Shown here piece by piece: positions 1 through 64,000 of a DNA stretch of 64,000 nucleotides. The notes under the pieces are model-generated. The model saw nothing but the letters and a program-made list of their open reading frames with translations, did no database searches and was not told the DNA's origin. Origin of the DNA: Ensifer oleiphilus. Lineage in GTDB: Bacteria; Pseudomonadota; Alphaproteobacteria; Rhizobiales; Rhizobiaceae. Both the position numbers and the translations under genes were made by a program. Numbering within the stretch: the stretch's first letter is position 1; the number at the start of each line of letters is the position of its first letter. The stretch covers positions 1,054,001 through 1,118,000 of the forward strand of contig NZ_JABWDU010000003.1 in assembly GCF_013371465.1 (NCBI RefSeq), written 5' to 3'.

Positions 1-504
1 CCCTCCATGCCGCACGGGTTGACGCTGACCCGCGAGAAGACCGGCAAGAAGGAATGGCTCGGCGCCACCTTCTCCGACGTGGCAATCGAAGCAGGCGACG
101 TCTTCTCGCGCCCGACCGCCGGCGGTGGCGGCTTCGGTGACCCGCTGGAGCGCGATCCGCAGCGGGTTCTTGTTGACGTCATGGACGATTACGTCTCGGT
201 CGAGAGGGCGGCAAAAGACTACGGCGTCGTCATCAACCCTGTCGATCCGGAAATCTGCGCCTACGAGATCGATGCGGCGGCGACAACCGAACTGCGGCGA
301 CAGATCAGAGCTGATCGCCGGGGGTGGCTGGAGACGGATCCGGCCGAGATCTCTGCGCGGTTCAAGGCGGGCGAGATCGACGCGCTCGATGCGGTGCGCC
401 ACCACGCCGTCATCCTCGACTGGGACACCGGCGATCCGCTGCCCGTCTCCACCGAACAGTTTCGCGACATGTATCGCAAGCGCTCGGCGGCTGGCTGGCA
501 ATAA
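1..504 (+). CDS. Hydantoinase B/oxoprolinase family protein, C-terminal part
   Basis: The reading frame is already open at base 1, so this is the last 167 codons of a longer gene. The glycine-rich stretch GGGGFGDPLERDP (about residues 40-52 of the visible part), followed by a D..DGYVS-like segment and an A..YGVV segment, is the usual C-terminal signature of the HyuB / N-methylhydantoinase B / 5-oxoprolinase B family. Members act with an ATP-binding A subunit in ATP-dependent opening of hydantoin or 5-oxoproline rings in the cytoplasm; the substrate cannot be told from this end. The partner A subunit and regulator would lie to the left of the window. An acetyltransferase and an aminotransferase follow on the same strand, so the three may form one amide/amine catabolic operon (inference). 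Confidence 0.85.
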   Translation, partial: PSMPHGLTLTREKTGKKEWLGATFSDVAIEAGDVFSRPTAGGGGFGDPLERDPQRVLVDVMDDYVSVERAAKDYGVVINPVDPEICAYEIDAAATTELRRQIRADRRGWLETDPAEISARFKAGEIDALDAVRHHAVILDWDTGDPLPVSTEQFRDMYRKRSAAGWQ

Positions 505-558
505 GAAGGGCATGCTTGGTGGGTGGGCGGTGCGTCCACCCGAAAACGGGAGAACGGC

Positions 559-1002
559 ATGGCAGGTGTTACGATCGTCGCGGCCACGGAGGCCGACAGG
601 TCCGCATGGAACGAACTCCACGCGGGATTTGCCGCCTTCTATGGCGTCGACCAGACCGATGAGATGCGGGATCGGGTCTGGGGCTGGATCCGCGAGGGTG
701 CACTCGAATGCCGGCTGGCGCTCGATGGCTCCGGCCGCCCGATTGGCCTGACCCACTTTCGCGAATACATCCGGCCGCTGATGGCCGCGCGGGGCGGCTT
801 TCTCGACGACCTCTTCGTTACGCCCGAAGCCCGCGGGTACGGCGCAGCACCTGCTTTGATCCGGTCCGTTGCCGACATCGGACGAGAGCGTGGCTGGTCG
901 GTCCTCCGCTGGATCACGCGCGACAACAATTATCGCGCACGGGGGCTCTACGATCAGCTGGCCACCAGAACGGATTGGCTGACTTATGATATTGCCCTGT
1001 AA
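559..1002 (+). CDS. GNAT family N-acetyltransferase
   Basis: This 147-aa protein has the GNAT fold pattern: a beta strand with acidic residues (FLDDLFVTPEARGYG, about 80-94) leading into the acetyl-CoA pyrophosphate loop, here RGYGAAP, then an amphipathic helix and a late segment with N..ARGLYDQL typical of the C-terminal GNAT motif. It would move an acetyl group from acetyl-CoA to an amine; the acceptor is unknown. The start at 559 was chosen over an upstream ATG at 523 because GGGAGA sits about 7 nt before it. It lies 54 nt after the hydantoinase-B-like gene and 22 nt before the aminotransferase, which suggests co-transcription and possible action on an amino intermediate. Confidence 0.85.
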   Translation: MAGVTIVAATEADRSAWNELHAGFAAFYGVDQTDEMRDRVWGWIREGALECRLALDGSGRPIGLTHFREYIRPLMAARGGFLDDLFVTPEARGYGAAPALIRSVADIGRERGWSVLRWITRDNNYRARGLYDQLATRTDWLTYDIAL

Positions 1003-1024
1003 CGCATCGAAACGGGAGACGCCG

Positions 1025-2380
1025 ATGACCGCACAGCCCAATTCCACCGAAGCGCGGGACATGGCCTACCATCTCCATTCCTACACCAACCCGCGCAAAC
1101 TGGAACGGGAAGGGCCGCTGATCATCGACCGCGGTGAAGGCATTCACGTCTTCGACAACAGCGGCAAGCGCTACATTGAAGGTATGGCCGGGCTCTGGAG
1201 CGTGGCGGTTGGCTTCGGCGAAAAGCGGCTGGTCGAGGTGGCGCGCAGGCAGATGGCAAGGCTGCCCTATTACCACACCTTCTCGCAGAAATCGCATGGA
1301 CCGGTGGCGGATCTGGCCGAGAAGCTGGTCGGCATGGCGCCGGTTCCGATGTCGAAGGTCTATTTCGCCAACTCCGGGTCCGAGGCCAACGACACCGCGA
1401 TCAAATTGGTCTGGTATCGCTCCAACGCCCTTGGAAAGCCGGAAAAGAAGAAGATCATTTCGCGCATCAAGGGCTATCACGGTGTGACGGCGCTGAGCGC
1501 CAGCCTGACGGGTCTGCCCAACAATCATCGCTCCTTCGACCTGCCGTTTGCCAACATCCTGCACACGACCTGCCCGCATTATCGCACTGGAGCCGAACCC
1601 GGTCAGGACGAGCTTGCCTTTTCGCGCTGCTGCGCAGAGGAACTCGAAGCGCTCATCCTCGAGGAAGGGCCCGAGACGATCGCCGCCTTCATCGGCGAGC
1701 CGGTCATGGGGGCCGGCGGCGTCATCGTTCCGCCGGAGGGCTATTGGGAGGCGATCCAGGACGTGCTGCGCAAATACGACATCCTGCTGATCGCGGACGA
1801 GGTGATTTGCGGCTTCGGGCGCACCGGCCACATGTTCGGGTCGCAGACCTTCAGCATTCGCCCTGATATCATGACACTTTCCAAACAGCTGTCGTCGTCC
1901 TACCAGCCGATTGCGGCGCTCATGATCAACGACAGTGTCTACGATCCGATCGCCAATGAGGCCGACCGGATCGGCGCGATCGGGCACGGATTTACCGCGA
2001 GCGGCCATCCGGTCGCCGCTGCCGTATCGCTCGAAAATCTCGCGATCATCGAAGAGAAGGATCTGGTCGGCAACGTCCGCCGTCTTGCGCCGCATTTCCT
2101 TAGCCGGCTCAATGCGCTGGAGCGCCATCCGCTTGCCGTCGAGGCGCGGGGTATCGGGCTTATCGGTGCGCTTGAGCTTGAGGCGGCGGATGGTGCGGCC
2201 GCTGGCGCAACCGGCGCGCGGGCGGCAGCGATCCTGCAGAAGAACGGCCTGATCTGCCGCAACATCGGCGATTCCATCGCCTTCTGCCCGCCGATGATCA
2301 TAGCGGCGGCCGAGATCGATGAGATGTTCGATATCGTCGAGGCGAGCCTTGGCGAACTTGGTCGCGCGCCCCCCGCGTAA
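1025..2380 (+). CDS. Class III (omega) aminotransferase, PLP-dependent
   Basis: This 451-aa protein carries class III aminotransferase hallmarks: NSGSEANDTAIK (cofactor phosphate region), YHGVT, the ADEVICGFGRTG motif whose Asp contacts the PLP ring nitrogen, and TLSKQL with Lys287 as the expected Schiff-base lysine. Family members transfer an amino group from an omega-amine or amino acid (putrescine, beta-alanine, GABA and others) to pyruvate or 2-oxoglutarate in the cytoplasm. The N-terminus (MAYHLHSYTNP...) resembles the pyruvate-dependent omega-transaminase subgroup. The start at 1025 has GGGAG just upstream; an ATG at 986 lies inside the preceding gene. It is the third gene of the + strand run beginning before base 1. 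The exact substrate is not determinable here. Confidence 0.9.
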   Translation: MTAQPNSTEARDMAYHLHSYTNPRKLEREGPLIIDRGEGIHVFDNSGKRYIEGMAGLWSVAVGFGEKRLVEVARRQMARLPYYHTFSQKSHGPVADLAEKLVGMAPVPMSKVYFANSGSEANDTAIKLVWYRSNALGKPEKKKIISRIKGYHGVTALSASLTGLPNNHRSFDLPFANILHTTCPHYRTGAEPGQDELAFSRCCAEELEALILEEGPETIAAFIGEPVMGAGGVIVPPEGYWEAIQDVLRKYDILLIADEVICGFGRTGHMFGSQTFSIRPDIMTLSKQLSSSYQPIAALMINDSVYDPIANEADRIGAIGHGFTASGHPVAAAVSLENLAIIEEKDLVGNVRRLAPHFLSRLNALERHPLAVEARGIGLIGALELEAADGAAAGATGARAAAILQKNGLICRNIGDSIAFCPPMIIAAAEIDEMFDIVEASLGELGRAPPA

Positions 2381-2565
2381 CGGCCCGCCTGTGGGCCCGC
2401 ATCTGGGCGTCGGCTCCCAGGCGAGAAGACTGCCAAACTTTCATCGAAGGAAGATCCTCGCTGGCGACGGTTGACGTTCGCCGGCGCATCTTCTGTGCGG
2501 TTGCGGACCTATCCCTGCTTGTTGCTGGAGGACGCCGATTGACAGGTCTCCGATCCTGGTAATAG

Positions 2566-2592
2566 CATTAAGTCAAATTTATTGACTTAATG
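2566..2592. promoter_or_regulatory. Perfect 27-bp inverted repeat, probable operator
   Basis: CATTAAGTCAA (2566-2576) and TTGACTTAATG (2582-2592) are exact reverse complements separated by ATTTA. The AT-rich palindrome stands alone in a GC-rich gap, 32 nt upstream of a small ORF and about 135 nt upstream of the acetyltransferase-hexosaminidase pair. The right arm contains TTGACT, which could serve as a -35 box. A repressor dimer site is the simplest reading; the regulator is not encoded next to it. A ROK- or LacI-type sugar regulator would fit an amino-sugar operon, but that is inference. Confidence 0.6.
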
Positions 2593-2623
2593 GTGTGCCA
2601 TCAGGACTTGAGGAGAGTTCGTC

Positions 2624-2758
2624 ATGTCGGCAGACAAGGAGGTTCGGTTGCCATGCCTGGACATCCCCAGGCTGCTGGCCGGCATCCGGTGCGCGCCAGC
2701 CTCTTTCCAACGTCGCAGGGTTCTCAATGGATTATCTCGTCAATCTATCTCTACTTAG
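2624..2758 (+). CDS. Possible 44-aa leader or remnant ORF
   Basis: An ATG at 2624 is preceded by TTGAGGAGAG (2609-2618), one of the best Shine-Dalgarno matches in this part of the window, and opens a 44-codon frame ending TAG at 2756-2758. The peptide is not recognised. Its end overlaps the start of the following acetyltransferase (2727) in another frame, an arrangement seen in translational coupling, but it could equally be the beginning of a gene lost by deletion. The long extended frame upstream of 2727 in the acetyltransferase frame has no such ribosome binding site. Confidence 0.35.
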   Translation: MSADKEVRLPCLDIPRLLAGIRCAPASFQRRRVLNGLSRQSIST

Positions 2759-3203
2759 ACCAAGGCCGGAACTCGACCAGCGGATGGATGCGGCCGGGGT
2801 GACGATCCGGCGCGCCTTGGCGCCGGAGTTCGAACTGGTGACCGCGTGGGTCAGGCAAAAATTCGGTGCGGGCTGGGCCGGCGAGACCGCCGTCGCGTTC
2901 GCGCGTCAGCCTCCGACCTGCTTTCTCGCCACGCGAAACGGAGATCTTGTCGGCTTTGCCTGCCACGAGTCGATCGCGCGTGGGTTCTTCGGCCCGACCG
3001 GCGTCGATGAAACGGCACGCGGGGAAGGCATTGGGCATGCGCTGCTCCTTGCCTCATTGCTCGATTTGAAGACGATGGGGTACGCCTATGCCATCATCGG
3101 CGATGTCGGGCCGTCGGAGTTCTACGAGAAGACCGTCGCTGCGATGCCGATCCCCAATTCCGCGCCGGGCATTTATGCCGGCATGCTCAAGATCGACGAT
3201 TAG
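2727..3203 (+). CDS. GNAT family acetyltransferase next to the GH20 gene
   Basis: The 158-aa protein shows GNAT features: VTIRRALAPEFE at the N-terminus, FGPTGVDETARGEGIGHALLLASL as the acetyl-CoA loop and helix (the R-G-E-G-I-G run replaces the classical Q/RxxGxG/A), and YAYAIIGDVGPSEFYEKT, where the Tyr is the usual general acid position. ATG 2727 was chosen because CGCAGGG lies 6-12 nt before it and the preceding 44 codons of the open frame look non-coding. Only 17 nt separate it from the hexosaminidase, so the two are probably co-transcribed. An amino-sugar acceptor such as glucosamine is suggested by context only. Confidence 0.8.
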   Translation: MDYLVNLSLLRPRPELDQRMDAAGVTIRRALAPEFELVTAWVRQKFGAGWAGETAVAFARQPPTCFLATRNGDLVGFACHESIARGFFGPTGVDETARGEGIGHALLLASLLDLKTMGYAYAIIGDVGPSEFYEKTVAAMPIPNSAPGIYAGMLKIDD

Positions 3204-3220
3204 CCCTGCTGGAGATGATG

Positions 3221-5245
3221 ATGACGATCGCTACCAAACCGCAATTTCGGCTGGAAACACTCTGGACGCCGGCAAAGACGGATACCCAAGCGGTTTACGC
3301 GCTGACATTGACGAACGCCTCCGATCGCCCGCTTAGGGATTTTCGGCTCTGCGTTTCCGGGCCTGCCCGCATCGACCCGGCTGCCGTCGTCGAAGGCGGG
3401 ACATTGCTGAGCCGGCTTTCCAACCACTCCGAGTTCGCGCCGCCGGCCGACCTGGTGCTTCAGCCGGGAAGTACGTGGACCGTCAAGGCACATGGCATGA
3501 GCTTCGCGCCGCAGCACTGGACCGATGGCGCCAATTCCGCCTATCTCGTGCTTGCCGATGGCAGCACGGCGCCGATCTCCGTCGTGCCGTCGCGCGCGCA
3601 CGGCGACAATGCCGAGCTGAAGCGCGGCGCGGTCATCTATCCCGTGCCGAAGGTCGCACCGGTCGCCGTTTCCATCGTGCCCTGGCCGCAGGAAGTATCC
3701 GTCTCCGGTCGCCTGACGCCGCCGCTTGGGCTCGATCTAACGCCGGAGGGGCCGGAGGCCGAGGCCGCAGCGCAGGTGTTCTCGGACCTCACGGCCAGCC
3801 TGTTTCCGGTCGAAGGAATTGTGCGCCCGGTCGCGGAAGGCGGCCTTCCGGCAACGCTCGCGCTCGCAGGTGACCTTGCGCAGGAAGGCTACGTCATCCG
3901 CTTTTCGCCAGCCGGCGTCGCGATAACCGGCGGCACGCGCGCCGGCCTTCTCTACGGCCTGATCACGCTCGGCCAGATCCTGCGCGGCGCACGCCTCCAC
4001 CCTGCAACGTTCCTGTTTCCGGCCGGCGGCGATATCCGGGACGAGCCGGCGCTCGGCTGGCGCGGCACCCATCTCGACGTTGCCCGCCAATTCTACAGCA
4101 CCTCAGAGGTCTCGCGGTTCCTGCGGCTGATGGCCTGGAACAAGCTCAACCGCTTCCACTGGCACCTCTCCGACGACGAGGCCTGGCGGATCGAGATCGA
4201 TGCCTATCCGGCATTGACCGAAATCGGTGCGTGGCGCGGCCATGGTCGCAAGATCCCGCCGCTGCTCGGCTCCGGCCCTGATGTCACCGGTGGCTACTAC
4301 ACCAAGGCCGCCGTCCGCGAGATCGTCGCACTTGCCGCGACCCTGGGTATCGAGGTGATGCCGGAGATCGACGTCCCCGGCCATTCCTTCGCGATGCTGC
4401 AGGCCATTCCCGAGCTGCGCGATCCCGAGGAGGCCGGCAGCTATTATTCCGTGCAGGGTTTTCCGGACAATTGCCTGAACCCGGTGCGTGAGGAAACCTA
4501 TCGCGTGCTCGAAGTCGTCTTCGACGAACTGATCGAGCTCTTCCCGTCGAAGATCATCCATGTCGGTGCCGACGAGGTGCCGCTCGGCGCCTGGTCGGGT
4601 TCGCCGCAGGCGCTTGAACGTCTGCGGACCGTCGCCGGCGACGAGATGGCGGCGGCACACGCCAAACGGCTGAACGTCGTCACCAACACCCATGGCGCCG
4701 ACGAGATCGACGGATCGGGGGCGGCCGTGCTGCAGGCGGAGTTTCTCGCCCGCGTGCAGGGGTTCCTGGCAAGCCGTGGCTGCGTCACTGGCGGCTGGCA
4801 GGAGGCCGCTCATGGCAACGTGATCGACAAGGAAAAGTCGCTGCTCTTTGGTTGGCGGACTGTCGAGGCCAATGCCGAGCTTGCCGGTGAAGGCTACGAC
4901 ATCGTCGTCTGCCCCGGGCAGGTCTACTATCTCGACATGGCCAACAGCCCGGCCTGGTCGGAGCCCGGTGGTAGCTGGGCCGGCTGGTCGGACCCGGAAA
5001 AACTCTATTTGTTCGATCCGATAGAGGGCTGGACGGAAGCGCAGAAGAAACATCTGCGCGGACTGCAATGCTGCATCTGGTCCGAGCCAATGACTGATCG
5101 CGGCGTGTTCGACCGTCTGGTGTTTCCGCGGCTGTCGGCGCTGGCCGAAACCGGCTGGACCCGTCCGGAGCGCAAGAATTTCAAACGCTTCGAGGCACTG
5201 GTCGGGCTGATGCCGGTTCTCTACGGCTTCTACTCCGAGCATTAA
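3221..5245 (+). CDS. Beta-N-acetylhexosaminidase, glycoside hydrolase family 20
   Basis: This protein of about 674 aa has a beta-rich N-terminal part (about 1-150), a GH20b-like alpha/beta domain (about 150-280), and a TIM-barrel catalytic domain. Diagnostic motifs are RGTHLDVARQFY, WNKLNRFHWHLSDDE, EIDVPGHS, and HVGADEVP, which holds the catalytic Asp451-Glu452 pair of substrate-assisted hydrolysis by GH20 enzymes. It removes terminal GlcNAc or GalNAc residues. No signal peptide is visible, so it is probably cytoplasmic and acts on imported oligosaccharides. Three ATGs occur in a row (3215, 3218, 3221); the GGAG at 3211-3214 is too close to the first, so 3221 is preferred. It follows an acetyltransferase by 17 nt. 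Confidence 0.92.
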   Translation: MTIATKPQFRLETLWTPAKTDTQAVYALTLTNASDRPLRDFRLCVSGPARIDPAAVVEGGTLLSRLSNHSEFAPPADLVLQPGSTWTVKAHGMSFAPQHWTDGANSAYLVLADGSTAPISVVPSRAHGDNAELKRGAVIYPVPKVAPVAVSIVPWPQEVSVSGRLTPPLGLDLTPEGPEAEAAAQVFSDLTASLFPVEGIVRPVAEGGLPATLALAGDLAQEGYVIRFSPAGVAITGGTRAGLLYGLITLGQILRGARLHPATFLFPAGGDIRDEPALGWRGTHLDVARQFYSTSEVSRFLRLMAWNKLNRFHWHLSDDEAWRIEIDAYPALTEIGAWRGHGRKIPPLLGSGPDVTGGYYTKAAVREIVALAATLGIEVMPEIDVPGHSFAMLQAIPELRDPEEAGSYYSVQGFPDNCLNPVREETYRVLEVVFDELIELFPSKIIHVGADEVPLGAWSGSPQALERLRTVAGDEMAAAHAKRLNVVTNTHGADEIDGSGAAVLQAEFLARVQGFLASRGCVTGGWQEAAHGNVIDKEKSLLFGWRTVEANAELAGEGYDIVVCPGQVYYLDMANSPAWSEPGGSWAGWSDPEKLYLFDPIEGWTEAQKKHLRGLQCCIWSEPMTDRGVFDRLVFPRLSALAETGWTRPERKNFKRFEALVGLMPVLYGFYSEH

Positions 5246-5288
5246 CTCGCGCAGTCGAACGGGGCATCAAGGCAATGCGATGCCTCGT

Positions 5289-5310
5289 CCCCCTTGCATT
5301 TTTGAGGGGG
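5289..5310 (+). other. Short G/C hairpin upstream of the ABC-F gene
   Basis: CCCCCT (5289-5294) and AGGGGG (5305-5310) can pair around a T-rich 10-nt loop in the 144-bp gap after the hexosaminidase stop. No T run follows on the + strand, so it is not a clear terminator. It lies about 80 nt before the ABC-F start and may be part of its leader. Confidence 0.25.
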
Positions 5311-5389
5311 CAGACGCCGCGAATCAACGTTTGCGGCGCGGCCGTCACCCGTGACATAAGGGCGCCGCAACGTTTCGGGCCCCCAAATT

Positions 5390-7012
5390 ATGATTCGTAT
5401 CGAGAATATCAGCAAGCAGCTCAGCCACCGGATCCTCTTCATCGAGGCATCCGCCGCCCTCAACAAGGGCGAGAAGGTCGGTCTCGTCGGCCCCAACGGC
5501 GCGGGCAAGACGTCTCTCTTCCGGATGATCACGGGCGAAGAGGTGCCGGACGAAGGCCAGGTCGCCGTCGATAAGGGCGTAACGATCGGTTACTTCAACC
5601 AGGATGTCGGCGAGATGTCGGGCGGCAGCGCCGTGGCCGAGGTGATGAACGGTGCCGGGCCGGTCAGCACCGTTGCCGCCGAACTGCACGAACTTGAAGC
5701 GGCCATGGTCGATCCGGATCGTTTGGACGAGATGGACGCGATCATCGAGCGCTACGGCGAGGTGCAGGCACGCTACGAAGAACTCGACGGTTATGCGCTC
5801 GAAGGCCGCGCGCGCGAAGTCCTGGCGGGCCTCAGCTTCTCCCAGGAGATGATGGACGGCGACGTGGGCGCGCTTTCGGGCGGCTGGAAGATGCGCGTCG
5901 CGCTCGCCCGCATCCTTTTGATGCGCCCTGACGTGATGCTGCTCGACGAACCGAGCAACCATCTGGATCTCGAAAGCCTGATCTGGCTCGAGGCCTTCCT
6001 CAAGGGCTACGAAGGTGCGCTGCTGATGACCTCGCACGACCGCGAGTTCATGAACCGGATCATCACCAAGGTGGTCGAGATCGACGGTGGTCAGCTCAAC
6101 AGCTATTCCGGCGACTATGCCTTCTACGAGCAGCAGCGGGCGCAGAACGAAAAGCACCAGCTGGCGCAGTTCGAACGCCAGCAGGCGATGCTCGCCAAGG
6201 AAATCAAGTTCATCGAGCGCTTCAAGGCGCGCGCCTCACACGCAGCCCAGGTGCAGAGCCGGGTAAAGAAGCTCGACAAGATCGATCGGGTCGAGCCGCC
6301 CAAGCGCCGGCAAGCCGTGTCGTTCGAATTCCGCCCGGCGCCGCGCTCGGGTGAAGACGTCATCAACATCAAGAACGTGCACAAGAAGTACGGCGAGCGC
6401 AGCATCTATGAAGGCCTCGACTTCATGGTGCGCCGCCGCGAGCGCTGGTGCATCATGGGCATCAACGGCGCCGGCAAGTCCACGCTGTTGAAGCTGGTGA
6501 CGGGTTCGACGGATCCGGACGAGGGCAGCGTCGCGCTCGGTGCCAGCGTGAAGATGGGCTACTTCGCCCAGCACGCCATGGACCTGCTCGATGGCGAGCG
6601 CACGGTGTTCCAGTCGCTGGAAGACGCCTTCCCGCAGGCAGGCCAAGGGCCGCTCCGCGCGCTTGCGGGCTGCTTCGGCTTTTCCGGCGACGACGTCGAG
6701 AAGCGCTGCCGGGTGCTTTCGGGCGGCGAGAAGGCACGGCTGGTCATGGCGATGATGCTGTTCGACCCGCCGAACCTGCTGGTGCTCGACGAGCCCACCA
6801 ACCACCTTGACCTCGACACCAAGGAAATGCTGATCAAGGCGCTGGAACAGTATGAGGGCACGATGCTGTTCGTCTCGCACGACCGCCATTTCCTGGCGGC
6901 GCTGTCCAATCGCGTGCTGGAGCTGACGCCCGACGGCGTGCACCAGTATGGCGGCGGCTATACTGAATATGTGGCCCGCACCGGCCAGGAAGCGCCGGGC
7001 CTGCGCAGCTGA
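5390..7012 (+). CDS. ABC-F family ATPase (translation factor type)
   Basis: The 540-aa protein has two ABC cassettes and no membrane segments. Walker A motifs are GPNGAGKT (34-41) and GINGAGKS (about 353-360); signature motifs are LSGGW and LSGGE; Walker B regions are MLLDEPSNHLDL and LVLDEPTNHLDL. Between the cassettes lies a charged linker (about 240-310, rich in Q, E, K and R), the ribosome-contacting arm of ABC-F proteins. Family members (EttA, Uup, YbiT, YheS) bind the ribosomal E site and rescue or tune translation; some give antibiotic resistance. The first signature has W in place of the usual Q/E. It is monocistronic, with a hairpin before it and a strong terminator after it. Confidence 0.92.
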   Translation: MIRIENISKQLSHRILFIEASAALNKGEKVGLVGPNGAGKTSLFRMITGEEVPDEGQVAVDKGVTIGYFNQDVGEMSGGSAVAEVMNGAGPVSTVAAELHELEAAMVDPDRLDEMDAIIERYGEVQARYEELDGYALEGRAREVLAGLSFSQEMMDGDVGALSGGWKMRVALARILLMRPDVMLLDEPSNHLDLESLIWLEAFLKGYEGALLMTSHDREFMNRIITKVVEIDGGQLNSYSGDYAFYEQQRAQNEKHQLAQFERQQAMLAKEIKFIERFKARASHAAQVQSRVKKLDKIDRVEPPKRRQAVSFEFRPAPRSGEDVINIKNVHKKYGERSIYEGLDFMVRRRERWCIMGINGAGKSTLLKLVTGSTDPDEGSVALGASVKMGYFAQHAMDLLDGERTVFQSLEDAFPQAGQGPLRALAGCFGFSGDDVEKRCRVLSGGEKARLVMAMMLFDPPNLLVLDEPTNHLDLDTKEMLIKALEQYEGTMLFVSHDRHFLAALSNRVLELTPDGVHQYGGGYTEYVARTGQEAPGLRS

Positions 7013-7021
7013 TTTCGATCC

Positions 7022-7095
7022 GTCGCGGTCTTGCCGCGACAGTAATCCTAGACGACAGGGGCCGAAGCGCGTTGTGTGCTTCGGCCCTTTCTTTG
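7022..7095 (+). terminator. Rho-independent terminator after the ABC-F gene
   Basis: GGGCCGAAGC (7059-7068) pairs perfectly with GCTTCGGCCC (7078-7087) around a 9-nt loop and is followed by TTTCTTTG. A second perfect 7-bp hairpin, GTCGCGG/CCGCGAC, lies just before it at 7022-7040. The structure sits 47 nt after the ABC-F stop and separates it from the convergent peptidase gene. Confidence 0.85.
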
Positions 7096-7142
7096 TTGAT
7101 GACCTTATCTCGAAACCGTTGCGACGGTTCGGATGGCCGGCG

Positions 7143-8375
7143 TCAGGCGCGCTCTTCCCAGACTTTTGCCAGCTCGACCAGTGTCTTGACGGCCCGTTCC
7201 ATGTCCTGCCGGCTCACCCATTCCAGCGGCGAGTGGAAGGCATGGCCGCCAGCAAAGATGTTGGGGCAGGGCAGACCCATGAACGACAGGCGCGAGCCGT
7301 CGGTGCCGCCGCGAATGCTGCCGCGCACCGGCGTCATGCCGGCGCGACGCACTGCCTCGAGCGCATTGTCGGTAATCTCCGGGTTGCGGGAGAGGATCGA
7401 CTTCATGTTGCGATACTGCTGCTTGACCTCGAAGGTGTAGGACGAGCCCGGATAGGCGGTGATCACTTGCTTCACGATGCCTTCGATCAGTGCCTCCTTG
7501 GTCGCAAGGCCCTCGTCCTCGAAATCGCGCACGATCAGGCTGAGACTGGCCTTTTCCATCGTTCCGGTGACGCCGGTCGGGTGAATGAACCCTTCGCGGC
7601 CCTCGGTGCTCTCAGGGGCGATGTCCTTCGGCAGGCGGTCGATGATGGCACCGGCGATCTTGATGGCGTTTTCCATCTTGCCCTTGGCAAAGCCCGGATG
7701 GATGGCAACGCCCGATATGGTGATCTCGACGCCGTCGGCGGAGAAGGTCTCATCCTCAATATGGCCGGCGGTCTCACCGTCGATGGTGTAGCCGAACTGG
7801 GCGCCGAGCTTCTTCAGGTCGACCTTGTCGGCGCCGCGGCCGACTTCCTCGTCGGGCGTGAAGAGGATGCGGATGGTGCCGTGCTTGATATCCGGATTGG
7901 CCATCAGGACCTGGGCGGCTGCCATGATCTCGGCAACGCCGGCCTTGTCGTCCGCACCCAGAAGCGTCGTGCCGTCTGTTGTGATGATGTCGTTGCCGAT
8001 CTGGTCGAGCAGAACCGGGTGCTCGCTGACGCGAATGACCTGCTGCGGATCGCCAGTGAGCCTGATGTCACCGCCCTGGTAATTCCTGATGATCTGCGGC
8101 TTGACGTTGGTGCCGGTGAAATCGGGGGCGGTGTCCATGTGCGAGCAGAAGCAGATGACCGGAACCGGCTTGTCGACGTTCGACGGAATGGTGGCGTAGA
8201 CATAGCCGTATTCGTCGAGATGCGCGTCCGATACGCCCATTGCCAGCAGCTCTTCGACCAGCAATCGGCCGAGGGTCTTCTGCTTCTCGGTGGTGGGCGT
8301 GGTCTTCGACTTGGCATCCGATTGGGTGTCGATAACGACGTAGCGAAGGAAGCGATCGATAACAGTGTCGGTCAT
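7143..8375 (-). CDS. pepT: Peptidase T (tripeptide aminopeptidase)
   Basis: The 410-aa protein matches the M20B peptidase T family along its length. CSHMDTAPDF and GADDKAGVAEI supply metal ligands, TPDEEVGRGAD holds the catalytic Glu and a zinc-binding Glu, and the C-terminal RGGTDGSRLSFMGLPCPN with FHSPLEWVS is characteristic of PepT. It removes the N-terminal residue from tripeptides in the cytoplasm using two zinc ions. The start at 8375 (MTDTVIDRFLRYV) matches the usual PepT N-terminus; an in-frame ATG at 8426 would add 17 atypical residues. It lies downstream of an MFS gene on the same strand, with a strong hairpin between them. Confidence 0.93.
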   Translation of the reverse strand: MTDTVIDRFLRYVVIDTQSDAKSKTTPTTEKQKTLGRLLVEELLAMGVSDAHLDEYGYVYATIPSNVDKPVPVICFCSHMDTAPDFTGTNVKPQIIRNYQGGDIRLTGDPQQVIRVSEHPVLLDQIGNDIITTDGTTLLGADDKAGVAEIMAAAQVLMANPDIKHGTIRILFTPDEEVGRGADKVDLKKLGAQFGYTIDGETAGHIEDETFSADGVEITISGVAIHPGFAKGKMENAIKIAGAIIDRLPKDIAPESTEGREGFIHPTGVTGTMEKASLSLIVRDFEDEGLATKEALIEGIVKQVITAYPGSSYTFEVKQQYRNMKSILSRNPEITDNALEAVRRAGMTPVRGSIRGGTDGSRLSFMGLPCPNIFAGGHAFHSPLEWVSRQDMERAVKTLVELAKVWEERA

Positions 8376-8451
8376 GGGCAATGTGTCCAATATGTCTGCG
8401 TCAACGATAGTCTCGCTATAGCGCATCGCGGATGCCGCCGTGAATGGACTT

Positions 8452-8486
8452 TTCGCCGCGCCGACTGGTTTTGTCGACGCGGCGAA
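8452..8486 (-). terminator. Strong intergenic hairpin between MFS gene and pepT
   Basis: On the - strand, TTCGCCGCGTCGAC pairs with the opposite arm (8452-8465 against 8473-8486) over 14 bp with a single U.G wobble and a 7-nt loop. The wobble pairs only in - strand RNA, which points to a function in the transcript from the MFS gene toward pepT. There is no T tract, so it may be a weak terminator or a processing/stability element. Confidence 0.4.
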
Positions 8487-8512
8487 GAAGGACTTGCGAA
8501 GTGACGCCTGCC

Positions 8513-10054
8513 TTACGAGGATTCTGCCGTTGAACAGGAGAGCGCCGTTTCCGCCTTCGGGCGGAGACCGAAGACGAGCAGGCTTGCGGCCGCCGACAGC
8601 CAGACGCCGACCATGCCGTAGAGCATGACCCAGCCGAATCCCTCACTGAGGGCCGCATGGATGACGTTCTGCGACACGCCGTAGTCGGAGTTCAGCGTGC
8701 CGCCTGCGGAAATCTTTTCCGCGAGGCTGCGCAGTTCGGTCGCGGTCATCTGCCCGACAAATGAGCTTCGCAGCGAGGACAGTACGCCTTCGACCAATAT
8801 CAGGCCCATAAGGGCGATGTTGATCGCTAGCGAAATCATCCGCGCACTGGTGTCTATGCCCGAGGCCATGCCGACCCGCTCGGCGGCAACAGCGCCGGTC
8901 GCGGCGTTGGTGACGGTGGTGTTTGTCAGGCCGAGACCGATGCCCGCGACCATGCATCCCGGCAGCATCGTCATCCAGCTGGCGTCGGCATGGCCGCTGC
9001 CGATCTTCATCATCAGGAAACCGAGACCGATCGTGAAGAGGCCGGCGGGGATGACGATCCCCGGACGGAAGCGCAGCATCAGGCGCTCGGCAAAGGGCGG
9101 AACGACCAGCGGGGGAAGCGTGTAGGCGAGAAGTGCCACGCTCGCGGTGACGCCGTCATAGCCGAGACCGGCCTGAAACCAGATCGGCAGATAAATCATG
9201 AACGGCCAGAAGCTGATGTTCATGCCCATCGAACCGAACAGCGCACCGGAGAAGCTGCGGACGCGGAACACCGAAAAATCGAACATGGGCCGGGCGCTCA
9301 TCTTTTCGGCGATGACGAAGCCGATCAGGCTGAGGATGGCTAGGCCAAGGATCGACAGTGCGGTCGGGCTAGCAAAACCGAGTTCAGGGCCTTGCGTGAT
9401 GAAATAGGCAAGGCAGAAGACCGTGGCCGACAACGTGACGATGCCGGCGACGTCGAGGCGCTCGGCACCAGGGTCACGAGATTCCTGCACGCCTGCGAGC
9501 GCGAGCGCCACCGCCACGACCGCGAGCACGGCGTGAACGAGAAACACCCATTCCCAGCTCAGAAGTGCAACCGTTGCGCCGCCCACGATCGGGCCAAAGC
9601 CGAGGCCGATACCAAAGATGATGCCCCACCAGCTGAAGGCGATGCCGCGCTCACGGCCGGACGGGAACTGGTGCGAAAGAACGGCGATCTGGCAGATCAG
9701 CATCACGCCGCCGGCCATGCCCTGGAGAAAGCGGGCAACGATCAGCACCGAGGCGTCATCGGTCAGCCCGCAGATCAGCGAGGCGATGCCGAAGGCGACG
9801 ATGCCGGCGACGAAGATGCGCTTGCGGCCGTAGCGATCGGCCAGCGTTCCCGCAGCCATCAGCACGGCCGTGACTGCGATGGTGTAGGCGTTCATGATCC
9901 ATTGCAGCTGTTTGAAATCCGCGCCGAGGACCTGCTCCAGCGTTGGCAGGATCGCCGGGATACTCGATATCTCCAGGCCGAACATCGCGGTGGAGAGGCA
10001 GACGGCTGCCAGTGCCAGCCCGCTGCGGCGGTTGGTGGGTTCGTTCATTCTCAT
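8513..10054 (-). CDS. MFS transporter, DHA2 (14-helix) drug-exporter type
   Basis: The 513-aa protein has about 14 hydrophobic segments. Family motifs include LADRYGRKRIFVAG (motif A loop between helices 2 and 3), RFLQGMAGGVML (motif B), and a proline/glycine-rich GIGLGFGPIVGG (motif C) typical of drug:H+ antiporters. It would export a toxic or xenobiotic compound across the inner membrane with proton import; the substrate is unknown. The gene is divergent from a LysR regulator 164 bp away, the classic arrangement for a regulator-controlled efflux pump. Confidence 0.88.
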   Translation of the reverse strand: MRMNEPTNRRSGLALAAVCLSTAMFGLEISSIPAILPTLEQVLGADFKQLQWIMNAYTIAVTAVLMAAGTLADRYGRKRIFVAGIVAFGIASLICGLTDDASVLIVARFLQGMAGGVMLICQIAVLSHQFPSGRERGIAFSWWGIIFGIGLGFGPIVGGATVALLSWEWVFLVHAVLAVVAVALALAGVQESRDPGAERLDVAGIVTLSATVFCLAYFITQGPELGFASPTALSILGLAILSLIGFVIAEKMSARPMFDFSVFRVRSFSGALFGSMGMNISFWPFMIYLPIWFQAGLGYDGVTASVALLAYTLPPLVVPPFAERLMLRFRPGIVIPAGLFTIGLGFLMMKIGSGHADASWMTMLPGCMVAGIGLGLTNTTVTNAATGAVAAERVGMASGIDTSARMISLAINIALMGLILVEGVLSSLRSSFVGQMTATELRSLAEKISAGGTLNSDYGVSQNVIHAALSEGFGWVMLYGMVGVWLSAAASLLVFGLRPKAETALSCSTAESS

Positions 10055-10185
10055 GATCTTTCAGTGCTGCGGCGGGCCTTGTGGAGAACCGGGCAGATCC
10101 TTCCACATGCTCCGCCCGAATTGATATCGCTTGCGGACCGGGGCACCATAATTGGACCTTGATCACAACTGAATTGTATGGATAG

Positions 10186-10208
10186 CTATTTCAGAGATAA
10201 CAAAATAG
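10186..10208. promoter_or_regulatory. Candidate LysR operator in divergent MFS/LysR gap
   Basis: CTATTT (10186-10191) and AAATAG (10203-10208) form an inverted repeat with an 11-nt centre, matching the T-N11-A geometry of LysR-type sites. The right arm ends immediately before the LysR start region, fitting autoregulation together with control of the divergent MFS gene. Arms are only 6 bp. Confidence 0.4.
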
Positions 10209-10218
10209 GATGGTTGCA

Positions 10219-11127
10219 ATGACGACACTGGATGTGGATGCGGTACAGGCCTTTGTCGCGATTGCCGATTTCCAGAGCTTTACCCGGGCGGCGGAGTTCC
10301 TCGGCAGCACACAAGGCGCGATCAGCGTCAAGCTGAAACGGCTTGAAGACCGGCTCGGCGTCAGGCTGCTTGAACGCACCCCAAGGCAGGTTCGTCTTTC
10401 GGCACAGGGTGCCGTCTTCATCGAAGGCGCGCGCGAGTTCCTTGCGGCCCACGAGCGGGCGCTGGCCGGGCTGTCGTCCACGCGTCGCCGCTTCGGCCTC
10501 GGCATCGCCGCGCATGTCGCCGGGCCGGAAGTGCCGACATTGCTGGCGCGCCTCTACGCCCATGACCCGGGGCTGTGCATCGAGGTCAGGCTCGAAACAT
10601 CGCGAAACCTGCTTGGCGCTTTCGACCGCGGGGAACTGGATGCCGTCATCATCCGCCGCGACGAGGATCGGCGTGACGGCGAGACGCTCGGGCCGGAACA
10701 TTTCGGCTGGTTCGCGTCCCCCGGGTTCAAGCGCGCGCCGGGCGAGCCGCTGCGGTTGGCAGCGCTGGCGCCGCTTTGCGGTGTGCGCGATATCGCAACG
10801 CGTGCGCTCGATGGGGCTGGCGTTCCCTGGGTGGAGGTGTTCGTCGGCGTGTCGACCGCGGTCAACGCCGCCGTCTCGGCGGGGCTCGCCGTGGGGCCCT
10901 TCTCCTGTCGGCTTGCGCCCTCCGACACGGTCGAAGTCAGCAAACAGTTTGGCCTGCCGCCACTTCCGTCCTCGGAGATCGTTCTGCATTCGACGTTGAC
11001 CGATGCGCGTTCCCGTAAGGCTCTGCAAACTCTTGCCGCCGCCTTCCGCGAGCGGCACGCAGTCGCAAATGAACCCGAGATATCGGCGCAAAAAACCTGG
11101 CCGAAGATCGAACTTGCGGCGTCCTGA
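10219..11127 (+). CDS. LysR family transcriptional regulator
   Basis: The 302-aa protein begins with a LysR winged HTH: AVQAFVAIADFQSFTRAAEFLGSTQGAISVKLKRLEDRLGVRLLER across residues 8-53 in several segments, followed by an effector domain of the periplasmic-binding-protein type (about 85-290). It would bind DNA as a dimer or tetramer and respond to a small ligand. ATG 10219 is used because AGGATGG precedes it with workable spacing; an ATG 9 nt upstream lacks space for a ribosome binding site. It is divergent from the MFS gene and probably controls it. Confidence 0.87.
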   Translation: MTTLDVDAVQAFVAIADFQSFTRAAEFLGSTQGAISVKLKRLEDRLGVRLLERTPRQVRLSAQGAVFIEGAREFLAAHERALAGLSSTRRRFGLGIAAHVAGPEVPTLLARLYAHDPGLCIEVRLETSRNLLGAFDRGELDAVIIRRDEDRRDGETLGPEHFGWFASPGFKRAPGEPLRLAALAPLCGVRDIATRALDGAGVPWVEVFVGVSTAVNAAVSAGLAVGPFSCRLAPSDTVEVSKQFGLPPLPSSEIVLHSTLTDARSRKALQTLAAAFRERHAVANEPEISAQKTWPKIELAAS

Positions 11128-11132
11128 GTGCT

Positions 11133-11169
11133 GCGGGCGCGTCTGATTTTTTTGGGGGGTCGCGCCCGC
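11133..11169 (+). terminator. Possible terminator after the LysR gene
   Basis: GCGGGCGCG (11133-11141) and CGCGCCCGC (11161-11169) are perfect 9-bp complements just after the LysR stop. The 19-nt loop contains a run of seven T. The T run is in the loop rather than after the stem, so this is not a textbook terminator. Confidence 0.35.
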
Positions 11170-11233
11170 CGCCTTTAGTCGTCGGAGCGTCCCTGCCTTT
11201 GCGAACGGCTTCGGGGACGCCTTGGGCTGAAAA

Positions 11234-11626
11234 TCACCGCGTGGTGGCGAAACGCCTTTGTTCAAGACCGATCCTGCGCGCCGGTGCGGCCGGCGCCTTG
11301 ACCCAGCCCTGGCCGGTCGGTGGCTTTCTGTCGGGTTTGCTGGCGCTCGGCCCCTTCAGCCAGCGGATGATGGCCTCGAAGCCGTGTTTGGCGAGGCGTT
11401 TGGTGATCCGCAGGCTGTCTTCATCCAGATCGCAGGCGAGGCCGATTTCCTTCCAGTCGAGCTTGTTGCCGGTCTGGGGCGGCATTGCGCGCCGGGTCAC
11501 GAAATCAAGCATGTAATGGCGGAGGTTGTCGTAGTCGTGCTTGGGCAGGGCGCGGGCGAGCCGCAGCTCGCAAAACGATGCAATCTTTTGATGAAAATTG
11601 TGAACCGGGGCTGTCAATGGGGGCAT
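11234..11626 (-). CDS. Unknown 130-aa protein, possibly a truncated recombinase-like gene
   Basis: The frame has a coherent amphipathic N-terminal part (about 1-92: helices around HDYDNLRHYMLDFVTRRA and LDWKEIGLACDLDEDSLR, the latter resembling a helix-turn-helix) and a low-complexity Pro/Ala/Arg tail of about 38 residues. The N-terminal part looks like the beginning of a larger DNA-interacting protein whose remainder was lost, and the tail like out-of-frame readthrough. A relation to rhizobial plasmid integrase-like proteins is possible but rests on general resemblance only. It lies alone between the LysR gene and the dihydroxyacetone-kinase operon. Confidence 0.5.
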   Translation of the reverse strand: MPPLTAPVHNFHQKIASFCELRLARALPKHDYDNLRHYMLDFVTRRAMPPQTGNKLDWKEIGLACDLDEDSLRITKRLAKHGFEAIIRWLKGPSASKPDRKPPTGQGWVKAPAAPARRIGLEQRRFATTR

Positions 11627-11795
11627 GTCACTTGCAACTCATACGTGGTTAGCCGGCGAGGCGCCGGGGTACGGGCAGCTAAGTGAATCGCGTTAATGAA
11701 GCGTTTCGTCCGTCAGCGATTGCATGGAGCCTATGCGGACCAATCGGCAGGGACCGCCAATTTCCATCCGTAACCGACGGCCCTAAGGCTCCGGT

Positions 11796-12788
11796 TTACG
11801 ACCAGCGCAGCGCAGCGGTGATTACGGGGAAATCCCACAATTGCAGCTCCTCCGTGGTGAGGAGAGCGAGCGTGATCGACAGGCCCTGCATGTCGAGCGA
11901 CGTGACATAGGTCCCGACGAGCGAGCGCTCGATTTCAATGCCCCGCTTCTCCATGAAACGGCGGGCGGCGTTGTAAGCCAGATAAAGCTCGGCAGGTGGA
12001 GTTCCGCCGAGGCCGTTGACGAAGAGCAGCGCCTTGGCGCCGGGCTTCATCGCGATGTCGCCGACAATTGTTTCGCAGAGTTGGTGGACGATTGCGTCCG
12101 ACGCCGTGAAGGGTTGCCTGGAATGCCCCGGTTCGCCATGGATGCCGATCCCGACTTCCATTTCCCCGGCGCCGAGCGCGAAGGTGGTGCGTTGCGTGTG
12201 TGGAACCGTCACGCCGTTGAGTGCGACGCCCATCGATCGTATCCGGGTGCTCAATCCATCTCCGAGCCGCTTCAACGCCTGCAAGGGCATGCCCTGCTCG
12301 GCGGCCGCGCCAAGCAATTTTTCAATGACGAGCGTTCCGGCAACGCCGCGCCGCCCACGCCCTTCGCCGACCCGTGCCGTTTCGATGTCGTCGGCAACGA
12401 TCACGGTTTCGATGTCGTGGCGGCCCGCCGCCATCTCGATCGCCATCTCGAAGTTCATGATGTCGCCGTCGTAATTCTTGACGATCAGCAGGCAGCCTTG
12501 GCCACTATCCGTCTCTTCAATGGCGCTGATGATCTGGCTCGGCGTCGGCGAGGTGAAGACATGGCCGACGCAGGCGGCGTCCAGCATGCCCTGGCCGACG
12601 AAGCCGATGTGCATCGGCTCGTGGCCGGCGCCGCCGCCGGAGATGACGGCGACCTTTCCGGGCTGCAACTGCCGCCGGCGAACGCATTTTCGGTCCGCTC
12701 CGAACACGACGAACGACTCATGGGCACGCACGAAGCCTTCGACGCTTTCGGCCGCCATGGTTTCCGCGGTGTTCATAAACTTCTTCAT
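11796..12788 (-). CDS. dhaK: Dihydroxyacetone kinase subunit DhaK (PTS-dependent type)
   Basis: The 330-aa protein has the DhaK fold markers: ISGGGAGHEP (50-59), LLIVKNYDGDIMNFEMA, VADDIE, and GIGIHGEPGHSR with His217 as the expected substrate-anchoring histidine that forms a hemiaminal with dihydroxyacetone. It has no L domain, so it needs a separate DhaL (15573-16187). It catalyses transfer of phosphate from ADP bound to DhaL onto dihydroxyacetone or a similar short ketose. It is the last gene of the - strand operon, 60 nt after the small HTH-like gene. A second, fused kinase occurs in the same operon, so this DhaK may have a different substrate preference. Confidence 0.92.
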   Translation of the reverse strand: MKKFMNTAETMAAESVEGFVRAHESFVVFGADRKCVRRRQLQPGKVAVISGGGAGHEPMHIGFVGQGMLDAACVGHVFTSPTPSQIISAIEETDSGQGCLLIVKNYDGDIMNFEMAIEMAAGRHDIETVIVADDIETARVGEGRGRRGVAGTLVIEKLLGAAAEQGMPLQALKRLGDGLSTRIRSMGVALNGVTVPHTQRTTFALGAGEMEVGIGIHGEPGHSRQPFTASDAIVHQLCETIVGDIAMKPGAKALLFVNGLGGTPPAELYLAYNAARRFMEKRGIEIERSLVGTYVTSLDMQGLSITLALLTTEELQLWDFPVITAALRWS

Positions 12789-12848
12789 CAGGCCCCTCCC
12801 AAGGCGACGACTGGTTTACCGCTCAGCAGCGTAGCCTGCATATGGACC

Positions 12849-13259
12849 TCATTCCGACCCACCCGAGATCGCGGCGATCTTCTGCACGAGTTCGGAGATT
12901 GCTTCCTCCAGCAACCGGTTCCGCCGCTCGTCACCAAAATCGGGGACCATCAGGGACAGGTGACGCAGCTTTTCCGACGACCCGAGCTCCGGCAATTTTC
13001 CCGGATGCGCATTCTGATAGGCGGCAAGGAACCGCTCCTGCTCGGCAGCGCTGAAATGGCAGACGCGAAAGATCGTCGCGAGATGGCGAGCCGGCAGCGG
13101 CGTCGCGTAGGTCGGGCTGGTGATCTGCGTGACGAAGCTGCGGTGTTTTCCAAGCTCGGTCGCAAGCCGCTGGCGCGTCCCGGATGGCCGGTTGTCGATG
13201 ATCTGCGCCAGGATGGATTTGTAGGCGATGATGGCGTCTTCGTTGTCTTCGCGCGCCAT
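12849..13259 (-). CDS. Unknown 136-aa protein with HTH-like segment, in the dha operon
   Basis: The protein is all-helical by eye. Residues about 28-60 (RQRLATELGKHRSFVTQITS...ATPLPARHLATIFRVCHFS, read in parts) resemble a Cro/CI-type helix-turn-helix, and the pattern continues with FSAAEQERFLAAY as in XRE-type proteins that end a DNA-binding domain with a short four-helix bundle. The rest (about 85-136) is charged and unrecognised. It lies 1 nt after the Enzyme I stop and 60 nt before dhaK, so it is co-transcribed. No other regulator gene lies in or beside the operon, which makes it a candidate local regulator (inference). Confidence 0.72.
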   Translation of the reverse strand: MAREDNEDAIIAYKSILAQIIDNRPSGTRQRLATELGKHRSFVTQITSPTYATPLPARHLATIFRVCHFSAAEQERFLAAYQNAHPGKLPELGSSEKLRHLSLMVPDFGDERRNRLLEEAISELVQKIAAISGGSE

Positions 13260-13260
13260 A

Positions 13261-14853
13261 CTAGTCTCCGGCTGCCCTGGTCCCGTCGGCGTTCAATCCG
13301 ACAAGCGCCGATCCTATCGCGGGACGTTGTGCCGGCGCCACGGAAAAATGTCTGAGCCCCGCCGCAAGCAGTGCGGGCAGGGCGGATGGATCGCCGGCCA
13401 TATCCCCGCAAATACTGACGGGCTTGCCGGCGGCGAGTGTCATCGCCTGGGTAATAAGGCGCACGACGGCCGGAGCGGCCTTATCGCGATAGGCGCTGAG
13501 GTCGGACCCGTCGCGCGCGGAGGCAGCCAAGTATTGCGCAAGATCGTTTGTGCCAAACGAAAAGAACTCGGCGTTGTCGAATGTGTCGAGCATCAGGGCT
13601 GCGGCAGGTACTTCGACCATCATGCCGATCTGCGGAAGGCGATGGGCTATTTTGCGGCGAAGCAGCAGCCCGGTTTCCTCGGCAAAGATCCGCCGCATGT
13701 CGTCGATCTCGGAAGGAAAGGTCACCATCGGCAGCAGCACACGCAGGTTGCCGAAAGGGGCTGCACGCAAGAGGGCACGCACCTGAACGCGTGCGATTTC
13801 CGGCCGCGCGAGCAGCAGCCGGATACCACGCATACCCATGGCGCCTGAATCGTCTTCAAGGCCCGCAAGCGGCTTGTCCCCGCCTATGTCGAGCATGCGG
13901 ATCGTCACGGGCTTGCCACCCGCCCATTCCAGCGCGCGCCGATAGATCTGGAACTGCTTGTCTTCGTTGGCAGTATCCGCAAGCGAGCGCACGGCGAATT
14001 CCGAGCGCAACAATCCGATACCCGCAGCCGTCGCCGCATCGATGCTGGCGATCTCCCAGGGGTCGTTGACATTGATCGACAACAGGATGGGGACGCCGTC
14101 GGATGTTTGCAGCTTGCCATGGTTAATGGCAGCCGCATCGGTGCGTGACTGCCCGCGAGCCGGCGCAGACGATATGCCCTCTGCTTGCGTATCGAGAAAG
14201 ACCGTGCCGGCATCGCCGTCGATCCGCACCTGGCTGTCGGTGGCGACATCAAATCGCCCGCAACCGACCACCATCGGGATGAACTTCGCCCGGGCCAAAA
14301 GCGCGACGTGACCCGAAGCACTGCCGCCAAAAAGCACAATGCCGCCGCCCCTGGACCAGTCATGGCCGAGGAACCGGCTTGGCTCGATGTCCTTGCCGAC
14401 GAAGATCGAGCCGGCTGGAAAGTCTTCGACCGGCGTGCCGGACAGGTTGCCTAGCACGCGGTTCTTGATATCGAGGATATCGACGGCGCGGGCGCGCACC
14501 TCTTCCTCATCGGCGTCCTCGAGTTCGGCAATATGGGCATCGATGGCGGCCACCCAGGCGAAGACAGTGTGCTCTCCGGCGCTGACGCGTTTTTCGGTCA
14601 TTTCGGCAATCGTAGGATCGCGCAGTACCTCGATCTGGAAGTCGATGATATCCCTGCTTTCGCCGTCGACCCGATCGGCAAGATGCTGAAGCGCCGCGAT
14701 CGCGGTCTCGACGGCATCCGCCAGGGTGCCCGGGCCGGACGCGCCTGGCGCAACAGGCATGGAGACCAATGCCGATCTTTCCGCGAGATAGACCTGGCCG
14801 GATGCGATACCGGGGGAGGCGCCCGTCGCCTGGAGCTTAAGCGGTTCGGCCAT
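13261..14853 (-). CDS. PEP-protein phosphotransferase (Enzyme I) dedicated to the dha operon
   Basis: The 530-aa protein follows the Enzyme I plan. An N-terminal swivelling domain carries His182 in GGSASGHVALLAR (usual form GGxTSHAAIxAR); a C-terminal PEP-binding barrel has IRMLDIGGDKPL, MGMRGIRLLL, FFSFGTNDLAQY and SICGDMAGDP with the conserved Cys. It takes phosphate from PEP and passes it to HPr. ATG 14853 overlaps the end of the HPr gene by 17 nt, giving translational coupling; ATG 14868 is an alternative. Length is near that of E. coli PtsI (575) without the GAF domain of PtsP. It probably serves only DhaM here. Confidence 0.9.
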   Translation of the reverse strand: MAEPLKLQATGASPGIASGQVYLAERSALVSMPVAPGASGPGTLADAVETAIAALQHLADRVDGESRDIIDFQIEVLRDPTIAEMTEKRVSAGEHTVFAWVAAIDAHIAELEDADEEEVRARAVDILDIKNRVLGNLSGTPVEDFPAGSIFVGKDIEPSRFLGHDWSRGGGIVLFGGSASGHVALLARAKFIPMVVGCGRFDVATDSQVRIDGDAGTVFLDTQAEGISSAPARGQSRTDAAAINHGKLQTSDGVPILLSINVNDPWEIASIDAATAAGIGLLRSEFAVRSLADTANEDKQFQIYRRALEWAGGKPVTIRMLDIGGDKPLAGLEDDSGAMGMRGIRLLLARPEIARVQVRALLRAAPFGNLRVLLPMVTFPSEIDDMRRIFAEETGLLLRRKIAHRLPQIGMMVEVPAAALMLDTFDNAEFFSFGTNDLAQYLAASARDGSDLSAYRDKAAPAVVRLITQAMTLAAGKPVSICGDMAGDPSALPALLAAGLRHFSVAPAQRPAIGSALVGLNADGTRAAGD

Positions 14854-15178
14854 GCTTCTTATCTTCATCGAAGTTTCGCTCGATGAGTTCCTTGAGCGCG
14901 CGGATTGCTTCCTCGGCGAGAATCCCATCCGCCCGGATCCTGAGGATCGAGCCCTTCCTGATCCTCGCGCCCATGATCTTGATGATGCTTTTGCCGTTCA
15001 GCCAGATGTCGCTGCCGTTGACGGCGACTTCGATCGAGCAGGGAAATGACTTCGCAAGCCGGGTAAAGGTCACAGAGGGGCGCGCATGCAGCCCTACGCC
15101 ATGCTTGACCTCGATTTCCGTCTGGCACTTGGCAGCCAATGGCTCGCCCTCTCCTATGGTTAGTCTCGATCCGCTCAT
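14837..15178 (-). CDS. HPr family phosphocarrier protein in the dha operon
   Basis: The 113-aa protein contains KHGVGLHARPSVTFTRLAKSF, the HPr active-site segment with phosphorylatable His31, and NGKSIIKIMG in place of the Ser-46 region motif (S, I, and the G turn are kept). It is about 25 residues longer than classical HPr, mainly at the N-terminus. It relays phosphate from the adjacent Enzyme I to DhaM. The start at 15178 overlaps the dhaM stop as TGATG, and its end overlaps the Enzyme I start, so the three proteins are probably made in a fixed ratio. Confidence 0.88.
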   Translation of the reverse strand: MSGSRLTIGEGEPLAAKCQTEIEVKHGVGLHARPSVTFTRLAKSFPCSIEVAVNGSDIWLNGKSIIKIMGARIRKGSILRIRADGILAEEAIRALKELIERNFDEDKKHGRTA

Positions 15179-15576
15179 CAGGGCGATAGCTCCTCGGCGG
15201 TCGCGACGACCTTCGAAAGCGAGGCGCCGCCCGAAGCTTCGGCCGCGGCCATGACCGCACCCTCGACAAGCGGCGCGTTGCAAATCGACACCCTGGCAGA
15301 ACGGGGCGAGCCCAACATTTCGATGGCCATTTCGCTGTTGGTCTCGGCGCCGCCGAGATCGACGAAGACGGCAACGCCGGCCTCCGACCAGGCGCTTTCG
15401 ATCGCCCGGAGAATGCCGGTCGCATCCGTGCCGAGTTCTCCGTGAACATTGCCGCCGGACCAGGCAAGCGGCACGCTATCGCCAACCATCTGCCTGACCA
15501 TGTCGGCGATGCCCCGCGCCACGAGAGGCGAGTGGGAGACGATGACGATGCCCACGTTCACGGTCGTTGTGGTCAT
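15178..15576 (-). CDS. dhaM: DhaM, EIIA-mannose-like phosphoryl donor for dihydroxyacetone kinase
   Basis: The 132-aa protein matches the EIIA(Man)-like domain of DhaM: NVGIVIVSHSPLVARG with His15 as phosphorylation site, FVDLGGAETNSEMA, and APLVEGAVMAAAEASGG near the C-terminus. It phosphorylates ADP bound to DhaL. In E. coli, DhaM is one chain of EIIA, HPr and truncated EI domains; here the corresponding parts are three adjacent genes (dhaM, HPr, Enzyme I). It overlaps the dhaL stop by 4 nt (ATGA) and the HPr start by 1 nt. Confidence 0.9.
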   Translation of the reverse strand: MTTTTVNVGIVIVSHSPLVARGIADMVRQMVGDSVPLAWSGGNVHGELGTDATGILRAIESAWSEAGVAVFVDLGGAETNSEMAIEMLGSPRSARVSICNAPLVEGAVMAAAEASGGASLSKVVATAEELSP

Positions 15577-16187
15577 TCCGGACGGTTCTCCTCAAGGTAT
15601 CGGCAAATGGCCATGGTCAGTAAGGCACAACTCGATGCGCCGGGATCGACATGCCCGATCGAGCGATCCCCGAGATAGGCGGCGCGGCCGCGCATTGCCT
15701 TCATCGGGGCGGTGTCGTTGGCGGACAGTTCGGCCCGGCGGGCTATATCCGACAGCCGGGAGCGGTGTGCAAGCGCATCCTGCACCGGATAGAGCACGTC
15801 GAGCAGGGTCTTGTCGCCGGCGGTTGCCCGGCCACGCCGCGCCACCGCATCGATGGCGCGCTTCAGGATGATCGGAAACGCGCCACCGGATTCCTCCGCC
15901 CGAAGTTCGCGGCCCATTTCCATCAGCAATGTGCCATAGAGCGGCCCGGCGGCGCCGCCGATGTTCATCACCAGGGTCAGGCCGATCTTCTCCACGGCAT
16001 CGGGCAAAGGCAGGCTGGAGAGATTGGCTTCCTCGGCGCTGACCGCCTCGCAGCCGCGCTGCATGTTGGTGCCATGGTCTCCGTCGCCGATGGCGCGATC
16101 GAGCGCACAGAGATGTTCGCTGTTGGCCGCGATGGTCGCGCGGCAAACTTCGATCAATCCTGCAATCAGCAGCGGTTCCGTGTGCAC
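15573..16187 (-). CDS. dhaL: DhaL, nucleotide-binding subunit of dihydroxyacetone kinase
   Basis: The 204-aa protein has LDRAIGDGDHGTNMQRG (about 28-44), whose Asp residues hold two Mg ions and ADP, then NIGGAAGPLYGTLLMEMG and GDKTLLDVLYP, all DhaL hallmarks, and an ending DPGASSCALL. In PTS-type systems the tightly bound ADP is rephosphorylated by DhaM and then phosphorylates dihydroxyacetone on DhaK. The gene is 27 nt after the fused kinase gene and overlaps dhaM. Its DhaK partner is separated from it by four genes (11796-12788). Confidence 0.93.
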   Translation of the reverse strand: MHTEPLLIAGLIEVCRATIAANSEHLCALDRAIGDGDHGTNMQRGCEAVSAEEANLSSLPLPDAVEKIGLTLVMNIGGAAGPLYGTLLMEMGRELRAEESGGAFPIILKRAIDAVARRGRATAGDKTLLDVLYPVQDALAHRSRLSDIARRAELSANDTAPMKAMRGRAAYLGDRSIGHVDPGASSCALLTMAICRYLEENRPE

Positions 16188-16214
16188 CAGCGCCCTCCCA
16201 GCCGCTTCGTCGCC

Positions 16215-17855
16215 TTATGCCATGGCCGCCGCGACCTCGAACACGCCGGCCACCGCCACCGCGCCCGGATCCGGCACGCCTTCGAGATCCTTCTCGCCAA
16301 TATAGGAGGCGCGTCCGGCCTTGGCCTTCTTCATGGTCCTGGTCGATTCCGCGCCGGCGGCCGCAGCTTCGGCCGCCGCCGCAACGCTGCCCGACGTCAG
16401 GGCCCTGAGTGCCGGTGCAAGCGCGTCGACCATGGTGCGATCGCCGACCTCGGCGCCACCATAGAACGTCATCCGGTCGAGCCCGGCAAGAAGTGCGTCG
16501 GCGATATCCGGCTTTTCCGTCATCGCCTTGGCGGCGGCGGTGAAGAAGATCGACAGAAGCACACCACTTGAGCCGCCCATACTGGTGCTGAGGATATCAC
16601 CGATCGAGGCAAGCGTTGCTGCCGGCTGCTTCAGCGGCAGATCCGAAAGCCTGGCAAGCACGCTGCGCGCGCCGGTGGCCACTGTCGAGCCCGTGTCGCC
16701 GTCACCGACGCGGCCGTCGAGCCTGTTGAGTTCACCCTCGAGCGAAACCAGATGTTCGCAGAGCGCCGCGATCAGCCTGCCCGTGCGTTCGTCGTCGCTG
16801 GCCGCAACCGCGCCATTGGATCTGGCGGCGACCTTCGGTGCGGGAAGCACCAGGATGGCGTGGCGTTCGACAACAGGAGTCCAGGCATGCGGTCCGACCG
16901 CTGCCGCGAGCGCCGTCTCGCGGCTGTCGTCCAATGGAATGAGCGAGAGCGAGAAACCGTTCATGTTGAGCGCCGTCATCATCGGCGCCGGCCCGACGAT
17001 CAGCTTGACGCTGGCGGTAAACGGGGACGACAGGACGGCATTGGCAATGACGCTCATTTCGAGCGGTGGTACGGCGCCGAGGTTGTTGATCAACAGCGCG
17101 TGTGGCCCGGTCTTGCGCTGAGCGGCCGAAAGCCGAGCAGTCATCGTGGCAACGATATCGGCGATCGGCTGGAGCGCGATGCGTTCGACGCCCGGCTCGC
17201 CGTGGATGCCGAGCCCAAGCTCGCCCTCAGCCTCGCCGAGGCGATCTTCGTGCGCCTGGCCGGGCACGCTGCAGGTGCTGAGCGACATGCCGAGCGAAAT
17301 GATGTCGCCGGCGGCGCTTGCGGCGTGGGCTGCGACCGATGGCAGATCCTCGCCGGCCTCGGCATGAAAGCCGGCGATCTTGTGGACGAACAACGTGCCC
17401 GCGACGCCGCGCGGCTGGTTGATGTCCGGTATCGCGATATCGTCGGCGACGATGACCATTTCGACGTCGAAGCCTTCGGCCCGCGCCTTTTCCGCCGCAA
17501 GGCCGAAATTCAGCCGGTCGCCGGTGTAGTTCTTGACGATCAGCAAGGCGCCCTTCGGACCGGTGACGGCCCGGATCGCCGTCAGCACAGCATCGACGCT
17601 CGGCGAGGCGAAGATTTCGCCCGACACCGCCGCCGTAAGCATGCCCTTGCCGACGAAACCGGCATGCGACGGTTCGTGGCCGGCGCCGCCGCCGGAAATG
17701 ATCGCCACCTTCGACTTGTCCCAGTCGGCACGCAGGATCACCTTGATCTCGGGGAAGGTATCCAGACGGGCAAGGCGCCCGGCGCCGCTGGTCAAAAGCA
17801 GACCGTCGACCGCTTCGGTGACGATGTTTTCCCGACGATTGAAGAAATGTTTCAT
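16215..17855 (-). CDS. Fused DhaK-DhaL kinase (ATP-type dihydroxyacetone/ketose kinase)
   Basis: The 546-aa protein joins a K domain (about 1-330: IISGGGAGHEPSHAGF, LIVKNYTGDRLNF, GLGIHGEPG with His218) to an L domain (about 360-546: LDGRVGDGDTGSTVATGAR, SMGGSSGVLLSIFFTA, GDRTMVDAL). This is the single-chain, ATP-using layout of Citrobacter and eukaryotic dihydroxyacetone kinases and of some erythrulose kinases. The start at 17855 (MKHFFNRREN) is the family-like one; an in-frame ATG at 17936 would add 27 atypical residues. It sits between the transporter ATPase gene (55 nt) and dhaL (27 nt). Co-occurrence with a PTS-type kinase in one operon suggests two substrates or two energy sources. Confidence 0.92.
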   Translation of the reverse strand: MKHFFNRRENIVTEAVDGLLLTSGAGRLARLDTFPEIKVILRADWDKSKVAIISGGGAGHEPSHAGFVGKGMLTAAVSGEIFASPSVDAVLTAIRAVTGPKGALLIVKNYTGDRLNFGLAAEKARAEGFDVEMVIVADDIAIPDINQPRGVAGTLFVHKIAGFHAEAGEDLPSVAAHAASAAGDIISLGMSLSTCSVPGQAHEDRLGEAEGELGLGIHGEPGVERIALQPIADIVATMTARLSAAQRKTGPHALLINNLGAVPPLEMSVIANAVLSSPFTASVKLIVGPAPMMTALNMNGFSLSLIPLDDSRETALAAAVGPHAWTPVVERHAILVLPAPKVAARSNGAVAASDDERTGRLIAALCEHLVSLEGELNRLDGRVGDGDTGSTVATGARSVLARLSDLPLKQPAATLASIGDILSTSMGGSSGVLLSIFFTAAAKAMTEKPDIADALLAGLDRMTFYGGAEVGDRTMVDALAPALRALTSGSVAAAAEAAAAGAESTRTMKKAKAGRASYIGEKDLEGVPDPGAVAVAGVFEVAAAMA

Positions 17856-17910
17856 GGAATGATACCCGTCTGTTTGTCGTTGCATGCCGTCTTTGTTTGA
17901 CCTTTGCGGC

Positions 17911-18918
17911 TCAGGCGAGCCGTTGTCCACCCGCATCGAAGTAGAGCGGATCGCGAAGCGTCAGATTGATCCGGTCGCCCGGCCTGATCTCGATATAGGG
18001 ATCGGCGAGGGTGACGAGCTTGTGATCGCGGACGCGGATGTGCAGGTGGTTCTGGTCGCCCAGATGCTCGATCCAGTCGACCTGCGCATTGGCATTCTGG
18101 CTGACGGCGATCTCGAGATGTTCGGTTCTTGCCCCGACCGTCTTCGTGCCCGCGGGCGGTCTGGCGCCTTCGAGCAGGTCGGCCGGCAACAGGTTGATGT
18201 GCGGCTGACCGAGCCGGGCCGCCACATGCAGGTTGGCGGGGTTGGAGTAGATCTCCCGCGGGGTGCCGACCTGCATCAGCTTTCCCTCCGCCAGAATGCC
18301 GATGCGGTCGGCCATGGTCATCGCCTCCACCTGGTCGTGGGTGACGTAGAGCAGCGTCGAGCCCAGTTCCTTCTGGATGCGTTTGAGCTCCAGCCGCAAT
18401 TCCGAGCGCAGCTTGGCGTCGAGCGAGGAGAGGGGCTCGTCCATGAGATAGATCGACGGCCTGCGCACCAGAGCGCGACCGATCGCCACGCGCTGCATCT
18501 CGCCGCCGGAAAGCCGCGTCGAGCGGTTTTCCAGCTTGTGGTCGATCCGCACCATGCGGGCAATCTCGCGCACCCGCCGGTCGATCTCGTCGATGGACAG
18601 TTTGCGGACCGGTGCCTTAAGGGGGAAGGCCAGGTTTTCGTAAACCGTCATGTGTGGGTAAAGCGAATATTGCTGGAAGACGAACGCCACATCCCGTTCG
18701 GCCGGCGCCTGACCGGCGACATCCCGACCGCCGATCTCGATGCGGCCGGTATCCGGCTTTTCCAGGCCGGCGATGAGCCGAAGCGTCGTCGTCTTGCCGG
18801 CCCCTGTCGGGCCCAGGAGCACGACGAATTCCCCGTCACGGATCGCCAGATCGAGACTGCTTATGGCCTGGTTGTCGCCGAAGCGCTTGTTGAGACCTTT
18901 GAGAACAACGTCAGCCAT
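17911..18918 (-). CDS. ABC transporter ATPase 2 (MalK/UgpC-like, glycerol-importer type)
   Basis: The 335-aa protein has Walker A GPTGAGKT (36-43), Q-loop FVFQQYSLYPHM, signature LSGGEMQRVAIGRAL, Walker B IYLMDEPLSSLDA and H-loop VTHDQ, followed by a C-terminal TOBE/OB domain (about 235-335) as in CUT1-family ATPases. It would pair with the second ATPase of the operon to power import. It overlaps that gene by 8 nt (18911-18918). Two different ATPases with two permeases, a small membrane protein and a binding protein match the organisation of the rhizobial glycerol importer GlpSTPQUV. Confidence 0.9.
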   Translation of the reverse strand: MADVVLKGLNKRFGDNQAISSLDLAIRDGEFVVLLGPTGAGKTTTLRLIAGLEKPDTGRIEIGGRDVAGQAPAERDVAFVFQQYSLYPHMTVYENLAFPLKAPVRKLSIDEIDRRVREIARMVRIDHKLENRSTRLSGGEMQRVAIGRALVRRPSIYLMDEPLSSLDAKLRSELRLELKRIQKELGSTLLYVTHDQVEAMTMADRIGILAEGKLMQVGTPREIYSNPANLHVAARLGQPHINLLPADLLEGARPPAGTKTVGARTEHLEIAVSQNANAQVDWIEHLGDQNHLHIRVRDHKLVTLADPYIEIRPGDRINLTLRDPLYFDAGGQRLA

Positions 18919-20008
18919 GCTGGCCTCCCGAATAAAGCGACGAGGCGACCGCGCGCCCGGACTTGCAGTCGAAGAGCGCGAGGTTGGCGGGGGTGAACTC
19001 CAGCCCGACGGTTTCGCCGATATGGAAATTCCGGTTTGCCGGCACGCGCGCCTTGATCAACCCGCTGCCGGTTTCGATGGCCACGACCTGGTTGGTGCCG
19101 AGATACTCGCTGCCGTAGACGGCGCCGCGCAGCGGTGAGGCATCGCTGAAGCGGATATGCTCCGGCCGCACGCCGAGCGCGAGTTCACCGACTGCGACAT
19201 CCTGGTGGATCTCCGGCACGATGACGTCGACCCCGTTGAGCGAAACTGCGGATGCACCCCTTCTCAGTCCGGATGTGAAGCGCAGGAAGTTCATCGGCGG
19301 CGAGCCGATGAAGTCGGCGACATACATGCTCGCGGGCTTGCGGTAGATTTCCTGCGGCGTTCCGAACTGCTCGATGACCCCATGGTTCATCACCGCGATC
19401 TTGTCGGCCATGGCCATGGCTTCATGCTGGTCGTGGGTGACATAGACGGTCGTCGCGTGCACGCGATTGTGCAGCTCTCTCAGTTCGTGAACCATCACCT
19501 CGCGAAACTCCGCATCGAGCGTGCCGAGAGGTTCGTCCATCAGGAAGCATTTCGGCCGCCGGACGATCGCCCGGCCGAGAGCGACGCGCTGACGGTCGCC
19601 GCCGGCAAGGCCGGAAACGGAGCGGTCGAGGATATGGCCGATCTGCAGCAGCCGAGCGGTCTCTTCGACGCGCTCTCGGATTTCCGCTCTTGGCATGCCT
19701 TGAGATAAGAGCGGGAAACCGATGTTCTTGCGCACGTTCATATGCGGGTAGAGCGCAAAGAGCTGGAAGACGAAGGCAATGTCGCGGGCGCTGGCCCGGT
19801 TGAAAGTGACGTCCTCGCCGTCGAGGTAGATCTTGCCGCTCGTCGGCAGCTCAAGCCCGGCGATCATGCGCAGCGTCGTCGTCTTGCCGCATCCGGAGGG
19901 TCCGAGAAGCGCCAGGAACTCGCCGTCGTTGACGACGAAGCTCGAATCCTTGACCGCGACGAAATCGGCGAATTCCTTGCGCAGGTTTTCAATTCTGATC
20001 TCGGCCAT
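18911..20008 (-). CDS. ABC transporter ATPase 1 with variant signature motif
   Basis: The 365-aa protein has Walker A GPSGCGKT (36-43), Q-loop FVFQLFALYPHM, Walker B FLMDEPLGTLDAEF and H-loop VTHDQHEAM, plus a C-terminal TOBE domain. The signature motif reads LAGGDRQRV (134-142) where LSGGQ is usual, and the D-loop is GTLDA. The changed signature suggests that the two ATP sites of the ATPase heterodimer are not equal. It starts 3 nt after the small membrane protein gene and overlaps the second ATPase gene. The conserved Walker B and H-loop argue that it is not a dead copy. Confidence 0.9.
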   Translation of the reverse strand: MAEIRIENLRKEFADFVAVKDSSFVVNDGEFLALLGPSGCGKTTTLRMIAGLELPTSGKIYLDGEDVTFNRASARDIAFVFQLFALYPHMNVRKNIGFPLLSQGMPRAEIRERVEETARLLQIGHILDRSVSGLAGGDRQRVALGRAIVRRPKCFLMDEPLGTLDAEFREVMVHELRELHNRVHATTVYVTHDQHEAMAMADKIAVMNHGVIEQFGTPQEIYRKPASMYVADFIGSPPMNFLRFTSGLRRGASAVSLNGVDVIVPEIHQDVAVGELALGVRPEHIRFSDASPLRGAVYGSEYLGTNQVVAIETGSGLIKARVPANRNFHIGETVGLEFTPANLALFDCKSGRAVASSLYSGGQHG

Positions 20009-20011
20009 CGG

Positions 20012-20224
20012 TCACTCCGGAAATTTCGAAACGATGATGAACATCACCGTACCTGCGAGCAGCGTCACGAGCGAATAGGTGTAGAGCACCAGGGCAAACG
20101 GCTGGAACAGCATCAGGAAGCCGGTGGCGATCAGCACGGTTGCGATGGTTTCCATCGGGCCGCGCCGGAAGAAGAACGGCCGCCTTGGAGAGGTGTTGGT
20201 GGGTGTCCGGTTCAGGTCTGTCAT
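20012..20224 (-). CDS. Small two-helix membrane protein of the importer (DUF2160-like)
   Basis: The 70-aa protein has a basic N-terminus (NTSPRRPFFFRRG) and two hydrophobic stretches, about 24-44 (METIATVLIATGFLMLFQPF) and 46-66. It lies between a permease gene (4-nt ATGA overlap) and an ATPase gene (3-nt gap). In rhizobial glycerol transport operons a protein of this size and place is called GlpU; its role is not established, but it probably sits with the permeases in the inner membrane. Confidence 0.78.
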   Translation of the reverse strand: MTDLNRTPTNTSPRRPFFFRRGPMETIATVLIATGFLMLFQPFALVLYTYSLVTLLAGTVMFIIVSKFPE

Positions 20225-21174
20225 TTGCGCACCGCTCCAAAGGTGATGCCGCGCAGCAATTGCTTGCGAAGGAGAATGGTGAAAACCAGGATCGGGACCA
20301 AGAAGATGGTCGTGCCCGCCGCAACGGCCGGCCAGTCCTGGCCGCCTTCACCGATGATCGTCGGGATGAACGGCGGTGCGGTCTGCGCCTGGCCTGAGGT
20401 CAGGAGGGCCGCGAAGGCATATTCGTTCCACGCAAAGATCAGGCAGAATATGGCGGTTGCGGCGATACCGGTGGTCGCCTGCGGCAGAACCACCTTTCGA
20501 AACGCCTGCAGCCGGGTATAGCCGTCGATCATCGCCGCTTCCTCGTATTCCCGCGGGATTTCGTCGATGAAGCCTTTCAGCAGCCATACGGCGAGCGAGA
20601 CGTTGACGGCGGTGTAGAGCAGGATCATGCCCAGTGCAGTGTCGGACAGGCCAAGCTCGCGGTACATCAGGTAGATCGGGATCGCGACGGCGATCGGCGG
20701 CATCATGCGCGTCGACAGGATGAAGAACAGCAGGTCGTCGGCAAGCGGCACCTTGAAGCGTGAAAAGCCGTAGGCCGCCAGCGTTCCGAGGAAAACGGCA
20801 AGGAAGGTTGAGCCGAACGCGATCACCAGCGAATTGACGAAGCGCGGCAGGAAGTTCGACGGACCGGCGATGACCATGTTGCGCTTGCGCGTGACCTCGT
20901 CGCAGGTGCTGGTCGGTTCCGGCAGGGCGACGATGTAATCGGGCGTCTGCCGTGTCCGGGTGGTGAACAGGTTGCAATAGCCCTCCAGAGTCGGCGTAAA
21001 GACGATCTTGGGCGGATAGCTGATCGAATCCGGTGGCGACTTGATGCTGGTCAGGAAGATCCAGACGAGCGGGATCAGCGTGATCAGGGCGTAGACGATG
21101 ACGATCGTGCCGGCCACGCGTTTGCTGGTGTGGCTCGGCGCGACGACCGAATGGGCGGTGTTGGCGGAGCTCAT
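20221..21174 (-). CDS. ABC importer permease 2 (MalG/GlpQ-like)
   Basis: The 317-aa protein has six predicted helices, the first at about residues 20-42 (GTIVIVYALITLIPLVWIFL). The EAA loop that contacts the ATPase is EYEEAAMIDGYTRLQAFRKV. A periplasmic loop after helix 1 contains two Cys (GYCNLF, STCDEV) about 35 residues apart. The start at 21174 overlaps the upstream permease stop as ATGA; a much longer open frame extends upstream but is out-of-frame shadow of the other permease. It would form the inner-membrane channel with permease 1. Confidence 0.9.
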   Translation of the reverse strand: MSSANTAHSVVAPSHTSKRVAGTIVIVYALITLIPLVWIFLTSIKSPPDSISYPPKIVFTPTLEGYCNLFTTRTRQTPDYIVALPEPTSTCDEVTRKRNMVIAGPSNFLPRFVNSLVIAFGSTFLAVFLGTLAAYGFSRFKVPLADDLLFFILSTRMMPPIAVAIPIYLMYRELGLSDTALGMILLYTAVNVSLAVWLLKGFIDEIPREYEEAAMIDGYTRLQAFRKVVLPQATTGIAATAIFCLIFAWNEYAFAALLTSGQAQTAPPFIPTIIGEGGQDWPAVAAGTTIFLVPILVFTILLRKQLLRGITFGAVRK

Positions 21175-22127
21175 CGTTGTTTCACCTTGTTGAGGGCTTT
21201 GACGTAGATGTTGGCAAGGCCGAACACCGCAACGAAAAGAATGATCGCGAAGGCGGAGGCCCGGCCGGTCGCCCAGCTCTCGAAGGCCGTACGCTTGAGC
21301 GTGATCGAGGCCACCTCGGTGACGGATCCAGGCCCGCCGCCGGTCAACAGCGTCACCATGTCGAACATCTTGAAGTTCTCGATGCCGCGGAACAGAACGG
21401 CGAGCATGATGAAGGGAAGGGCCATCGGCACGGTGATCGACCAGAACTGTCGCCAGCCGGAGGCGCGATCGACTTCGGCGGCCTCGTAGATGTAATCGGG
21501 GATCGAGCGCAGCCCGGCGAGGCAGATCAACATCACGTAGGGCGTCCACATCCAGGTATCGACGATGATGATCGCCCAGGGCGCCAGCGTGACGTCGCCG
21601 AGCATCCGGATTTCCGAGGTCGGAATGCCGGTGACCATCGAGGCGGCATAGGCGAACAGCCCGATCTGCGGCTCGTAGAGGAAGCGCCAGAAATTGCCGA
21701 CGACGGCCGGCGACAGCATCATTGGGATCAGGATGACCGTCGTCCAGAAGGCGTGGCCGCGAAACTTGCGGTCGATGAGATAGGCGAGCGCAAAGCCGAT
21801 GACGGTCTGCAGCACGATCGTCCAGAAGACGAAATGGGCCGTCGTCTGCATCGCCTGCCAGATATCGGGGTCGGTCAGGACGCGTTCGTAGTTCCTGAGG
21901 CCGACGCCTTCGACGACTGCGTTCGGGCGATTGGCGCGATAGTTGGTGAAGGACAGATAGATTGCCCAGAGCAGCGGAAAAATGTTGATCGCCAGCAGCA
22001 GGGTGATGGCGGGGGCGATGAAAGCCCAGGCGATCGCCCTGTCGGAGAGGCCGCGCACCCGCCGGGCGATCGGCGCCGGCGTTGCCATCGCGGCCGTCTC
22101 GGCGATGGAGGAATGGGAAAGGGTCAA
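21171..22127 (-). CDS. ABC importer permease 1 (MalF/GlpP-like)
   Basis: The 318-aa protein has six membrane segments, beginning with IAWAFIAPAITLLLAINIFP (about 31-50), and an EAA loop YEAAEVDRASGWRQFWSITVP. This is the CUT1-type sugar/polyol permease pattern. It lies 96 nt after the binding-protein gene on the same strand and overlaps permease 2 by 4 nt. An internal ATG (residue 14) is an alternative start. Confidence 0.9.
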   Translation of the reverse strand: MTLSHSSIAETAAMATPAPIARRVRGLSDRAIAWAFIAPAITLLLAINIFPLLWAIYLSFTNYRANRPNAVVEGVGLRNYERVLTDPDIWQAMQTTAHFVFWTIVLQTVIGFALAYLIDRKFRGHAFWTTVILIPMMLSPAVVGNFWRFLYEPQIGLFAYAASMVTGIPTSEIRMLGDVTLAPWAIIIVDTWMWTPYVMLICLAGLRSIPDYIYEAAEVDRASGWRQFWSITVPMALPFIMLAVLFRGIENFKMFDMVTLLTGGGPGSVTEVASITLKRTAFESWATGRASAFAIILFVAVFGLANIYVKALNKVKQR

Positions 22128-22223
22128 GGTATCACCTGGTCTTTTGGGTCGGGATGTCGCGGCGGCCCGGCCGCAATGCCGATCGGGCCGCCCAGGGGCA
22201 AGGGGTCCTGGCTTCGCCTGGGA

Positions 22224-23549
22224 CTAGATCTTGCCGTCTTCCTCGAAGACCTCGGTCCAGTCCTTCACCAGGCCGTCGAGCGCTTCCTGTGCGGTGCCGT
22301 TGCCGGCGACGACATAGTTGTGAACGCGTTTCTGCATGTCCTGGAGCAGGGAGGCGTAGCTCGGTTCGGCCCAGAAATCCTTGACGATCGCCATGGAGTC
22401 GAGGAACGCCTGGGCATAGGGCTGGCTGGAGGCAAAGCCCGGTGCGTTGACGACGGCCTTCAGGCAGGAGTAGCCGCCGAGTTCCCACCACTTGGCCTGC
22501 ACGTCAGGCTGGGCGAACCACTTGATGTATTGCAGCGCTGCATCGCGCTTTTCAGAGTAGGACACGACCGATATGCCCTGTCCGCCGAGTTGGGCGAAAT
22601 GTGCTTTTTCGGCCGGATTGGGGAAGAAGCCGATGCGATCGCCGCCGACCTTCTCGTCCTTGTAGAGACCGGGCCAGGTGAAGGCGAAGTTCATCTGCAT
22701 TGCCACCTGCCCCGATTTGAAGGCATCGGCGGATTCGACCATGTAGACGTTGGAGCTGCCGGGCGGTGTGCAGCAATCGTAGAGCGCCTTGTAGAATTCG
22801 AGGCCCTTCACCGCGTCGGGAGAATTGACGAAGCCTTCCATCTCGTAGGGCTTCTTCGGGTTTTCATACTGGAAACCCCAGTCGTAGAGCACGTTGGTGA
22901 CACCCATGGTGATGCCTTCAGAGCCGCGCTCGGTATAAATCGAGGCACCATAGACGGTCTTGCCGTCCACTTCGCGCTTCTGGAAGAACTCGGCGATCTG
23001 CTTCAGCTGGTCGTAGGTTTTTGGCGGGCCGAGATCCCAGCCGTATTTCTCCTTGAATTCCTTCTGCAGTTCCGGCTTTTCGAACCAGTCCTTGCGATAG
23101 GTCCAGCCGACGACGTCGCCCATTGCCGGCAGCGCCCAGTAATTCGGCGTGTTCTTCGGCCATTCGGAGTAGCCGACAACGGTCGCCGGCACGAAGTCAT
23201 CCATCTTGATGCCTTCCTTGTCGAAGAACTCGTTGAGCTTGACGTAATGGCCGTTCTCCGCAGCACCCCCGATCCATTGGCTGTCGCCGATGATCAGGTC
23301 GCAGAGTTTACCTTGGGAATTGAGTTCGTTGAGAAAGCGGTCGGCGTAGCTGGTCCAGGGCACGAACTCGAACTTCATGTCGATCTTGGTCTTGGCGGTG
23401 AAATCCTTGGACAGTTCGACCAGGGCATTGGCCGGGTCCCAGGCGGCCCAGCACAGTGTCAGTTGTTCGGCCTTGGCCGCATTCGGCAAGGCTGACGACA
23501 AGGCAAGCGCCGAGGCGAGCCCGAGAAGGGCTTTCAATTTCATCTGCAT
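22224..23549 (-). CDS. Extracellular solute-binding protein of the dha operon importer
   Basis: The 441-aa protein starts with a Sec signal peptide (positive n-region MQMKLK, hydrophobic core LLGLASALALSSAL, cleavage near AKA-EQ at about 27). The mature part is a family 1 binding protein, with LCDLIIGDSQWIGGAAENGHYVKL near the N-terminus and a C-terminal lobe rich in Trp/Tyr. It would capture the substrate in the periplasm and hand it to the two permeases. GGGAGGAAC precedes the ATG. It is the first gene of the - strand operon that ends at 11796, so its substrate is probably the substrate of the two kinases downstream: dihydroxyacetone, glyceraldehyde, erythrulose or a related small polyol/ketose (inference). 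Confidence 0.9.
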   Translation of the reverse strand: MQMKLKALLGLASALALSSALPNAAKAEQLTLCWAAWDPANALVELSKDFTAKTKIDMKFEFVPWTSYADRFLNELNSQGKLCDLIIGDSQWIGGAAENGHYVKLNEFFDKEGIKMDDFVPATVVGYSEWPKNTPNYWALPAMGDVVGWTYRKDWFEKPELQKEFKEKYGWDLGPPKTYDQLKQIAEFFQKREVDGKTVYGASIYTERGSEGITMGVTNVLYDWGFQYENPKKPYEMEGFVNSPDAVKGLEFYKALYDCCTPPGSSNVYMVESADAFKSGQVAMQMNFAFTWPGLYKDEKVGGDRIGFFPNPAEKAHFAQLGGQGISVVSYSEKRDAALQYIKWFAQPDVQAKWWELGGYSCLKAVVNAPGFASSQPYAQAFLDSMAIVKDFWAEPSYASLLQDMQKRVHNYVVAGNGTAQEALDGLVKDWTEVFEEDGKI

Positions 23550-23637
23550 GAGTTCCTCCCAGAACTGAAAAGCCGGCTCCCCGCCAGCGTCGAAACAAAA
23601 TCGACTTCAATGAAAGCTCACATGAACTCCTCACGTA

Positions 23638-23690
23638 TCATGTTTAGCAATATGTTTAGTGAACAGCATTTTTATAAACAACGCAAGCGG
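23638..23690 (-). promoter_or_regulatory. Promoter/operator region of the dha transport-kinase operon
   Basis: On the - strand, TAAACAT occurs twice 11 nt apart (TAAACATATTGCTAAACATG), preceded by TTGTTT and TATAAA-rich DNA. A possible promoter is TTGTTT, 17 nt, TAAACA. The direct repeats in an otherwise GC-rich gap suggest an activator or repressor site about 90 nt before the binding-protein start. No SorC or DeoR-type regulator gene is adjacent. Confidence 0.45.
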
Positions 23691-23744
23691 CAATCGTTGC
23701 TGCGTTGCACACAGGGCAGCGGACAAGCGCAGCACGAAAGGCAG

Positions 23745-23792
23745 GGGAGAAAAGCGACGAGGCCCGGTCACCTCACGGCGACCGGGCCTCGT
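23745..23792 (-). terminator. Rho-independent terminator of the polyamine operon
   Basis: ACGAGGCCCGGTC (23757-23769) and GACCGGGCCTCGT (23780-23792) are perfect 13-bp complements around a 10-nt loop. Read on the - strand the stem is followed by CGCTTTTCTCC. It lies 59 nt after the stop of the carboxynorspermidine dehydrogenase gene and insulates the dha operon from it. Confidence 0.88.
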
Positions 23793-23850
23793 GCTTGGGT
23801 CGGCAGGCTGTCGGAAACGGACAGACGGCCGGAGATTGAGGTTTAGGGGC

Positions 23851-25092
23851 TCAGGAGAACGTCAATGCGCGGTCGCCATCGGCATCCTTGATGCGGGTCG
23901 GAAGCCCGATCCGGTTGAGGATGTCGAGGAACGGACGCGGCGGCAGCTCCTCGACGTTGACCATCTGCTTCACATCCCACTCGCCCGATGCAATCAGCAT
24001 CGCGGCGGCAACCGGCGGAACGCCGGCGGTGTAGGAAATGCCCTGTGACCCCACTTCTTCGAAGGCTTCCTTATGATCGGCCACGTTGTAGATGAAGACT
24101 TCGCGCTCAACGCCATCCTTCATGCCCTTCACGAAGTCGCCGATGCAGGTCTTGCCCTGATAGTTCGGTGCCAGCGACGACGGATCCGGCAGCACGGCCT
24201 TCACCACCTTCAGCGGCACGACCTCGAGCCCTTCGGCCGTCTTTACCGGCTGCTCGGACAGGAGGCCCAGGTTCTTCAAGACGGTGAAGACATTGATGTA
24301 GTGATCGCCAAAGCCCATCCAGAAGCGCACGTCGGCGCCGTCCATATGCTTTGCCAGCGAATGAACCTCGTCGTGGCCGGTCATGTAGGCCTTGCATTTG
24401 CCGACCACGGGCAGGTCATATTCCTTGCCGACCTCGAACATCGAATTGGTCTGCCACTGGCCGTTCTGCCAGGAATAGACAACGCCGGTAAATTCGCGGA
24501 AGTTGATTTCCGGGTCGAAGTTGGTGGCGAAGTACTTGCCGTGGCTGCCGGCATTGATGTCGACGATATCGACGGCGGTGACCTTGTCAAAATACTCATC
24601 CTTGGCGAGACGCGCATAGGCATTGACAACGCCCGGGTCGAAGCCGACGCCGAGGATGGCGGTGACGCCCTTTTCCTTGCATTCCTGCGCGCACTTCCAT
24701 TCGTAGTTTCCGTACCACGGCGGCGTTTCGCAGATCTTCTTCGGGTCTTCGTGGATCGCGGTGTCCATGTAGGCAGCACCGGTATCCATGCAGGCGCGCA
24801 GGACCGACATGTTGACGAAGGCGGACCCGACATTGATGACGATGCCGGCTTTGGTCTTTTCGATCAGCGCCTTGGTCGCCTCGACATCCATGGCGTCGAG
24901 CGCATGGGCTTCGAGCGTCACGTCGGTCTTCAGGCTCTTCTTTTCGCGGACCGAGGCGACGATCGCGCGGCACTTTTCGACCGTTCTGGATGCGATATGG
25001 ATGTCTCCCAGTACATCGCAGTTCTGTGCGCACTTGTGCGCCACGACCTGAGCCACGCCACCGGCGCCGATGATGAGAACGTTCTTTTTCAT
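23851..25092 (-). CDS. Carboxynorspermidine/carboxyspermidine dehydrogenase
   Basis: The 413-aa protein belongs to the saccharopine dehydrogenase-like family. It has a Rossmann N-terminus KKNVLIIGAGGVAQVVAHKC (2-21), GFDPGVVNAYARLA, and a long substrate domain. With the decarboxylase encoded 64 nt upstream it forms the alternative spermidine route: reductive condensation of aspartate semialdehyde with putrescine (or diaminopropane) using NADPH, then decarboxylation. Agrobacterium and other Rhizobiales use this pair instead of SpeD/SpeE. ATG 25092 is taken because it begins the Rossmann strand directly; the 68 upstream codons of open frame look like the shadow of the neighbour. Confidence 0.92.
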   Translation of the reverse strand: MKKNVLIIGAGGVAQVVAHKCAQNCDVLGDIHIASRTVEKCRAIVASVREKKSLKTDVTLEAHALDAMDVEATKALIEKTKAGIVINVGSAFVNMSVLRACMDTGAAYMDTAIHEDPKKICETPPWYGNYEWKCAQECKEKGVTAILGVGFDPGVVNAYARLAKDEYFDKVTAVDIVDINAGSHGKYFATNFDPEINFREFTGVVYSWQNGQWQTNSMFEVGKEYDLPVVGKCKAYMTGHDEVHSLAKHMDGADVRFWMGFGDHYINVFTVLKNLGLLSEQPVKTAEGLEVVPLKVVKAVLPDPSSLAPNYQGKTCIGDFVKGMKDGVEREVFIYNVADHKEAFEEVGSQGISYTAGVPPVAAAMLIASGEWDVKQMVNVEELPPRPFLDILNRIGLPTRIKDADGDRALTFS

Positions 25093-25156
25093 TTCGGGTG
25101 ATTTTTCCTTTTTCTCTGGGGTTAGAGGAGCCTGGGACAGGTTCCGTTTGACGAGC

Positions 25157-26254
25157 CTAGGAGAGGCTCTGTTCGTAGTCGGCGAAGGAAAATTCGCGGA
25201 CGAGCCTGACGTTGCCGTCAAGATCTCTGATGGCGATCGATGGCATGCCGACGCCGTTGAACCAGTTCTTCTTGACCATGGTGTAGCCGGCCGCATCCTG
25301 GAACGAGACGCGGTCGCCGACCTTCAACGGTTCGGAAAAGCGGAACTCGCCGAAGATATCGCCGGCGAGGCACGACTTGCCGCAGACCATGATGCTGTGC
25401 GGTCCAGCATTCGGCTCGACCTTGGCACTTTCGCGGTAGATCAAGAGGTCGAGCATGTGCGCTTCGATCGAGCTGTCGACGATGGCGAGATCCTTGCCGT
25501 TGTTGAGCGTATCGAGAACGGTGGTCTCAAGCGTCGTGCTGCGGGTGATCGCGGCTTCGCCGGGCTCCAGATAGACCTGAACGCCATGACGGCCGGAAAA
25601 CGCCTTCAGGCGCTCGCAGAAGGCATCGACCGGATAATCGTCGCCGGTGAAATGAATACCGCCGCCAAGGCTGATCCACTCGGCACGCGAAAGCAGGGTG
25701 CCGAACTTTTCCTCGATCTCCGACAGCATCCGGTCGAACAGGTCGAAATCCCTGTTTTCGCAGTTGTTGTGGATCATGAAGCCGCTGATGCGGTCCATCG
25801 CAGTTTCGATCTGCGCCGCATCCCATTCGCCGAGCCGGCTGAAGGGGCGGGCAGGGTCGGCGAGGTCGAAACTGGACGAGCTCATTCCGGGATTGAGACG
25901 CAGGCCGCGGGCGATGCCGGATGCCTTGTCGGCGAAACGATCGAGTTGGCCGATCGAGTTGAAGATGATCTTGTCGGCGTGCCCGATCACCTCGTCGATT
26001 TCGTTGTCACCGTAGGCGACACTGTAGGCATGGGTTTCGCCGCCGAATTTCTCGCGCCCGAGCCGCACCTCGTAGAGTGAGGAGGACGTCGTGCCATCAA
26101 TGTATTCGCGCATCATGTCGAACACCGACCAGGTGGCGAAGCATTTGAGCGCGAGCAGTGCCTTGGCGCCCGATTTTTCGCGCACGTAGGCGATCTTCTC
26201 CATGTTGCGAAGCAGCTTTGCCTTGTCGATCAGGTAGTAGGGGGTCTGGATCAT
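25157..26254 (-). CDS. nspC: Carboxynorspermidine decarboxylase
   Basis: The 365-aa protein is a fold III (alanine-racemase-like) PLP decarboxylase. LLALKCFATW contains Lys37 for the Schiff base; HNNCENRDF, LGGGIHF and EPGEAAI follow the NspC pattern; CGKSCLAGDIFGEF near the C-terminus holds the catalytic Cys contributed across the dimer. It removes CO2 from carboxynorspermidine or carboxyspermidine. ATG 26254 (MIQTPYYLID) matches the family start and has AAGG upstream; ATG 26284 adds ten unlikely residues. It is upstream of the dehydrogenase on the same strand, so the two enzymes of the pathway are made together. Confidence 0.93.
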   Translation of the reverse strand: MIQTPYYLIDKAKLLRNMEKIAYVREKSGAKALLALKCFATWSVFDMMREYIDGTTSSSLYEVRLGREKFGGETHAYSVAYGDNEIDEVIGHADKIIFNSIGQLDRFADKASGIARGLRLNPGMSSSSFDLADPARPFSRLGEWDAAQIETAMDRISGFMIHNNCENRDFDLFDRMLSEIEEKFGTLLSRAEWISLGGGIHFTGDDYPVDAFCERLKAFSGRHGVQVYLEPGEAAITRSTTLETTVLDTLNNGKDLAIVDSSIEAHMLDLLIYRESAKVEPNAGPHSIMVCGKSCLAGDIFGEFRFSEPLKVGDRVSFQDAAGYTMVKKNWFNGVGMPSIAIRDLDGNVRLVREFSFADYEQSLS

Positions 26255-26315
26255 GATGTGCCTTGCGTCTTCAAAGTGTTTCAAATGTCGGGACTGCAGG
26301 TGGAGAGGCGGAGGG

Positions 26316-27134
26316 CTATCCGACCGCCAGCCCCAGCGCCCGTCGTTTCATGGCGCGGGCGGCAAGCGAGATATTGACCGAGCTTTTGAAGCGATAATTC
26401 GTGGCCAGTGTTGCGACATTGGCTGCCTCGCCTATCATCGGTGCGGTGGGTAGTTGTTCGGGCATCGACGTCTGGTTTGCGGCCGGCGTCGGACAGAACG
26501 CTTCGCCTCTGATTGAGCCAAGCCAGATCTTTTCGTGTTTGGATGATCGCCTCAAGACGGCTGCAGCCTCAAGAAAATCCGCTTGCGCGGCGGCATCCTG
26601 CGGGTCGAGGCGAAGGCGTTCCTGGCTGGCGTGGATGGCAGCCGCGATCCCATGCGGGTCGCACTTCGGCCTGCGCCACAGCAGATACCGCCCATCGATC
26701 AGATCGATATAGTCGTCGAGCGTGGCGACCGGGAGCGGCTCTCCAGATAAGCGCCCGTAGAACTGGAGAGGGTCGGCGGCGGGGGCCGGCTCAAGGCTTG
26801 AGTCGGTGTCGGTCGATGTCTCAGGCTCGAAGTCGACAATACGGGCAACCGACATGGCGATCTGCGGCCAGTTGGAAAGCGCCTGCTCGGTCACGCGAGG
26901 CGTCAGGCCGGTGTGGCGCCAAAGGGAATGGCTGATGGCGAGGCTGGCCCGCGCTGCCGCGTCGAGTTCGAAATATCCTGGTTTGTCTGTGCAAACAGTT
27001 CGCCGCGCGCTCTTCAGCGCGTCGCAATTGAAGAGATCGGCAAGCGCCGCCCGGCTTTCTCCGAGTGCGGTTGCGATGTCGAACGCGGTAAACCGGCCGG
27101 TGCGCCAGCTATCAGTTTGCGGGAGATTTTTCAT
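26316..27134 (-). CDS. Unknown 272-aa protein upstream of nspC
   Basis: Not recognised. The N-terminus (about 10-45, GRFTAFDIATALGESRAALADL) resembles a helix-turn-helix, followed by a helical stretch with IAMSVARIVDFEPE, an acidic Pro-rich linker (about 104-120) and an alpha-helical C-terminal half ending in basic residues. No signal peptide or membrane segment is seen. It ends 61 nt before nspC on the same strand, so it may be in the same transcript. A DNA-binding or phage-type adaptor role is possible but unproven. Confidence 0.6.
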   Translation of the reverse strand: MKNLPQTDSWRTGRFTAFDIATALGESRAALADLFNCDALKSARRTVCTDKPGYFELDAAARASLAISHSLWRHTGLTPRVTEQALSNWPQIAMSVARIVDFEPETSTDTDSSLEPAPAADPLQFYGRLSGEPLPVATLDDYIDLIDGRYLLWRRPKCDPHGIAAAIHASQERLRLDPQDAAAQADFLEAAAVLRRSSKHEKIWLGSIRGEAFCPTPAANQTSMPEQLPTAPMIGEAANVATLATNYRFKSSVNISLAARAMKRRALGLAVG

Positions 27135-27599
27135 TACATGCTGTCGAGAGCTAGGGTCTGCTCGCTATCAGGAAGTGCGCTTGGAGCGGCGCGAAGCGGC
27201 AACCGGTTTCATCGTCTCAGCTCGCAGGGAGGTAGCTGGGATGGCGTGACATGCCCCGGTCGCGCACGGTAAAAGCCGCGGCCGGGTTACGATCCCGCTT
27301 TGAGGCGCACGGGTTCTCGAAGGGCATATGAAGTCACGATCAGCATGCCGCTATCGTAAATGCGACGGCGCATATGTCAAGGCAATGGGCCGGATGTGCG
27401 CAACCGCCGCACGCTGCGGGTGCGTTTCGGTTGTCGGTACTGTTTCACGAACAGGCGCTGCCATGGCCGCAAAATGCCCGAGACCTGGAGGCGTAGCAAA
27501 AAATCGCGGTTGCCGAGCGATTGTTGGAAGAGCGATCCCGCTCCGGCCGCAGTCATGGTTTTGCATTGATTGAGGACCGGGCGCTGACCTGTCAAAGTA
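27135..27599. other. 465-bp gap without a convincing gene
   Basis: Several short overlapping open frames exist on both strands, including a Cys-rich + frame at 27328-27573, but none has a good ribosome binding site or a recognisable protein. Nothing further is supported. The candidate small RNA begins near 27600. Confidence 0.5.
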
Positions 27600-27604
27600 T
27601 GTGG

Positions 27605-27712
27605 GTCGCTTGATGTGCAGCCATCCTCCCGGCTGCGATAGCGATGTTCCCTCTGGAGGTTATACACCTCTCAATTTGAGGCCGCCGTCTGAACGGTGGC
27701 CTTTTTCTTTTT
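27605..27712 (+). ncRNA. Candidate trans-acting small RNA with anti-Shine-Dalgarno loop
   Basis: Three consecutive hairpins occur outside any gene. The first is GCAGCC (27617-27622) with GGCTGC (27631-27636), presenting loop ATCCTCCC. The second is GAGGT (27656-27660) with ACCTC (27666-27670). The third is a terminator, AGGCCGCCGT (27679-27688) with ACGGTGGCCT (27693-27702), one G.U pair, followed by CTTTTTCTTTTT. No coding frame ends near this + strand terminator, so it must end an untranslated RNA. A pyrimidine-rich loop complementary to ribosome binding sites is a feature of alphaproteobacterial sRNA families such as alpha-r14/CCUCCUCCC RNAs; membership here is inference. The 5' end is not defined. 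Confidence 0.5.
27679..27712 (+). terminator. Rho-independent terminator of the candidate sRNA
   Basis: A 10-bp stem with one wobble pair (27679-27688/27693-27702) and a CTGA tetraloop is followed by a nearly unbroken T run to 27712. It is oriented on the + strand and lies 66 nt before the operator of the downstream lacI-type gene, so it also shields that operon from readthrough. Confidence 0.85.
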
Positions 27713-27758
27713 GACACCTCAGCAGGACCGGCAAGACCACATCCAAAATCGTGTGGAC

Positions 27759-27793
27759 TTGCGGACTCGAATTCTCCGTGGTAACGTTCCCAC
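27759..27793 (+). promoter_or_regulatory. Promoter and operator 1 of the LacI-controlled operon
   Basis: GTGGTAACGTTCCCAC (27778-27793) is a palindrome with one mismatch and the central CG typical of LacI-family sites. It shares the core AACGTTCCC with the perfect operator at 28907-28926. A plausible promoter, TTGCGG (27759-27764), 17 nt, TAACGT (27782-27787), places the -10 box inside the operator. This fits autorepression of the regulator gene that starts at 27822. Confidence 0.6.
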
Positions 27794-27821
27794 GAGTTCA
27801 TGCCATGGGAGGGCGTGTGTG

Positions 27822-28868
27822 ATGCAGCGGAGGCGGCCGACGATCATCGACGTCGCGCGCAAGGCAGGGGTGTCCAAGAGCACCGCCGGCCGGGCACTCT
27901 CCGGCGCGTCCAATGTTACGGACGAGGCGCGTGAGCGTGTGCTTGAGGCTGCCCGTGCCGTCGGCTATGAGCGCAACGATCTCGCCGTCGGCATGCGCTC
28001 AGGGCGCACCGGCCTGCTTGGCCTTGTCATTCCCGATATCACCAACCCGTTCTGGGCCGAGGTCGCGCGTGGCGCGCAGGACCGCGCGGCTGAAAACGGG
28101 GCCTCTCTCCTGGTGTTTTCCTCGGATTGGGATCATGGCCGCGAGGCCAGCCACCTGCGGGCGCTGCGGCAGGCGAGGGTCGATGGTGCCATCATCAATC
28201 CGGTCGCCGACAGCTTCGATGACCTCGACAGGTTCGGACTGCCTTTCGTGCTGATCGGCTCGAGTGCGGAACGGTTCCCGGCCAATTCTTCCGTCGGTTC
28301 CGATATCGCCCAGGCGGTCAGACTTGGCATGGACCATCTGGTGTCCAAGGGGCATCACGCGCCAGCCCTTATCCTCGGGCCGAAGTCGCGCATCGCACGG
28401 GCCCGGTTTCTGCGGACCTTCCACGAGCATTGCGTCGAGCGCGACATCGACCCGGCGGCGCTGCCGATGGAAGACGGCGAATACACCGTTGAAGGCGGGC
28501 GCACGGCGATGATGCGGCTCCTTCAGCGCGACCGGGTCGGCCACCTCGCGGTCTTTGCCGCCAACGATCTGATGGCGCTCGGCGCCATGGTTGCCGTGCG
28601 TGAAGCCGGGCTTCGATGCCCGGAGGATGTATCGATCCTCGGTTTCGACGGCATTCCCGCCGGCGCATTTTCCTGGCCGGGACTGACGACAGTCGCCAAG
28701 CCCGGGCGCGAAATCGGCGTGCGCGCCGTCGACTGCCTGTTCGATGAAATCGCCGGCCGGCCCGAACATGGGCGGGTGTTCATGCCATGCCGGCTGATCG
28801 AGCGAGGCTCATTGGCTGATGTGTCGCTCGACCAGCCCAGACGCGCAGCAAGCTCCGGGAGGGGGTAA
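27822..28868 (+). CDS. LacI family transcriptional regulator
   Basis: The 348-aa protein begins with a LacI HTH and hinge (PTIIDVARKAGVSKSTAGRAL, with VTDEARERVLEAARAVGYERN) and continues as a periplasmic-binding-protein-like sensor: LGLVIPDITNPFWAEVARGA, VFAANDLMALGAMVAVREAG, ILGFDGIPAGAFSWPGLTTV. It should repress until a sugar-like ligand binds. ATG 27822 has GGGAGGG upstream and starts the HTH directly; the 42 upstream codons of open frame run through the operator and are not coding. It lies directly before the ABC/ADP-ribosylglycohydrolase operon, and two matching palindromes flank it. Confidence 0.92.
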   Translation: MQRRRPTIIDVARKAGVSKSTAGRALSGASNVTDEARERVLEAARAVGYERNDLAVGMRSGRTGLLGLVIPDITNPFWAEVARGAQDRAAENGASLLVFSSDWDHGREASHLRALRQARVDGAIINPVADSFDDLDRFGLPFVLIGSSAERFPANSSVGSDIAQAVRLGMDHLVSKGHHAPALILGPKSRIARARFLRTFHEHCVERDIDPAALPMEDGEYTVEGGRTAMMRLLQRDRVGHLAVFAANDLMALGAMVAVREAGLRCPEDVSILGFDGIPAGAFSWPGLTTVAKPGREIGVRAVDCLFDEIAGRPEHGRVFMPCRLIERGSLADVSLDQPRRAASSGRG

Positions 28869-28871
28869 GCA

Positions 28872-29849
28872 ATGACCAATCGTGACGAGGCGGTGATGTC
28901 GCCTAAATTTGGGAACGTTCCCAAATCGAGTGCGGGCCGCAGGCAGGGACGCATGGCCGTCGCCGCCGATGGCTGGCGGCGCTGGTGGCCCTATTACGTC
29001 ATGATGGCGCCGGGCATCCTGTTCTTCCTCGTCTTCCATTATCTGCCGATCTGGGAGGCGCGCATCGCCTTCGAGCAGGTACGCATCGTGCCGCCCAACA
29101 TCTGGGTGGGCATCAAGCATTTCCAGGTGCTGTTCTCCTCGCCGGTGTTCTGGCAGGTGCTCGCCAACACGCTGATCATCTCGGCCATGAAGATGGTGTT
29201 CTTCCTACCGGTGCCGATCATCGTCGCGCTGTTGTTGAACGAGGTTCGCGGTGGGTCGCTGCGCAAGTTCATCCAGTCGGCGATCTACCTGCCGCATTTC
29301 CTGTCCTGGGTGGTGATCGCCGGTATCTTCATTGCAGCGCTGTCGCCGACCGACGGCGCCGTCAACAATCTCATGGGCATGGCCGGCATGGCGCCACGGT
29401 CGTTCATGACCGATACCGGCGCGATCCGCTGGGTACTGGTCTTTACCGAAATCTGGCGTTCGGCCGGCTGGGACAGCCTGCTCTATCTTGCAGCCATCAT
29501 CGCCATCGACCAGCAGCTCTATGATGCCGCCGAGATCGACGGCGCCAACCGCTGGCAGAAGATCAGGCACGTCACGCTGCCGGGCATCGTGCCGACCATT
29601 GCGACGCTGTTCATCCTCAATGCCGGCATGTTCCTCAACGCCGACCTTAACCAGGTGATCAACCTCTCCAACGACGTGGTGCGCAGCAAGATCGATATCG
29701 TCGATACCTATGTCTACCGCATCGGGCTCCAGACCGGCGAATACTCGCTGGCAACGGCCGCCGGCCTTTTCAAGGCGGTGCTCGGCACGATGATGATCGT
29801 GATCGCCCATTTCGTTTCCAAGCGTCTGACCGGAAAGGGAGTCTGGTAA
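28872..29849 (+). CDS. ABC permease, LplB type (first permease of the novel operon)
   Basis: The 325-aa protein has six hydrophobic segments starting with WPYYVMMAPGILFFLVFHYLP. The EAA loop is YDAAEIDGANRWQKIRHVTLP. The N-terminal WPYYxMMxPGxxFFxxFxYxP pattern and overall layout are those of LplB permeases of polysaccharide-type ABC importers. Two starts are possible: 28872, with GGGAGGGGG upstream, used in mRNA reading through from the regulator gene; and 28953, with AGGCAGGGA upstream, used if transcription starts at the operator at 28907-28926. It overlaps the next permease gene as TAATG. Confidence 0.88.
   Translation: MTNRDEAVMSPKFGNVPKSSAGRRQGRMAVAADGWRRWWPYYVMMAPGILFFLVFHYLPIWEARIAFEQVRIVPPNIWVGIKHFQVLFSSPVFWQVLANTLIISAMKMVFFLPVPIIVALLLNEVRGGSLRKFIQSAIYLPHFLSWVVIAGIFIAALSPTDGAVNNLMGMAGMAPRSFMTDTGAIRWVLVFTEIWRSAGWDSLLYLAAIIAIDQQLYDAAEIDGANRWQKIRHVTLPGIVPTIATLFILNAGMFLNADLNQVINLSNDVVRSKIDIVDTYVYRIGLQTGEYSLATAAGLFKAVLGTMMIVIAHFVSKRLTGKGVW
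28907..28926. promoter_or_regulatory. Operator 2: perfect 20-bp LacI-type palindrome
   Basis: TTTGGGAACGTTCCCAAA is an exact 18-bp palindrome, extended by one further A/T pair to 20 bp. It has the central CG of LacI sites and the same core as operator 1. TAAATT at 28904-28909 could be a -10 box at its left edge. It overlaps the first codons of the longest permease frame, so transcripts from this promoter would use ATG 28953. Confidence 0.7.
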
Positions 29850-30745
29850 TGGCCCTGTCGCGCAAGACCCCGATCGAACGCATCGAATATGCGATCATCG
29901 TCTCGACGCTGCTGCTGCTCGTCGTCGTCACGGTCCAGCCGATCCTCAACCTGCTCGCCGTCTCGCTCTCCGAGCCGGCAAAGGTGCCGGGCATGAGCGG
30001 GCTGACCATCATCCCCCGAGGGTTCTCCTTCGAGGTCTGGAGTGTTCTGCTTCAGCACCCCAATGTGCAGCGCGGCATCTTCAACTCCATTTTCATCACC
30101 GCCGTCAGCACCGTGATCGGCGTCGTCGGCACGGCACTGATGGCCTGGGGACTTTCCAGGCCCGGCCTGCCGGGGCGAAAGGCGCTCTTCATCCTCGTTC
30201 TCGTCACCATCGTGTTCGAGCCGGGCATCATCCCCGACTATTTCGTCAACAAGCGCTTAGGTCTGCTCGACAGCTACTGGTCGGTGATCCTCTTCAAGGC
30301 GGTCAATGCCTGGTACCTGATCATCCTCATCCGCTTCTTCGAAGAGATCCCGAAGGAACTGCTGGAAGCCGCCGAACTCGATGGCGCCAACCCGTTCCAG
30401 GTTTTCTGGCACCTGGTTCTGCCGCTCGCCAAGCCGGCGCTTGCGACCATCTCGCTGTTCTATCTCGTCTTTCACTGGAACGAGTTCTTCCGCGCGATGA
30501 TCTATCTGAACGACCAGGGCAAATGGCCGTTGCAGGTGGTGCTGCGCCAGTTCGTCATCGATGGAGACAAGGTCGCCATCGTCGGCGCCAACAACGCCAG
30601 CAACAACACAGGCGCCAGCCAGATCGATCTGCGGTCGCTGAAAGCCGGCATGATCCTGCTCACCATCGTGCCGATCCTGGCGATCTATCCGCTGATCCTC
30701 AAATTCTTCACCAAGGGAACCATGAGCGGCGCGCTCAAGGGGTGA
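29849..30745 (+). CDS. ABC permease, YtcP/LplC type (second permease)
   Basis: The 298-aa protein has six membrane helices. ASLS-like VSLSEPAKV after helix 1, LFxLVLVTIVFEPGIIPDYF, and the EAA loop LLEAAELDGANPFQVFWHLVLP are typical of the LplC/YtcP carbohydrate permease group, which pairs with LplB. The ATG shares its A with the preceding stop codon (TAATG). With the binding protein (30792) and the ATPase (35599) it would form one complete importer. Confidence 0.9.
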   Translation: MALSRKTPIERIEYAIIVSTLLLLVVVTVQPILNLLAVSLSEPAKVPGMSGLTIIPRGFSFEVWSVLLQHPNVQRGIFNSIFITAVSTVIGVVGTALMAWGLSRPGLPGRKALFILVLVTIVFEPGIIPDYFVNKRLGLLDSYWSVILFKAVNAWYLIILIRFFEEIPKELLEAAELDGANPFQVFWHLVLPLAKPALATISLFYLVFHWNEFFRAMIYLNDQGKWPLQVVLRQFVIDGDKVAIVGANNASNNTGASQIDLRSLKAGMILLTIVPILAIYPLILKFFTKGTMSGALKG

Positions 30746-30791
30746 CGAGACACGTTCCAACAAAGAAGCCTATCAAAACGGAGGAGACGAA

Positions 30792-32216
30792 ATGCTTAGA
30801 AAAATGGTCCTGCTGGCCTCGACTGCCCTGGCGCTCAGCCTTGGTGCGGCCGCCCCGACAATGGCCGAACCGGTCAAGATCCGGGTGGTGTCCAAGGACT
30901 TCACGCCGTCCAACCCCGACGACGTCAAGCACCTGCAGCGCATTGAGGACGCGCTTCGGGCGCAGGGCACCGATCTCGACATCGAACTCGTCGACCTGCC
31001 GTCTTCCGGCTATGCCGACAAGCTGTCTGTCATGCTGCTCTCGGGAGACATCCCGGACCTGATCTATTTCCAGGGCGGCGACGCCAAGATGGTCGAGCAG
31101 GGCGTGCTCGAGGATCTCGGCCCGATGCTGGCCGACACCAAGTACCTGAAAGACGCGCTGTGGCCGCACAATGTCGAGCGCCTGAAGAACTATCCCTATC
31201 TGCTCTACGTCTATCCGGTGCGCGGGCCGCAGCCGGTGATCCGCAAGGACTGGCTGGAAAAGACCGGCCTCAAGGCGCCTGAAACCGTCGAAGACTATGT
31301 CACCCTGTTCAAGGCGATCAAGGACGGTGACCTCGACGGCAACGGCGTCGCCGACAGCTATGGCGTGACCACGGCTGACAACACCAACGAGCTCGATTCC
31401 ATCTTCAACCAGGCCTTCGGCATCACCGGCACCTGGATGAAGAATGCAGGCGGCGAGTGGGTGCATGCGCGCATCACGAGCCAGGAGAAAGACAAGATCG
31501 CCTTCTACGCATCGCTGCGTGAGCAGGGGCTCTATGATCCCGAGTACATCACCACCAAGTTCGACGTGAAGGAAGACAAGTTCTACACCGGCCGGGCCGG
31601 CGTGATCTTCGGCTCCTCCGGCGAGGTCATCGACATCTATGGCGGCAAGATGCGCCAGGTTCATCCGGGCACCGAGCTCGTGCTTCTGGCGCCGCCGAAG
31701 GGACCGGGTGGCCAGGGCCTCGCCGCCGTCGACGTCTCGAAGGAATCGCGCGGCTTTGCGATCTCCTCCGTCTCGGAGCACAAGGCCGAAGTGATGAAGC
31801 TGCTCGACTTCATGGCAAGCCCGGAAGGCCAGATGTTCGATCGACTCGGCTTCGAGGGCCAGGAATACACCAAGGACGGCGACGCTTATAAGGTCACCGA
31901 CAAGATCGCCACCTGGTACGCCCGCTTCATGGTCGCGGCCAACTGGACCCCGCCAGTCGTCTGGCAGTCGGAAGCGGCCCAGCAGTCGCTGGCGACGATC
32001 CAGAAGGACTTCAAGCCGGACAACACCTTCGTCTGGCCGGCCGACTACGCCGCCGATCTCGACGCCACCGAAAACGTCTACCGGTCCTGGGTCTACAAGT
32101 TCATCTCCGGCGCCGCCAAGATGGATCAGTGGGACCAGTATGTCGCGGAGTGGGAAGCGGCTGGCGGAAAACGTCTCAACGAGTATGCAAGGACTGTTCT
32201 CGATGCAGAAAAGTAG
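30792..32216 (+). CDS. Extracellular solute-binding protein, LplA type
   Basis: The 474-aa protein has a signal peptide (MLRKMVLLASTALALSLGAA, cleavage near MAEP at about 25) without a lipobox. GDIPDLIYFQGGDAKMVEQGVLEDL and DWLEKTGLKAPETVEDY are standard for LplA/AlgQ-like binding proteins. The loop DGDLDGNGVADSYG resembles the EF-hand-like calcium site of alginate-binding AlgQ proteins. Size and family suggest an oligosaccharide or decorated sugar as ligand. GGAGGAG lies before the start, and it follows the permease gene by 46 nt. Confidence 0.9.
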   Translation: MLRKMVLLASTALALSLGAAAPTMAEPVKIRVVSKDFTPSNPDDVKHLQRIEDALRAQGTDLDIELVDLPSSGYADKLSVMLLSGDIPDLIYFQGGDAKMVEQGVLEDLGPMLADTKYLKDALWPHNVERLKNYPYLLYVYPVRGPQPVIRKDWLEKTGLKAPETVEDYVTLFKAIKDGDLDGNGVADSYGVTTADNTNELDSIFNQAFGITGTWMKNAGGEWVHARITSQEKDKIAFYASLREQGLYDPEYITTKFDVKEDKFYTGRAGVIFGSSGEVIDIYGGKMRQVHPGTELVLLAPPKGPGGQGLAAVDVSKESRGFAISSVSEHKAEVMKLLDFMASPEGQMFDRLGFEGQEYTKDGDAYKVTDKIATWYARFMVAANWTPPVVWQSEAAQQSLATIQKDFKPDNTFVWPADYAADLDATENVYRSWVYKFISGAAKMDQWDQYVAEWEAAGGKRLNEYARTVLDAEK

Positions 32217-33387
32217 CGTTCAAGGGCTCTCCCTCAAAGGGAGGGTCCGCGCGCTCATCCATGGCGTCGCACTCGGCGACGCCATGGGGGCGCCGGTCGA
32301 AAAATTGCCGGCCGCCGAAATCGCGCAGCGATATGGCCGTGTGAAGTCGCTGGACACCGAGTGGCACAAGATGTCGCTCGATGCGACCGCCCGCAACGGC
32401 CGGGTGCGCGGCAACGGCATCGTCACCGACGATACGCTGATGACGCTCTGCCTGATGGATATCTATGGCGAGGTCGGCCGGCATCTCGATGCCTGGGACA
32501 TGGCAGATGGCATGGTCCGGCAGATCGCCTGGGTGCCGCGCTACGTGCCGGAGCTGCAGCGCGAAGCGATGCTGATCGAGCGGCTGTTCTATCCGGAAAA
32601 ATGGATCTTCCAGCGCCATCAGTTGACCTCGTGCGATCCGCGCCAGGGTGGCATCGGCAACATGGTCAATTGCGGTGCCGCGATGTATGTGGCGCCGATC
32701 GGCGTCGTCAACGCATGCGATCCGAAGGCCGCCTATGACGAGGCTATCGCGTTCGCTTCGGGCCATCAGGAAAGCTTCGGGCTTGAAGCGGCCGGCGTGT
32801 TTGCCGCCGCGGTTGCCGCGGCCTTCGTGCCCGGCACAGATATCGAAGGCGTGATCGAGGCCGTTCTGGCGCTTGCCAAGGACGGCACGCGCAACGCCAT
32901 TGCCGACATCGCTGAAATCGCGCGCACACTGAAGGCGCAAGGTGCCGACCACGCAACGGTCGTTGCAGCCTTCCATGCCGCGATCGCGCCCTATTCTCCC
33001 ATGGGCGACGACGTCAACCACACACCCGCCAAGGCCGGTCGCCTGACGGCTGCCTATCAGCCAAGCCGCCTCGGCTCGATCGAAGAACTGCCGCTGGCGC
33101 TCGGTTTCTGCCTGTTCAACGACGGAGATTTCCGCCGCTCGATCGAGGACGGCATCAATTCCGGTCGAGATACCGACTCCATCGGCGTCATGGCCGGTGC
33201 GATCCTCGGTGCGATGCACGGCGAAGGCGTCATCGACGCCGCCGACCACGCGCTGCTCGACCGCGCCAACAGGCTCGACCTTACCGCTTCGGCCGACCGC
33301 TTTACCGAAGTGGTAACGACCATGCTTGCCGCCGACCAGGCGGCGGCCGACCGGCGGACCAGCTTCCGCGCCGCCCTCACATTCTGA
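32203..33387 (+). CDS. ADP-ribosylglycohydrolase-family enzyme 1
   Basis: The 394-aa protein has the DraG/ARH fold signatures: GVALGDAMGAPVE (22-34) near the N-terminus, GIVTDDTLMTL (73-83) with the TDD metal-ligand motif, and INSGRDTDSIGVMAGAI towards the C-terminus with the D-T-D motif binding the second metal. Known members remove ADP-ribose from Arg, Asn-type or Ser side chains, or act on ribosides, with two Mg/Mn ions. No signal peptide is present. ATG 32203 overlaps the binding-protein gene by 14 nt; ATG 32185 or 32140 are alternatives. Placement in a sugar-importer operon argues for an imported N- or O-glycoside as substrate rather than a modified protein. Confidence 0.88.
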   Translation: MQKSSVQGLSLKGRVRALIHGVALGDAMGAPVEKLPAAEIAQRYGRVKSLDTEWHKMSLDATARNGRVRGNGIVTDDTLMTLCLMDIYGEVGRHLDAWDMADGMVRQIAWVPRYVPELQREAMLIERLFYPEKWIFQRHQLTSCDPRQGGIGNMVNCGAAMYVAPIGVVNACDPKAAYDEAIAFASGHQESFGLEAAGVFAAAVAAAFVPGTDIEGVIEAVLALAKDGTRNAIADIAEIARTLKAQGADHATVVAAFHAAIAPYSPMGDDVNHTPAKAGRLTAAYQPSRLGSIEELPLALGFCLFNDGDFRRSIEDGINSGRDTDSIGVMAGAILGAMHGEGVIDAADHALLDRANRLDLTASADRFTEVVTTMLAADQAAADRRTSFRAALTF

Positions 33388-33404
33388 TCGATAACGAAAG
33401 ACGC

Positions 33405-35513
33405 ATGATGCCCAAGCTCAGCAAAGAGACGATTTACGAGAAGATCTATGCCGGTTTCATCGGCAAGGCCATTGGCGTTCGCCTGGGCGCCCCGGTCGAA
33501 CCGACGATCTGGAGCTATGAGCGCGTCCAGAAAACCTATGGCGAAGTCACCCAGTATCTGCGCGATTTCAAGAACTTCGCCGCTGACGACGACACCAACG
33601 GCCCGGTCTATTTCATCCGAGCGCTGCGCGACTATGGCCTGACGGCGAGTGCTGCCGATGTCGGCAAGACCTGGGTGAACTATGCCGCCGAAGAGCATGG
33701 CATGTACTGGTGGGGCGGCTTCGGCGTTTCGACCGAGCACACCGCCTATCGCAACCTGCGTGCCGGCATTCCCGCACCGCAGTCCGGATCGATCGCCCAG
33801 AACGGCGCGACGGTCGCCGAACAGATCGGCGGGCAGATCTTCATCGACAGCTGGGGCTGGGTGCATCCGGGCGAGCCGCAGAAGGCAGCCGATGCTTCGG
33901 CTCGCGCCGCAAGCGTTGCCCATGACGGCGACGGCCTGAACGGCGCGCGCTTCTGCGCTGCCGCCATCGCTAGGGCTTTCGAGGCGACCTCGATCGCCGA
34001 GGTGATCGCCGCCGCCATGGCGACCATCGATGCGAAATCGACGTACGCCCGCGTGGCGCAGGCGGTGATCGATTTCCACAAGGCTAATCCCGGCAACTGG
34101 CGCGCCTGCCGCGACATGCTGACGGCCGATTGGGGCTATGACCGCTATCCCGGCGTCTGCCACATCATTCCGAATGCCGGCGTCACCGTCATGGCGATCC
34201 TCTACGGCGAAGGCGATCTGCCGCGCACTGCCGAGATCGCCACCATGGCCGGCTGGGACACCGACTGCAACGCCGGCAATGCCGGAGCGATCGTCGGCAC
34301 CTTCCAGGGGCTTCAGCCGGGCTGGGACAAGTACAGAAAGCCGATCAACGACTTCATCGTCGCCTCCGGCGTCGTCGGCTCGATCAATATCGTCGACATC
34401 CCGTCCTTTGCCCGGGAACTGACGGTGCTGGCGCTGCAGCTGCGCGGTGACGACGTGCCGGCGCTCTGGCTGGAAGACTTCACCCGCCGTGGCGTCCGCT
34501 TCGATTTCGACCTGCCCGGTTCGACCCACGGCTTCCGCACCGAAGGCTTCAACCAGATCAGCCTCAAGGGCTCGACCGACAAACAGGCCGAAGGTTCGCG
34601 CGGCTCGCTCGAGATCCAGCTCGACCGGCTCGAGCGTGGCCAGGGCGGACGCATCTTCTGGAAGCCCTTCTATCGTCGCTCCGATTTCGACGACGAGCGC
34701 TACCGCCCGATGTTCTCGCCGCTGGTCGATGCCGGCCAGACGGTGTCGTTCAAGCTGTGGCTCGATCCGTGGAATGGCGACGGCAACCTGCGCGTTGCTC
34801 CCTATATCCGCAGGGCCATGTCCGGCACGATCGAGGAAACCGGCGCGTGGCAGGTGCCCAACCATGAGGGTTGGCAGGACTACGAATTCACCGTGCCGGA
34901 AGGCGCCGAAGCGATCGACGAGATCGGTATTCAGGTCGAATATTTCGGTCGTCTGAAATTTCTCGGCCGCCTGTTCCTCGCCGATTTCAAGGTCGAGGGC
35001 GCGGGTCACACCGTCATCGATCCCAAGGGCGAAGTGCAGGAATGGGGCGCGATCTCGCGCTTTACCTGGAACCGCGGTCACTGGACGCTGCAGGATGGGC
35101 GCATCCATGCGCATACGGCCAATGACGCCGACATGTGGACGGGCCATTATTACGCCCGCGATGTCAAAGTCCTGGCGGATGTCAAGCCGCTCGCGGGCCC
35201 TTCGCAGCTGGTTACGGCCCGCGTGCAAGGCACCAGCCGGTTCTATGCCGCAGGCTTCGATGGCGACGAGGTCGTGATCCTCAAGGAGGATTTCGGCACC
35301 ACGGTTCTTGCGCGTGCCCCGTTCAAGCGCGAGCTTGGCAAGAGCTACGGCTTCGCGTTCACCCTCAAGGGCGATTCATTGTCCTTCGCGATCGACGGCA
35401 AGCCGCTGATCGAAGCGCGGGACGACCAGTTCGTTTATGGCATGGCCGGGCTTCGCCTCGGCGCGCTTGGTCGCATGAGCGTTGGAACCATCGAGATTGT
35501 CGAGGCCGCCTGA
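33405..35513 (+). CDS. ADP-ribosylglycohydrolase-family enzyme 2 with C-terminal beta-sandwich
   Basis: The 702-aa protein has an ARH-fold part (about 1-345) and a beta-rich C-terminal part (about 360-702) resembling carbohydrate-binding or concanavalin-like sandwiches (LEIQLDRLERGQGGRIFWKPFY; a second unit near 565-700 with FTWNRGHWTLQDGRI and SFAIDGKPL). The TDD-like motif is AADDDTNGPVYF (59-70) and the late motif is AGWDTDCNAGNAGAIVG. In the first motif the Asp of GDxxGxPxE is replaced: GFIGKAIGVRLGAPVE. It follows enzyme 1 by 17 nt, and ATG 33408 is an equally good start. It is not a duplicate of enzyme 1; probably it acts on a related or sequential substrate. Confidence 0.85.
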   Translation: MMPKLSKETIYEKIYAGFIGKAIGVRLGAPVEPTIWSYERVQKTYGEVTQYLRDFKNFAADDDTNGPVYFIRALRDYGLTASAADVGKTWVNYAAEEHGMYWWGGFGVSTEHTAYRNLRAGIPAPQSGSIAQNGATVAEQIGGQIFIDSWGWVHPGEPQKAADASARAASVAHDGDGLNGARFCAAAIARAFEATSIAEVIAAAMATIDAKSTYARVAQAVIDFHKANPGNWRACRDMLTADWGYDRYPGVCHIIPNAGVTVMAILYGEGDLPRTAEIATMAGWDTDCNAGNAGAIVGTFQGLQPGWDKYRKPINDFIVASGVVGSINIVDIPSFARELTVLALQLRGDDVPALWLEDFTRRGVRFDFDLPGSTHGFRTEGFNQISLKGSTDKQAEGSRGSLEIQLDRLERGQGGRIFWKPFYRRSDFDDERYRPMFSPLVDAGQTVSFKLWLDPWNGDGNLRVAPYIRRAMSGTIEETGAWQVPNHEGWQDYEFTVPEGAEAIDEIGIQVEYFGRLKFLGRLFLADFKVEGAGHTVIDPKGEVQEWGAISRFTWNRGHWTLQDGRIHAHTANDADMWTGHYYARDVKVLADVKPLAGPSQLVTARVQGTSRFYAAGFDGDEVVILKEDFGTTVLARAPFKRELGKSYGFAFTLKGDSLSFAIDGKPLIEARDDQFVYGMAGLRLGALGRMSVGTIEIVEAA

Positions 35514-35526
35514 TCGGTCTTGATTC

Positions 35527-35557
35527 CCCCGCCGGTCCGTGAAACGGGCCGGCGGGG
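35527..35557 (+). other. Intercistronic G/C hairpin
   Basis: CCCCGCCGGTCCG (35527-35539) pairs with CGGGCCGGCGGGG (35545-35557) over 13 bp with one G.U pair and a 5-nt loop. No T run follows. It lies in the 85-nt gap between the second glycohydrolase gene and the ATPase gene, and may protect the upstream message or lower expression of the downstream genes. Confidence 0.6.
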
Positions 35558-35598
35558 AGCCAGGAACCGCATCGGCGTATCAAGTGGGAGGAGAAACC

Positions 35599-36654
35599 AT
35601 GTCCGAGATCGAACTCAGGAACGTGGGCAAGAGCTACGGCAGTATGTCGGTGCTCGACGATATTTCGCTCGACATGGGCAGCGGCGAATTCGTCGTCCTC
35701 GTCGGCCCGTCCGGCTGCGGTAAGTCGACGCTCTTGCGCATGATCGCCGGGCTCGAAGACATCAGCGCCGGCGAGATTACCATCGGCGGCCGCATCGTCA
35801 ACGACATGCCGGCCAAGGAACGTGACCTTGCTATGGTGTTCCAGAGCTATGCGCTCTATCCGCACATGAAGGTCGCCGACAATATGAGCTTCGCGCTGAA
35901 GCTTGCCGGCGTGTCGAAGAGCGAAATCAAGCGTCGTGTCGATGAAGCAGCCGACATCCTCGGGCTGGGACATCTGCTCGAACGGCTACCGCGCGAACTG
36001 TCGGGCGGACAGCGCCAGCGCGTGGCGATGGGTCGCGCCATCGTGCGCGATCCGCGCGCCTTCCTCTTCGACGAGCCGCTTTCCAACCTCGACGCCAAGC
36101 TTCGGGTGAAGATGCGCGGCGAGATCAAGAAGCTGCATCAGCGCCTTGGCAAGACGACGATCTACGTCACCCACGACCAGACGGAAGCCATGACCATGGC
36201 CGACAAGATCGTCGTCCTGAACGGCGGAAAGATCGAGCAGATGGGGCCGCCGCTCGACCTCTATAAAAACCCGCAGAACCTGTTCGTTGCCAGCTTCATC
36301 GGCTCGCCCGAAATCAACCTTTTGCGCGGCGAAGTGGACGGTCAGACGCTGCGGCTTGCCGATGGCGCCCGGCTGCCGTTGCCTGAAGGTCATGGGCTCG
36401 CTTCGGGGCGCAAGATCGTCTACGGCATCCGCCCGCAGCATATCCACCTTGCCGACAGCGGCATTGCTGCCGAGGTGATGCTGGTCGAGCCGACAGGGGA
36501 CGCGCAGGAAGTGATGCTTCGGATCGGAGTCACCGACGTCACCATGGTCCTTGGAGAAAGCGCCCTTCTGCAGTCGGGCGCGAAGGTGACAATCGGCTTC
36601 GACACGGCCAATGTGTTGCTGTTCGACGAGAAGACGGGCGGGCGCATCCAATGA
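35599..36654 (+). CDS. ABC transporter ATPase (UgpC/MsmK type)
   Basis: The 351-aa protein shows Walker A GPSGCGKS (about 38-45), Q-loop [12 protein letters not shown], signature [15 protein letters not shown], Walker [14 protein letters not shown] and [10 protein letters not shown], followed by a TOBE domain with GIRPQHIHL. This is a carbohydrate-importer ATPase that would serve the two LplB/YtcP permeases. ATG 35599 has GGGAGGAG immediately upstream; the 20 upstream codons of open frame overlap the hairpin and are unlikely to be coding. Its stop overlaps the next start as ATGA. Confidence 0.92.
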
Positions 36655-37865
36655 GCGATTTCGCCAGAAAGCACTGGGATCCCGATGCCGAAGGGCCGCT
36701 GGATGGGATCAAGGTGCTTGACCTGTCGCGTCTGGTTGCCGGCAACATGCTGTCGCTGCAGCTGGCCGATTTCGGCGCCGACGTCATCAAGATCGAGCCG
36801 CCGGCGGGCGATCCCCTGCGTGAGTGGAAGGACGAAGGCCTGTCGCTGTTCTGGAAGACCTATGGGCGCAACAAGCGCTCGGTGGTCCTCAACCTGCGCG
36901 AGGATGCCGATCGCGAGGCGCTCTGGGCGCTGATTGCGACGGCCGACGTCTTCATCGAGAATTTCCGCCCGGGAACGCTGGAGAAGATGGGCTTCGGACC
37001 GGACGCGCTTATGGCACGCAATCCAGACCTCGTGGTGGTCCGCGTGTCCGGCTTCGGCCAGACCGGGCCATACGCTGAATTTCCAGGCTTCGGCACCATC
37101 GTCGAAGGCATGAGCGGCTACGCTTATCGTACCGGGTTTCCCGATCGCGAGCCGGTGCTGCCTCCACTCGCGCTTGCCGACATGATCGCCGGCGTCTACG
37201 GCATGTCGGCGACGATGACGGCGCTGTTTGCGCGCGAGAAGGGCCGGGCGCGCGGACAGGTCATCGACCTGTCGCTGCTGGAGCCGATCTTCTCGGTGCT
37301 CGGTCCCGAGGCCGCTATCTACGCGCTCAACGGAACCGTTAAGGAGCGTATCGGCAGCGCCTCGAATACCGCCTGCCCGCGCAACGTTTATCGCTGCGCC
37401 GACGGCAAATACGTGGCGCTCTCAGGTTCGACGCCGGCTGTCGCAAGGCGGATCTTCGAGATCATCGGCCGCGCCGACATGAACGACGATCCGCGCTTCC
37501 GCTCCAACAGCGAGCGCCTCAAGCACCGCGATCTCGTCGACGAGGCGATCGGCGCCTGGTTTGCCGTCCGCTCCCACGATGAAGCCCTTGCCACCATGCG
37601 TGACAGTGGCGCTACGGTCGGGCCGATCTATAACATTGCCGACGCGACCGAGGACGCGCATTTTTCCGAGCGCGAGGTAATCGTATCGCTCGACGATGCA
37701 GAGCACGGAACGTTGCCCATGCACAACATCGTGCCGCGCCTGTCCGCAACGCCGGGGCGCTTCCGGCGGCCGGCGCCGGCGCTCGGGGAACACACAGCCG
37801 AGGTGCTGGCGGAGATCGGGCTCTCTCCAGCGACGGTCGCTGCGATCACGGATGCCGGTGGGTAA
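36651..37865 (+). CDS. Class III CoA-transferase (CaiB/BaiF family)
   Basis: The 404-aa protein has family III features: [20 protein letters not shown] (19-38), [44 protein letters not shown], and [14 protein letters not shown] with Asp177, the residue expected to form the aspartyl-CoA anhydride (as Asp169 in formyl-CoA transferase). It moves CoA between carboxylic acids. It overlaps the ATPase gene by 4 nt, so it belongs to the operon. Its presence implies that the imported compound contains or yields a carboxylic acid that must be activated as a thioester (inference). Confidence 0.9.
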
Positions 37866-38056
37866 ACCCCTGTCGGCATGGAGGGCCGCTGGGTTCTCAG
37901 GCAGATCTGACATGGCGTAGACCTGCGGCGCGGGGCATTGCCCGCACCGTCACAGGGGCGTGGACGGCCATGCACCCGGCCGACAGCGCAAGCCTCGGTG
38001 AGTTGCCAGCTGCCCTCCGCGTCGGCGTCCGCAGTGTCGCGAGCTTCCGGCCAGTG

Positions 38057-38494
38057 TCAGCCGAAGAACAACGCGCGCATACGGGCCAGCAGGCCGCTGC
38101 GTTCGCCGCTCAGAATCGACCGGACGAGCCCGGCTGCCGTCGCGGCGTTCACCGTTGCACCGAAGTGGCAGTAGCAGATCACGCCGTGAAGCTGCCAGTC
38201 GCGCAGCCCGAAGAACCGGAGCGCCTCGCCGTAGGTATCGTCTTGCAGGCCGGCGGCTCGCAGCATCGGGTCGTTGAACGCCACGGAAATTGGCGAGCCG
38301 TCGCTGCGCAAGGTATCGCGCACGGCGGCCGACTGGTGCTCGGTTTCATAGAGCGTCGCCAGATGGTGGCTCGGGCTCTGCTCGAGAAGCTCTGCCCAGC
38401 GTTCCAGGCGCTCGCTGTGGGACATGTTCAGCGGACGGACGTCCGGTTCGATCTGCGCGAAGACCTGCAATTGCTCGCGTGTATGGTGCTTCAT
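38057..38494 (-). CDS. Unknown 145-aa protein
   Basis: Not recognised. The protein is soluble, with a helical N-terminal half (HSERLERWAELLEQSPSHHLATLYETE in parts) and a C-terminal half containing FGLRDWQLHGVICYCHFGATVNAATAAGLV read in segments; C-Y-C-H in the latter could bind a metal. ATG 38494 has GGAGG five bases before it, so the longer frame from 38578 is not needed. It is convergent with the CoA-transferase gene and divergent from the 111-aa gene at 38721. Confidence 0.7.
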   Translation of the reverse strand: MKHHTREQLQVFAQIEPDVRPLNMSHSERLERWAELLEQSPSHHLATLYETEHQSAAVRDTLRSDGSPISVAFNDPMLRAAGLQDDTYGEALRFFGLRDWQLHGVICYCHFGATVNAATAAGLVRSILSGERSGLLARMRALFFG

Positions 38495-38720
38495 TGTCGC
38501 CTCCATTTGGACGATAGATGCGCTGCGCCAACCCTTTTCCCTAGTGTGAGCGTGACTCTTGTCGGACCTGAAGTCCAATCACGATGACGCCTTGTGTGGT
38601 CCGCCGTCGAGATGGCGCGACGACGTTGCGTCCACAGGCAACATGCCTATCGTTGGGGCAGGACCCAGATTTTGCCATCTTGTGGGATCACGCCGACTGC
38701 CTATTGCAAGGGAGGCATCC

Positions 38721-39056
38721 ATGAAGACGAAGGCGCGCGACCGCGAACTCATCGACGCGATGAGACGATACTTCGTGGCAAAGGCCGAGCTGTCCGCGCT
38801 GCGGGCGGCACTCGAACAGGCCAGGCGTGCCACAGATGAAGACATCGGCCGTTTCTACGATCCACGCACCAATGTCGCCCACGCCGATCAGATCCGACGA
38901 TCCCATGCCCTCAACGCCGAGATGCGATTGCTGATGGATCGAGCCGCAGCCTGGGGGCGCCTAGAGGTTGCTGAGCTGGAGAAGGGGCATGCGCCCGAAG
39001 AACCAGAAACCGCGTTGCCGCCAACCGGCGACCCGGCCGGATCGTCTAACGCATAA
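38721..39056 (+). CDS. Unknown 111-aa helical protein
   Basis: The protein is highly charged and alpha-helical. Residues about 12-45 (MRRYFVAKAELSALRAALEQARR in parts) look like a coiled coil, and a Pro-rich acidic tail follows (EEPETALPPTGDPAGSSNA). No domain is recognised. AAGGGAGG lies 7 nt before the ATG. The nearest neighbour on the right is convergent (response-regulator remnant). Confidence 0.65.
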   Translation: MKTKARDRELIDAMRRYFVAKAELSALRAALEQARRATDEDIGRFYDPRTNVAHADQIRRSHALNAEMRLLMDRAAAWGRLEVAELEKGHAPEEPETALPPTGDPAGSSNA

Positions 39057-39088
39057 GTGCGGCGCGGCGGCCGGGCAGCCGATCCGGC

Positions 39089-39364
39089 TCACACGACCGT
39101 CAATGTTCCAACGAAGCGCACCCCGGCGGCGTGGACGATGTGCAGAGGCAGATCAACGCCGGCCGCGCGGGCTTTCATCCGCAATCGCCGAAGTGCGGCA
39201 TCGAGGCGGCGGCTCTCCGGGTCGGAATGGGTGTGGCCGAGGAGGGTGTCGATGGCACCGCGCGAAACGGTCGCGCCTGCGGCGCTGGCAAGGTGTTCCA
39301 TCAACATGGCTTCCCGTCCTGAAAGCTGGATCAACACACCAGCCGGCGCGATCAGCCGGCGTTG
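39089..39364 (-). pseudogene. DNA-binding half of an OmpR-type response regulator, after an in-frame amber codon
   Basis: The 91 codons after the TAG at 39365-39367 stay in the same frame as the receiver half and encode an OmpR/PhoB-type winged helix: VLIQLSGREAMLMEHLASAAG, SRRLDAALRRLRMKAR, and a final HIVHAAGVRFVG beta hairpin. The piece has no recognised ribosome binding site; a GTG at 39337 could serve as a start but would cut the first strand. The simplest reading is that one base change split a single gene of about 258 codons. Confidence 0.75.
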
Positions 39365-39865
39365 CTACAGTTCCAGAAGCCAGGTCTGCTGCGTCGTCGC
39401 CGAGGGGCCTTTGCTGCTTGCGGCATGTGCTGCGGGTGTTGCAATGGCTCGGATGCGCCGGGCCAGGTTGCCGATGGCGAGCGCCAGTTCCTCGCCATCC
39501 ACGGGCTTGGTCAGGTAGAGGTCGGCACCATGCTCATATCCGTTTATGCGATCCTCGCGATTGGCGCGCGCGGTCAACATGATCACTCCCATGCGTTTGC
39601 CTGAAGAGGCCGCGCGCGCGAGTTCGAAACCGCTGACGTCGGGCAGGTTGACATCAAGGATCGCCTCGTCGAAATCGTTGTGGTTCAGAGCCGTGTAGAA
39701 ACCGATGCCCGATGCGACATCCGTGACATCGATCGCTTGCAGCCTCAAGTAGTCGGCAATGCCATGCCGCAGATCGTGGTCGTCCTCGACCAGGACGACG
39801 CTGATAGCCGCCGCGCGCGGATCCTGCGCGTTTGCGGCTTGTGAAAAAATGGCTTTTGTCGTCAT
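39365..39865 (-). CDS. Response-regulator receiver domain, truncated by amber stop
   Basis: The 166-aa product is a complete receiver domain: acidic pocket E27-D28-D29, phosphoacceptor Asp71 in AILDVNLPDVSGFEL, Thr98 in VIMLTAR, and Lys120 in YLTKPVDGEEL. After a linker (about 140-160) the frame stops at TAG just where the DNA-binding domain should begin (TWLLEL-stop). The codons that follow continue the OmpR fold in the same frame. The protein may thus act as a single-domain regulator, or the locus is a recent nonsense allele. ATG 39865 was preferred over 40030. It is divergent from the BTAD/TPR regulator 392 bp away. No histidine kinase gene is nearby. Confidence 0.8.
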   Translation of the reverse strand: MTTKAIFSQAANAQDPRAAAISVVLVEDDHDLRHGIADYLRLQAIDVTDVASGIGFYTALNHNDFDEAILDVNLPDVSGFELARAASSGKRMGVIMLTARANREDRINGYEHGADLYLTKPVDGEELALAIGNLARRIRAIATPAAHAASSKGPSATTQQTWLLEL

Positions 39866-40257
39866 AAGCGTGCGCGTCGTCGAAAAGGGCGTGAGATGAT
39901 TTGCGGTGGCCGGCGTTCCCCGAAAACAAGGCGAAATGACAGTGACGCCGCGGTCATTCGGCCCATGGCAGAAAGTCGTTTTTCGTCGTTGCATCGCAAA
40001 TTGGAACCAAGCCTGAAATGGAGCATGCAATAGCTGCCGTCAGAGGACCGAGCGATGTCGGGACGCGATGGCAACCTATGCTTTGCCTCGCGTGAGTTCC
40101 CGGTTGAATTCTGCGCGATATTGCGACAAACTCCGTCTCGCAATCGTTTGTCCACACGCTCCCTAAATGACAGGCCGAAAGGCTTACGCACTGCCGTTGG
40201 GTCTTCTTATGGCGCAACGGTGCTGATCAATATTGGCGGAACGGCCCAAAGGTACAA
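39866..40257. other. 392-bp divergent intergenic region without a gene
   Basis: The gap separates the receiver gene (-) and the BTAD/TPR regulator gene (+) and must hold both promoters. Short open frames on the - strand (such as 39954-40217) have no good ribosome binding site or recognisable sequence. No strong hairpin or terminator was seen. Confidence 0.5.
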
Positions 40258-42207
40258 ATGAAGTTCTTTCTGCAAACCTTTGGCGGCTTGAAGCTCGTTG
40301 ATTCAGAGGAGCGGCAGGTTGCCTATCCCGAAAAAGGTTTGTTGCTTCTGGCCTATTTGCTGACGACCAGGGAAGGGGCCGAGCATCGCGCCGCGATGGC
40401 CTCATTCCTGTGGGGAGACGAGGACAACGCCGTTTCCCTCGTCAACATGCGCAAGATGATTTCACGGATAAAGCTGCGCCAGGACGAACTCGGTGCACAT
40501 TTCCTCTCCTTTTCCAGCAATATGATTCACGTCGAGCGGTTGGCGGTGTCGTCGGACATGATCTGGGTTGCCGATGTGGATACGGCCGACCCCTTGCACC
40601 AGTTGCGCAATCTCACCACGCTGATGCATCGCTCGTTCCTGGGGCCTGTCGGCTGCCAGAGCCGTGACTTCTACGGATGGTTTGCCGAGCAGAAAGACCG
40701 CCAGAATACCCTTCTCAAAGCGCTGCTGAGGAGGGTGTCGCGAGCGGCGCGCTCCGACGAAGACGCTGAAATTCTCAAGGATGCCGGCATCCTGTTGATC
40801 GGGGCGGAACGCGCCGATCCGGACACTCTCCAGTTGCTTGTCGAAGTCTTCAACGCCGAAGAAGAGGTCGACCAGCTTCGCAGAATTTTGGAGAAGAGGA
40901 GCAACGCGCTGGCACGAGGTGCCGACCTGGTCAACGCCACGGTGAACCGGGACACCCGGCAAACAGCAGCAAGTGCACAGGTTCATCCTCCTCTCGTCAG
41001 AATATCAGAGCAACGCCCTCATGCCGAAGCTGGCGACATGCGCCGGCACGCGGTACCGCGTTTGGTGCTGTTGCCTCCGAGCGATCATATCGGGCGCCCG
41101 GACAGCCGCTTCATCGCAAACGCCTTGATCGAGGACATAACGATCGGTTTTTGCGCGTTCAACAGTCTTCAGGTCATCGCCCACCATTCCGCCGTCCAGA
41201 TTGGACATCAGCTCGAAGACCAGGCCGATTTCTTTCAACGCCACGCTCTCAATTACATCCTCGACAGCCGGATCAGCAATCAGACGAGCGAAGGAACGTT
41301 GTTCGTTCAGCTTGTCTTCTTCCCCGACAATGAGGTCGTGTGGGCAGAACGGTTCAGCCTGAGCCAGCCCGACCTCGTCGCTGCCCGTCGCGCGATCGCG
41401 CGTAATATCGCGCTTTCGGTTTCAAGTGAAATCGAACGGCACGAAGCGACACGCCTTTACAGGGAGCTGAACCCGGCGGCGTACCATAGTTATCTCGTGG
41501 GAAGACGGCACCTGAACCGGCTCACGCTGCCCGACCTTCGGCGTGCGCGCAAGGAGATGAAGACGGCTCTCCACGCCAGTACCGATTTTGCCCCGGCGCT
41601 GAGTTCGATCGCCAGAACCTATTCCAAGGAATGGCTACTGACCGCAAGGGGCGACATCGAGCTGCTGAAAGCCGCCGAGGGGTTTGCGGTGCGCGCAATC
41701 GATGCGCGCCGGAACATGGCCGATGGCTACCGCGAGCTTGGCGTCGCCAAGCTCTTGCAGGGCGCATTCGATGAAAGCGCCGAGGCGATGGAACTGGCCG
41801 AGACGTTGGGTCCACACTACGCCGATATCATTGCCGATCATGCGGATACGCTCGTCCATTGTTCGCTTCCCAGCAAGGCGTTGCTGAAGATCGAGCGGGC
41901 GATCGAGCTCAATCCGTTGAGCCCGGACTCCTATCTCTGGACCGCGGCGGGCGCAAACTACGCGCTGAGCCAATTCGAGACCTCGCTCGACTATATCGGC
42001 CGTATGGCCGATCCGAGCCTTGCCGACAGGCTCTCGGCCGCGAACTGGGCAATGTTGGACCAGAAGGACAAGGCGCGTGTCTTTGTTCGCCGGGTGCGCG
42101 AAGCCAACCCCAACTTCGATCTGGATACATGGCTTGCGGCTGTTCCGAGCAAGGAGCAATGGCACAGGGACCTCTATCGAGACGGCTTGAAGAAGGCGGG
42201 ATTTTAA
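40258..42207 (+). CDS. BTAD/SARP-like transcriptional activator with TPR repeats
   Basis: The 649-aa protein starts with an OmpR-type winged helix used by SARP-like regulators (1-100: MKFFLQTFGGLKLVD, EKGLLLLAYLLTTREG, RAAMASFLWGD, NMRKMISRIKLR). A helical BTAD-like region follows (about 115-235). The middle (about 265-400) has RLVLLPPSD, NALIEDITIGFCAFNSLQVIA and a YILDSRIS segment as in regulators fused to adenylate-cyclase-associated TolB-N-like domains. The C-terminal half (about 410-640) has TPR units such as AAEGFAVRAIDARRNMADGYRELGVA and ALLKIERAIELNPLSPDSYLW (read in parts). It is soluble. It lies opposite the receiver gene and 32 nt before a 72-aa gene. Confidence 0.8.
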   Translation: MKFFLQTFGGLKLVDSEERQVAYPEKGLLLLAYLLTTREGAEHRAAMASFLWGDEDNAVSLVNMRKMISRIKLRQDELGAHFLSFSSNMIHVERLAVSSDMIWVADVDTADPLHQLRNLTTLMHRSFLGPVGCQSRDFYGWFAEQKDRQNTLLKALLRRVSRAARSDEDAEILKDAGILLIGAERADPDTLQLLVEVFNAEEEVDQLRRILEKRSNALARGADLVNATVNRDTRQTAASAQVHPPLVRISEQRPHAEAGDMRRHAVPRLVLLPPSDHIGRPDSRFIANALIEDITIGFCAFNSLQVIAHHSAVQIGHQLEDQADFFQRHALNYILDSRISNQTSEGTLFVQLVFFPDNEVVWAERFSLSQPDLVAARRAIARNIALSVSSEIERHEATRLYRELNPAAYHSYLVGRRHLNRLTLPDLRRARKEMKTALHASTDFAPALSSIARTYSKEWLLTARGDIELLKAAEGFAVRAIDARRNMADGYRELGVAKLLQGAFDESAEAMELAETLGPHYADIIADHADTLVHCSLPSKALLKIERAIELNPLSPDSYLWTAAGANYALSQFETSLDYIGRMADPSLADRLSAANWAMLDQKDKARVFVRRVREANPNFDLDTWLAAVPSKEQWHRDLYRDGLKKAGF

Positions 42208-42239
42208 ACGGAGCGATCCATGGCGAGAGGGGAAAATGA

Positions 42240-42458
42240 ATGACCAAAGTTGTTGTGATCGGCATCGAAGGTGAAAAGGGACTTTGGGTGGTCGATCTGG
42301 ACGCTCGCAGTGTCGAGCCTCTTGAAACGCCAAAGTCAGGCGGACTGAAGACGGTTGCGGATCTGCGTGCAACAGGGGTGAGCGTCATCAAGGGTGCTGA
42401 TGTGGCGCTGGTCGTCAAATCGGCTGCCGCAGCGTCGTCGGGCCACTACGAGGGGTAA
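42240..42458 (+). CDS. Small 72-aa protein downstream of the BTAD/TPR regulator
   Basis: Not recognised. The sequence has a beta strand start (KVVVIGIEGEKGLWVVDLD), a short charged middle with PLETPKSGGL, a second strand pair (SVIKGADVALVVKSAAAA) and a polar end SSGHYEG. It has no Cys. GAGAGGGG lies 7-14 nt before the ATG and the gene begins 32 nt after the regulator stop, so co-transcription is likely. Size and pairing with a SARP-like regulator would suit a small effector, a chaperone-like partner or a peptide precursor; none is proven. Confidence 0.65.
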   Translation: MTKVVVIGIEGEKGLWVVDLDARSVEPLETPKSGGLKTVADLRATGVSVIKGADVALVVKSAAAASSGHYEG

Positions 42459-42623
42459 GCGCTGGCGTGTGAATGCAGGGCTCGCTCGCTGCCGACCAAT
42501 TCGGGCGGTGGCGACGGCTGCCTCGGTTTTGTGGTGGCGTCGCCTCTCGATGTCCGCTGCCTGATCTTCGAATGGAGATCGGGGTGGCAGGGAACTTGTC
42601 GACCGGGTCGCTACCCTCTCGAG

Positions 42624-43070
42624 CTACGCCATGGACTTCGAGTAGACCCTCAAGTTCCCAACCTGTTTGTAGTCGCTGGCCTTGTAGTATTCCGCGGCGG
42701 CTCCCTGGCTTTGCGACAAGAGCCAGGCACTTGAAAAACCGGCGTCGTGAGCTTCTGCTTCGAGCAGCTTAAGCAGCCGCTTTCCAATGCCTCTGCCTTG
42801 ATGAGATGGAAGGACGGCGATCTCGGGTATGTAGAGGCCCTTGCCGGAAGCCGATGTGTGCGGGAGGCCGATGGCAAAACCGAGCAATTGTCCGGCCTCA
42901 AGGGCTCCGACCCCCATCCAGCCCGGCGTGGTCGACAATTCGCCCATGCGTGATGTCGCCCCCTCCAGCGACCACTTTTCATTCCAAGGCGGCTCTACGT
43001 AAGCCTGCACGATGATCGTCGCTGCCTGTGACGCGTGGTCCTCATGTATCCGTTGAAAGATGACCGGCAT
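42624..43070 (-). CDS. GNAT family N-acetyltransferase
   Basis: The 148-aa protein has a clear acetyl-CoA site: IPEIAVLPSHQGRGIGKRLL, where Q-G-R-G-I-G is the pyrophosphate loop, followed by LLEAEAHDAGFSSAWLLSQ and a late AAEYYKASDYKQVG with the usual Tyr. The acceptor is unknown. ATG 43070 (MPVIFQRIHEDHA) has GGAG about 7 nt upstream. It stands alone, convergent with the 72-aa gene. Confidence 0.85.
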   Translation of the reverse strand: MPVIFQRIHEDHASQAATIIVQAYVEPPWNEKWSLEGATSRMGELSTTPGWMGVGALEAGQLLGFAIGLPHTSASGKGLYIPEIAVLPSHQGRGIGKRLLKLLEAEAHDAGFSSAWLLSQSQGAAAEYYKASDYKQVGNLRVYSKSMA

Positions 43071-43600
43071 CCAGGCTCCGCTTCGACTGTATTTCCTCAA
43101 ATCGGCATTGATCCAAGGTGAGAATTGTAACGCGCTGCTGCGAAGTGTCGGCTATTGAGTATTCCAATCTTCCGAAAATAACAACTCTACGGTATTGTTG
43201 GTTGCACTTAAAACGCACTGATTGAAAGCAGGGTGTTGTCAGCGACGGTCGGTCTTGATCTCTCAACTCCAGCAGGGATTGCTGCAACCCGAAGACATCG
43301 TGGAGATGGCGATGCATGGCTATGGGCTTCAACAGTCATCTTCCTCGAAGAAATGAATGGTCGGTCTGTCTCATGCTGTGTGCCTCGCATCAGTATCTGC
43401 CAGCGAGACGGCGAATGTCTCTGCCTGCGGACAGAGGTGCGAGGCGGGGGGCTGCTGAGGGCGCTCGGGTTTGCGTGGGTTCCACCCCACGACTTCCGAA
43501 GGTTGGTCGCGAACACAGGGCTATCGGGACCCCGCTTGGTCGGTTTCAGCAGCGGATGACGTGCCCCACTCGGCATGCACCGAGTCGTCTGCCACCGGAC
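43071..43600. other. 530-bp gap without a convincing gene
   Basis: Long overlapping frames exist on both strands (43233-43559 + and 43208-43576 -), but neither has a ribosome binding site or a recognisable protein, and they shadow each other. The left 130 bp (about 43090-43220) is AT-richer than the surroundings and probably carries the promoter of the acetyltransferase gene. Nothing else is supported. Confidence 0.45.
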
Positions 43601-43629
43601 GCAAAAAGGCCGGCAAGAATGCCGGCCTC
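43601..43629 (-). terminator. Rho-independent terminator of the symporter gene
   Basis: AGGCCGGC (43607-43614) and GCCGGCCT (43621-43628) pair perfectly around a 6-nt loop. On the - strand the stem is followed by a TTTTTGCG run (43601-43607). It lies 37 nt after the stop of the symporter gene. Confidence 0.85.
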
Positions 43630-43665
43630 CGTGGTCTGTTGCTCCAATGGTGCTGACTGAAGAAA

Positions 43666-45024
43666 TCAGGCGGCCTGAAGAGCGGCGTCCGTCTCCGGAT
43701 CTTCAATCGACTTCCCGGCATTGTACACGGCCTCGTCGAGAATGCCTTCGCGCTTGGCAACGATCGTCGGCACCAGCGCCTGTCCGGCGACGTTGACGGC
43801 GGTGCGTCCCATATCGAGGATCGGGTCGATCGCGAGCAGCAGGCCGACGCCCTCAAGCGGAAGCCCGAGCGTCGACAGGGTGAGCGTCAGCATGACGGTG
43901 GCGCCGGTCAGGCCGGCGGTCGCCGCCGAGCCGAGCACCGAGACGAAGACGATCAGCACATACTCCTGGATGCCGAGCGGCACCCCAAAAAACTGGGCGA
44001 TGAAGATCGCCGAGATTGCCGGGTAGATCGCAGCGCACCCGTCCATCTTGGTCGTGGCGCCGAGCGGCACGGCAAAGGCCGCATATTCGCGCGGCACGCC
44101 GAGGCTCTTTTCAGTGACCGCTTCGGTGACCGGCAGGGTGCCGACCGAAGACCGCGATACGAAAGCAAGCTGGATGGCCGGCCAGGCGCCGGCGAAGAAG
44201 CGCGAGGGCTTCAGGCCATGCGCGATCAAAAGCGCGGGATAGACGACGAATAGCACGATGGCGAGCCCGATGTAGATTGCCGCTGCGTACCAGCCGAGCT
44301 GCGCCAGCGTTCCCCAGCCATATTGCGCCACGGCGCGGCCGAGCAGGCCGATCGTGCCGATCGGCGTCAGCCGAATGACCCACCACAGGATCTTGCGGAC
44401 GATGACGAGCAGCGACTGGTTGAAGGCGAGAAAGGGCTTGGCGGCGTCACCGGCTTTCAGTGCCGCTGCGCCGAACACGATCGAGACGACGAGGATCTGC
44501 AGCACGTTGAAGTTCAGCGACGTGCTGGCACTTCCCTCCGTCAGCTTGGTACTTGCCTCCAGGCCCAGGATGTTGGCGGGGACCAGGCCTTTCAGGAAAT
44601 CGAGCCATGAGCCGGCATAGGACGGGGCCTTGGCAGCTTCCTGCGACACGGCCGAGCCGATGCCGGGCTGGATGATGAGGCCGAGCGCTATCGCAATGAC
44701 AACGGCGATGAGCGAGGTGATCGCGAACCACAGAAGCGTTTGCCAGACCAGCTTTGCCGCGTTCTGCAGCGTCGCCAGATTGGCGATGGAGGCAACGATC
44801 GCGGTAAAGACGAGCGGCGGGACCAGGGCGCGCAGAAGCTGCACGAAGATGCTGCCGATCGTCTGAAGCGTCACGGTCAGCCAGTTGGGGTTGCCGGCCG
44901 CGTCGACGCCCATGTTGCGGGCGACAAGGCCAAGCAACAGTCCGATGACCATGGCAGCGAGAACCTGGAAGCCGAACGACAGGAAAAACGGCTTCGGCGG
45001 GGATTTGATTGTAGCTTGGGACAC
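43666..45024 (-). CDS. Dicarboxylate/amino acid:cation symporter (DAACS family)
   Basis: The 452-aa membrane protein has about eight helices and two hairpin loops. SRSSVGTLPVTEAV is the serine-rich hairpin-1 motif of the family, and TTKMDGCAAIYPAI (T-x-N-MDG variant) and GLPLEGVGLLLAIDPILDMGRTAVNVAGQ carry the Asp and Asn residues for cation and substrate binding. It would import a C4-dicarboxylate, glutamate or cystine-type substrate with Na+ or H+. It is single, with an operator-like repeat upstream (45097-45120) and its own terminator. Confidence 0.9.
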   Translation of the reverse strand: MSQATIKSPPKPFFLSFGFQVLAAMVIGLLLGLVARNMGVDAAGNPNWLTVTLQTIGSIFVQLLRALVPPLVFTAIVASIANLATLQNAAKLVWQTLLWFAITSLIAVVIAIALGLIIQPGIGSAVSQEAAKAPSYAGSWLDFLKGLVPANILGLEASTKLTEGSASTSLNFNVLQILVVSIVFGAAALKAGDAAKPFLAFNQSLLVIVRKILWWVIRLTPIGTIGLLGRAVAQYGWGTLAQLGWYAAAIYIGLAIVLFVVYPALLIAHGLKPSRFFAGAWPAIQLAFVSRSSVGTLPVTEAVTEKSLGVPREYAAFAVPLGATTKMDGCAAIYPAISAIFIAQFFGVPLGIQEYVLIVFVSVLGSAATAGLTGATVMLTLTLSTLGLPLEGVGLLLAIDPILDMGRTAVNVAGQALVPTIVAKREGILDEAVYNAGKSIEDPETDAALQAA

Positions 45025-45096
45025 GATTTACACTCGATTGATTGATGGAGCGGAGCGTCAGGGAGGCAGCATCCGCAACGAGGGCAAATTAGTCCA

Positions 45097-45120
45097 GGTT
45101 GCAAAGGAGTATAAGCAACC
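45097..45120. promoter_or_regulatory. Inverted repeat upstream of the symporter gene
   Basis: GGTTGC (45097-45102) and GCAACC (45115-45120) are exact complements with a 12-nt AT-rich centre. The element is 73 nt before the symporter start on the - strand, suiting an operator or activator site. The arms are short, so the call is tentative. Confidence 0.35.
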
Positions 45121-45266
45121 GTTTGGCTCGGGAGCAATCATGGGTGGAATAATTTTCCCGGTCGGCGAAATCGGCTGATGTCGATCGTGGCGCATGTCTG
45201 TCTCATAGCAATCCGACATCACTGCCCTATCTGAAGTCCGTGGATTTCACCCGGAGGAGACGGAGC

Positions 45267-45698
45267 ATGCAGATCAATCGCACAGGACAGGCAAAATGGG
45301 CTGGCGGCCTCAAGGACGGCAAAGGCCAGATTTCGACGCAGAGTGGCGCGCTCAAGGAGTATCCCTACGGCTTTGCTACGCGTTTCGAAGGCGTACCCGG
45401 TACCAACCCGGAGGAGCTTATTGGCGCAGCGCACGCCGGCTGCTTTACCATGGCCTTGTCTTTGATTTTAGGTGAGGCCGGCCTCACGGCCGACAGCATG
45501 GAGACCACCGCCAAGGTCACGCTCGAATCCGTCGCCGACGGCTTTGCGATCACCGCGATCCATCTGTCCCTGAAGGGGCGTGTGCCGGGCGCGGATCTGA
45601 CGAAATTCACCGAGCTCGCCAACAAGGCGAAAGCGGGATGCCCGGTGTCGAAGGCGCTTGGTGCTGTTCCCATCACACTCGACGTCAGCCTGGGATGA
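45267..45698 (+). CDS. OsmC/Ohr family peroxiredoxin-like protein
   Basis: The 143-aa protein has the two redox Cys of the family: Cys59 in AAHAGCFTMAL and Cys125 in KAGCPVSKAL, and NRTGQAKWAGGLKDGKG at the N-terminus as in OsmC. It reduces organic hydroperoxides in the cytoplasm, using lipoyl-type or thiol reductants. ATG 45267 has GGAGGAG upstream; the nine upstream codons of the frame are not needed. Monocistronic and convergent with the luciferase-like gene. Confidence 0.92.
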   Translation: MQINRTGQAKWAGGLKDGKGQISTQSGALKEYPYGFATRFEGVPGTNPEELIGAAHAGCFTMALSLILGEAGLTADSMETTAKVTLESVADGFAITAIHLSLKGRVPGADLTKFTELANKAKAGCPVSKALGAVPITLDVSLG

Positions 45699-45830
45699 GA
45701 GACGTCAGCCCGGCGACGATCGGATCGCCCTGGCGTGATCGGGATCAGCCGGGCATGAGCGTGGGAGCGGACGTGAGGCGGCAGCCTATCGCGGATAGAT
45801 AGGCGCGCCGCGACGACAGCGTCCTGTCGC

Positions 45831-46853
45831 TCAGCGCCAGCCAAGCGCGGGAGCGACGTGCTTGAGGATCGCTTCAATCACGTGGGCGTTGTAGTCGACG
45901 CCGAGCTGGTTGGGGACGGTCAACAGCAGCGTATCGGCTTCCGCCACCGCTTCATCGCCGGCAAGTTGCTTGATCAGCACGTCCGGCTCGGCGGCGTAGG
46001 ACCTCCCGAAGATAGCCCTCGTGTTTTCGTCGATGAAGCCGATCGTGTCCTGCTCCTTGCCGCTCTGGCCGAAATAGGCGCGATCACGATCATCGACGAT
46101 CGCAAAGATGCTGCGGCTGACGGAAACCCGGGGCGTGCGGGCGTGGCCCGCTTCCTTCCACGCCTGCCGATAGGCGCGGATCTGTGCGGCTTGCTGCACG
46201 TGGAAGGGCTCGCCGGTCTCGTCGTCCTTCAGCGTGGAACTCTGCAGGTTCATGCCGAGCTTTGCCGCCCAGACGGCGGTGGCATTCGAGCTTGAGCCCC
46301 ACCAGATGCGGTCGCGCAGACCGTCTGAATGGGGCTCGAGCCGCAGCAGGCCCGGCGGGTTCGGGAACATGGGCCGCGGGTTCGGTTGGCCGAAGCCGTT
46401 GCCTTTCAGCGCTTCGAGAAACACTTCCGCGTGGCTGCGGCCCATATCCGCATCCGATGTGCCGTCCTGCGGTACGTAGCCGAAATAGCGCCAGCCATCG
46501 ATCACCTGCTCGGGCGATCCGCGGCTGAGACCGAGCTGCAGGCGAGAACCCGATATCAGGTCCGCGGCACCGGCATCTTCAGCCATGTAGAGCGGGTTTT
46601 CATAGCGCATGTCGATGACGGCCGTGCCGATCTCGATGCGCTTCGTGCGTGCGCCGACGGCGGCCAGCAGCGGGAACGGAGAGGCCAACTGCCGGGCGAA
46701 ATGATGCACGCGGAAATAGGCGCCGTCCGCGCCGAGTTCTTCGGCAGCAACCGCAAGGTCGATCGACTGCAAAAGCGCGTCGCCGGCGGAGCGGGTCTGC
46801 GACTGGGAGGATGGGGTCCAATGGCCGAAGGAAAGGAATCCGATTTTCTTCAC
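45831..46853 (-). CDS. LLM-class flavin-dependent oxidoreductase
   Basis: The 340-aa protein has the bacterial-luciferase-like fold: MKKIGFLSFGHW start, AEELGADGAYFRVHHFARQLASPFPLLAAVGARTKRIEIGTAVID (read in parts), where the conserved H-H and the IEIGTAV strand shape the flavin site, and WWGSSSNATAVWAAKLGMNL. Such proteins oxidise a substrate with reduced FMN or F420; the substrate here is unknown. Strand order and length match group 1 luciferase-like monooxygenases. Confidence 0.88.
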   Translation of the reverse strand: MKKIGFLSFGHWTPSSQSQTRSAGDALLQSIDLAVAAEELGADGAYFRVHHFARQLASPFPLLAAVGARTKRIEIGTAVIDMRYENPLYMAEDAGAADLISGSRLQLGLSRGSPEQVIDGWRYFGYVPQDGTSDADMGRSHAEVFLEALKGNGFGQPNPRPMFPNPPGLLRLEPHSDGLRDRIWWGSSSNATAVWAAKLGMNLQSSTLKDDETGEPFHVQQAAQIRAYRQAWKEAGHARTPRVSVSRSIFAIVDDRDRAYFGQSGKEQDTIGFIDENTRAIFGRSYAAEPDVLIKQLAGDEAVAEADTLLLTVPNQLGVDYNAHVIEAILKHVAPALGWR

Positions 46854-47182
46854 GATAGCGCCGCCTGGGAATGTGTCATTGTTACTATCTTAGATGGCAT
46901 AAGACCGGGCCGCGCGACAGTCACTGCAGGCCGAACGCTGTGTTTCCGATCTGCTCACGGACCACCATGTGGCACCAACCTCGGGGAGAAGCCGCAGCCT
47001 GACGCCGTGCCTGTCGCGGGCCACGTGGGTGCGCTTTCCGACGGCGCAGCATGGTATATATTGGATCCAGGCAGGTCGCTTGCGCCGATCGCCCTTTAGC
47101 CGGAGTTCATGGCGTACGGCGCCCCTTGTAGCAGATCTGACCGTTCCCGGCTCTAAGGGCCAGGCGAGAGGAATGAGGCCCA
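46854..47182. other. 329-bp divergent gap without a gene
   Basis: The region separates the flavoprotein gene (-) and the DUF2254 gene (+). Open frames within it run into the following gene in another frame and show no recognisable protein. It should hold both promoters. Confidence 0.5.
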
Positions 47183-48460
47183 ATGCGCTGGAACAAGTTG
47201 TACGCGCTGAAGAGCTACATGCGGTCCTCTCTGTGGGTCGTGCCATTTTTCGCGCTCGTCTTGCAGCAAGCCTTCTTCCGCGCTGTGCTTGTATTCGAAC
47301 AGTGGACGGAATGGGTGCCGCTGTGGCCCTTGGAGACCGAGGGTACGGTTGCAGCGATGCAGGCGATCATCAGCCTGGCGCTTTCGTTCATCGTCTTCAC
47401 GTTCGGCTCCCTGCTCGTCGCCATACAGATTGCGAGCGGGCAGCTTACGCCGCGTATCATCGCGACAACCCTGCTGCGCGATAACGTGATCCGTTTCACC
47501 GTCGGCCTGTTCATCTTCACCCTGCTTTTTGCCATCGGGGCGATCAGCCGTGTCAGTACGTCGGCTCCGTCTCCCATCATGTGGATCTCGGGGATCCTGG
47601 GCGTTCTGTCGTTGGCCGCCTTTCTCTATTTCATCGATTATTCCGCCCGGCTATTGCGTCCCGTCAGCATCATCCATCGCGTGGCCGAGCAGGGCTTTGC
47701 CGTTATCGAGGCGGTGTATCCCGGCCGGTTGTCGGATGTTGACGAACAACCACAACCGGACCAGCCGCGAGAGAAGCCGGGAAGCGTCGTGTTGCATGTC
47801 GGTTCTTCGGACATCGTTCTTGCTGTCGACGTGAAGGCCCTGACCATTCAAGCGCATCGAGCGGACGGCGTGATCGAGCTTGCTGCGCGCGTCGGCGACT
47901 TTGTCTCATACGGGCAACCGCTGTTCCGCTTGTATGGTGGCGCCAAGGAAATACCCGCCAAGGACCTTCGCGCCAGCGTCGTCTTCGGCCGAGAGCGAAC
48001 CATCGAGCAGGATCCGACCTTCGCCTTCAGGGTTATCGTCGACATCGCCACCAAGGCGCTTTCAAAGGCGATCAACGACCCGACGACAGCGGTGCTCGCC
48101 ATCGATCAATTGCAGAGACTGCTACGCAGTGTTGGTGCGCGCGAACTGCGCAACGAATACGTCCGTGACGCCCAGGGACGTCTTCGCGTGGTGTTTCCGA
48201 CGCCGAACTGGGAGGATTTCGTGCAGCTTACGTGTCGGGAAATCCGGATCTATGGAGCGGAAAATCTACAGATCGCAAGGAGGCTGCACGCGATGATCGA
48301 CGACCTCGAAGCGGTGCTGCCGGAAAGCCGGAAGGGTTCGTTGAGCATAGAACGCAACCTGCTCGACCAGACGATCGACAAAGTCTACCTGTTGCCGGAG
48401 GATGCGGCGCTCGCGCACATTGCCGATACGCAGGGGCTGGGAGGCTCCCCTAAAGCATGA
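47183..48460 (+). CDS. DUF2254 family membrane protein
   Basis: The 425-aa protein has four membrane segments in its first 155 residues (around 14-34, 62-86, 97-121 and 128-152), then a soluble part with a conserved core: FVSYGQPLFRLYG, FGRERTIEQDPTFAFRVIVDIATKALSKAINDPTTAV (read in parts), which is the signature region of DUF2254 proteins. Function unknown; a channel or regulatory membrane role has been considered for the family. The ATG at 47183 has GAGAGGAATGAGG upstream. Confidence 0.85.
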   Translation: MRWNKLYALKSYMRSSLWVVPFFALVLQQAFFRAVLVFEQWTEWVPLWPLETEGTVAAMQAIISLALSFIVFTFGSLLVAIQIASGQLTPRIIATTLLRDNVIRFTVGLFIFTLLFAIGAISRVSTSAPSPIMWISGILGVLSLAAFLYFIDYSARLLRPVSIIHRVAEQGFAVIEAVYPGRLSDVDEQPQPDQPREKPGSVVLHVGSSDIVLAVDVKALTIQAHRADGVIELAARVGDFVSYGQPLFRLYGGAKEIPAKDLRASVVFGRERTIEQDPTFAFRVIVDIATKALSKAINDPTTAVLAIDQLQRLLRSVGARELRNEYVRDAQGRLRVVFPTPNWEDFVQLTCREIRIYGAENLQIARRLHAMIDDLEAVLPESRKGSLSIERNLLDQTIDKVYLLPEDAALAHIADTQGLGGSPKA

Positions 48461-48604
48461 CTGACGTTCGCGCGTCCGCATCGCCTTCGACCGGGGCATG
48501 TTCTCGATGAAATCGTCCAGACCATAAAGGCCGCCAGCCGTTTTTGACCAGGCTTTTGAATGAGCACGTACCGCCGCAAGGCGCACCATCGCCCCACCAG
48601 ACAC

Positions 48605-49633
48605 TCAGCGCTCGGCATCCATATCCGCCGCCTCGAGGTCATGGCGGAGTGGAAAGCGGTGGCCGCGATGCCCAGCTGATTCAGGTCTCTTCCTGAACTG
48701 CCGGCGGTAGCTTGCCGGCGAGATGGAGAAGGCGCGGGTAAAGTGCTGGCGCAGCGAGACGGTGGAGCCGAATCCCGCCATCTCTGCGACCCGTTCGATC
48801 GGGCAGGAGCCGGTTTCAAGCAGGCGCTGCGCGGTCGCCAGTCGCTGGTTGAGCAGCCATTGCGTGAACGTCGTACCGGTCGCCTTTCGGAAGTGCCGGG
48901 TGAAGCTGCGCAGGCTCATTCCGGCTCGCGCCGCCAGCTTTTCGAGCGACAGTGGCTCGTCCAGATGCGCGATGGCCCAGTTGATCGTCGCGCCGAGCTG
49001 CACTTCGCTGACGGCCGCCGGTATTGGCTTCTCGATATATTGGGTCTGGCCGCCATGGCGATGCGGCGCCACGACCAGTCGTCGCGCAATGCGGTTGGCA
49101 ATTTCCGCTCCATGATCGCGGCGCACGATATGCAGGCAGCAATCCATTGCGGCGGCTGTCCCGGCCGATGTGAGAATGTCGCCATCATCGACGTAGAGCG
49201 CATCCTGATCGAGGGCGACCTGCGGGTAATGTCGTTGGAACTCCTCGGCCCAGGCCCAATGGGTGGAGGCCGGGCGCCCGTCAAGCACTCCGGCTTCCCC
49301 CAGGACGAAGGTGCCAAGACACAGGCCGACCAGCCGCGCGCCGCGTGCGTGTGCCGCCTTCAGGCTCTGCAACAACGCCTCGGGCGGCCGCTCGTCCGGA
49401 TCCCGCCAGGCCGGTACGATGACGGTGTCGGCCTCGCCCAGGTGGCTGAGATCATGCGTCACCTCGATGCGGAAGCCGGAGCCGGTGGGAATAGAACCGA
49501 TGTTCTCGCCGCAGATCAGCAGCCGGTAGCGGGGCACTCCGAGCTTCAGCATTTCGTCGCCGAACACGATGCAGGGCACCGAGAGGTGGAAGGCGCTGAT
49601 GCCTTCAAAGGCGATGACGGCGATGGTGTGCAT
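48605..49633 (-). CDS. GlxA-type AraC family regulator (DJ-1/PfpI domain)
   Basis: The 342-aa protein has an N-terminal DJ-1/PfpI-like domain (1-180: HTIAVIAFEGISAFHLSVP, GARLVGLCLGTFVLGEAG with the Cys at the nucleophile elbow, TSAGTAAAMDCCLHIVRR) and a C-terminal AraC double HTH (about 215-315: LEKLAARAGMSLRSFTRHFRKATGTTFTQWL, VAEMAGFGSTVSLRQHFTRAF, read in parts). It would sense a metabolite and control the divergent hydrolase gene. ATG 49633 was preferred over 49696 since it begins the first strand. Confidence 0.9.
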   Translation of the reverse strand: MHTIAVIAFEGISAFHLSVPCIVFGDEMLKLGVPRYRLLICGENIGSIPTGSGFRIEVTHDLSHLGEADTVIVPAWRDPDERPPEALLQSLKAAHARGARLVGLCLGTFVLGEAGVLDGRPASTHWAWAEEFQRHYPQVALDQDALYVDDGDILTSAGTAAAMDCCLHIVRRDHGAEIANRIARRLVVAPHRHGGQTQYIEKPIPAAVSEVQLGATINWAIAHLDEPLSLEKLAARAGMSLRSFTRHFRKATGTTFTQWLLNQRLATAQRLLETGSCPIERVAEMAGFGSTVSLRQHFTRAFSISPASYRRQFRKRPESAGHRGHRFPLRHDLEAADMDAER

Positions 49634-49695
49634 CGGTGCTGGTATCCCGTTCCGCGGAGTTGGCCAGAACCTAGCATATATTGTCATTTCGGCCA

Positions 49696-49707
49696 CTTTC
49701 GCGAAAG
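49696..49707. promoter_or_regulatory. 12-bp palindrome in the glxA-like/hydrolase gap
   Basis: CTTTCGCGAAAG is an exact palindrome centred in the 126-bp divergent region, about 52 nt before the hydrolase start. It may be a binding site for the GlxA-type regulator or another dimeric factor. Confidence 0.35.
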
Positions 49708-49759
49708 CGCCGCGTGCGGGATTTTTGCGCCATCAACAACGTGAAAGGACTTTCCCGTC

Positions 49760-50377
49760 ATGCAGCACCCAACCATCCGTGCCATCGCTGGAGCGACAGC
49801 ACCGCAAAGTATCGATCCGGCCAAGACCGCCCTGCTGGTCATCGACTTTCAGAACGAATATTTCAGCGGCCGGATGCCGATCCCGGATGGTGCGAAGGCG
49901 CTGGGCAACGCCAAGCGCCTTATCGACCGCGCCGATGAGGACGGCATGAAAGTTTACCACGTGCAGCACGTGACACCGGCCGGAAGCCCTATCTTTGCCG
50001 AGGATAGCGAGACCTCCCGGTTTCACGAGGCAATCCAGCCGTCCGCCCATCATTCGGTGGTGCGCAAAACGTCGGTCAGTGTGTTTCCGACCACCGACAT
50101 CGACCGGCAGCTGAAAGAGGCCGGCATCGATACGTTGATCATCGCGGGTCTGATGACCCATGCCTGCGTTACCGGTGCCGCCCGCGATGCCGTGCCGCTC
50201 GGCTACAATGTGATCGTCGCCGACGACGCTTGCGCCACGCGCGACCTCGATATGGCGGATGGCAACACCGTCAGCCACGTCGCTCTGCACCGCGCAGCTC
50301 TGGCCTCGATTGACGACACCTTCGGCGACATCGTCACGACCGATCGCCTCCTGGCTCTGCCGCTTTCGGGCAAATGA
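49760..50377 (+). CDS. Isochorismatase-like cysteine hydrolase
   Basis: The 205-aa protein has the Asp-Lys-Cys triad of the family: Asp29 in ALLVIDFQNEYF, Lys103 in HSVVRKTSVSVF and Cys136 in GLMTHACVTGAARDA, with a cis-peptide-type region before the Cys. Relatives hydrolyse nicotinamide, N-carbamoyl amides, ureas or isochorismate. The substrate is unknown. Divergent from a GlxA-type regulator, which probably controls it. Confidence 0.9.
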   Translation: MQHPTIRAIAGATAPQSIDPAKTALLVIDFQNEYFSGRMPIPDGAKALGNAKRLIDRADEDGMKVYHVQHVTPAGSPIFAEDSETSRFHEAIQPSAHHSVVRKTSVSVFPTTDIDRQLKEAGIDTLIIAGLMTHACVTGAARDAVPLGYNVIVADDACATRDLDMADGNTVSHVALHRAALASIDDTFGDIVTTDRLLALPLSGK

Positions 50378-50498
50378 GGCGTTGGCAATCCGCCGCCTTT
50401 GGCGACGCGTGCTGCGGGCAGGTGAAGAACGCGGTTGGCGGCCGTCCCGACCCTGCAGAAATGCGGGATCTCGGCCGCCAACCGGTTGGGCTTTCAAC

Positions 50499-51698
50499 TC
50501 AGCCCGGCTGGAGGGCCACCTTGCGAGACATCGCAACGAGCGAGGCGCCCAACAGCGCAGCCAGTGCGGCGAACAGGAACACGCCGGCAGGTCCCTGGAG
50601 TTCGACGATCACGCCGCCGAGGATTGCCCCCGTCGAGATGGCGATCTGGAATGTCGTCAGCGTCGCAGCACCGGCACCTTCCGCCTCGTCGCCGGCAGCG
50701 CGACTGATGAAAGACTGGACGCTGACGGGCAGAGCGCCGAAGGCGAAACCCCAGGCGGCCGTCGCTGCAGCGGCAATGGCCGGCAGCACGCCACCGACGG
50801 CGAGAAGAAGAGCCGTGGCGGTGATACCGACAGCCGCCAGCATCATGGCAAGCCGCGTGTTGCGCTCCGCCAGGAAACCTCCGGCGATGTTGCCGAAGAA
50901 ACCGCCGATACCGAAGGCGAGAAGGATCGCGGTGATCATCTCGACGTCAAATCGCGGCACCTGTTCGAGATAGGGGCGGATATAGGTGAAGCCGGCAAAG
51001 TGGCCGGTGACAACCAGCAGGATCGTAGCAAGACCGAGCCGGATCGCCGGGCGCCTGAGAACTCTGGCAATCGTCGCGAGGCTGGTGGTGCCGATTGGGG
51101 GCAACGATGGAACGGTCAGTGCCTGGACGATAAAGGTGATCACTCCGACTGCGGCTGCAAGCAGGAACGCATAGCGCCAGCCGAGCGTGGCGCCGATCCA
51201 CGCACCAACGGGTGCGGCGCACACTGTTGCGATCGATACGCCTGACATGACGATCGCCATGGCGCGGGGCATCAGCCTGCCGGGAACCAGCCGCATGGCG
51301 AGCGCCAGCGACATGGCCCAGAAGCCGCCGAGCGCAACGCCGAGCAGGACGCGCGCCGCAAGCAGGAAGGGAAGGTTCGGCGCAAAACCCGCCATCAGGC
51401 TTGAAACGACGAGCAGGCCTGTCAAAGCCAGAAGAACCGTTCGCCGGTCGAACCGTCCCGTGTAGACGACGATTGCCGGACCGGCGACCGCCGCGACGAC
51501 GGCGGTCGTCGTCACCGATTGCCCGGCCGCCCCGACGCTGACCCCGAGATCCGCCGACATCGGCGTCAGCAGGCTTGCCGGCAGAAACTCTGCCGTCACC
51601 AGGCCGAAAACTCCAAGCGAAAGGGACACCACGGCACCCCATCGCGCTCGGCTCTGGTCGTCCGTCGAGGCCGCTGATTTTGTCACCAAGCCATCCAT
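50499..51698 (-). CDS. MFS transporter, DHA1 (12-helix) type
   Basis: The 399-aa protein has 12 predicted helices. FGLVTAEFLPASLLTPMSADLG in helix 1, YTGRFDRRTVLLAL (motif A) and VCAAPVGAWIGATLGWRYAF (motif C) are those of the AraJ/YdhP/NepI drug or nucleoside exporter group. It faces an AraC regulator gene with a divergent start 110 bp away and is convergent with the isochorismatase-like gene. Confidence 0.9.
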   Translation of the reverse strand: MDGLVTKSAASTDDQSRARWGAVVSLSLGVFGLVTAEFLPASLLTPMSADLGVSVGAAGQSVTTTAVVAAVAGPAIVVYTGRFDRRTVLLALTGLLVVSSLMAGFAPNLPFLLAARVLLGVALGGFWAMSLALAMRLVPGRLMPRAMAIVMSGVSIATVCAAPVGAWIGATLGWRYAFLLAAAVGVITFIVQALTVPSLPPIGTTSLATIARVLRRPAIRLGLATILLVVTGHFAGFTYIRPYLEQVPRFDVEMITAILLAFGIGGFFGNIAGGFLAERNTRLAMMLAAVGITATALLLAVGGVLPAIAAAATAAWGFAFGALPVSVQSFISRAAGDEAEGAGAATLTTFQIAISTGAILGGVIVELQGPAGVFLFAALAALLGASLVAMSRKVALQPG

Positions 51699-51808
51699 AT
51701 TCTTGATCTCCGCAATTGTTGATGGCGAAAATAGGTGGGATCTTCAGGAGTTTCTATGCTAGAAAATCCAAAAGACTGTGCCGTTTCTCCAAATTTGCCG
51801 GTGGGCTC

Positions 51809-52747
51809 ATGAGCGATGCATTGACGGAAATCTTGCGTGGGCTGCGGCTCGACGGTGTCGAATACGGGCGTTGCCAACCGTGCGCGCCCTGGGCGACGGC
51901 CTATCCGGCGCAGGAGCCCGCGCGGTTCCACTTTCTCGCTTCAGGTTCCGCCCACCTTCGGGCGCCGGATGGCGAATGGATCGAACTTGCGCAAGGCGAT
52001 GCGGTTCTGTTGCCCAGAGGCGATGCGCATGTGCTGGCCAGCAAGCCGGGCATTGCGCCGGTGTCGATCGCCGACCTGCCGAGACGGCAGCTGTGTGACG
52101 GCATCATCGACGTGCAGTGCCCGTCGACGGACAGCAAAAACCTCATCTTCTATGCGGTGATGCAGTTCAATGTCGATCGCCTGCATCCACTCCTGCAACT
52201 GATGCCGGCCGTCATGCGCACCAGCGATCTTGCCGCAAGCGAGCCGTCGATCCCGCCGCTTCTCGATGCCATGCTGCGTGAAGCGCAAATGCAGCGGGTC
52301 GGCTCGGGCGGCATTCTTGCGCGGCTCGCCGACGTGCTGACCGCGACCCTCATTCGAACCTGGGTGGAGCATGGCTGCGGCACGGCGACCGGCTGGCTGG
52401 CGGCTGTGCGCAATCCGGAACTCGGTCGTGTGCTCGCCGCCATCCACCTTGAGCCTGCACGGGATTGGAGCGTGCCCGAACTGGCCAAGCTGATGGGCGC
52501 TTCGCGCTCGGGCTTCGCGCAGCGTTTCGTCGACATCATGGGCGAAACACCGGCGCGCTATGTGGCGCGCATGCGCATGCACCAGGCGCATCAATGGCTG
52601 CAGGAAGGGCAGAGGGTGGCCCTTGTCGCAGGCCGCCTCGGCTATGATTCCGAGGCCTCGTTCAGCCGCGCCTTCCGCAAGATCATCGGGGCGCCGCCAA
52701 GCCACTATCGAAGCAAGACCTCGGCCAGGGAGAAGCTGGCTTCCTGA
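51809..52747 (+). CDS. AraC family regulator with cupin domain
   Basis: The 312-aa protein has an N-terminal cupin (about 15-120: RFHFLASGSAHLRAPDG, LAQGDAVLLPRGDAHVL) of the AraC_binding_2/cupin_6 type and a C-terminal double HTH (about 205-300: WSVPELAKLMGASRSGFAQRF, ALVAGRLGYDSEASFSRAF, IIGAPPSHYR). ATG 51809 has GGTGGG upstream and starts the family-like sequence MSDALTEILRGLRL. It is divergent from the MFS gene and is the likely regulator of it. Confidence 0.9.
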   Translation: MSDALTEILRGLRLDGVEYGRCQPCAPWATAYPAQEPARFHFLASGSAHLRAPDGEWIELAQGDAVLLPRGDAHVLASKPGIAPVSIADLPRRQLCDGIIDVQCPSTDSKNLIFYAVMQFNVDRLHPLLQLMPAVMRTSDLAASEPSIPPLLDAMLREAQMQRVGSGGILARLADVLTATLIRTWVEHGCGTATGWLAAVRNPELGRVLAAIHLEPARDWSVPELAKLMGASRSGFAQRFVDIMGETPARYVARMRMHQAHQWLQEGQRVALVAGRLGYDSEASFSRAFRKIIGAPPSHYRSKTSAREKLAS

Positions 52748-52783
52748 GACGATCCGATATCCCCTGACCCCGGTCGCCCGGGA

Positions 52784-55700
52784 TCAGAACCGCCCGCTGA
52801 TGCCGACCTTTGCACCGGCAGATGTCTCGCCGTCACCTTCGATGTTGAACAAAAGTCCCGTGTCGATCGCCCAGCTCTGCGCAGTTTGCAGCGATAGCGC
52901 GGCCGAAAGCGAGCCGAACACGCCCGCGCCATCAAGCCCGGAATAGCCGACCGTGCCGGCAAGCTTGGGTATCAGTGTCATGTCGTTCTCGAGGGTGAAT
53001 TGCCGGGCAATCTCCGCCCTCAGGCTGACCCGCAACTGCTCTTCGGTGAAGCCCTTGAGGTCGACGATGTCACCGGCGCCATTTTTCACTCCATAGTCGT
53101 CAACCGTCTCGGAAAAGTAGACGGCCCGCAGCGCCGGCGTAAACACGGTTGTATCGTCCAGTTGCCATTGCCCCTTGACCGAAGTGTCCAGCAGCAAGCG
53201 GCGCGTGTCGAACGTGCCGTCAAAGGCAGTCGTGTCGATGGTGTTGGACGAGCCGCCATAGAGCAGGCTCGAATCCCAGAAGATGCCCTTGCCGAGTTCG
53301 AAGGAGGCATAGGGACCGGCCAGCCAGCCATTGCCGGAAAGCTCCGCATCCTCGTCGGTCGGGTCGGTCATCCGGTCATAGTGGAAGGACAGGCCGAGCA
53401 GCGCCTTCTCCGACAGAAGATAGTCTGCGCCGAGCGAGACCATGCCGAAGTTGCCCCACCTGTCGTCGTCGTCCTTGCGGCGGTGCATCAGGAACGTGCT
53501 GTCGAGCCAGATGTTGAAGGGCGAGGTTTCAGCCTGGTCAACGCCATCGGCCCTGTCGCGCGCGGCCTCCATCTGGGCAAGGCTGGTGGAAAAGCCGAGT
53601 GTGACGCCATCGGTGGAAGGTGTCATACGCGTGGTCACCGTGTCCGTTCCCGCGGCCATCCGCCGCCGGTCGATGAGGCCCGGCACCTTGATGGTCGAGG
53701 CGATCAGGTTCTGCCGCGTCCGCACGAAGTCACGCACGAGCGCGTCGATCTCCGCGGCGTGGTTGGACGCATCGAAGGCGAGATTGTAGGTCACGGTCCC
53801 GGTGTTGGAGGTACCGAGCGCACTGACCATGCGGAAGCCGACGCGCACCTGGCCGGAATAGGCCCTGTTGGGCGTGAACTTCAGATACCAGCCAACCGGG
53901 GCGGCGACCGGACCGACCTGTGCCAGTTCGCCCTGGATGATGGACGCCGTTCCAGCTTGGGCCGGCTCGACAAAGGTCGCCTCGGCCGCGGTGAACGGAC
54001 CGCCGGTGGCACCGCGATTGAGATAGACATCAGGCGGTGCCGACCCGGCAGGGACATCGACCACCTTGTCGGAGACCGTGATCGTGCGGGCCTGGACCTT
54101 AACGCTATAGCTCGCCGTTCCCGTTGCGCCGTTGCTGTCGCGTACCTCGATCGTGAACGTGTAACTGCCTCCGGCGTCGGCAGCCAACGGGCCGGTCAGC
54201 TGACCGGTTGAAACGTTGAGGACCATGCCGTTGGGCAAAGCGCCGGATGCAAGGCGATAGAGCATTGGGCCGGTTCCGCCCTTGGCGGCAATCGGCTGGC
54301 TGTAGTTCTCGCCGGCCATGGCTTCCGGGAGCGTTCCAGCGGGTGGCTCGAAGGTGAAATCGACTGGAGCGGCCGCAATCGCAATCGAATAGCGCGCGGT
54401 TCCCGCAGCGTTGTTGGCATCGGTTGCCGTCACGGTAAAATCGTGGTTGCCGGCCCGGGTCGGGATGCCGGTGATCGCGCCGGTGGCGCCGTCGAGCGCG
54501 AGGCCCGCAGGAAGCTGGCCCGATGTGACCGCATAGCGATAGGGCGCGGTTCCGGCCGAGGCGGTGACGGCGCCGCCGCCATAGGCGGTTCCGGCAGTTC
54601 CGCTCGCCAGCGCGCCAGCCGGCGGGGAGAAGGTGAGCGTCGGTGCTGTCACCGTGATCGCCACCGTTGCGGCAGGCGAGGTGCCGGTGGCGTTGGTGCC
54701 CACATAGGTGAAGCTGTCGGAACCGGAGTAGCCCGGTGTGGGGGTGTAGGTGATCGCCAGTCCCGACACGGCGGCGATGCCGTGCGCCGGCTGGGCGCTG
54801 ACGGCCACGGAATCAGCTGCGCCGCCGCTAAGATCGAGCGTGATCGGGTTGGCCGCGGAGTTTGCTGCGACGGTCGCACGCACATCGTTGGCTATCGGTG
54901 CCTGGATGGCGATGGCGATCGAGTAGCTTGCGGTTCCCGTTGCGTTGTTGGCGTCGGTCGCCGTCACGGTGAAATTGTAGCTTCCGGCCGTCGTCGGCAT
55001 CCCCGAGATGCGACCGGTGACGCCATCGAGCGCGAGGTCCGCAGGCAGTGCGCCTGAAGCCACGGCATAGCGATAGGGCGCGGTGCCGGCCGACGCGGCG
55101 ACTATGACGTCATAGGCTGTCCCGACGATACCCGCGGTCAACGTGCCGGCTGAGGGCGAGAAGCTGAGGGTGGGGGCGGTGACGGTGATCGTCACGGTCG
55201 CGGCGGCAGACGTGCCGGTGGCGTTGGTGGCGGTGTAGGTGAAGCTGTCGGTGCCGGAATAGCCCGGTGTCGGGGTATAGGTGATCGCCAGTCCCGACAC
55301 CGAAGCCGTGCCGTGCGTCGCCTGCGTGCCGATGGTCAGCGTATCGGCGGTCCCGCCGCCGAGATCTGGTGTGACGGGGTTGGCCGTTGAGTTCGCTGCG
55401 ACCGTTGCGCTCACATTGCCGGCGGTCGGTGCCTCGACCGCAATGGCGATCGAATAGGCTGCCGTCCCCGTGGCGTTGTTGGCGTCGGTGGCCGTGATGG
55501 TGAAATTGTAGTCTCCGGCGGTCGTCGGCGTTCCCGATATGAGACCGGACGCTGGGTCGAGCGTCAGCCCGTCCGGCAGCGTGCCGGTTACGCCATAGAT
55601 GTAGGGTGCGGTGCCGGCCGATGCCGCGACCGTGACGCCGCTGTAGGCGGTTTTGGCGGTCCCGCCGGGCAAGGCGCCGGCTACCGGCGAGAAGCTGAGG

Positions 55701-58700
55701 GTCGGCGCAGAAACGGTGATGGTCACGGTCGCCGCATTCGACGTACCCGTGGCGTTGGTGGCGGTGTAGGTGAAGCTGTCGGAGCCGGAGTATCCAGGCG
55801 TCGGTGTATAGGTGATCGCAAGTCCCGACACTGCAGCCGCGCCGTGCGTCGGCTGCGTGCCGATGGCCAGCGTATCGGCGGTGCCGCCGCCGAGATCGAG
55901 CGTGATCGGGTTCGCCGCGGAGTTCGCTGCAACCGTTGCGCTCACATCGCCGGCGGTCGGTGCCTGGACCGCAATCGCGATCAAGTAGGCTGCCGTCCCC
56001 GTGGCGTTGTTGGCGTCGGTGGCCGTGATCGTGAAGGTGTAGTCTCCGGCGGTCGTCGGCGTTCCCGAAATAAGACCGGACGCAGGATCGAGCGTCAGGC
56101 CGTCCGGCAGCGTGCCGTTGACGGTATAGGTGTAGGGCGCGGTGCCGGCTGCGGCCGTGACGGTAGCGCCACCATAAGCGGTCGCGGCGGTTCCGCCCGG
56201 TAGGGCGCCAGCTGGCGGCGAGAAGGTCAGGGTCGGCGCAGAAACGGTTATCGTCACGGTCGCGGCGGCGGACGTGCCGGTGGTGTTGGTGGCGGTATAG
56301 GTGAAGCTGTCGGAACCGGAGTAGCCAGGTGTCGGGGTGTAGGTGATCGCCAGTCCCGAAACCGCAGCCGCACCGTGCGTCGGCTGGGTGCCGATGGCCA
56401 GCGTGTCCGCCGCGCCGCCACTGAGGCTGAGCGTCATCGGATTGGCCGTGGAGTTCGCCGCAACCGTCGCACTCACGGCGTTGGCAACCGGAGCAGGCTT
56501 TGGTGTGACCGAACCGGACGGATCGGAGGCCGGACCGGGGCCGATGCTGTTGGTGGCCGTGACTGTGAAGGTGTAGACCGTGCCGTTGGCAAGGCCCTTC
56601 ACGGTTATGGGACTCGATCCGCCGGTTGCCACGGCACCACCTGGATCAGACGTCACGGTGTAGCTGCTGATCGGCGTGGTGCCCGCGTTCATAGGGGCGG
56701 TGAAGCTGACTGTTGCCTCGCCGTCACCCGGCACAGCGCTGACGGCTGTCGGTGCGTCCGGAGCTGCGCCCGCGCGAGTGACGACGATGTCGTAGGTCGT
56801 CTTCGTGACGGCGTCCTGCGCCGTAACCACGATGCTTACGGCGTTGTCGCCGACCTGGAGGTTGACGGGAAGGCTGCCCGGCGCCGTGACGACAGTTCCG
56901 TTGACCGAGACGACGGCGCCCGAATGTGTGCTCGCCGGAGTGACGGCGATGGTGGCAACGCTGTTTCCCACCGAGACCGTGTAGCTTGTCGTAGCAGCGT
57001 CGAAGGCTGGAGCGAGCGTGCCATGCGATAAGCCAATGCCCGAGAGGCTGGCATCGCTGGAAGGCGGCGCGACGATCATCGGCGTGCCGCCGGTGTACGC
57101 CTTGGTCATCTCGTTGCCGGCGAAGTCCTTGATCCCGGTGCTGGCGGACAGGCCGAGCGCCAAGGTACCTTCTCCCGAAACATTCGCGATCTGCACCTGA
57201 TAGGTCGATCCCGATCCCGACACACTGTCGATCGTGCCTTGCGCGGTTCCTGTTTTCGCCAGGGTGAACTTGCCGATGTCCACGGCCGTGACCGGTTCGG
57301 AAAACGTGACGTCGAAGGTGGCGGCTGTCGCGGTGGGGTTGATTGACGTTACCGTGGGCCGGACGCCGTCGATCCTGATGCCTGATGTATCGGCAATGTT
57401 GCGCAGTGTGATATCTGCATCCACTAGGCGGTTGTAGTCCGTGATCGTTGCCCCCCCGCGCGCCATTGACGAGATTGCGATTCCGTCTTCGTCGAGGTCG
57501 TTTTCGGCAACAGTGTAGGAAAACGTCATGATGTTAAAGACGGCGCCGATCAGGTTGATCCGCCGCTCGACAGCCCCAAAGACAGCCTTCAGGTACGGCC
57601 CCCCGTTGCTGGCGATGTGCTGATCGAACTCCACGTCGAACAGCAGCGTGGCGCCGATCGCGTAGGTTCGTGCCGGTGTGTCGAGCGGCTTGACGGCGGT
57701 GACGATTGGCGGGGCGACGTAGGTATAGCCGTTCGCGCGCGTCACAGAGCTGTTGCCGACGGTCGTCACGGTCACATTGGCCGGTCCGGCGGTTCGTGGC
57801 GGCACGGTGGCGGTAATCTGGGTGGTGCTGTCGACGGTGAACGTGGTGGCAGGCGTGCCGCCGAACGTAACGGTACTCACACCGATGAAGTTGGTACCGG
57901 TGATGGTCACGGATTGTCCACCGGCACTGCTTCCAATCGACGGCGTGACGCCGGTGATCGTGGGAGGTGCGCTGCGCGTGACGACCACCCGATAGGTCCG
58001 CGTGACCGTGCGGTCCTCGGTCGTCACGGCAATGGTGAGTGTGTTGTCGCCAACATTGAGTGGCACGGCGGTCGATGTGCCCGATACGGCGCTGACCCCG
58101 TTGATCTTCACCGTCGCGGTGGTTCCGGGCGTTGACGGTGTCACGCCGAGGGTGGAAACGCCGTTGGCCACCGTGGCCGTATAGGTCAGGGTATTGGTGT
58201 CGAAGGCCGGCTCGAGGTTGCCGCTCGACAGGGCGAGACCGGAAAGTGCGGCGTCCAGCGGGTTGCTCTTCGTAACGCAGACGACGTCCATTCGCCAGGG
58301 AACGGTTGTCGGGCTTTGGTTTATGAATTCGACATAGATTCCACCGTCAACGAGGTTTTGTCCGGAAATCGATGCGGATTCATTGCCAGTTACAACACCG
58401 GCTTCATAACTGGTCATGAAGTATCCGACGCCAGTTTCAGAGATCGCGGTGAAGTACGCGATGTCCCAGTAGGATGGATTGCGGATCAAATCGATATGAA
58501 GCCGGTCCGTCGTTAGAAAATCACTCTTGGGGTAGGTCTTCGAGAGAGCTAGGACGTCCTTCCCGTTCAGGTCGGCAACGATATCCTCACACCCTTTCGA
58601 CGCAGCGAACGCTTCTCCCGCCACGGCCACGAGGCTGGAAAGAAGGAAGACCAGGGCCGTCAGCAGCCGGATCTGATTGCGCCAGAACCGGCGCAACCTT

Positions 58701-58849
58701 TCAGCCTTCGGCAACGCCTCCACCGGCGTGGCGACGCACATTCGTTGGACGATGTCGTCAGACAGCATCGCCGAGGTGCTGCCGCCGCTTGCCCTACGAA
58801 CGGCCGGGCTGCGGGAACGTGCGGCGGTGGCCGATAGGTAGCTTGTCAT
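52784..58849 (-). CDS. Giant autotransporter-like surface protein with Ig-like repeats
   Basis: The 2021-aa protein has an extended N-terminal region and a signal-peptide core (about 60-79, LLTALVFLLSSLVAVAGEAF), cleavage near 83. Then come a unique head (84-205), two cadherin-like beta-sandwich domains (about 207-295 and 600-690), an IPT/TIG-like domain (about 297-375, ITGVTPSIGSSAGGQSVTITG), a fibronectin-III-like domain (about 690-780), and four tandem 177-178-aa units each made of a cadherin-like half (YTPTPGYSGSDSFTY) and an Ig-like half (GLTLDPASGLISGTPTTAG), with a fifth half unit. The last 265 residues form an autotransporter beta-barrel ending in Phe (KVGISGRF). It would be anchored in the outer membrane and display the repeats outside, probably for adhesion. 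ATG 58768 is an alternative start. Confidence 0.88.
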   Translation of the reverse strand: MTSYLSATAARSRSPAVRRASGGSTSAMLSDDIVQRMCVATPVEALPKAERLRRFWRNQIRLLTALVFLLSSLVAVAGEAFAASKGCEDIVADLNGKDVLALSKTYPKSDFLTTDRLHIDLIRNPSYWDIAYFTAISETGVGYFMTSYEAGVVTGNESASISGQNLVDGGIYVEFINQSPTTVPWRMDVVCVTKSNPLDAALSGLALSSGNLEPAFDTNTLTYTATVANGVSTLGVTPSTPGTTATVKINGVSAVSGTSTAVPLNVGDNTLTIAVTTEDRTVTRTYRVVVTRSAPPTITGVTPSIGSSAGGQSVTITGTNFIGVSTVTFGGTPATTFTVDSTTQITATVPPRTAGPANVTVTTVGNSSVTRANGYTYVAPPIVTAVKPLDTPARTYAIGATLLFDVEFDQHIASNGGPYLKAVFGAVERRINLIGAVFNIMTFSYTVAENDLDEDGIAISSMARGGATITDYNRLVDADITLRNIADTSGIRIDGVRPTVTSINPTATAATFDVTFSEPVTAVDIGKFTLAKTGTAQGTIDSVSGSGSTYQVQIANVSGEGTLALGLSASTGIKDFAGNEMTKAYTGGTPMIVAPPSSDASLSGIGLSHGTLAPAFDAATTSYTVSVGNSVATIAVTPASTHSGAVVSVNGTVVTAPGSLPVNLQVGDNAVSIVVTAQDAVTKTTYDIVVTRAGAAPDAPTAVSAVPGDGEATVSFTAPMNAGTTPISSYTVTSDPGGAVATGGSSPITVKGLANGTVYTFTVTATNSIGPGPASDPSGSVTPKPAPVANAVSATVAANSTANPMTLSLSGGAADTLAIGTQPTHGAAAVSGLAITYTPTPGYSGSDSFTYTATNTTGTSAAATVTITVSAPTLTFSPPAGALPGGTAATAYGGATVTAAAGTAPYTYTVNGTLPDGLTLDPASGLISGTPTTAGDYTFTITATDANNATGTAAYLIAIAVQAPTAGDVSATVAANSAANPITLDLGGGTADTLAIGTQPTHGAAAVSGLAITYTPTPGYSGSDSFTYTATNATGTSNAATVTITVSAPTLSFSPVAGALPGGTAKTAYSGVTVAASAGTAPYIYGVTGTLPDGLTLDPASGLISGTPTTAGDYNFTITATDANNATGTAAYSIAIAVEAPTAGNVSATVAANSTANPVTPDLGGGTADTLTIGTQATHGTASVSGLAITYTPTPGYSGTDSFTYTATNATGTSAAATVTITVTAPTLSFSPSAGTLTAGIVGTAYDVIVAASAGTAPYRYAVASGALPADLALDGVTGRISGMPTTAGSYNFTVTATDANNATGTASYSIAIAIQAPIANDVRATVAANSAANPITLDLSGGAADSVAVSAQPAHGIAAVSGLAITYTPTPGYSGSDSFTYVGTNATGTSPAATVAITVTAPTLTFSPPAGALASGTAGTAYGGGAVTASAGTAPYRYAVTSGQLPAGLALDGATGAITGIPTRAGNHDFTVTATDANNAAGTARYSIAIAAAPVDFTFEPPAGTLPEAMAGENYSQPIAAKGGTGPMLYRLASGALPNGMVLNVSTGQLTGPLAADAGGSYTFTIEVRDSNGATGTASYSVKVQARTITVSDKVVDVPAGSAPPDVYLNRGATGGPFTAAEATFVEPAQAGTASIIQGELAQVGPVAAPVGWYLKFTPNRAYSGQVRVGFRMVSALGTSNTGTVTYNLAFDASNHAAEIDALVRDFVRTRQNLIASTIKVPGLIDRRRMAAGTDTVTTRMTPSTDGVTLGFSTSLAQMEAARDRADGVDQAETSPFNIWLDSTFLMHRRKDDDDRWGNFGMVSLGADYLLSEKALLGLSFHYDRMTDPTDEDAELSGNGWLAGPYASFELGKGIFWDSSLLYGGSSNTIDTTAFDGTFDTRRLLLDTSVKGQWQLDDTTVFTPALRAVYFSETVDDYGVKNGAGDIVDLKGFTEEQLRVSLRAEIARQFTLENDMTLIPKLAGTVGYSGLDGAGVFGSLSAALSLQTAQSWAIDTGLLFNIEGDGETSAGAKVGISGRF
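54366..56492 (-). repeat. Four tandem 531-534-bp coding repeats in the autotransporter gene
   Basis: Equivalent positions recur at 54366, 54900, 55431 and 55962, and the next unit boundary falls at 56493, giving periods of 534, 531 and 531 bp. Each unit encodes about 177 aa: AxxxVSATVAANSxANPxT, a YTPTPGYSG motif, then an SGxPTTAG motif and TATDANNATGTA. The two central copies (54900-55961) and the 55962 copy are most alike; the outer copies have diverged. All units stay in frame, so copy number can change without breaking the gene. Confidence 0.85.
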
Positions 58850-59032
58850 GACGGATTTCTCTCAACAAAAACCGCGCCATGGCAGGCGCGCTTCGTGTTA
58901 GCTCGGAGAAAGTGCCGTCTTCAATTGGTGGAGGCGGTCAGGTGTGGAAATGCGCACCCCGTGCCAATGACCCGGCATTTACCGCCAAATCGGCGGTCTC
59001 GACGCCGCACCTACCGCTTGCAGTGCAGGTCC

Positions 59033-60100
59033 CTATCGCCCGATCAAGCCGATCCATTGCGACCAGTCGGTCGCCGACAGACCAGGCGCGGATTTCAGCA
59101 GGGTGGGATGATGCGCCGAAAGATGCCGCAGCTCCCGCGGCGACATGCCGAATTCCCGCCGAAACGCACGGCTGAAATTTGCCGCGTTGGTAAAACCATG
59201 CGCTGAGGCGAGGTCTGCGATTGCAACGTGCCTGTATTCCGGCGCTCGCAGATTTATGAAGGCGCGGCGCAGCCGTTGCTGCGCCAGGAAAACCGAAAAT
59301 CCCCCAACCAGCTCCAGAAGCCGGTAGACCGTTCGGCGCGACAGACCGAATGCGCCCATGACACGCTCCACGGTCAGATCGGGTTCGAGCAAGTGGTCGG
59401 TTATATAGCGCCTGACCGCGATCGACAGCGCATGGCCGACGCTTGCTGCATTGCCCTCGCTCGTCTGGCTGTTGATCGCAGCGCCGGCAAGATCAAGCAG
59501 CGGAGACAGGACCGCTTCCGCGTCGCCGACAGAGATATGATCCAGCTGTTTGTGCAGGCTGCCGAGCGTGTCCCTCAGCAGCGAAACCAGCGGCATACTC
59601 GCCGGCAGGACCAATTCATGATTGTCGTCCGGGCGCTTCAGACGGGGGGCCAGCATCTGGCGCGGAATGACGAGGCTGAGATGCTCATGATCGATGGTGG
59701 ATGTGGCGAGCGGCTGCGCCATATCGATCACGTAGAGGTCGCCGGGGCGGGCAATGCTGTCGGAGCCGCCGCGGCTGCCGCTTTGGCCATTGAGATAGAA
59801 CTGCACGAGATACCCGTCCATGCCGTCCCGGGCGATCTTGTAGCGGGACCGGTCGAAGTCCTGACCGCTCGATCGAGTGCGCGCGACCCCGACACCTCCG
59901 ATCAGGGCCGCATCGACGCTGGCAAAGAAAGGTTCGTCGGACGGACCGCGAAGGCGCGTGTCAAAAAGAACGCCGATCGACTCGCGCCACATCAAATGGG
60001 CGTCTTGCTGCCGCATGGTTGTCGTGTCGAATCGAGAGCGCGGTAATCCGAAGTGATCGATAGGCGAAGAGCCCAAGCTTGACGTTGCATCAAATGACAT
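59033..60100 (-). CDS. AraC family transcriptional regulator (AraC_binding_2 type)
   Basis: The 355-aa protein has a sensor half (about 1-210, with GYLVQFYLNGQSG and DLYVIDMAQPL as in AraC_binding_2 proteins) and a C-terminal double HTH (about 240-335: LTVERVMGAFGLSRRTVYRLL, AIADLASAHGFTNAANFSRAF, REFGMSPRELR). ATG 60100 is preferred to 60130. It is downstream of nothing obvious on its strand, and the autotransporter gene lies 184 bp beyond its stop in the same direction, so it may regulate it (inference). Confidence 0.9.
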   Translation of the reverse strand: MSFDATSSLGSSPIDHFGLPRSRFDTTTMRQQDAHLMWRESIGVLFDTRLRGPSDEPFFASVDAALIGGVGVARTRSSGQDFDRSRYKIARDGMDGYLVQFYLNGQSGSRGGSDSIARPGDLYVIDMAQPLATSTIDHEHLSLVIPRQMLAPRLKRPDDNHELVLPASMPLVSLLRDTLGSLHKQLDHISVGDAEAVLSPLLDLAGAAINSQTSEGNAASVGHALSIAVRRYITDHLLEPDLTVERVMGAFGLSRRTVYRLLELVGGFSVFLAQQRLRRAFINLRAPEYRHVAIADLASAHGFTNAANFSRAFRREFGMSPRELRHLSAHHPTLLKSAPGLSATDWSQWIGLIGR

Positions 60101-60526
60101 GGTCGGAAAACTTCGTTCTTTGCGCTGCACTGATGGTCATGAATTGACAACTGGCAATTGGCTTATCCGAGCATGTCTACCACAACTCCTGAATACATCC
60201 GCTCACGTCGCGACTCTCGCTGGCTGGAAGCTAAACACTAGAGCATCCCGCCTTCAAGTGGAACCACCGAAGGCGGATAAGATGTTCTGGAATCAAAGAG
60301 CTAGAGCGTCCTTACGCGTTCTTCTGAACGCACGGCTCTCCAGAGGTAGCTGGATGTTCTTGCGAGAACATTTCAGCCACAGGGTGAAAAAGATTCTTTG
60401 CGATAAACGTCTTGCAGATGAAGGCAGACTGCGGCGCGCATACCGTTGCGGCGCACTTCAGCTCTGTTTGCCGGATTGCCGTACTGCTTTTGACGGAAAA
60501 CCGCTCCGCACTTTTCCCGGAAAGTT
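60101..60526. other. 426-bp gap holding a rhizobial palindromic element
   Basis: No convincing gene is present. The right part of the gap, from about 60238 on, is taken by a mosaic of palindromes listed separately. The left 130 bp should contain the promoter of the AraC gene. Confidence 0.5.
60238..60353. repeat. Rhizobial intergenic palindromic repeat (RIME-like)
   Basis: The stretch contains CTAGAGCAT near its left end, CCGCCTTC paired with GAAGGCGG (about 60248-60275), GATGTTCTGGAATCAAAGAG followed by CTAGAGCGTCC, and GCGTTC paired with GAACGC (60316-60331). This order of CTAGAGC boxes and short hairpins is typical of extragenic mosaic repeats in Rhizobium, Sinorhizobium and Agrobacterium genomes. 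Family assignment is by resemblance only. Confidence 0.55.
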
Positions 60527-62017
60527 CTATGGGCTCTTTGCGGCCCTAAGAGCGCCTGCAAGCTTTCTGACCGCGACGTCAAGCTCGATCGGCGTATAGG
60601 CGGCGAATCCCATCAGGAACCCGGCCTTGCCATCGCCTGAGGCATAAAGCCGCGACAGGCCCAGCAGCTCGACGCCGACGCGTCGCGCCGCGTCGATCGC
60701 CGTGCACTCTGGCAGGCCGCAGGTCAGCACGCACGGCATCTGCAGGCCGCCGATCGGAATCCGCGGCTCTACGAATGCGGAAAGATGTGTTCGCACAAGG
60801 CCGGCAAGCGTATCGAGCCGCTCGGAGTAGATGCTGCGCATGGCGCGAACATAAGCGCCGAAATGTCCGCCTTCCATGAACCGGGCGAGTGTCAGTTGCG
60901 CCATCGAAGCGGTGTGGCCGTCAAGCAATGTCCGTGCGACGGTCATCGGGTTGACCAATTGTGGAGGCAGCACGACATAGCCGATCCGCAACCCGGGAAA
61001 GAGCGATTTGGTGAAGGTGCCGATGTAAATGGTCCGGTCATGAGGGTCGAGGCCCTGCATGCTGGCCGTTGGTTTTCCGGCATAGTGGAACTCGCTGTCG
61101 TAGTCGTCCTCGATGATCCAGGTCTGATGCTTCCCCGCCCATTCGATGAGGGCAAGTCGTCGATCGAGCGCAAGCGTCGCACCTGTCGGAAACTGATGCG
61201 AAGGCGTCAGGAAAACCGCCTTGGCCTTGTGCGGTTGGCTCAAGATCCCTTCGACCATGATGCCCTGATCGTCCACGGGAATTGGAACACATTCCAGACC
61301 AGCGGCGTCGAATGCCTTGCGCGCGCCGTAGTATGCCGGATCTTCGATAAAGATGCTTTCGCCGGGATCGAGCAGCATGGTGGCGCACAGCGCCATTGCC
61401 TGTTGTGAACTCGTGAGAACCAGCACACGGTCGGCGCTGGCGCGAGCACCCCGTTCCAGGTTGACATAGTCGGCAATCGCGCGCCGAAGCGGTTCTGCGC
61501 CTTGTGGATCTCCGTGAAGGAGAGCCTGTGTACCCGTTTCCTTCAGCACTTGGCGCTCCAGACGCTCCCAAAGCGAAAGCGGAAAGCTGCGCGTCTCCGG
61601 CACACCCGGGGCGAATGGCCGGGGTATGAGTTGTTCGCGGACGCCGCCGCTGCGGGACATGGCGGCGCCGCGCTTGCTGAGGCTCGGCTCCTTGTGGCGC
61701 TCAAGCGCATCTCGCCGCGCAACCCTTTGGCCCGTGGAGAATGCTTTCACCTCGGCGACGAAACTGCCGCTTCCCACCCGTCGATCGATAAAGCCCTCGG
61801 CATGGAGTTGGGAATAGGCGGCCTCGACCGTGTCGCGGGATACACTCAGTGATATGGCAAGTGCACGCGATGCCGGCAGCGGTTTGCCGGGCCCAAGCGC
61901 ACCATCGACGATGAGTTGCCTGACTGCCCGCTGAATCCGTGCGTGGAGGGGCAGCTCTGCGTGCGTGGGATGGGCAAGCCAAGCCTTCACGGTTTCCAAT
62001 TGGGAGTGCTTGAACAA
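60527..62017 (-). CDS. MocR/PdxR-type regulator (GntR HTH fused to aminotransferase)
   Basis: The 496-aa protein starts with a GntR winged helix (about 20-85: LPLHARIQRAVRQLIVDGAL, LPASRALAISLSVSRDTVEAAYSQL, GFIDRRVGSGSFV) and continues as a fold-I aminotransferase-like domain (about 130-496) with SSQQAMALCATMLLDPG, IIEDDYDSEFHYAG and TFTKSLFPGLRIGY, whose Lys binds PLP. MocR proteins use PLP or its adducts as effectors. It is divergent from the BenE-type gene with 112 bp between starts, and probably controls it and itself. Confidence 0.92.
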   Translation of the reverse strand: MFKHSQLETVKAWLAHPTHAELPLHARIQRAVRQLIVDGALGPGKPLPASRALAISLSVSRDTVEAAYSQLHAEGFIDRRVGSGSFVAEVKAFSTGQRVARRDALERHKEPSLSKRGAAMSRSGGVREQLIPRPFAPGVPETRSFPLSLWERLERQVLKETGTQALLHGDPQGAEPLRRAIADYVNLERGARASADRVLVLTSSQQAMALCATMLLDPGESIFIEDPAYYGARKAFDAAGLECVPIPVDDQGIMVEGILSQPHKAKAVFLTPSHQFPTGATLALDRRLALIEWAGKHQTWIIEDDYDSEFHYAGKPTASMQGLDPHDRTIYIGTFTKSLFPGLRIGYVVLPPQLVNPMTVARTLLDGHTASMAQLTLARFMEGGHFGAYVRAMRSIYSERLDTLAGLVRTHLSAFVEPRIPIGGLQMPCVLTCGLPECTAIDAARRVGVELLGLSRLYASGDGKAGFLMGFAAYTPIELDVAVRKLAGALRAAKSP

Positions 62018-62066
62018 ATGGTCTGGCCGTCAACGGAGAAGTGGATGGCACTATCAGTCCATTTGT
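62014..62066. promoter_or_regulatory. Inverted repeat in the MocR/BenE divergent promoter
   Basis: ACAAATGG (62014-62021) and CCATTTGT (62059-62066) are exact 8-bp complements 37 nt apart; between them GGATGGCACTATCAGTCCAT carries further ATGG/CCAT half-sites. MocR-type regulators bind paired, widely spaced half-sites of this kind in divergent promoters. The left arm overlaps the first codons of the regulator gene. Confidence 0.45.
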
Positions 62067-62129
62067 CGATTAGAAGTCAAGCCGCATCCTCACCCGGCGC
62101 CAGAGACTTTCAGGAGATTGAACCGGATC

Positions 62130-63362
62130 ATGTCGCATACCTCGTCACCATCGCTCTTCCGTTTAAGTGACCTCACGCATCCGATTGTCGCCGGACTGAT
62201 CTCCGTCATCGTCAACTATGGCGGAACCTTCATCCTGGTCTTCCAGGCCGCAAAAGTCGCGGGTCTGAGCCCGGAACTGACCGCATCGTGGGTGTGGTCT
62301 GTTTCCATCGGGGTCGGTCTGACCGGACTGTTTCTGAGCTGGCGCTATCGCGAGCCGATCATCACAGCCTGGTCGACACCGGCGGCGGCATTCCTCGTGA
62401 CGGCGCTTGCGACCACGCCCTATGCGGAAGCGGTGGGTGCCTATCTGATCTCGGCAGCTGCCTTCGTCGCATTGGGTCTGTCGGGCTGTTTCGACAGGGT
62501 CATCAAGCTGATCCCGCCCGGCATCGCCTCAGGGCTGCTCGCGGGTATATTACTGCAATTCGGCATCGGGGCTTTTGGTGGCGCGACGGTCGATCCGCTG
62601 CTGGTCGGGCTTCTCATCTTTGCCTATGTGCTGTTGAAGCGCTTTACCGCACGCTATGCCGTGGTCGGCATATTGGTGCTCGGCCTTGTGTTCCTGGCTA
62701 TGCAGGGTCGCGTCGATCTTTCCGGGCTGCAGTTGAAGCTGGCCGCGCCGGTGTTCACCATGCCGCAATTCTCGCTGAATGCGCTTCTGAGCGTGGCGCT
62801 GCCGCTGTTTCTGATCACCCTGACCGGGCAATACATGCCGGGCATGCTGGTTCTGCGCAACGATGGCTTCAAGACCAGCGCCAACCCGGTCTTGACGGTA
62901 ACGGGCCTGGGTTCGCTTGTCATGGCGCCATTCGGTTCTCACGCCTTCAACATTGCGGCCATCACCGCGGCAATCGCGACCGGCAAGGAGGCGCACGAAG
63001 AGCCGACCAAGCGTTGGGTGGCGGGGATCGCAGCGGGCCTCTCTTACGTTCTTGTCGGCGTGTTCGGCGTGACGCTTGCGGCGGTGTTCATGGCATTGCC
63101 GGCAACTTTTATCACCACCTTGGCCGGGCTTGCGCTGCTGGGCACGATCGGCGGCAGTCTCGCCGGTGCCTTGGCCGATCCGAAATCGCGTGAGGCAGCG
63201 TTGATTACCTTCCTCGCTTCGGCCGCGAACATCAGCCTGCTCGGGATCGGCGGCGCGTTCTGGGGGCTCGTGATCGGTGTTGTCGCGTCCATCGTGCTGA
63301 ACGGCCGCCTGCCGCGTCGAGACGGTGGCAAACGGGTTGCCATCGAGGGTGCGGCCGAGTGA
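62130..63362 (+). CDS. BenE-type benzoate/H+ symporter family transporter
   Basis: The 410-aa protein has about 12 hydrophobic segments. HPIVAGLISVIVNYGGTFILVFQAA at the start, SWRYREPIITAWSTPAAAFL, GLSGCFDRVIKLIPPGIASGLLAGILL and GQYMPGMLVLRNDGF (read in parts) follow the BenE/NCS2-like family. Members import benzoate with protons, but MocR-linked copies may carry other aromatic or vitamin-like compounds. ATG 62130 starts the family-like sequence; AGGAG lies 13-17 nt upstream, a longer than usual spacing. Confidence 0.88.
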   Translation: MSHTSSPSLFRLSDLTHPIVAGLISVIVNYGGTFILVFQAAKVAGLSPELTASWVWSVSIGVGLTGLFLSWRYREPIITAWSTPAAAFLVTALATTPYAEAVGAYLISAAAFVALGLSGCFDRVIKLIPPGIASGLLAGILLQFGIGAFGGATVDPLLVGLLIFAYVLLKRFTARYAVVGILVLGLVFLAMQGRVDLSGLQLKLAAPVFTMPQFSLNALLSVALPLFLITLTGQYMPGMLVLRNDGFKTSANPVLTVTGLGSLVMAPFGSHAFNIAAITAAIATGKEAHEEPTKRWVAGIAAGLSYVLVGVFGVTLAAVFMALPATFITTLAGLALLGTIGGSLAGALADPKSREAALITFLASAANISLLGIGGAFWGLVIGVVASIVLNGRLPRRDGGKRVAIEGAAE

Positions 63363-63416
63363 TGTCGTGCCGGCTTTCACCAGCTCAATCCATACCCATG
63401 TGGCGTGCAACCGTCC

Positions 63417-63578
63417 TCATGACGTCGCAAGTCGATCGTCGACCATTTGCGCTAACTCGGCCGCTTCAGCGGGGCGAGCCGTGCGCTTTGCCCGCCACTC
63501 GGTCGGGTTCATGCCGGTCACGCGCCTGAACTCGCGATTGAAGTTGGATGAGAGCAGGAAGATGCTGTTCTGCTGCAT
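63417..63578 (-). pseudogene. C-terminal remnant of an AraC family regulator
   Basis: Fifty-three codons read SSNFNREFRRVTGMNPTEWR, the last helix and end of an AraC DNA-binding domain, then a basic-acidic tail to a TGA stop. Everything upstream of about 63570 that should encode the rest of the domain is missing; the sequence changes abruptly to that of another gene on the opposite strand. It is a gene fragment. Confidence 0.7.
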
Positions 63579-63602
63579 CGGGCGTCCCGCCTCCCGATCT
63601 GC

Positions 63603-63692
63603 GAAGCGGGCGTCGCGCCAACGACCGAAGCACCCATTGCGGTGGAAGAACCGCAGAAGAAGCGCCCGTTCTGGAAGATCTGGGGCAATTGA
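63603..63692 (+). pseudogene. C-terminal remnant of an unidentified gene upstream of tusA
   Basis: From about 63603 a + strand frame reads EAGVAPTTEAPIAVEEP then QKKRPFWKIWGN and stops at TGA (63690-63692), which overlaps the next ATG as TGATG. The acidic/Pro linker and the basic-aromatic end look like the tail of a real protein that was coupled to the TusA-like gene. Its N-terminal part is absent; the frame to the left is closed by a stop at 63549. Confidence 0.5.
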
Positions 63693-63928
63693 TGCCTGAC
63701 GAAGGAAAGACGGTCTACGACCTCAGGGGGCTTAAGTGCCCCCTTCCCGTTTTGAAGGCCCGCAAGCGCATCGCCTCCATGGCCGCAGGCGCACTGCTCG
63801 AGATTGAGACGACCGATCCGATGGCAGTGATCGATATCCCGCATTTCTGCCGGGAGGACGGCCATAGCCTCGAGGCGGCTTGCGCCGCTGAGGGCGGTCA
63901 CCGCTTCCTGATCCGCAAGGGCGCCTGA
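63692..63928 (+). CDS. TusA-like sulfurtransferase (SirA family)
   Basis: The 78-aa protein has the CPxP motif of TusA-like proteins: LRGLKCPLPVLKARKRI with Cys16, then LLEIETTDPMAVIDIPHFC and GGHRFLIRKGA. The family forms a two-layer alpha/beta fold and carries sulfur as a persulfide on the Cys, for tRNA thiolation, molybdenum cofactor or sulfur oxidation. The ATG overlaps the stop of an upstream gene remnant (TGATG), so its native translation coupling may be disturbed. Confidence 0.92.
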   Translation: MPDEGKTVYDLRGLKCPLPVLKARKRIASMAAGALLEIETTDPMAVIDIPHFCREDGHSLEAACAAEGGHRFLIRKGA

Positions 63929-63988
63929 AGCACAAGGCGCCGTCGGCTCTCCTCCAGACTGACAGCGCCCGCGCGTCAAGGAACAGGG

Positions 63989-64000
63989 ATGAAGCCGAGC
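63989..64000 (+). CDS. Possible start of a further gene, cut by the window end
   Basis: AAGGAACAGGG precedes an ATG at 63989, 60 nt after the tusA-like stop, and four codons (MKPS) follow before the window ends. Spacing and strand would suit a gene co-transcribed with the TusA-like gene, but nothing more can be said. Confidence 0.25.

Follow-up and report, generated by a model that had tools for sequence, protein, structure and literature searches.

An eight-gene operon of Ensifer oleiphilus, found within a window of 64,000 nucleotides (the whole stretch of DNA that was analyzed), rather probably serves the substrate-induced catabolism of an imported glycoside composed of a furanose and a 2-substituted malate, by means of ADP-ribosylglycohydrolase (ARH)-fold glycosidases, a class III CoA-transferase, and CitE. 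We infer the activities, the substrate, and the induction from gene content, conservation, operators, folds, module exclusivity, and module swaps, all of which were obtained by computation. The sugar would most likely be ribose and the acid most likely (S)-citramalate, and the ABC importer would take up the intact conjugate. The glycosidic bond or bonds would then be cut by ARH1 and by ARH2, the latter a putative metal-dependent glycosidase of the ARH fold that carries a sugar-binding-type domain, and the freed sugar would be phosphorylated by ribokinase, whose gene lies in the locus itself in part of the non-alphaproteobacterial loci and elsewhere in the window genome. The class III CoA-transferase would activate the acid, which a CitE-type lyase would cleave into acetyl-CoA and a 2-oxoacid, that is, pyruvate if the acid is citramalate. 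LacI, sitting on two operators, would repress the operon until it binds the substrate or a product. Elsewhere among bacteria, the acid might instead be handled by citrate-lyase-type CitDEF, by an ADP-forming CoA ligase with CitE, or by AtuA (DUF1446) with DUF4387.

The gene order had been proposed in a sequence-only reading of this DNA, and it was confirmed here: all eight genes, spanning 27822–37865, lie on the plus strand with open frames, and the families called from Pfam and NCBIfam profile searches agree, comprising LacI, two ABC permeases, a binding protein, two ARH-fold proteins, a UgpC-type ATPase, and a class III CoA-transferase. The names LplB, YtcP, and LplA given in that reading hold as far as the permease and binding-protein families are concerned, while the searches themselves return only binding-protein-dependent permease and SBP_bac_1. 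The combination of SBP_bac_1, two BPD_transp_1 proteins, and an ATPase with a TOBE/OB domain makes the importer one of the carbohydrate-uptake ABC type with a MalK/UgpC ATPase. For the first permease, ATG 28953 is the most likely start instead of 28872, because with the latter start the operator at 28907–28926 would fall inside the gene. The UgpC-type ATPase probably starts at ATG 35599, not at GTG 35539, because the relative L012 uses the same start (MSEIELR...), and ARH1 probably starts at ATG 32203. The CoA-transferase matches CoA_transf_3 with 396 bits (cut-off, 23.3; E 1.7e-118) and stays below all NCBIfam equivalog cut-offs, i.e., those for succinate-glutarate, mesaconate, oxalate, and carnitine (at best 259 versus 750 bits). 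It shares 59–94% identity with 21 other alphaproteobacterial ARH-operon copies and 42–43% with two Sporosarcina copies. A promoter scan gave one site versus 2.2 expected, which is not above chance, and terminator-like sites showed a weak excess (12 versus 7.1, sd 3.2).

Table 1. Genes and operators of the ARH operon in the E. oleiphilus window.
Feature	Position	Strand	Profile or remark
Operator O1, GGTAACGTTCCC, inside CGTGGTAACGTTCCCACG	27780..27791	+	upstream of lacI
LacI-family repressor, 348 aa	27822..28868	+	PF00356+PF13377
Operator O2, perfect 20-bp palindrome ATTTGGGAACGTTCCCAAAT	28907..28926	.	between lacI and importer genes
LplB-type ABC permease	28953..29849	+	BPD_transp_1; start shifted from 28872
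YtcP-type ABC permease	29849..30745	+	BPD_transp_1
LplA-type extracellular solute-binding protein, 474 aa	30792..32216	+	SBP_bac_1
ARH1, ADP-ribosylglycohydrolase-fold hydrolase, 394 aa	32203..33387	+	ADP_ribosyl_GH
ARH2, 702 aa	33405..35513	+	ADP_ribosyl_GH + beta domains
UgpC/MalK-type ABC ATPase	35599..36654	+	NF008653 over cut-off; start shifted from 35539
Class III (CaiB/BaiF) CoA-transferase, 404 aa	36651..37865	+	CoA_transf_3

The operators that had been noticed earlier are two, and both are conserved in position. Among the 27 alphaproteobacterial loci examined (L044–L046, L050–L071, L087, and the window), a GGNAACGTTNCC site lies between lacI and the importer genes in all 27 and also at the lacI start in 26, L046 being without it. 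At the O2 position, the site reads GGGAACGTTCCC in 25 loci, including the window, where it begins at 28911 and forms the center of the palindrome; it is GGTAACGTTCCC in L044 and GGGAACGTTACC in L045. With one mismatch at most allowed, the pattern has three matches in the window versus 2.0 expected, and genome-wide it occurs at seven places versus eight for the reversed control. The pattern alone is weak evidence, and the operators are called because of their conserved position, not because of pattern frequency. Another exact copy of the O1 motif is located at G000:C11:239723.

Co-occurrence across genomes, which the sequence-only reading had named as a check, was observed: the gene order is conserved, both ARH genes are present in 16 of 16 genomes of the genus with the window genome included, and the gene set is found again in Alphaproteobacteria, Bacilli, Clostridia, Halanaerobiales, and Spirochaetes. 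Among 81 loci, i.e., the window and the best-scoring 80 of 542 relatives, which are a best-scoring set of related loci rather than a random sample, importer genes (at least two of three) occur in 74, a second ARH in 70, and a ribokinase-type (PfkB) gene in 34, all of the latter belonging to the 57 non-alphaproteobacterial loci. These presence counts lean on clustering because the neighborhood HMMs, among which there was no CoA-ligase model, were built from the same loci that they label. Five representative PfkB proteins all have ribokinase TIGR02152 as their best match, three of them over the cut-off. The 24 alphaproteobacterial loci of this set lack a PfkB gene; Agrobacterium L044, which is outside the 81, has one, and the window genome encodes a single ribokinase that passes the TIGR02152 cut-off, on a contig other than that of the operon. 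The plasmid-collection records read were nine of 17 with methylaspartate ammonia-lyase, six of 44 with DUF4387, and six of 33 with ARH2. The gene set is widely conserved and apparently unstudied, and the titles and excerpts of the literature matches listed contain no report of such a catabolic pathway for ARH proteins.

A module fit to split a citramalate- or citrate-type acid is present in 66 of the 81 loci, as AtuA and/or DUF4387 (33 loci), as a CoA-transferase mostly with CitE (24), as the CitF type (eight), or as CitE alone (one), and two kinds never occur together (0 of 81 loci); in two further loci, an ADP-forming CoA ligase and CitE make up the acid module. The earlier proposals of a catabolic glycosidase role for the ARH proteins, acting on an imported glycoside, and of a subsequent activation of a carboxylic acid thus gain comparative support, the ribokinase-type genes being consistent with a riboside and the modules with the acid. 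On the ARH2 tree, the module kind changes at least five times, as exemplified by Sporosarcina L101 and L104, which carry a CoA-transferase and CitE and are nested in an AtuA clade, and by L072 (CitDEF), which is sister to L086 (AtuA). Among the 15 module-free loci, five lie on contigs under 8 kb and seven belong to a deep ARH2 clade, with one being both. In the 75 loci of at least 10 kb, the second ARH and the module are both present in 63, both absent in seven, and discordant in three and two; the link was not significant in a phylogenetic pair test with only four independent tree pairs. The window operon itself has neither CitE nor ribokinase, and CitE is also absent from L050, L051, L067, and L068. 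The nearest CitE in the window genome is about 180 kb off beside an IclR-type regulator and is 42–61% identical to 19 alphaproteobacterial operon copies among the matches listed; examination of its neighborhood found no link to the operon.

The three module kinds of the ARH loci also alternate in methylaspartate clusters, at the slot where (S)-citramalate is cleaved. Of 20 clostridial methylaspartate loci, fetched from 23 genomes over the TIGR01502 cut-off, 13 have CitDEF, five AtuA+DUF4387, none both, and two neither, while nine annotated records comprise three with AtuA+DUF4387 (Escherichia coli, Salmonella, and Prevotella), one with CitDEF, three with CoA-transferase+CitE, and two with none. 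Moreover, 1080 of 5426 complete E. coli genomes encode AtuA/DUF1446 and DUF4387 alongside methylaspartate ammonia-lyase. In HMM searches of ORFs of at least 90 aa, the 81 ARH loci gave no match for fumarase, methylaspartate ammonia-lyase, or glutamate mutase, and therefore the shared modules were not carried over with that pathway; a search of the window genome also found no methylaspartate ammonia-lyase. By analogy, AtuA+DUF4387 would act as a lyase of the citramalate type without a CoA-activating partner, and the module swaps make this pair the obvious candidate for such an enzyme. The excerpt of PMC4682846 reports no citramalate lyase activity in E. coli with high citrate lyase, isocitrate lyase, or methylcitrate-pathway activity, calls the fate of (S)-citramalate unclear, and mentions, downstream of mal, a DUF1446 gene whose function is unknown. 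DUF4387 is mentioned in no paper found by our literature search. A role of AtuA+DUF4387 as mesaconase was considered and rejected: the pair and class I fumarase stand together in the clusters of E. coli, Salmonella, and Prevotella; in the five clostridial clusters, this fumarase is not labeled near the pair but is encoded elsewhere in five of five genomes, and the lack of the three pathway genes in the ARH loci bears on this role as well.

The acid might instead be citrate, 3-hydroxy-3-methylglutarate, or 2-isopropylmalate, with the pathway otherwise the same, which is possible though doubtful. It is conceivable because the CoA-transferases of ARH operons and methylaspartate clusters are only about 26–31% identical among the matches listed, and because CitF and CitE of L072 are nearer to E. 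coli K-12 citrate lyase (59% and 56% identity) than to the methylaspartate copies (54% and 49%) among those matches. The use of the same module kinds where citramalate is cleaved argues against it, as does the finding that, among the matches listed, five of the eight ARH-locus CitF copies match the methylaspartate copies with higher scores than they do E. coli CitF; L084 and L112 are within 3 bits, and L072 scores clearly higher against E. coli.

It seems rather unlikely that the operon handles two substrates, with the importer, ARH proteins, and ribokinase serving a neutral riboside and the acid module an acid of the same habitat, such as a plant exudate. The deep ARH2 clade (L122–L126, L128, L129; L177–L184, L186) has importer and/or ribokinase genes and no labeled acid module, as would be expected for separate substrates, but the module tracks the high-scoring ARH2 clade, accompanying 25 of 25 such genes in Paenibacillaceae, and no acid transporter of its own was noticed in the operons. 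In 104 genomes of this family, a set built around the genome that carries L073, itself among the 80 loci, and possibly overlapping with those loci in further species, DUF4387 lies within 8 kb of 23 of the 25 high-scoring ARH2 genes, the two exceptions having CitE and an ADP-forming CoA ligase, and near none of the 14 lower-scoring ones, for which nine loci covering 10 of the 14 genes were fetched.

ARH1 and ARH2 belong to the PF03747 superfamily by profile match (ADP_ribosyl_GH; E 1.4e-40 and 9.3e-48) and by ARH fold (predicted models with pLDDT 90.8 and 93.6, respectively); no other PF03747 match occurs anywhere in the genome. ARH1 keeps T75-D76-D77 and D323-x-D325, with D76, D77, D323, and D325 in 24 of 24 aligned ARH1 rows, and ARH2 keeps D61-D62-D63 and D285-T-D287, with all five aspartates in 47 of 47 ARH2 rows; we take these loop aspartates to be metal ligands. 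The earlier call of two ARH-fold hydrolases is therefore right in family, but ARH2 is not a bare ARH fold, since its ARH domain (residues about 1–350) is followed by ~340 residues of beta domains. Residues about 361–540 form a beta-sandwich in the model, for which Foldseek ranks a CBM22 tandem first (E 2.5e-8), with poor superposition (TM-score by target, 0.35–0.37; rmsd, 11–17). Residues about 550–700 match CBM66 of Bacillus subtilis levanase (profile E 2e-9) and the solved CBM66 fold (TM-score by target, 0.73–0.81), and on profile and model this C-terminal module is a predicted CBM66-like, sugar-binding-type domain. This domain, the module swaps, and the citramalate link are additions to the sequence-only reading.

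The ARH fold with its metal-loop aspartates, the adjoining ribokinase, and the ARH, permease, and ribokinase-type groupings described in excerpts of the literature would also suit an operon that salvages ADP-ribose, poly(ADP-ribose) fragments, or nucleosides, in which ARH releases ribose for ribokinase and the acid genes are unrelated passengers. We regard such salvage as quite improbable, given the interchangeable acid module in 66 of 81 loci, the alteration of the DG..MR loop of the ARHx group (NCGAAMY in ARH1 and NG...AEQ in ARH2), and the finding of no base-salvage gene among the neighbors searched by family. A DraG-like role, in which importer or enzyme activity is regulated through the stripping of ADP-ribose from proteins by ARH1 and ARH2, has in its favor that DraG TIGR02662 is the only NCBIfam match of ARH1, although far below its cut-off (49.1 versus 337 bits) and without a match in ARH2. 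This role is highly improbable, because ARH2 bears a sugar-binding-type domain and because 70 of 81 loci have two ARHs per operon. It is the acid modules and this domain that place both salvage and protein-level regulation low in our ranking.

Returning to the glycoside pathway, we tentatively suggest, with less confidence than for the operon itself, that ribosyl-citramalate or closely related compounds make up a new and widely distributed class of sugar-acid conjugates, occurring in soil, plant, and gut habitats and eaten via ARH-fold glycosidases, a new catabolic role for the fold, and that AtuA/DUF1446+DUF4387 is the missing citramalate lyase, needing neither CoA transfer nor a carrier protein. 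A literature search for citramalate with ribofuranose found no ribosyl-citramalate conjugate by title. If the proposal is true, a fold known for ADP-ribose removal enters carbohydrate catabolism, an unrecognized environmental sugar-acid conjugate is indicated, and AtuA+DUF4387 fills the citramalate lyase gap stated in the excerpt of PMC4682846.

Among known systems, DraG, ARH3, and MJ1187 (PF03747) have the fold and two aspartate-bearing loops in common with ARH1 and ARH2, which differ from them in their low identity (12–21% in fold matches), altered loop, importer-operon setting, and, in ARH2, extra beta domains, one of which is CBM66-like. In E. coli yegTUV and the staphylococcal ARH-permease-ribokinase triplet, an ARH gene lies beside genes for a permease and a ribokinase or putative sugar kinase, but these systems have one ARH and other permease types, and the excerpts describing them mention no acid-cleaving module and leave the function unknown or undiscussed (PMC10819704, PMC3637587). 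Methylaspartate clusters (glutamate mutase, methylaspartate ammonia-lyase, mesaconase, and citramalate lyase) use the same three interchangeable modules for their last step and, unlike the ARH loci, involve no ARH or sugar importer. LplABC/YtcP-type oligosaccharide importer operons share the transporter architecture and LacI control of the Ensifer operon, whose hydrolases, in contrast, are ARH-fold proteins and to which an acid module is attached.

The eight genes that the sequence-only reading had placed in one operon were all found, on the same strand and in the order it gave, and family searches returned the gene classes it had named. The two ADP-ribosylglycohydrolase-fold proteins of the operon, ARH1 and ARH2, are the only matches to PF03747 in the whole 6.76-Mb genome. 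Two operators flank lacI, and the position of O2 implies a start at 28953 for the first permease. Of the 27 alphaproteobacterial loci examined, all have a GGNAACGTTNCC site at the O2 position and 26 have one at the O1 position as well. The operator pattern is not enriched genome-wide, occurring at 7 places as against 8 for the reversed control; the case for the operators is made by conserved position. One more exact copy of O1 lies elsewhere in the genome (C11:239723). Upstream of the operon, on the minus strand (23851-26284), ORFs resembling carboxynorspermidine (saccharopine-type) dehydrogenase and carboxynorspermidine decarboxylase were recognized by eye.

LacI-type operators flanking lacI, in window positions
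Operator	Position	Description
O1	27780	GGTAACGTTCCC, LacI-type
O2	28907-28926	perfect 20-bp palindrome ATTTGGGAACGTTCCCAAAT, LacI-type

The gene set is real, conserved, and functionally coherent. In a survey of the window's genome together with 100 relatives (101 in all), ARH2 was found in 22 and ARH1 in 19, and within the genus both were present in 16 of 16 genomes. An ARH2 alignment scanned against a collection of species-level genomes found at least 542 relatives, the best 80 of which belong, by record titles, to Alphaproteobacteria, Bacilli, Clostridia, Halanaerobiales, and Spirochaetes. The neighborhoods of these 80 and of the window's operon (81 loci) were labeled with HMMs made from called and clustered ORFs: two or more importer genes out of three were labeled in 74 loci and a second ARH, of ARH1 type or of the shorter ARHx type, in 70. 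A PfkB kinase gene occurs in 34 loci, which are 34 of the 57 non-alphaproteobacterial and none of the 24 alphaproteobacterial ones; ribokinase (TIGR02152) was the best match of all five representatives, three of them above the cut-off. The window genome has one ribokinase above this cut-off, on a contig other than the window's. A ribokinase occupies the place of the CoA-transferase in Agrobacterium L044 and accompanies the importer and two ARHs in Deinococcus L047. LacI-PfkB fusions of ~640-650 aa were seen in or near ARH operons (L077:1683-3632, L106:1974-3887, L122:8023-9975, and L125:3427-5349). Firmicutes loci L101, L106, and L116 have a HAD-type hydrolase within or directly after the ARH operon; those of L101 and L106, both searched, match PF08282, and that of L116 was recognized by eye. 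A divergent ARH2 (~33-36% identity) of other Rhizobiaceae (L021, L022, L023, and L048) has a UgpC-type ATPase after it, with ARH1 not adjoining. In Enterobacter hormaechei L049:8945-13404, a full-length ARH2-type protein is encoded together with LacI and a solute-binding protein, flanked by chitoporin and glutamine-tRNA ligase genes.

The models of ARH1 and ARH2 are of high confidence (pLDDT 90.8 and 93.6, respectively) and match the folds of DraG, MJ1187, and ARH3. T75-D76-D77 and D323/D325 are invariant in 24 of 24 ARH1 sequences, as are D61-D62-D63 and D285/D287 in 47 of 47 ARH2 sequences. The DG..MR loop of the ARHx group, which in known ARHs holds the ADP-ribose pyrophosphate, is replaced by NCGAAMY in ARH1 and NG...AEQ in ARH2, and this alteration suggests that they bind another ligand. 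After its ARH domain, ARH2 has a beta-sandwich, whose top fold match is a CBM22 tandem with a TM-score by target of only 0.35-0.37, and then a CBM66-like module with a TM-score of 0.73-0.81. The CBM66 of levanase binds fructofuranose ends, and the module would be in keeping with a furanoside substrate.

An acid module, by which we mean genes proposed to split a citramalate- or citrate-type acid, is present in 66 of the 81 loci and absent from 15. AtuA (DUF1446; PF07287) and/or DUF4387 (PF14330) occur in 33 loci, with both in 31; class III CoA-transferase in 24, with CitE (PF03328) in 21; CitF (PF04223) in eight, with CitE in seven; and CitE alone in L108, a short contig also showing CitD. No locus has two kinds of module. 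The CitF of L127 is above the TIGR01584 cut-off, and a CitD-type carrier, matching PF06857 in four cases, is found in eight loci, every one of the CitF or CitE-alone kind. On the ARH2 tree (FastTree) the minimum number of module changes is 5, where the least possible is 2 and the shuffled mean 26.1; the module label is clustered, as relatedness predicts, yet has been repeatedly swapped. Among the 75 loci of at least 10 kb, a second ARH and a module are both present in 63, both absent in seven, and discordant in three and two, a co-occurrence to which the tree gives no independent support. The window operon has the CoA-transferase and lacks CitE; a CitE paralogue on the same contig (C26:904086-904736; L173:7078-7926), adjoining an IclR-type regulator recognized by eye, shares 42-61% identity with the CitE proteins encoded in the operons of 19 other Alphaproteobacteria and is the closest to ARH-operon CitE among the tested HpcH_HpaI proteins of the genome.

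Of 104 Paenibacillaceae genomes, 29 have DUF4387 (30 genes in all) and 36 have ARH2 at E 1e-60 or better. DUF4387 lies within 8 kb of 23 of the 25 ARH2 genes scoring at least 1158 bits, which, given the relatedness of the genomes, are not 25 independent events. The other two (L175 and L176) both have CitE and a 707-715-aa protein adjoining a PfkB gene. Family searches with the L176 protein identified it as an ADP-forming CoA ligase (PF13549, PF13607, and CoA_binding), and the L175 protein has a similar start. DUF4387 was near none of the 14 lower-scoring ARH2 genes, and no acid module was labeled in the nine loci fetched from this group. Conversely, 24 of the 30 DUF4387 genes adjoin an ARH2, one of these being broken.

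These genes probably compose a pathway, predicted as follows. The substrate would first be imported and then hydrolyzed by ARH2 and ARH1; ribose would pass to ribokinase and the acid to CoA-transferase and CitE. From the operators, we infer that LacI would be released by the substrate or a product.

The acid modules recur in methylaspartate clusters. AtuA and DUF4387 sit between methylaspartate ammonia-lyase and class I fumarase in the glutamate-mutase clusters of Escherichia coli, Salmonella, and Prevotella, and, of the 5426 complete E. coli genomes, 1080 carry the mal-AtuA-DUF4387 block. According to PMC4682846, the last step of this pathway converts (S)-citramalate into acetate and pyruvate, it was unclear what becomes of citramalate in E. 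coli, and a DUF1446 gene of unknown function lies downstream of mal. The other three DUF4387 records read are not in such clusters. In Klebsiella L140 the gene is accompanied by dehydrogenases and a fumarate hydratase, and in Variovorax L142 by an RraA-type gene and a gene for a tricarboxylate-type transporter protein; on a Halomarina plasmid (L144) the two module kinds lie on opposite strands, each close to amidohydrolase and isochorismatase genes. A ~310-350-aa protein follows DUF4387 in methylaspartate clusters L141, L162, L164, L165, L166, and L168; the copies from L162, L164, and L165/L166 carry a Walker-A-like GDAGAGKS near residue 50, and that of L165 has no match in Pfam. CitDEF is the module in 13 of the 20 Clostridia loci that contain methylaspartate ammonia-lyase; five have AtuA and DUF4387 (AtuA being identical in two), none has both, and two, L155 and L167 on short contigs, have neither. 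CitDEF also occurs in the Peptoclostridium cluster, and CoA-transferase with CitE in those of Gemmobacter, Ensifer adhaerens, and Rhizobium sullae; two of nine methylaspartate ammonia-lyase records read (L148 and L171) have neither a module nor glutamate mutase.

No methylaspartate-pathway genes were found in the ARH loci. The ARH-operon CoA-transferases share ~26-31% identity with their counterparts in methylaspartate clusters, and the CitF of L072 is 59% identical to E. coli K-12 citrate lyase as against 54% to the methylaspartate copies. Sequence similarity thus fails to single out citramalate, and the claim is therefore kept to a 2-substituted malate, most likely citramalate, a reading to which we give roughly an even chance; the assignment of AtuA and DUF4387 as a citramalate-type lyase is likewise a prediction. 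The three kinds of module thus substitute for one another both in the ARH loci and in the methylaspartate clusters, the latter being a citramalate-producing context.
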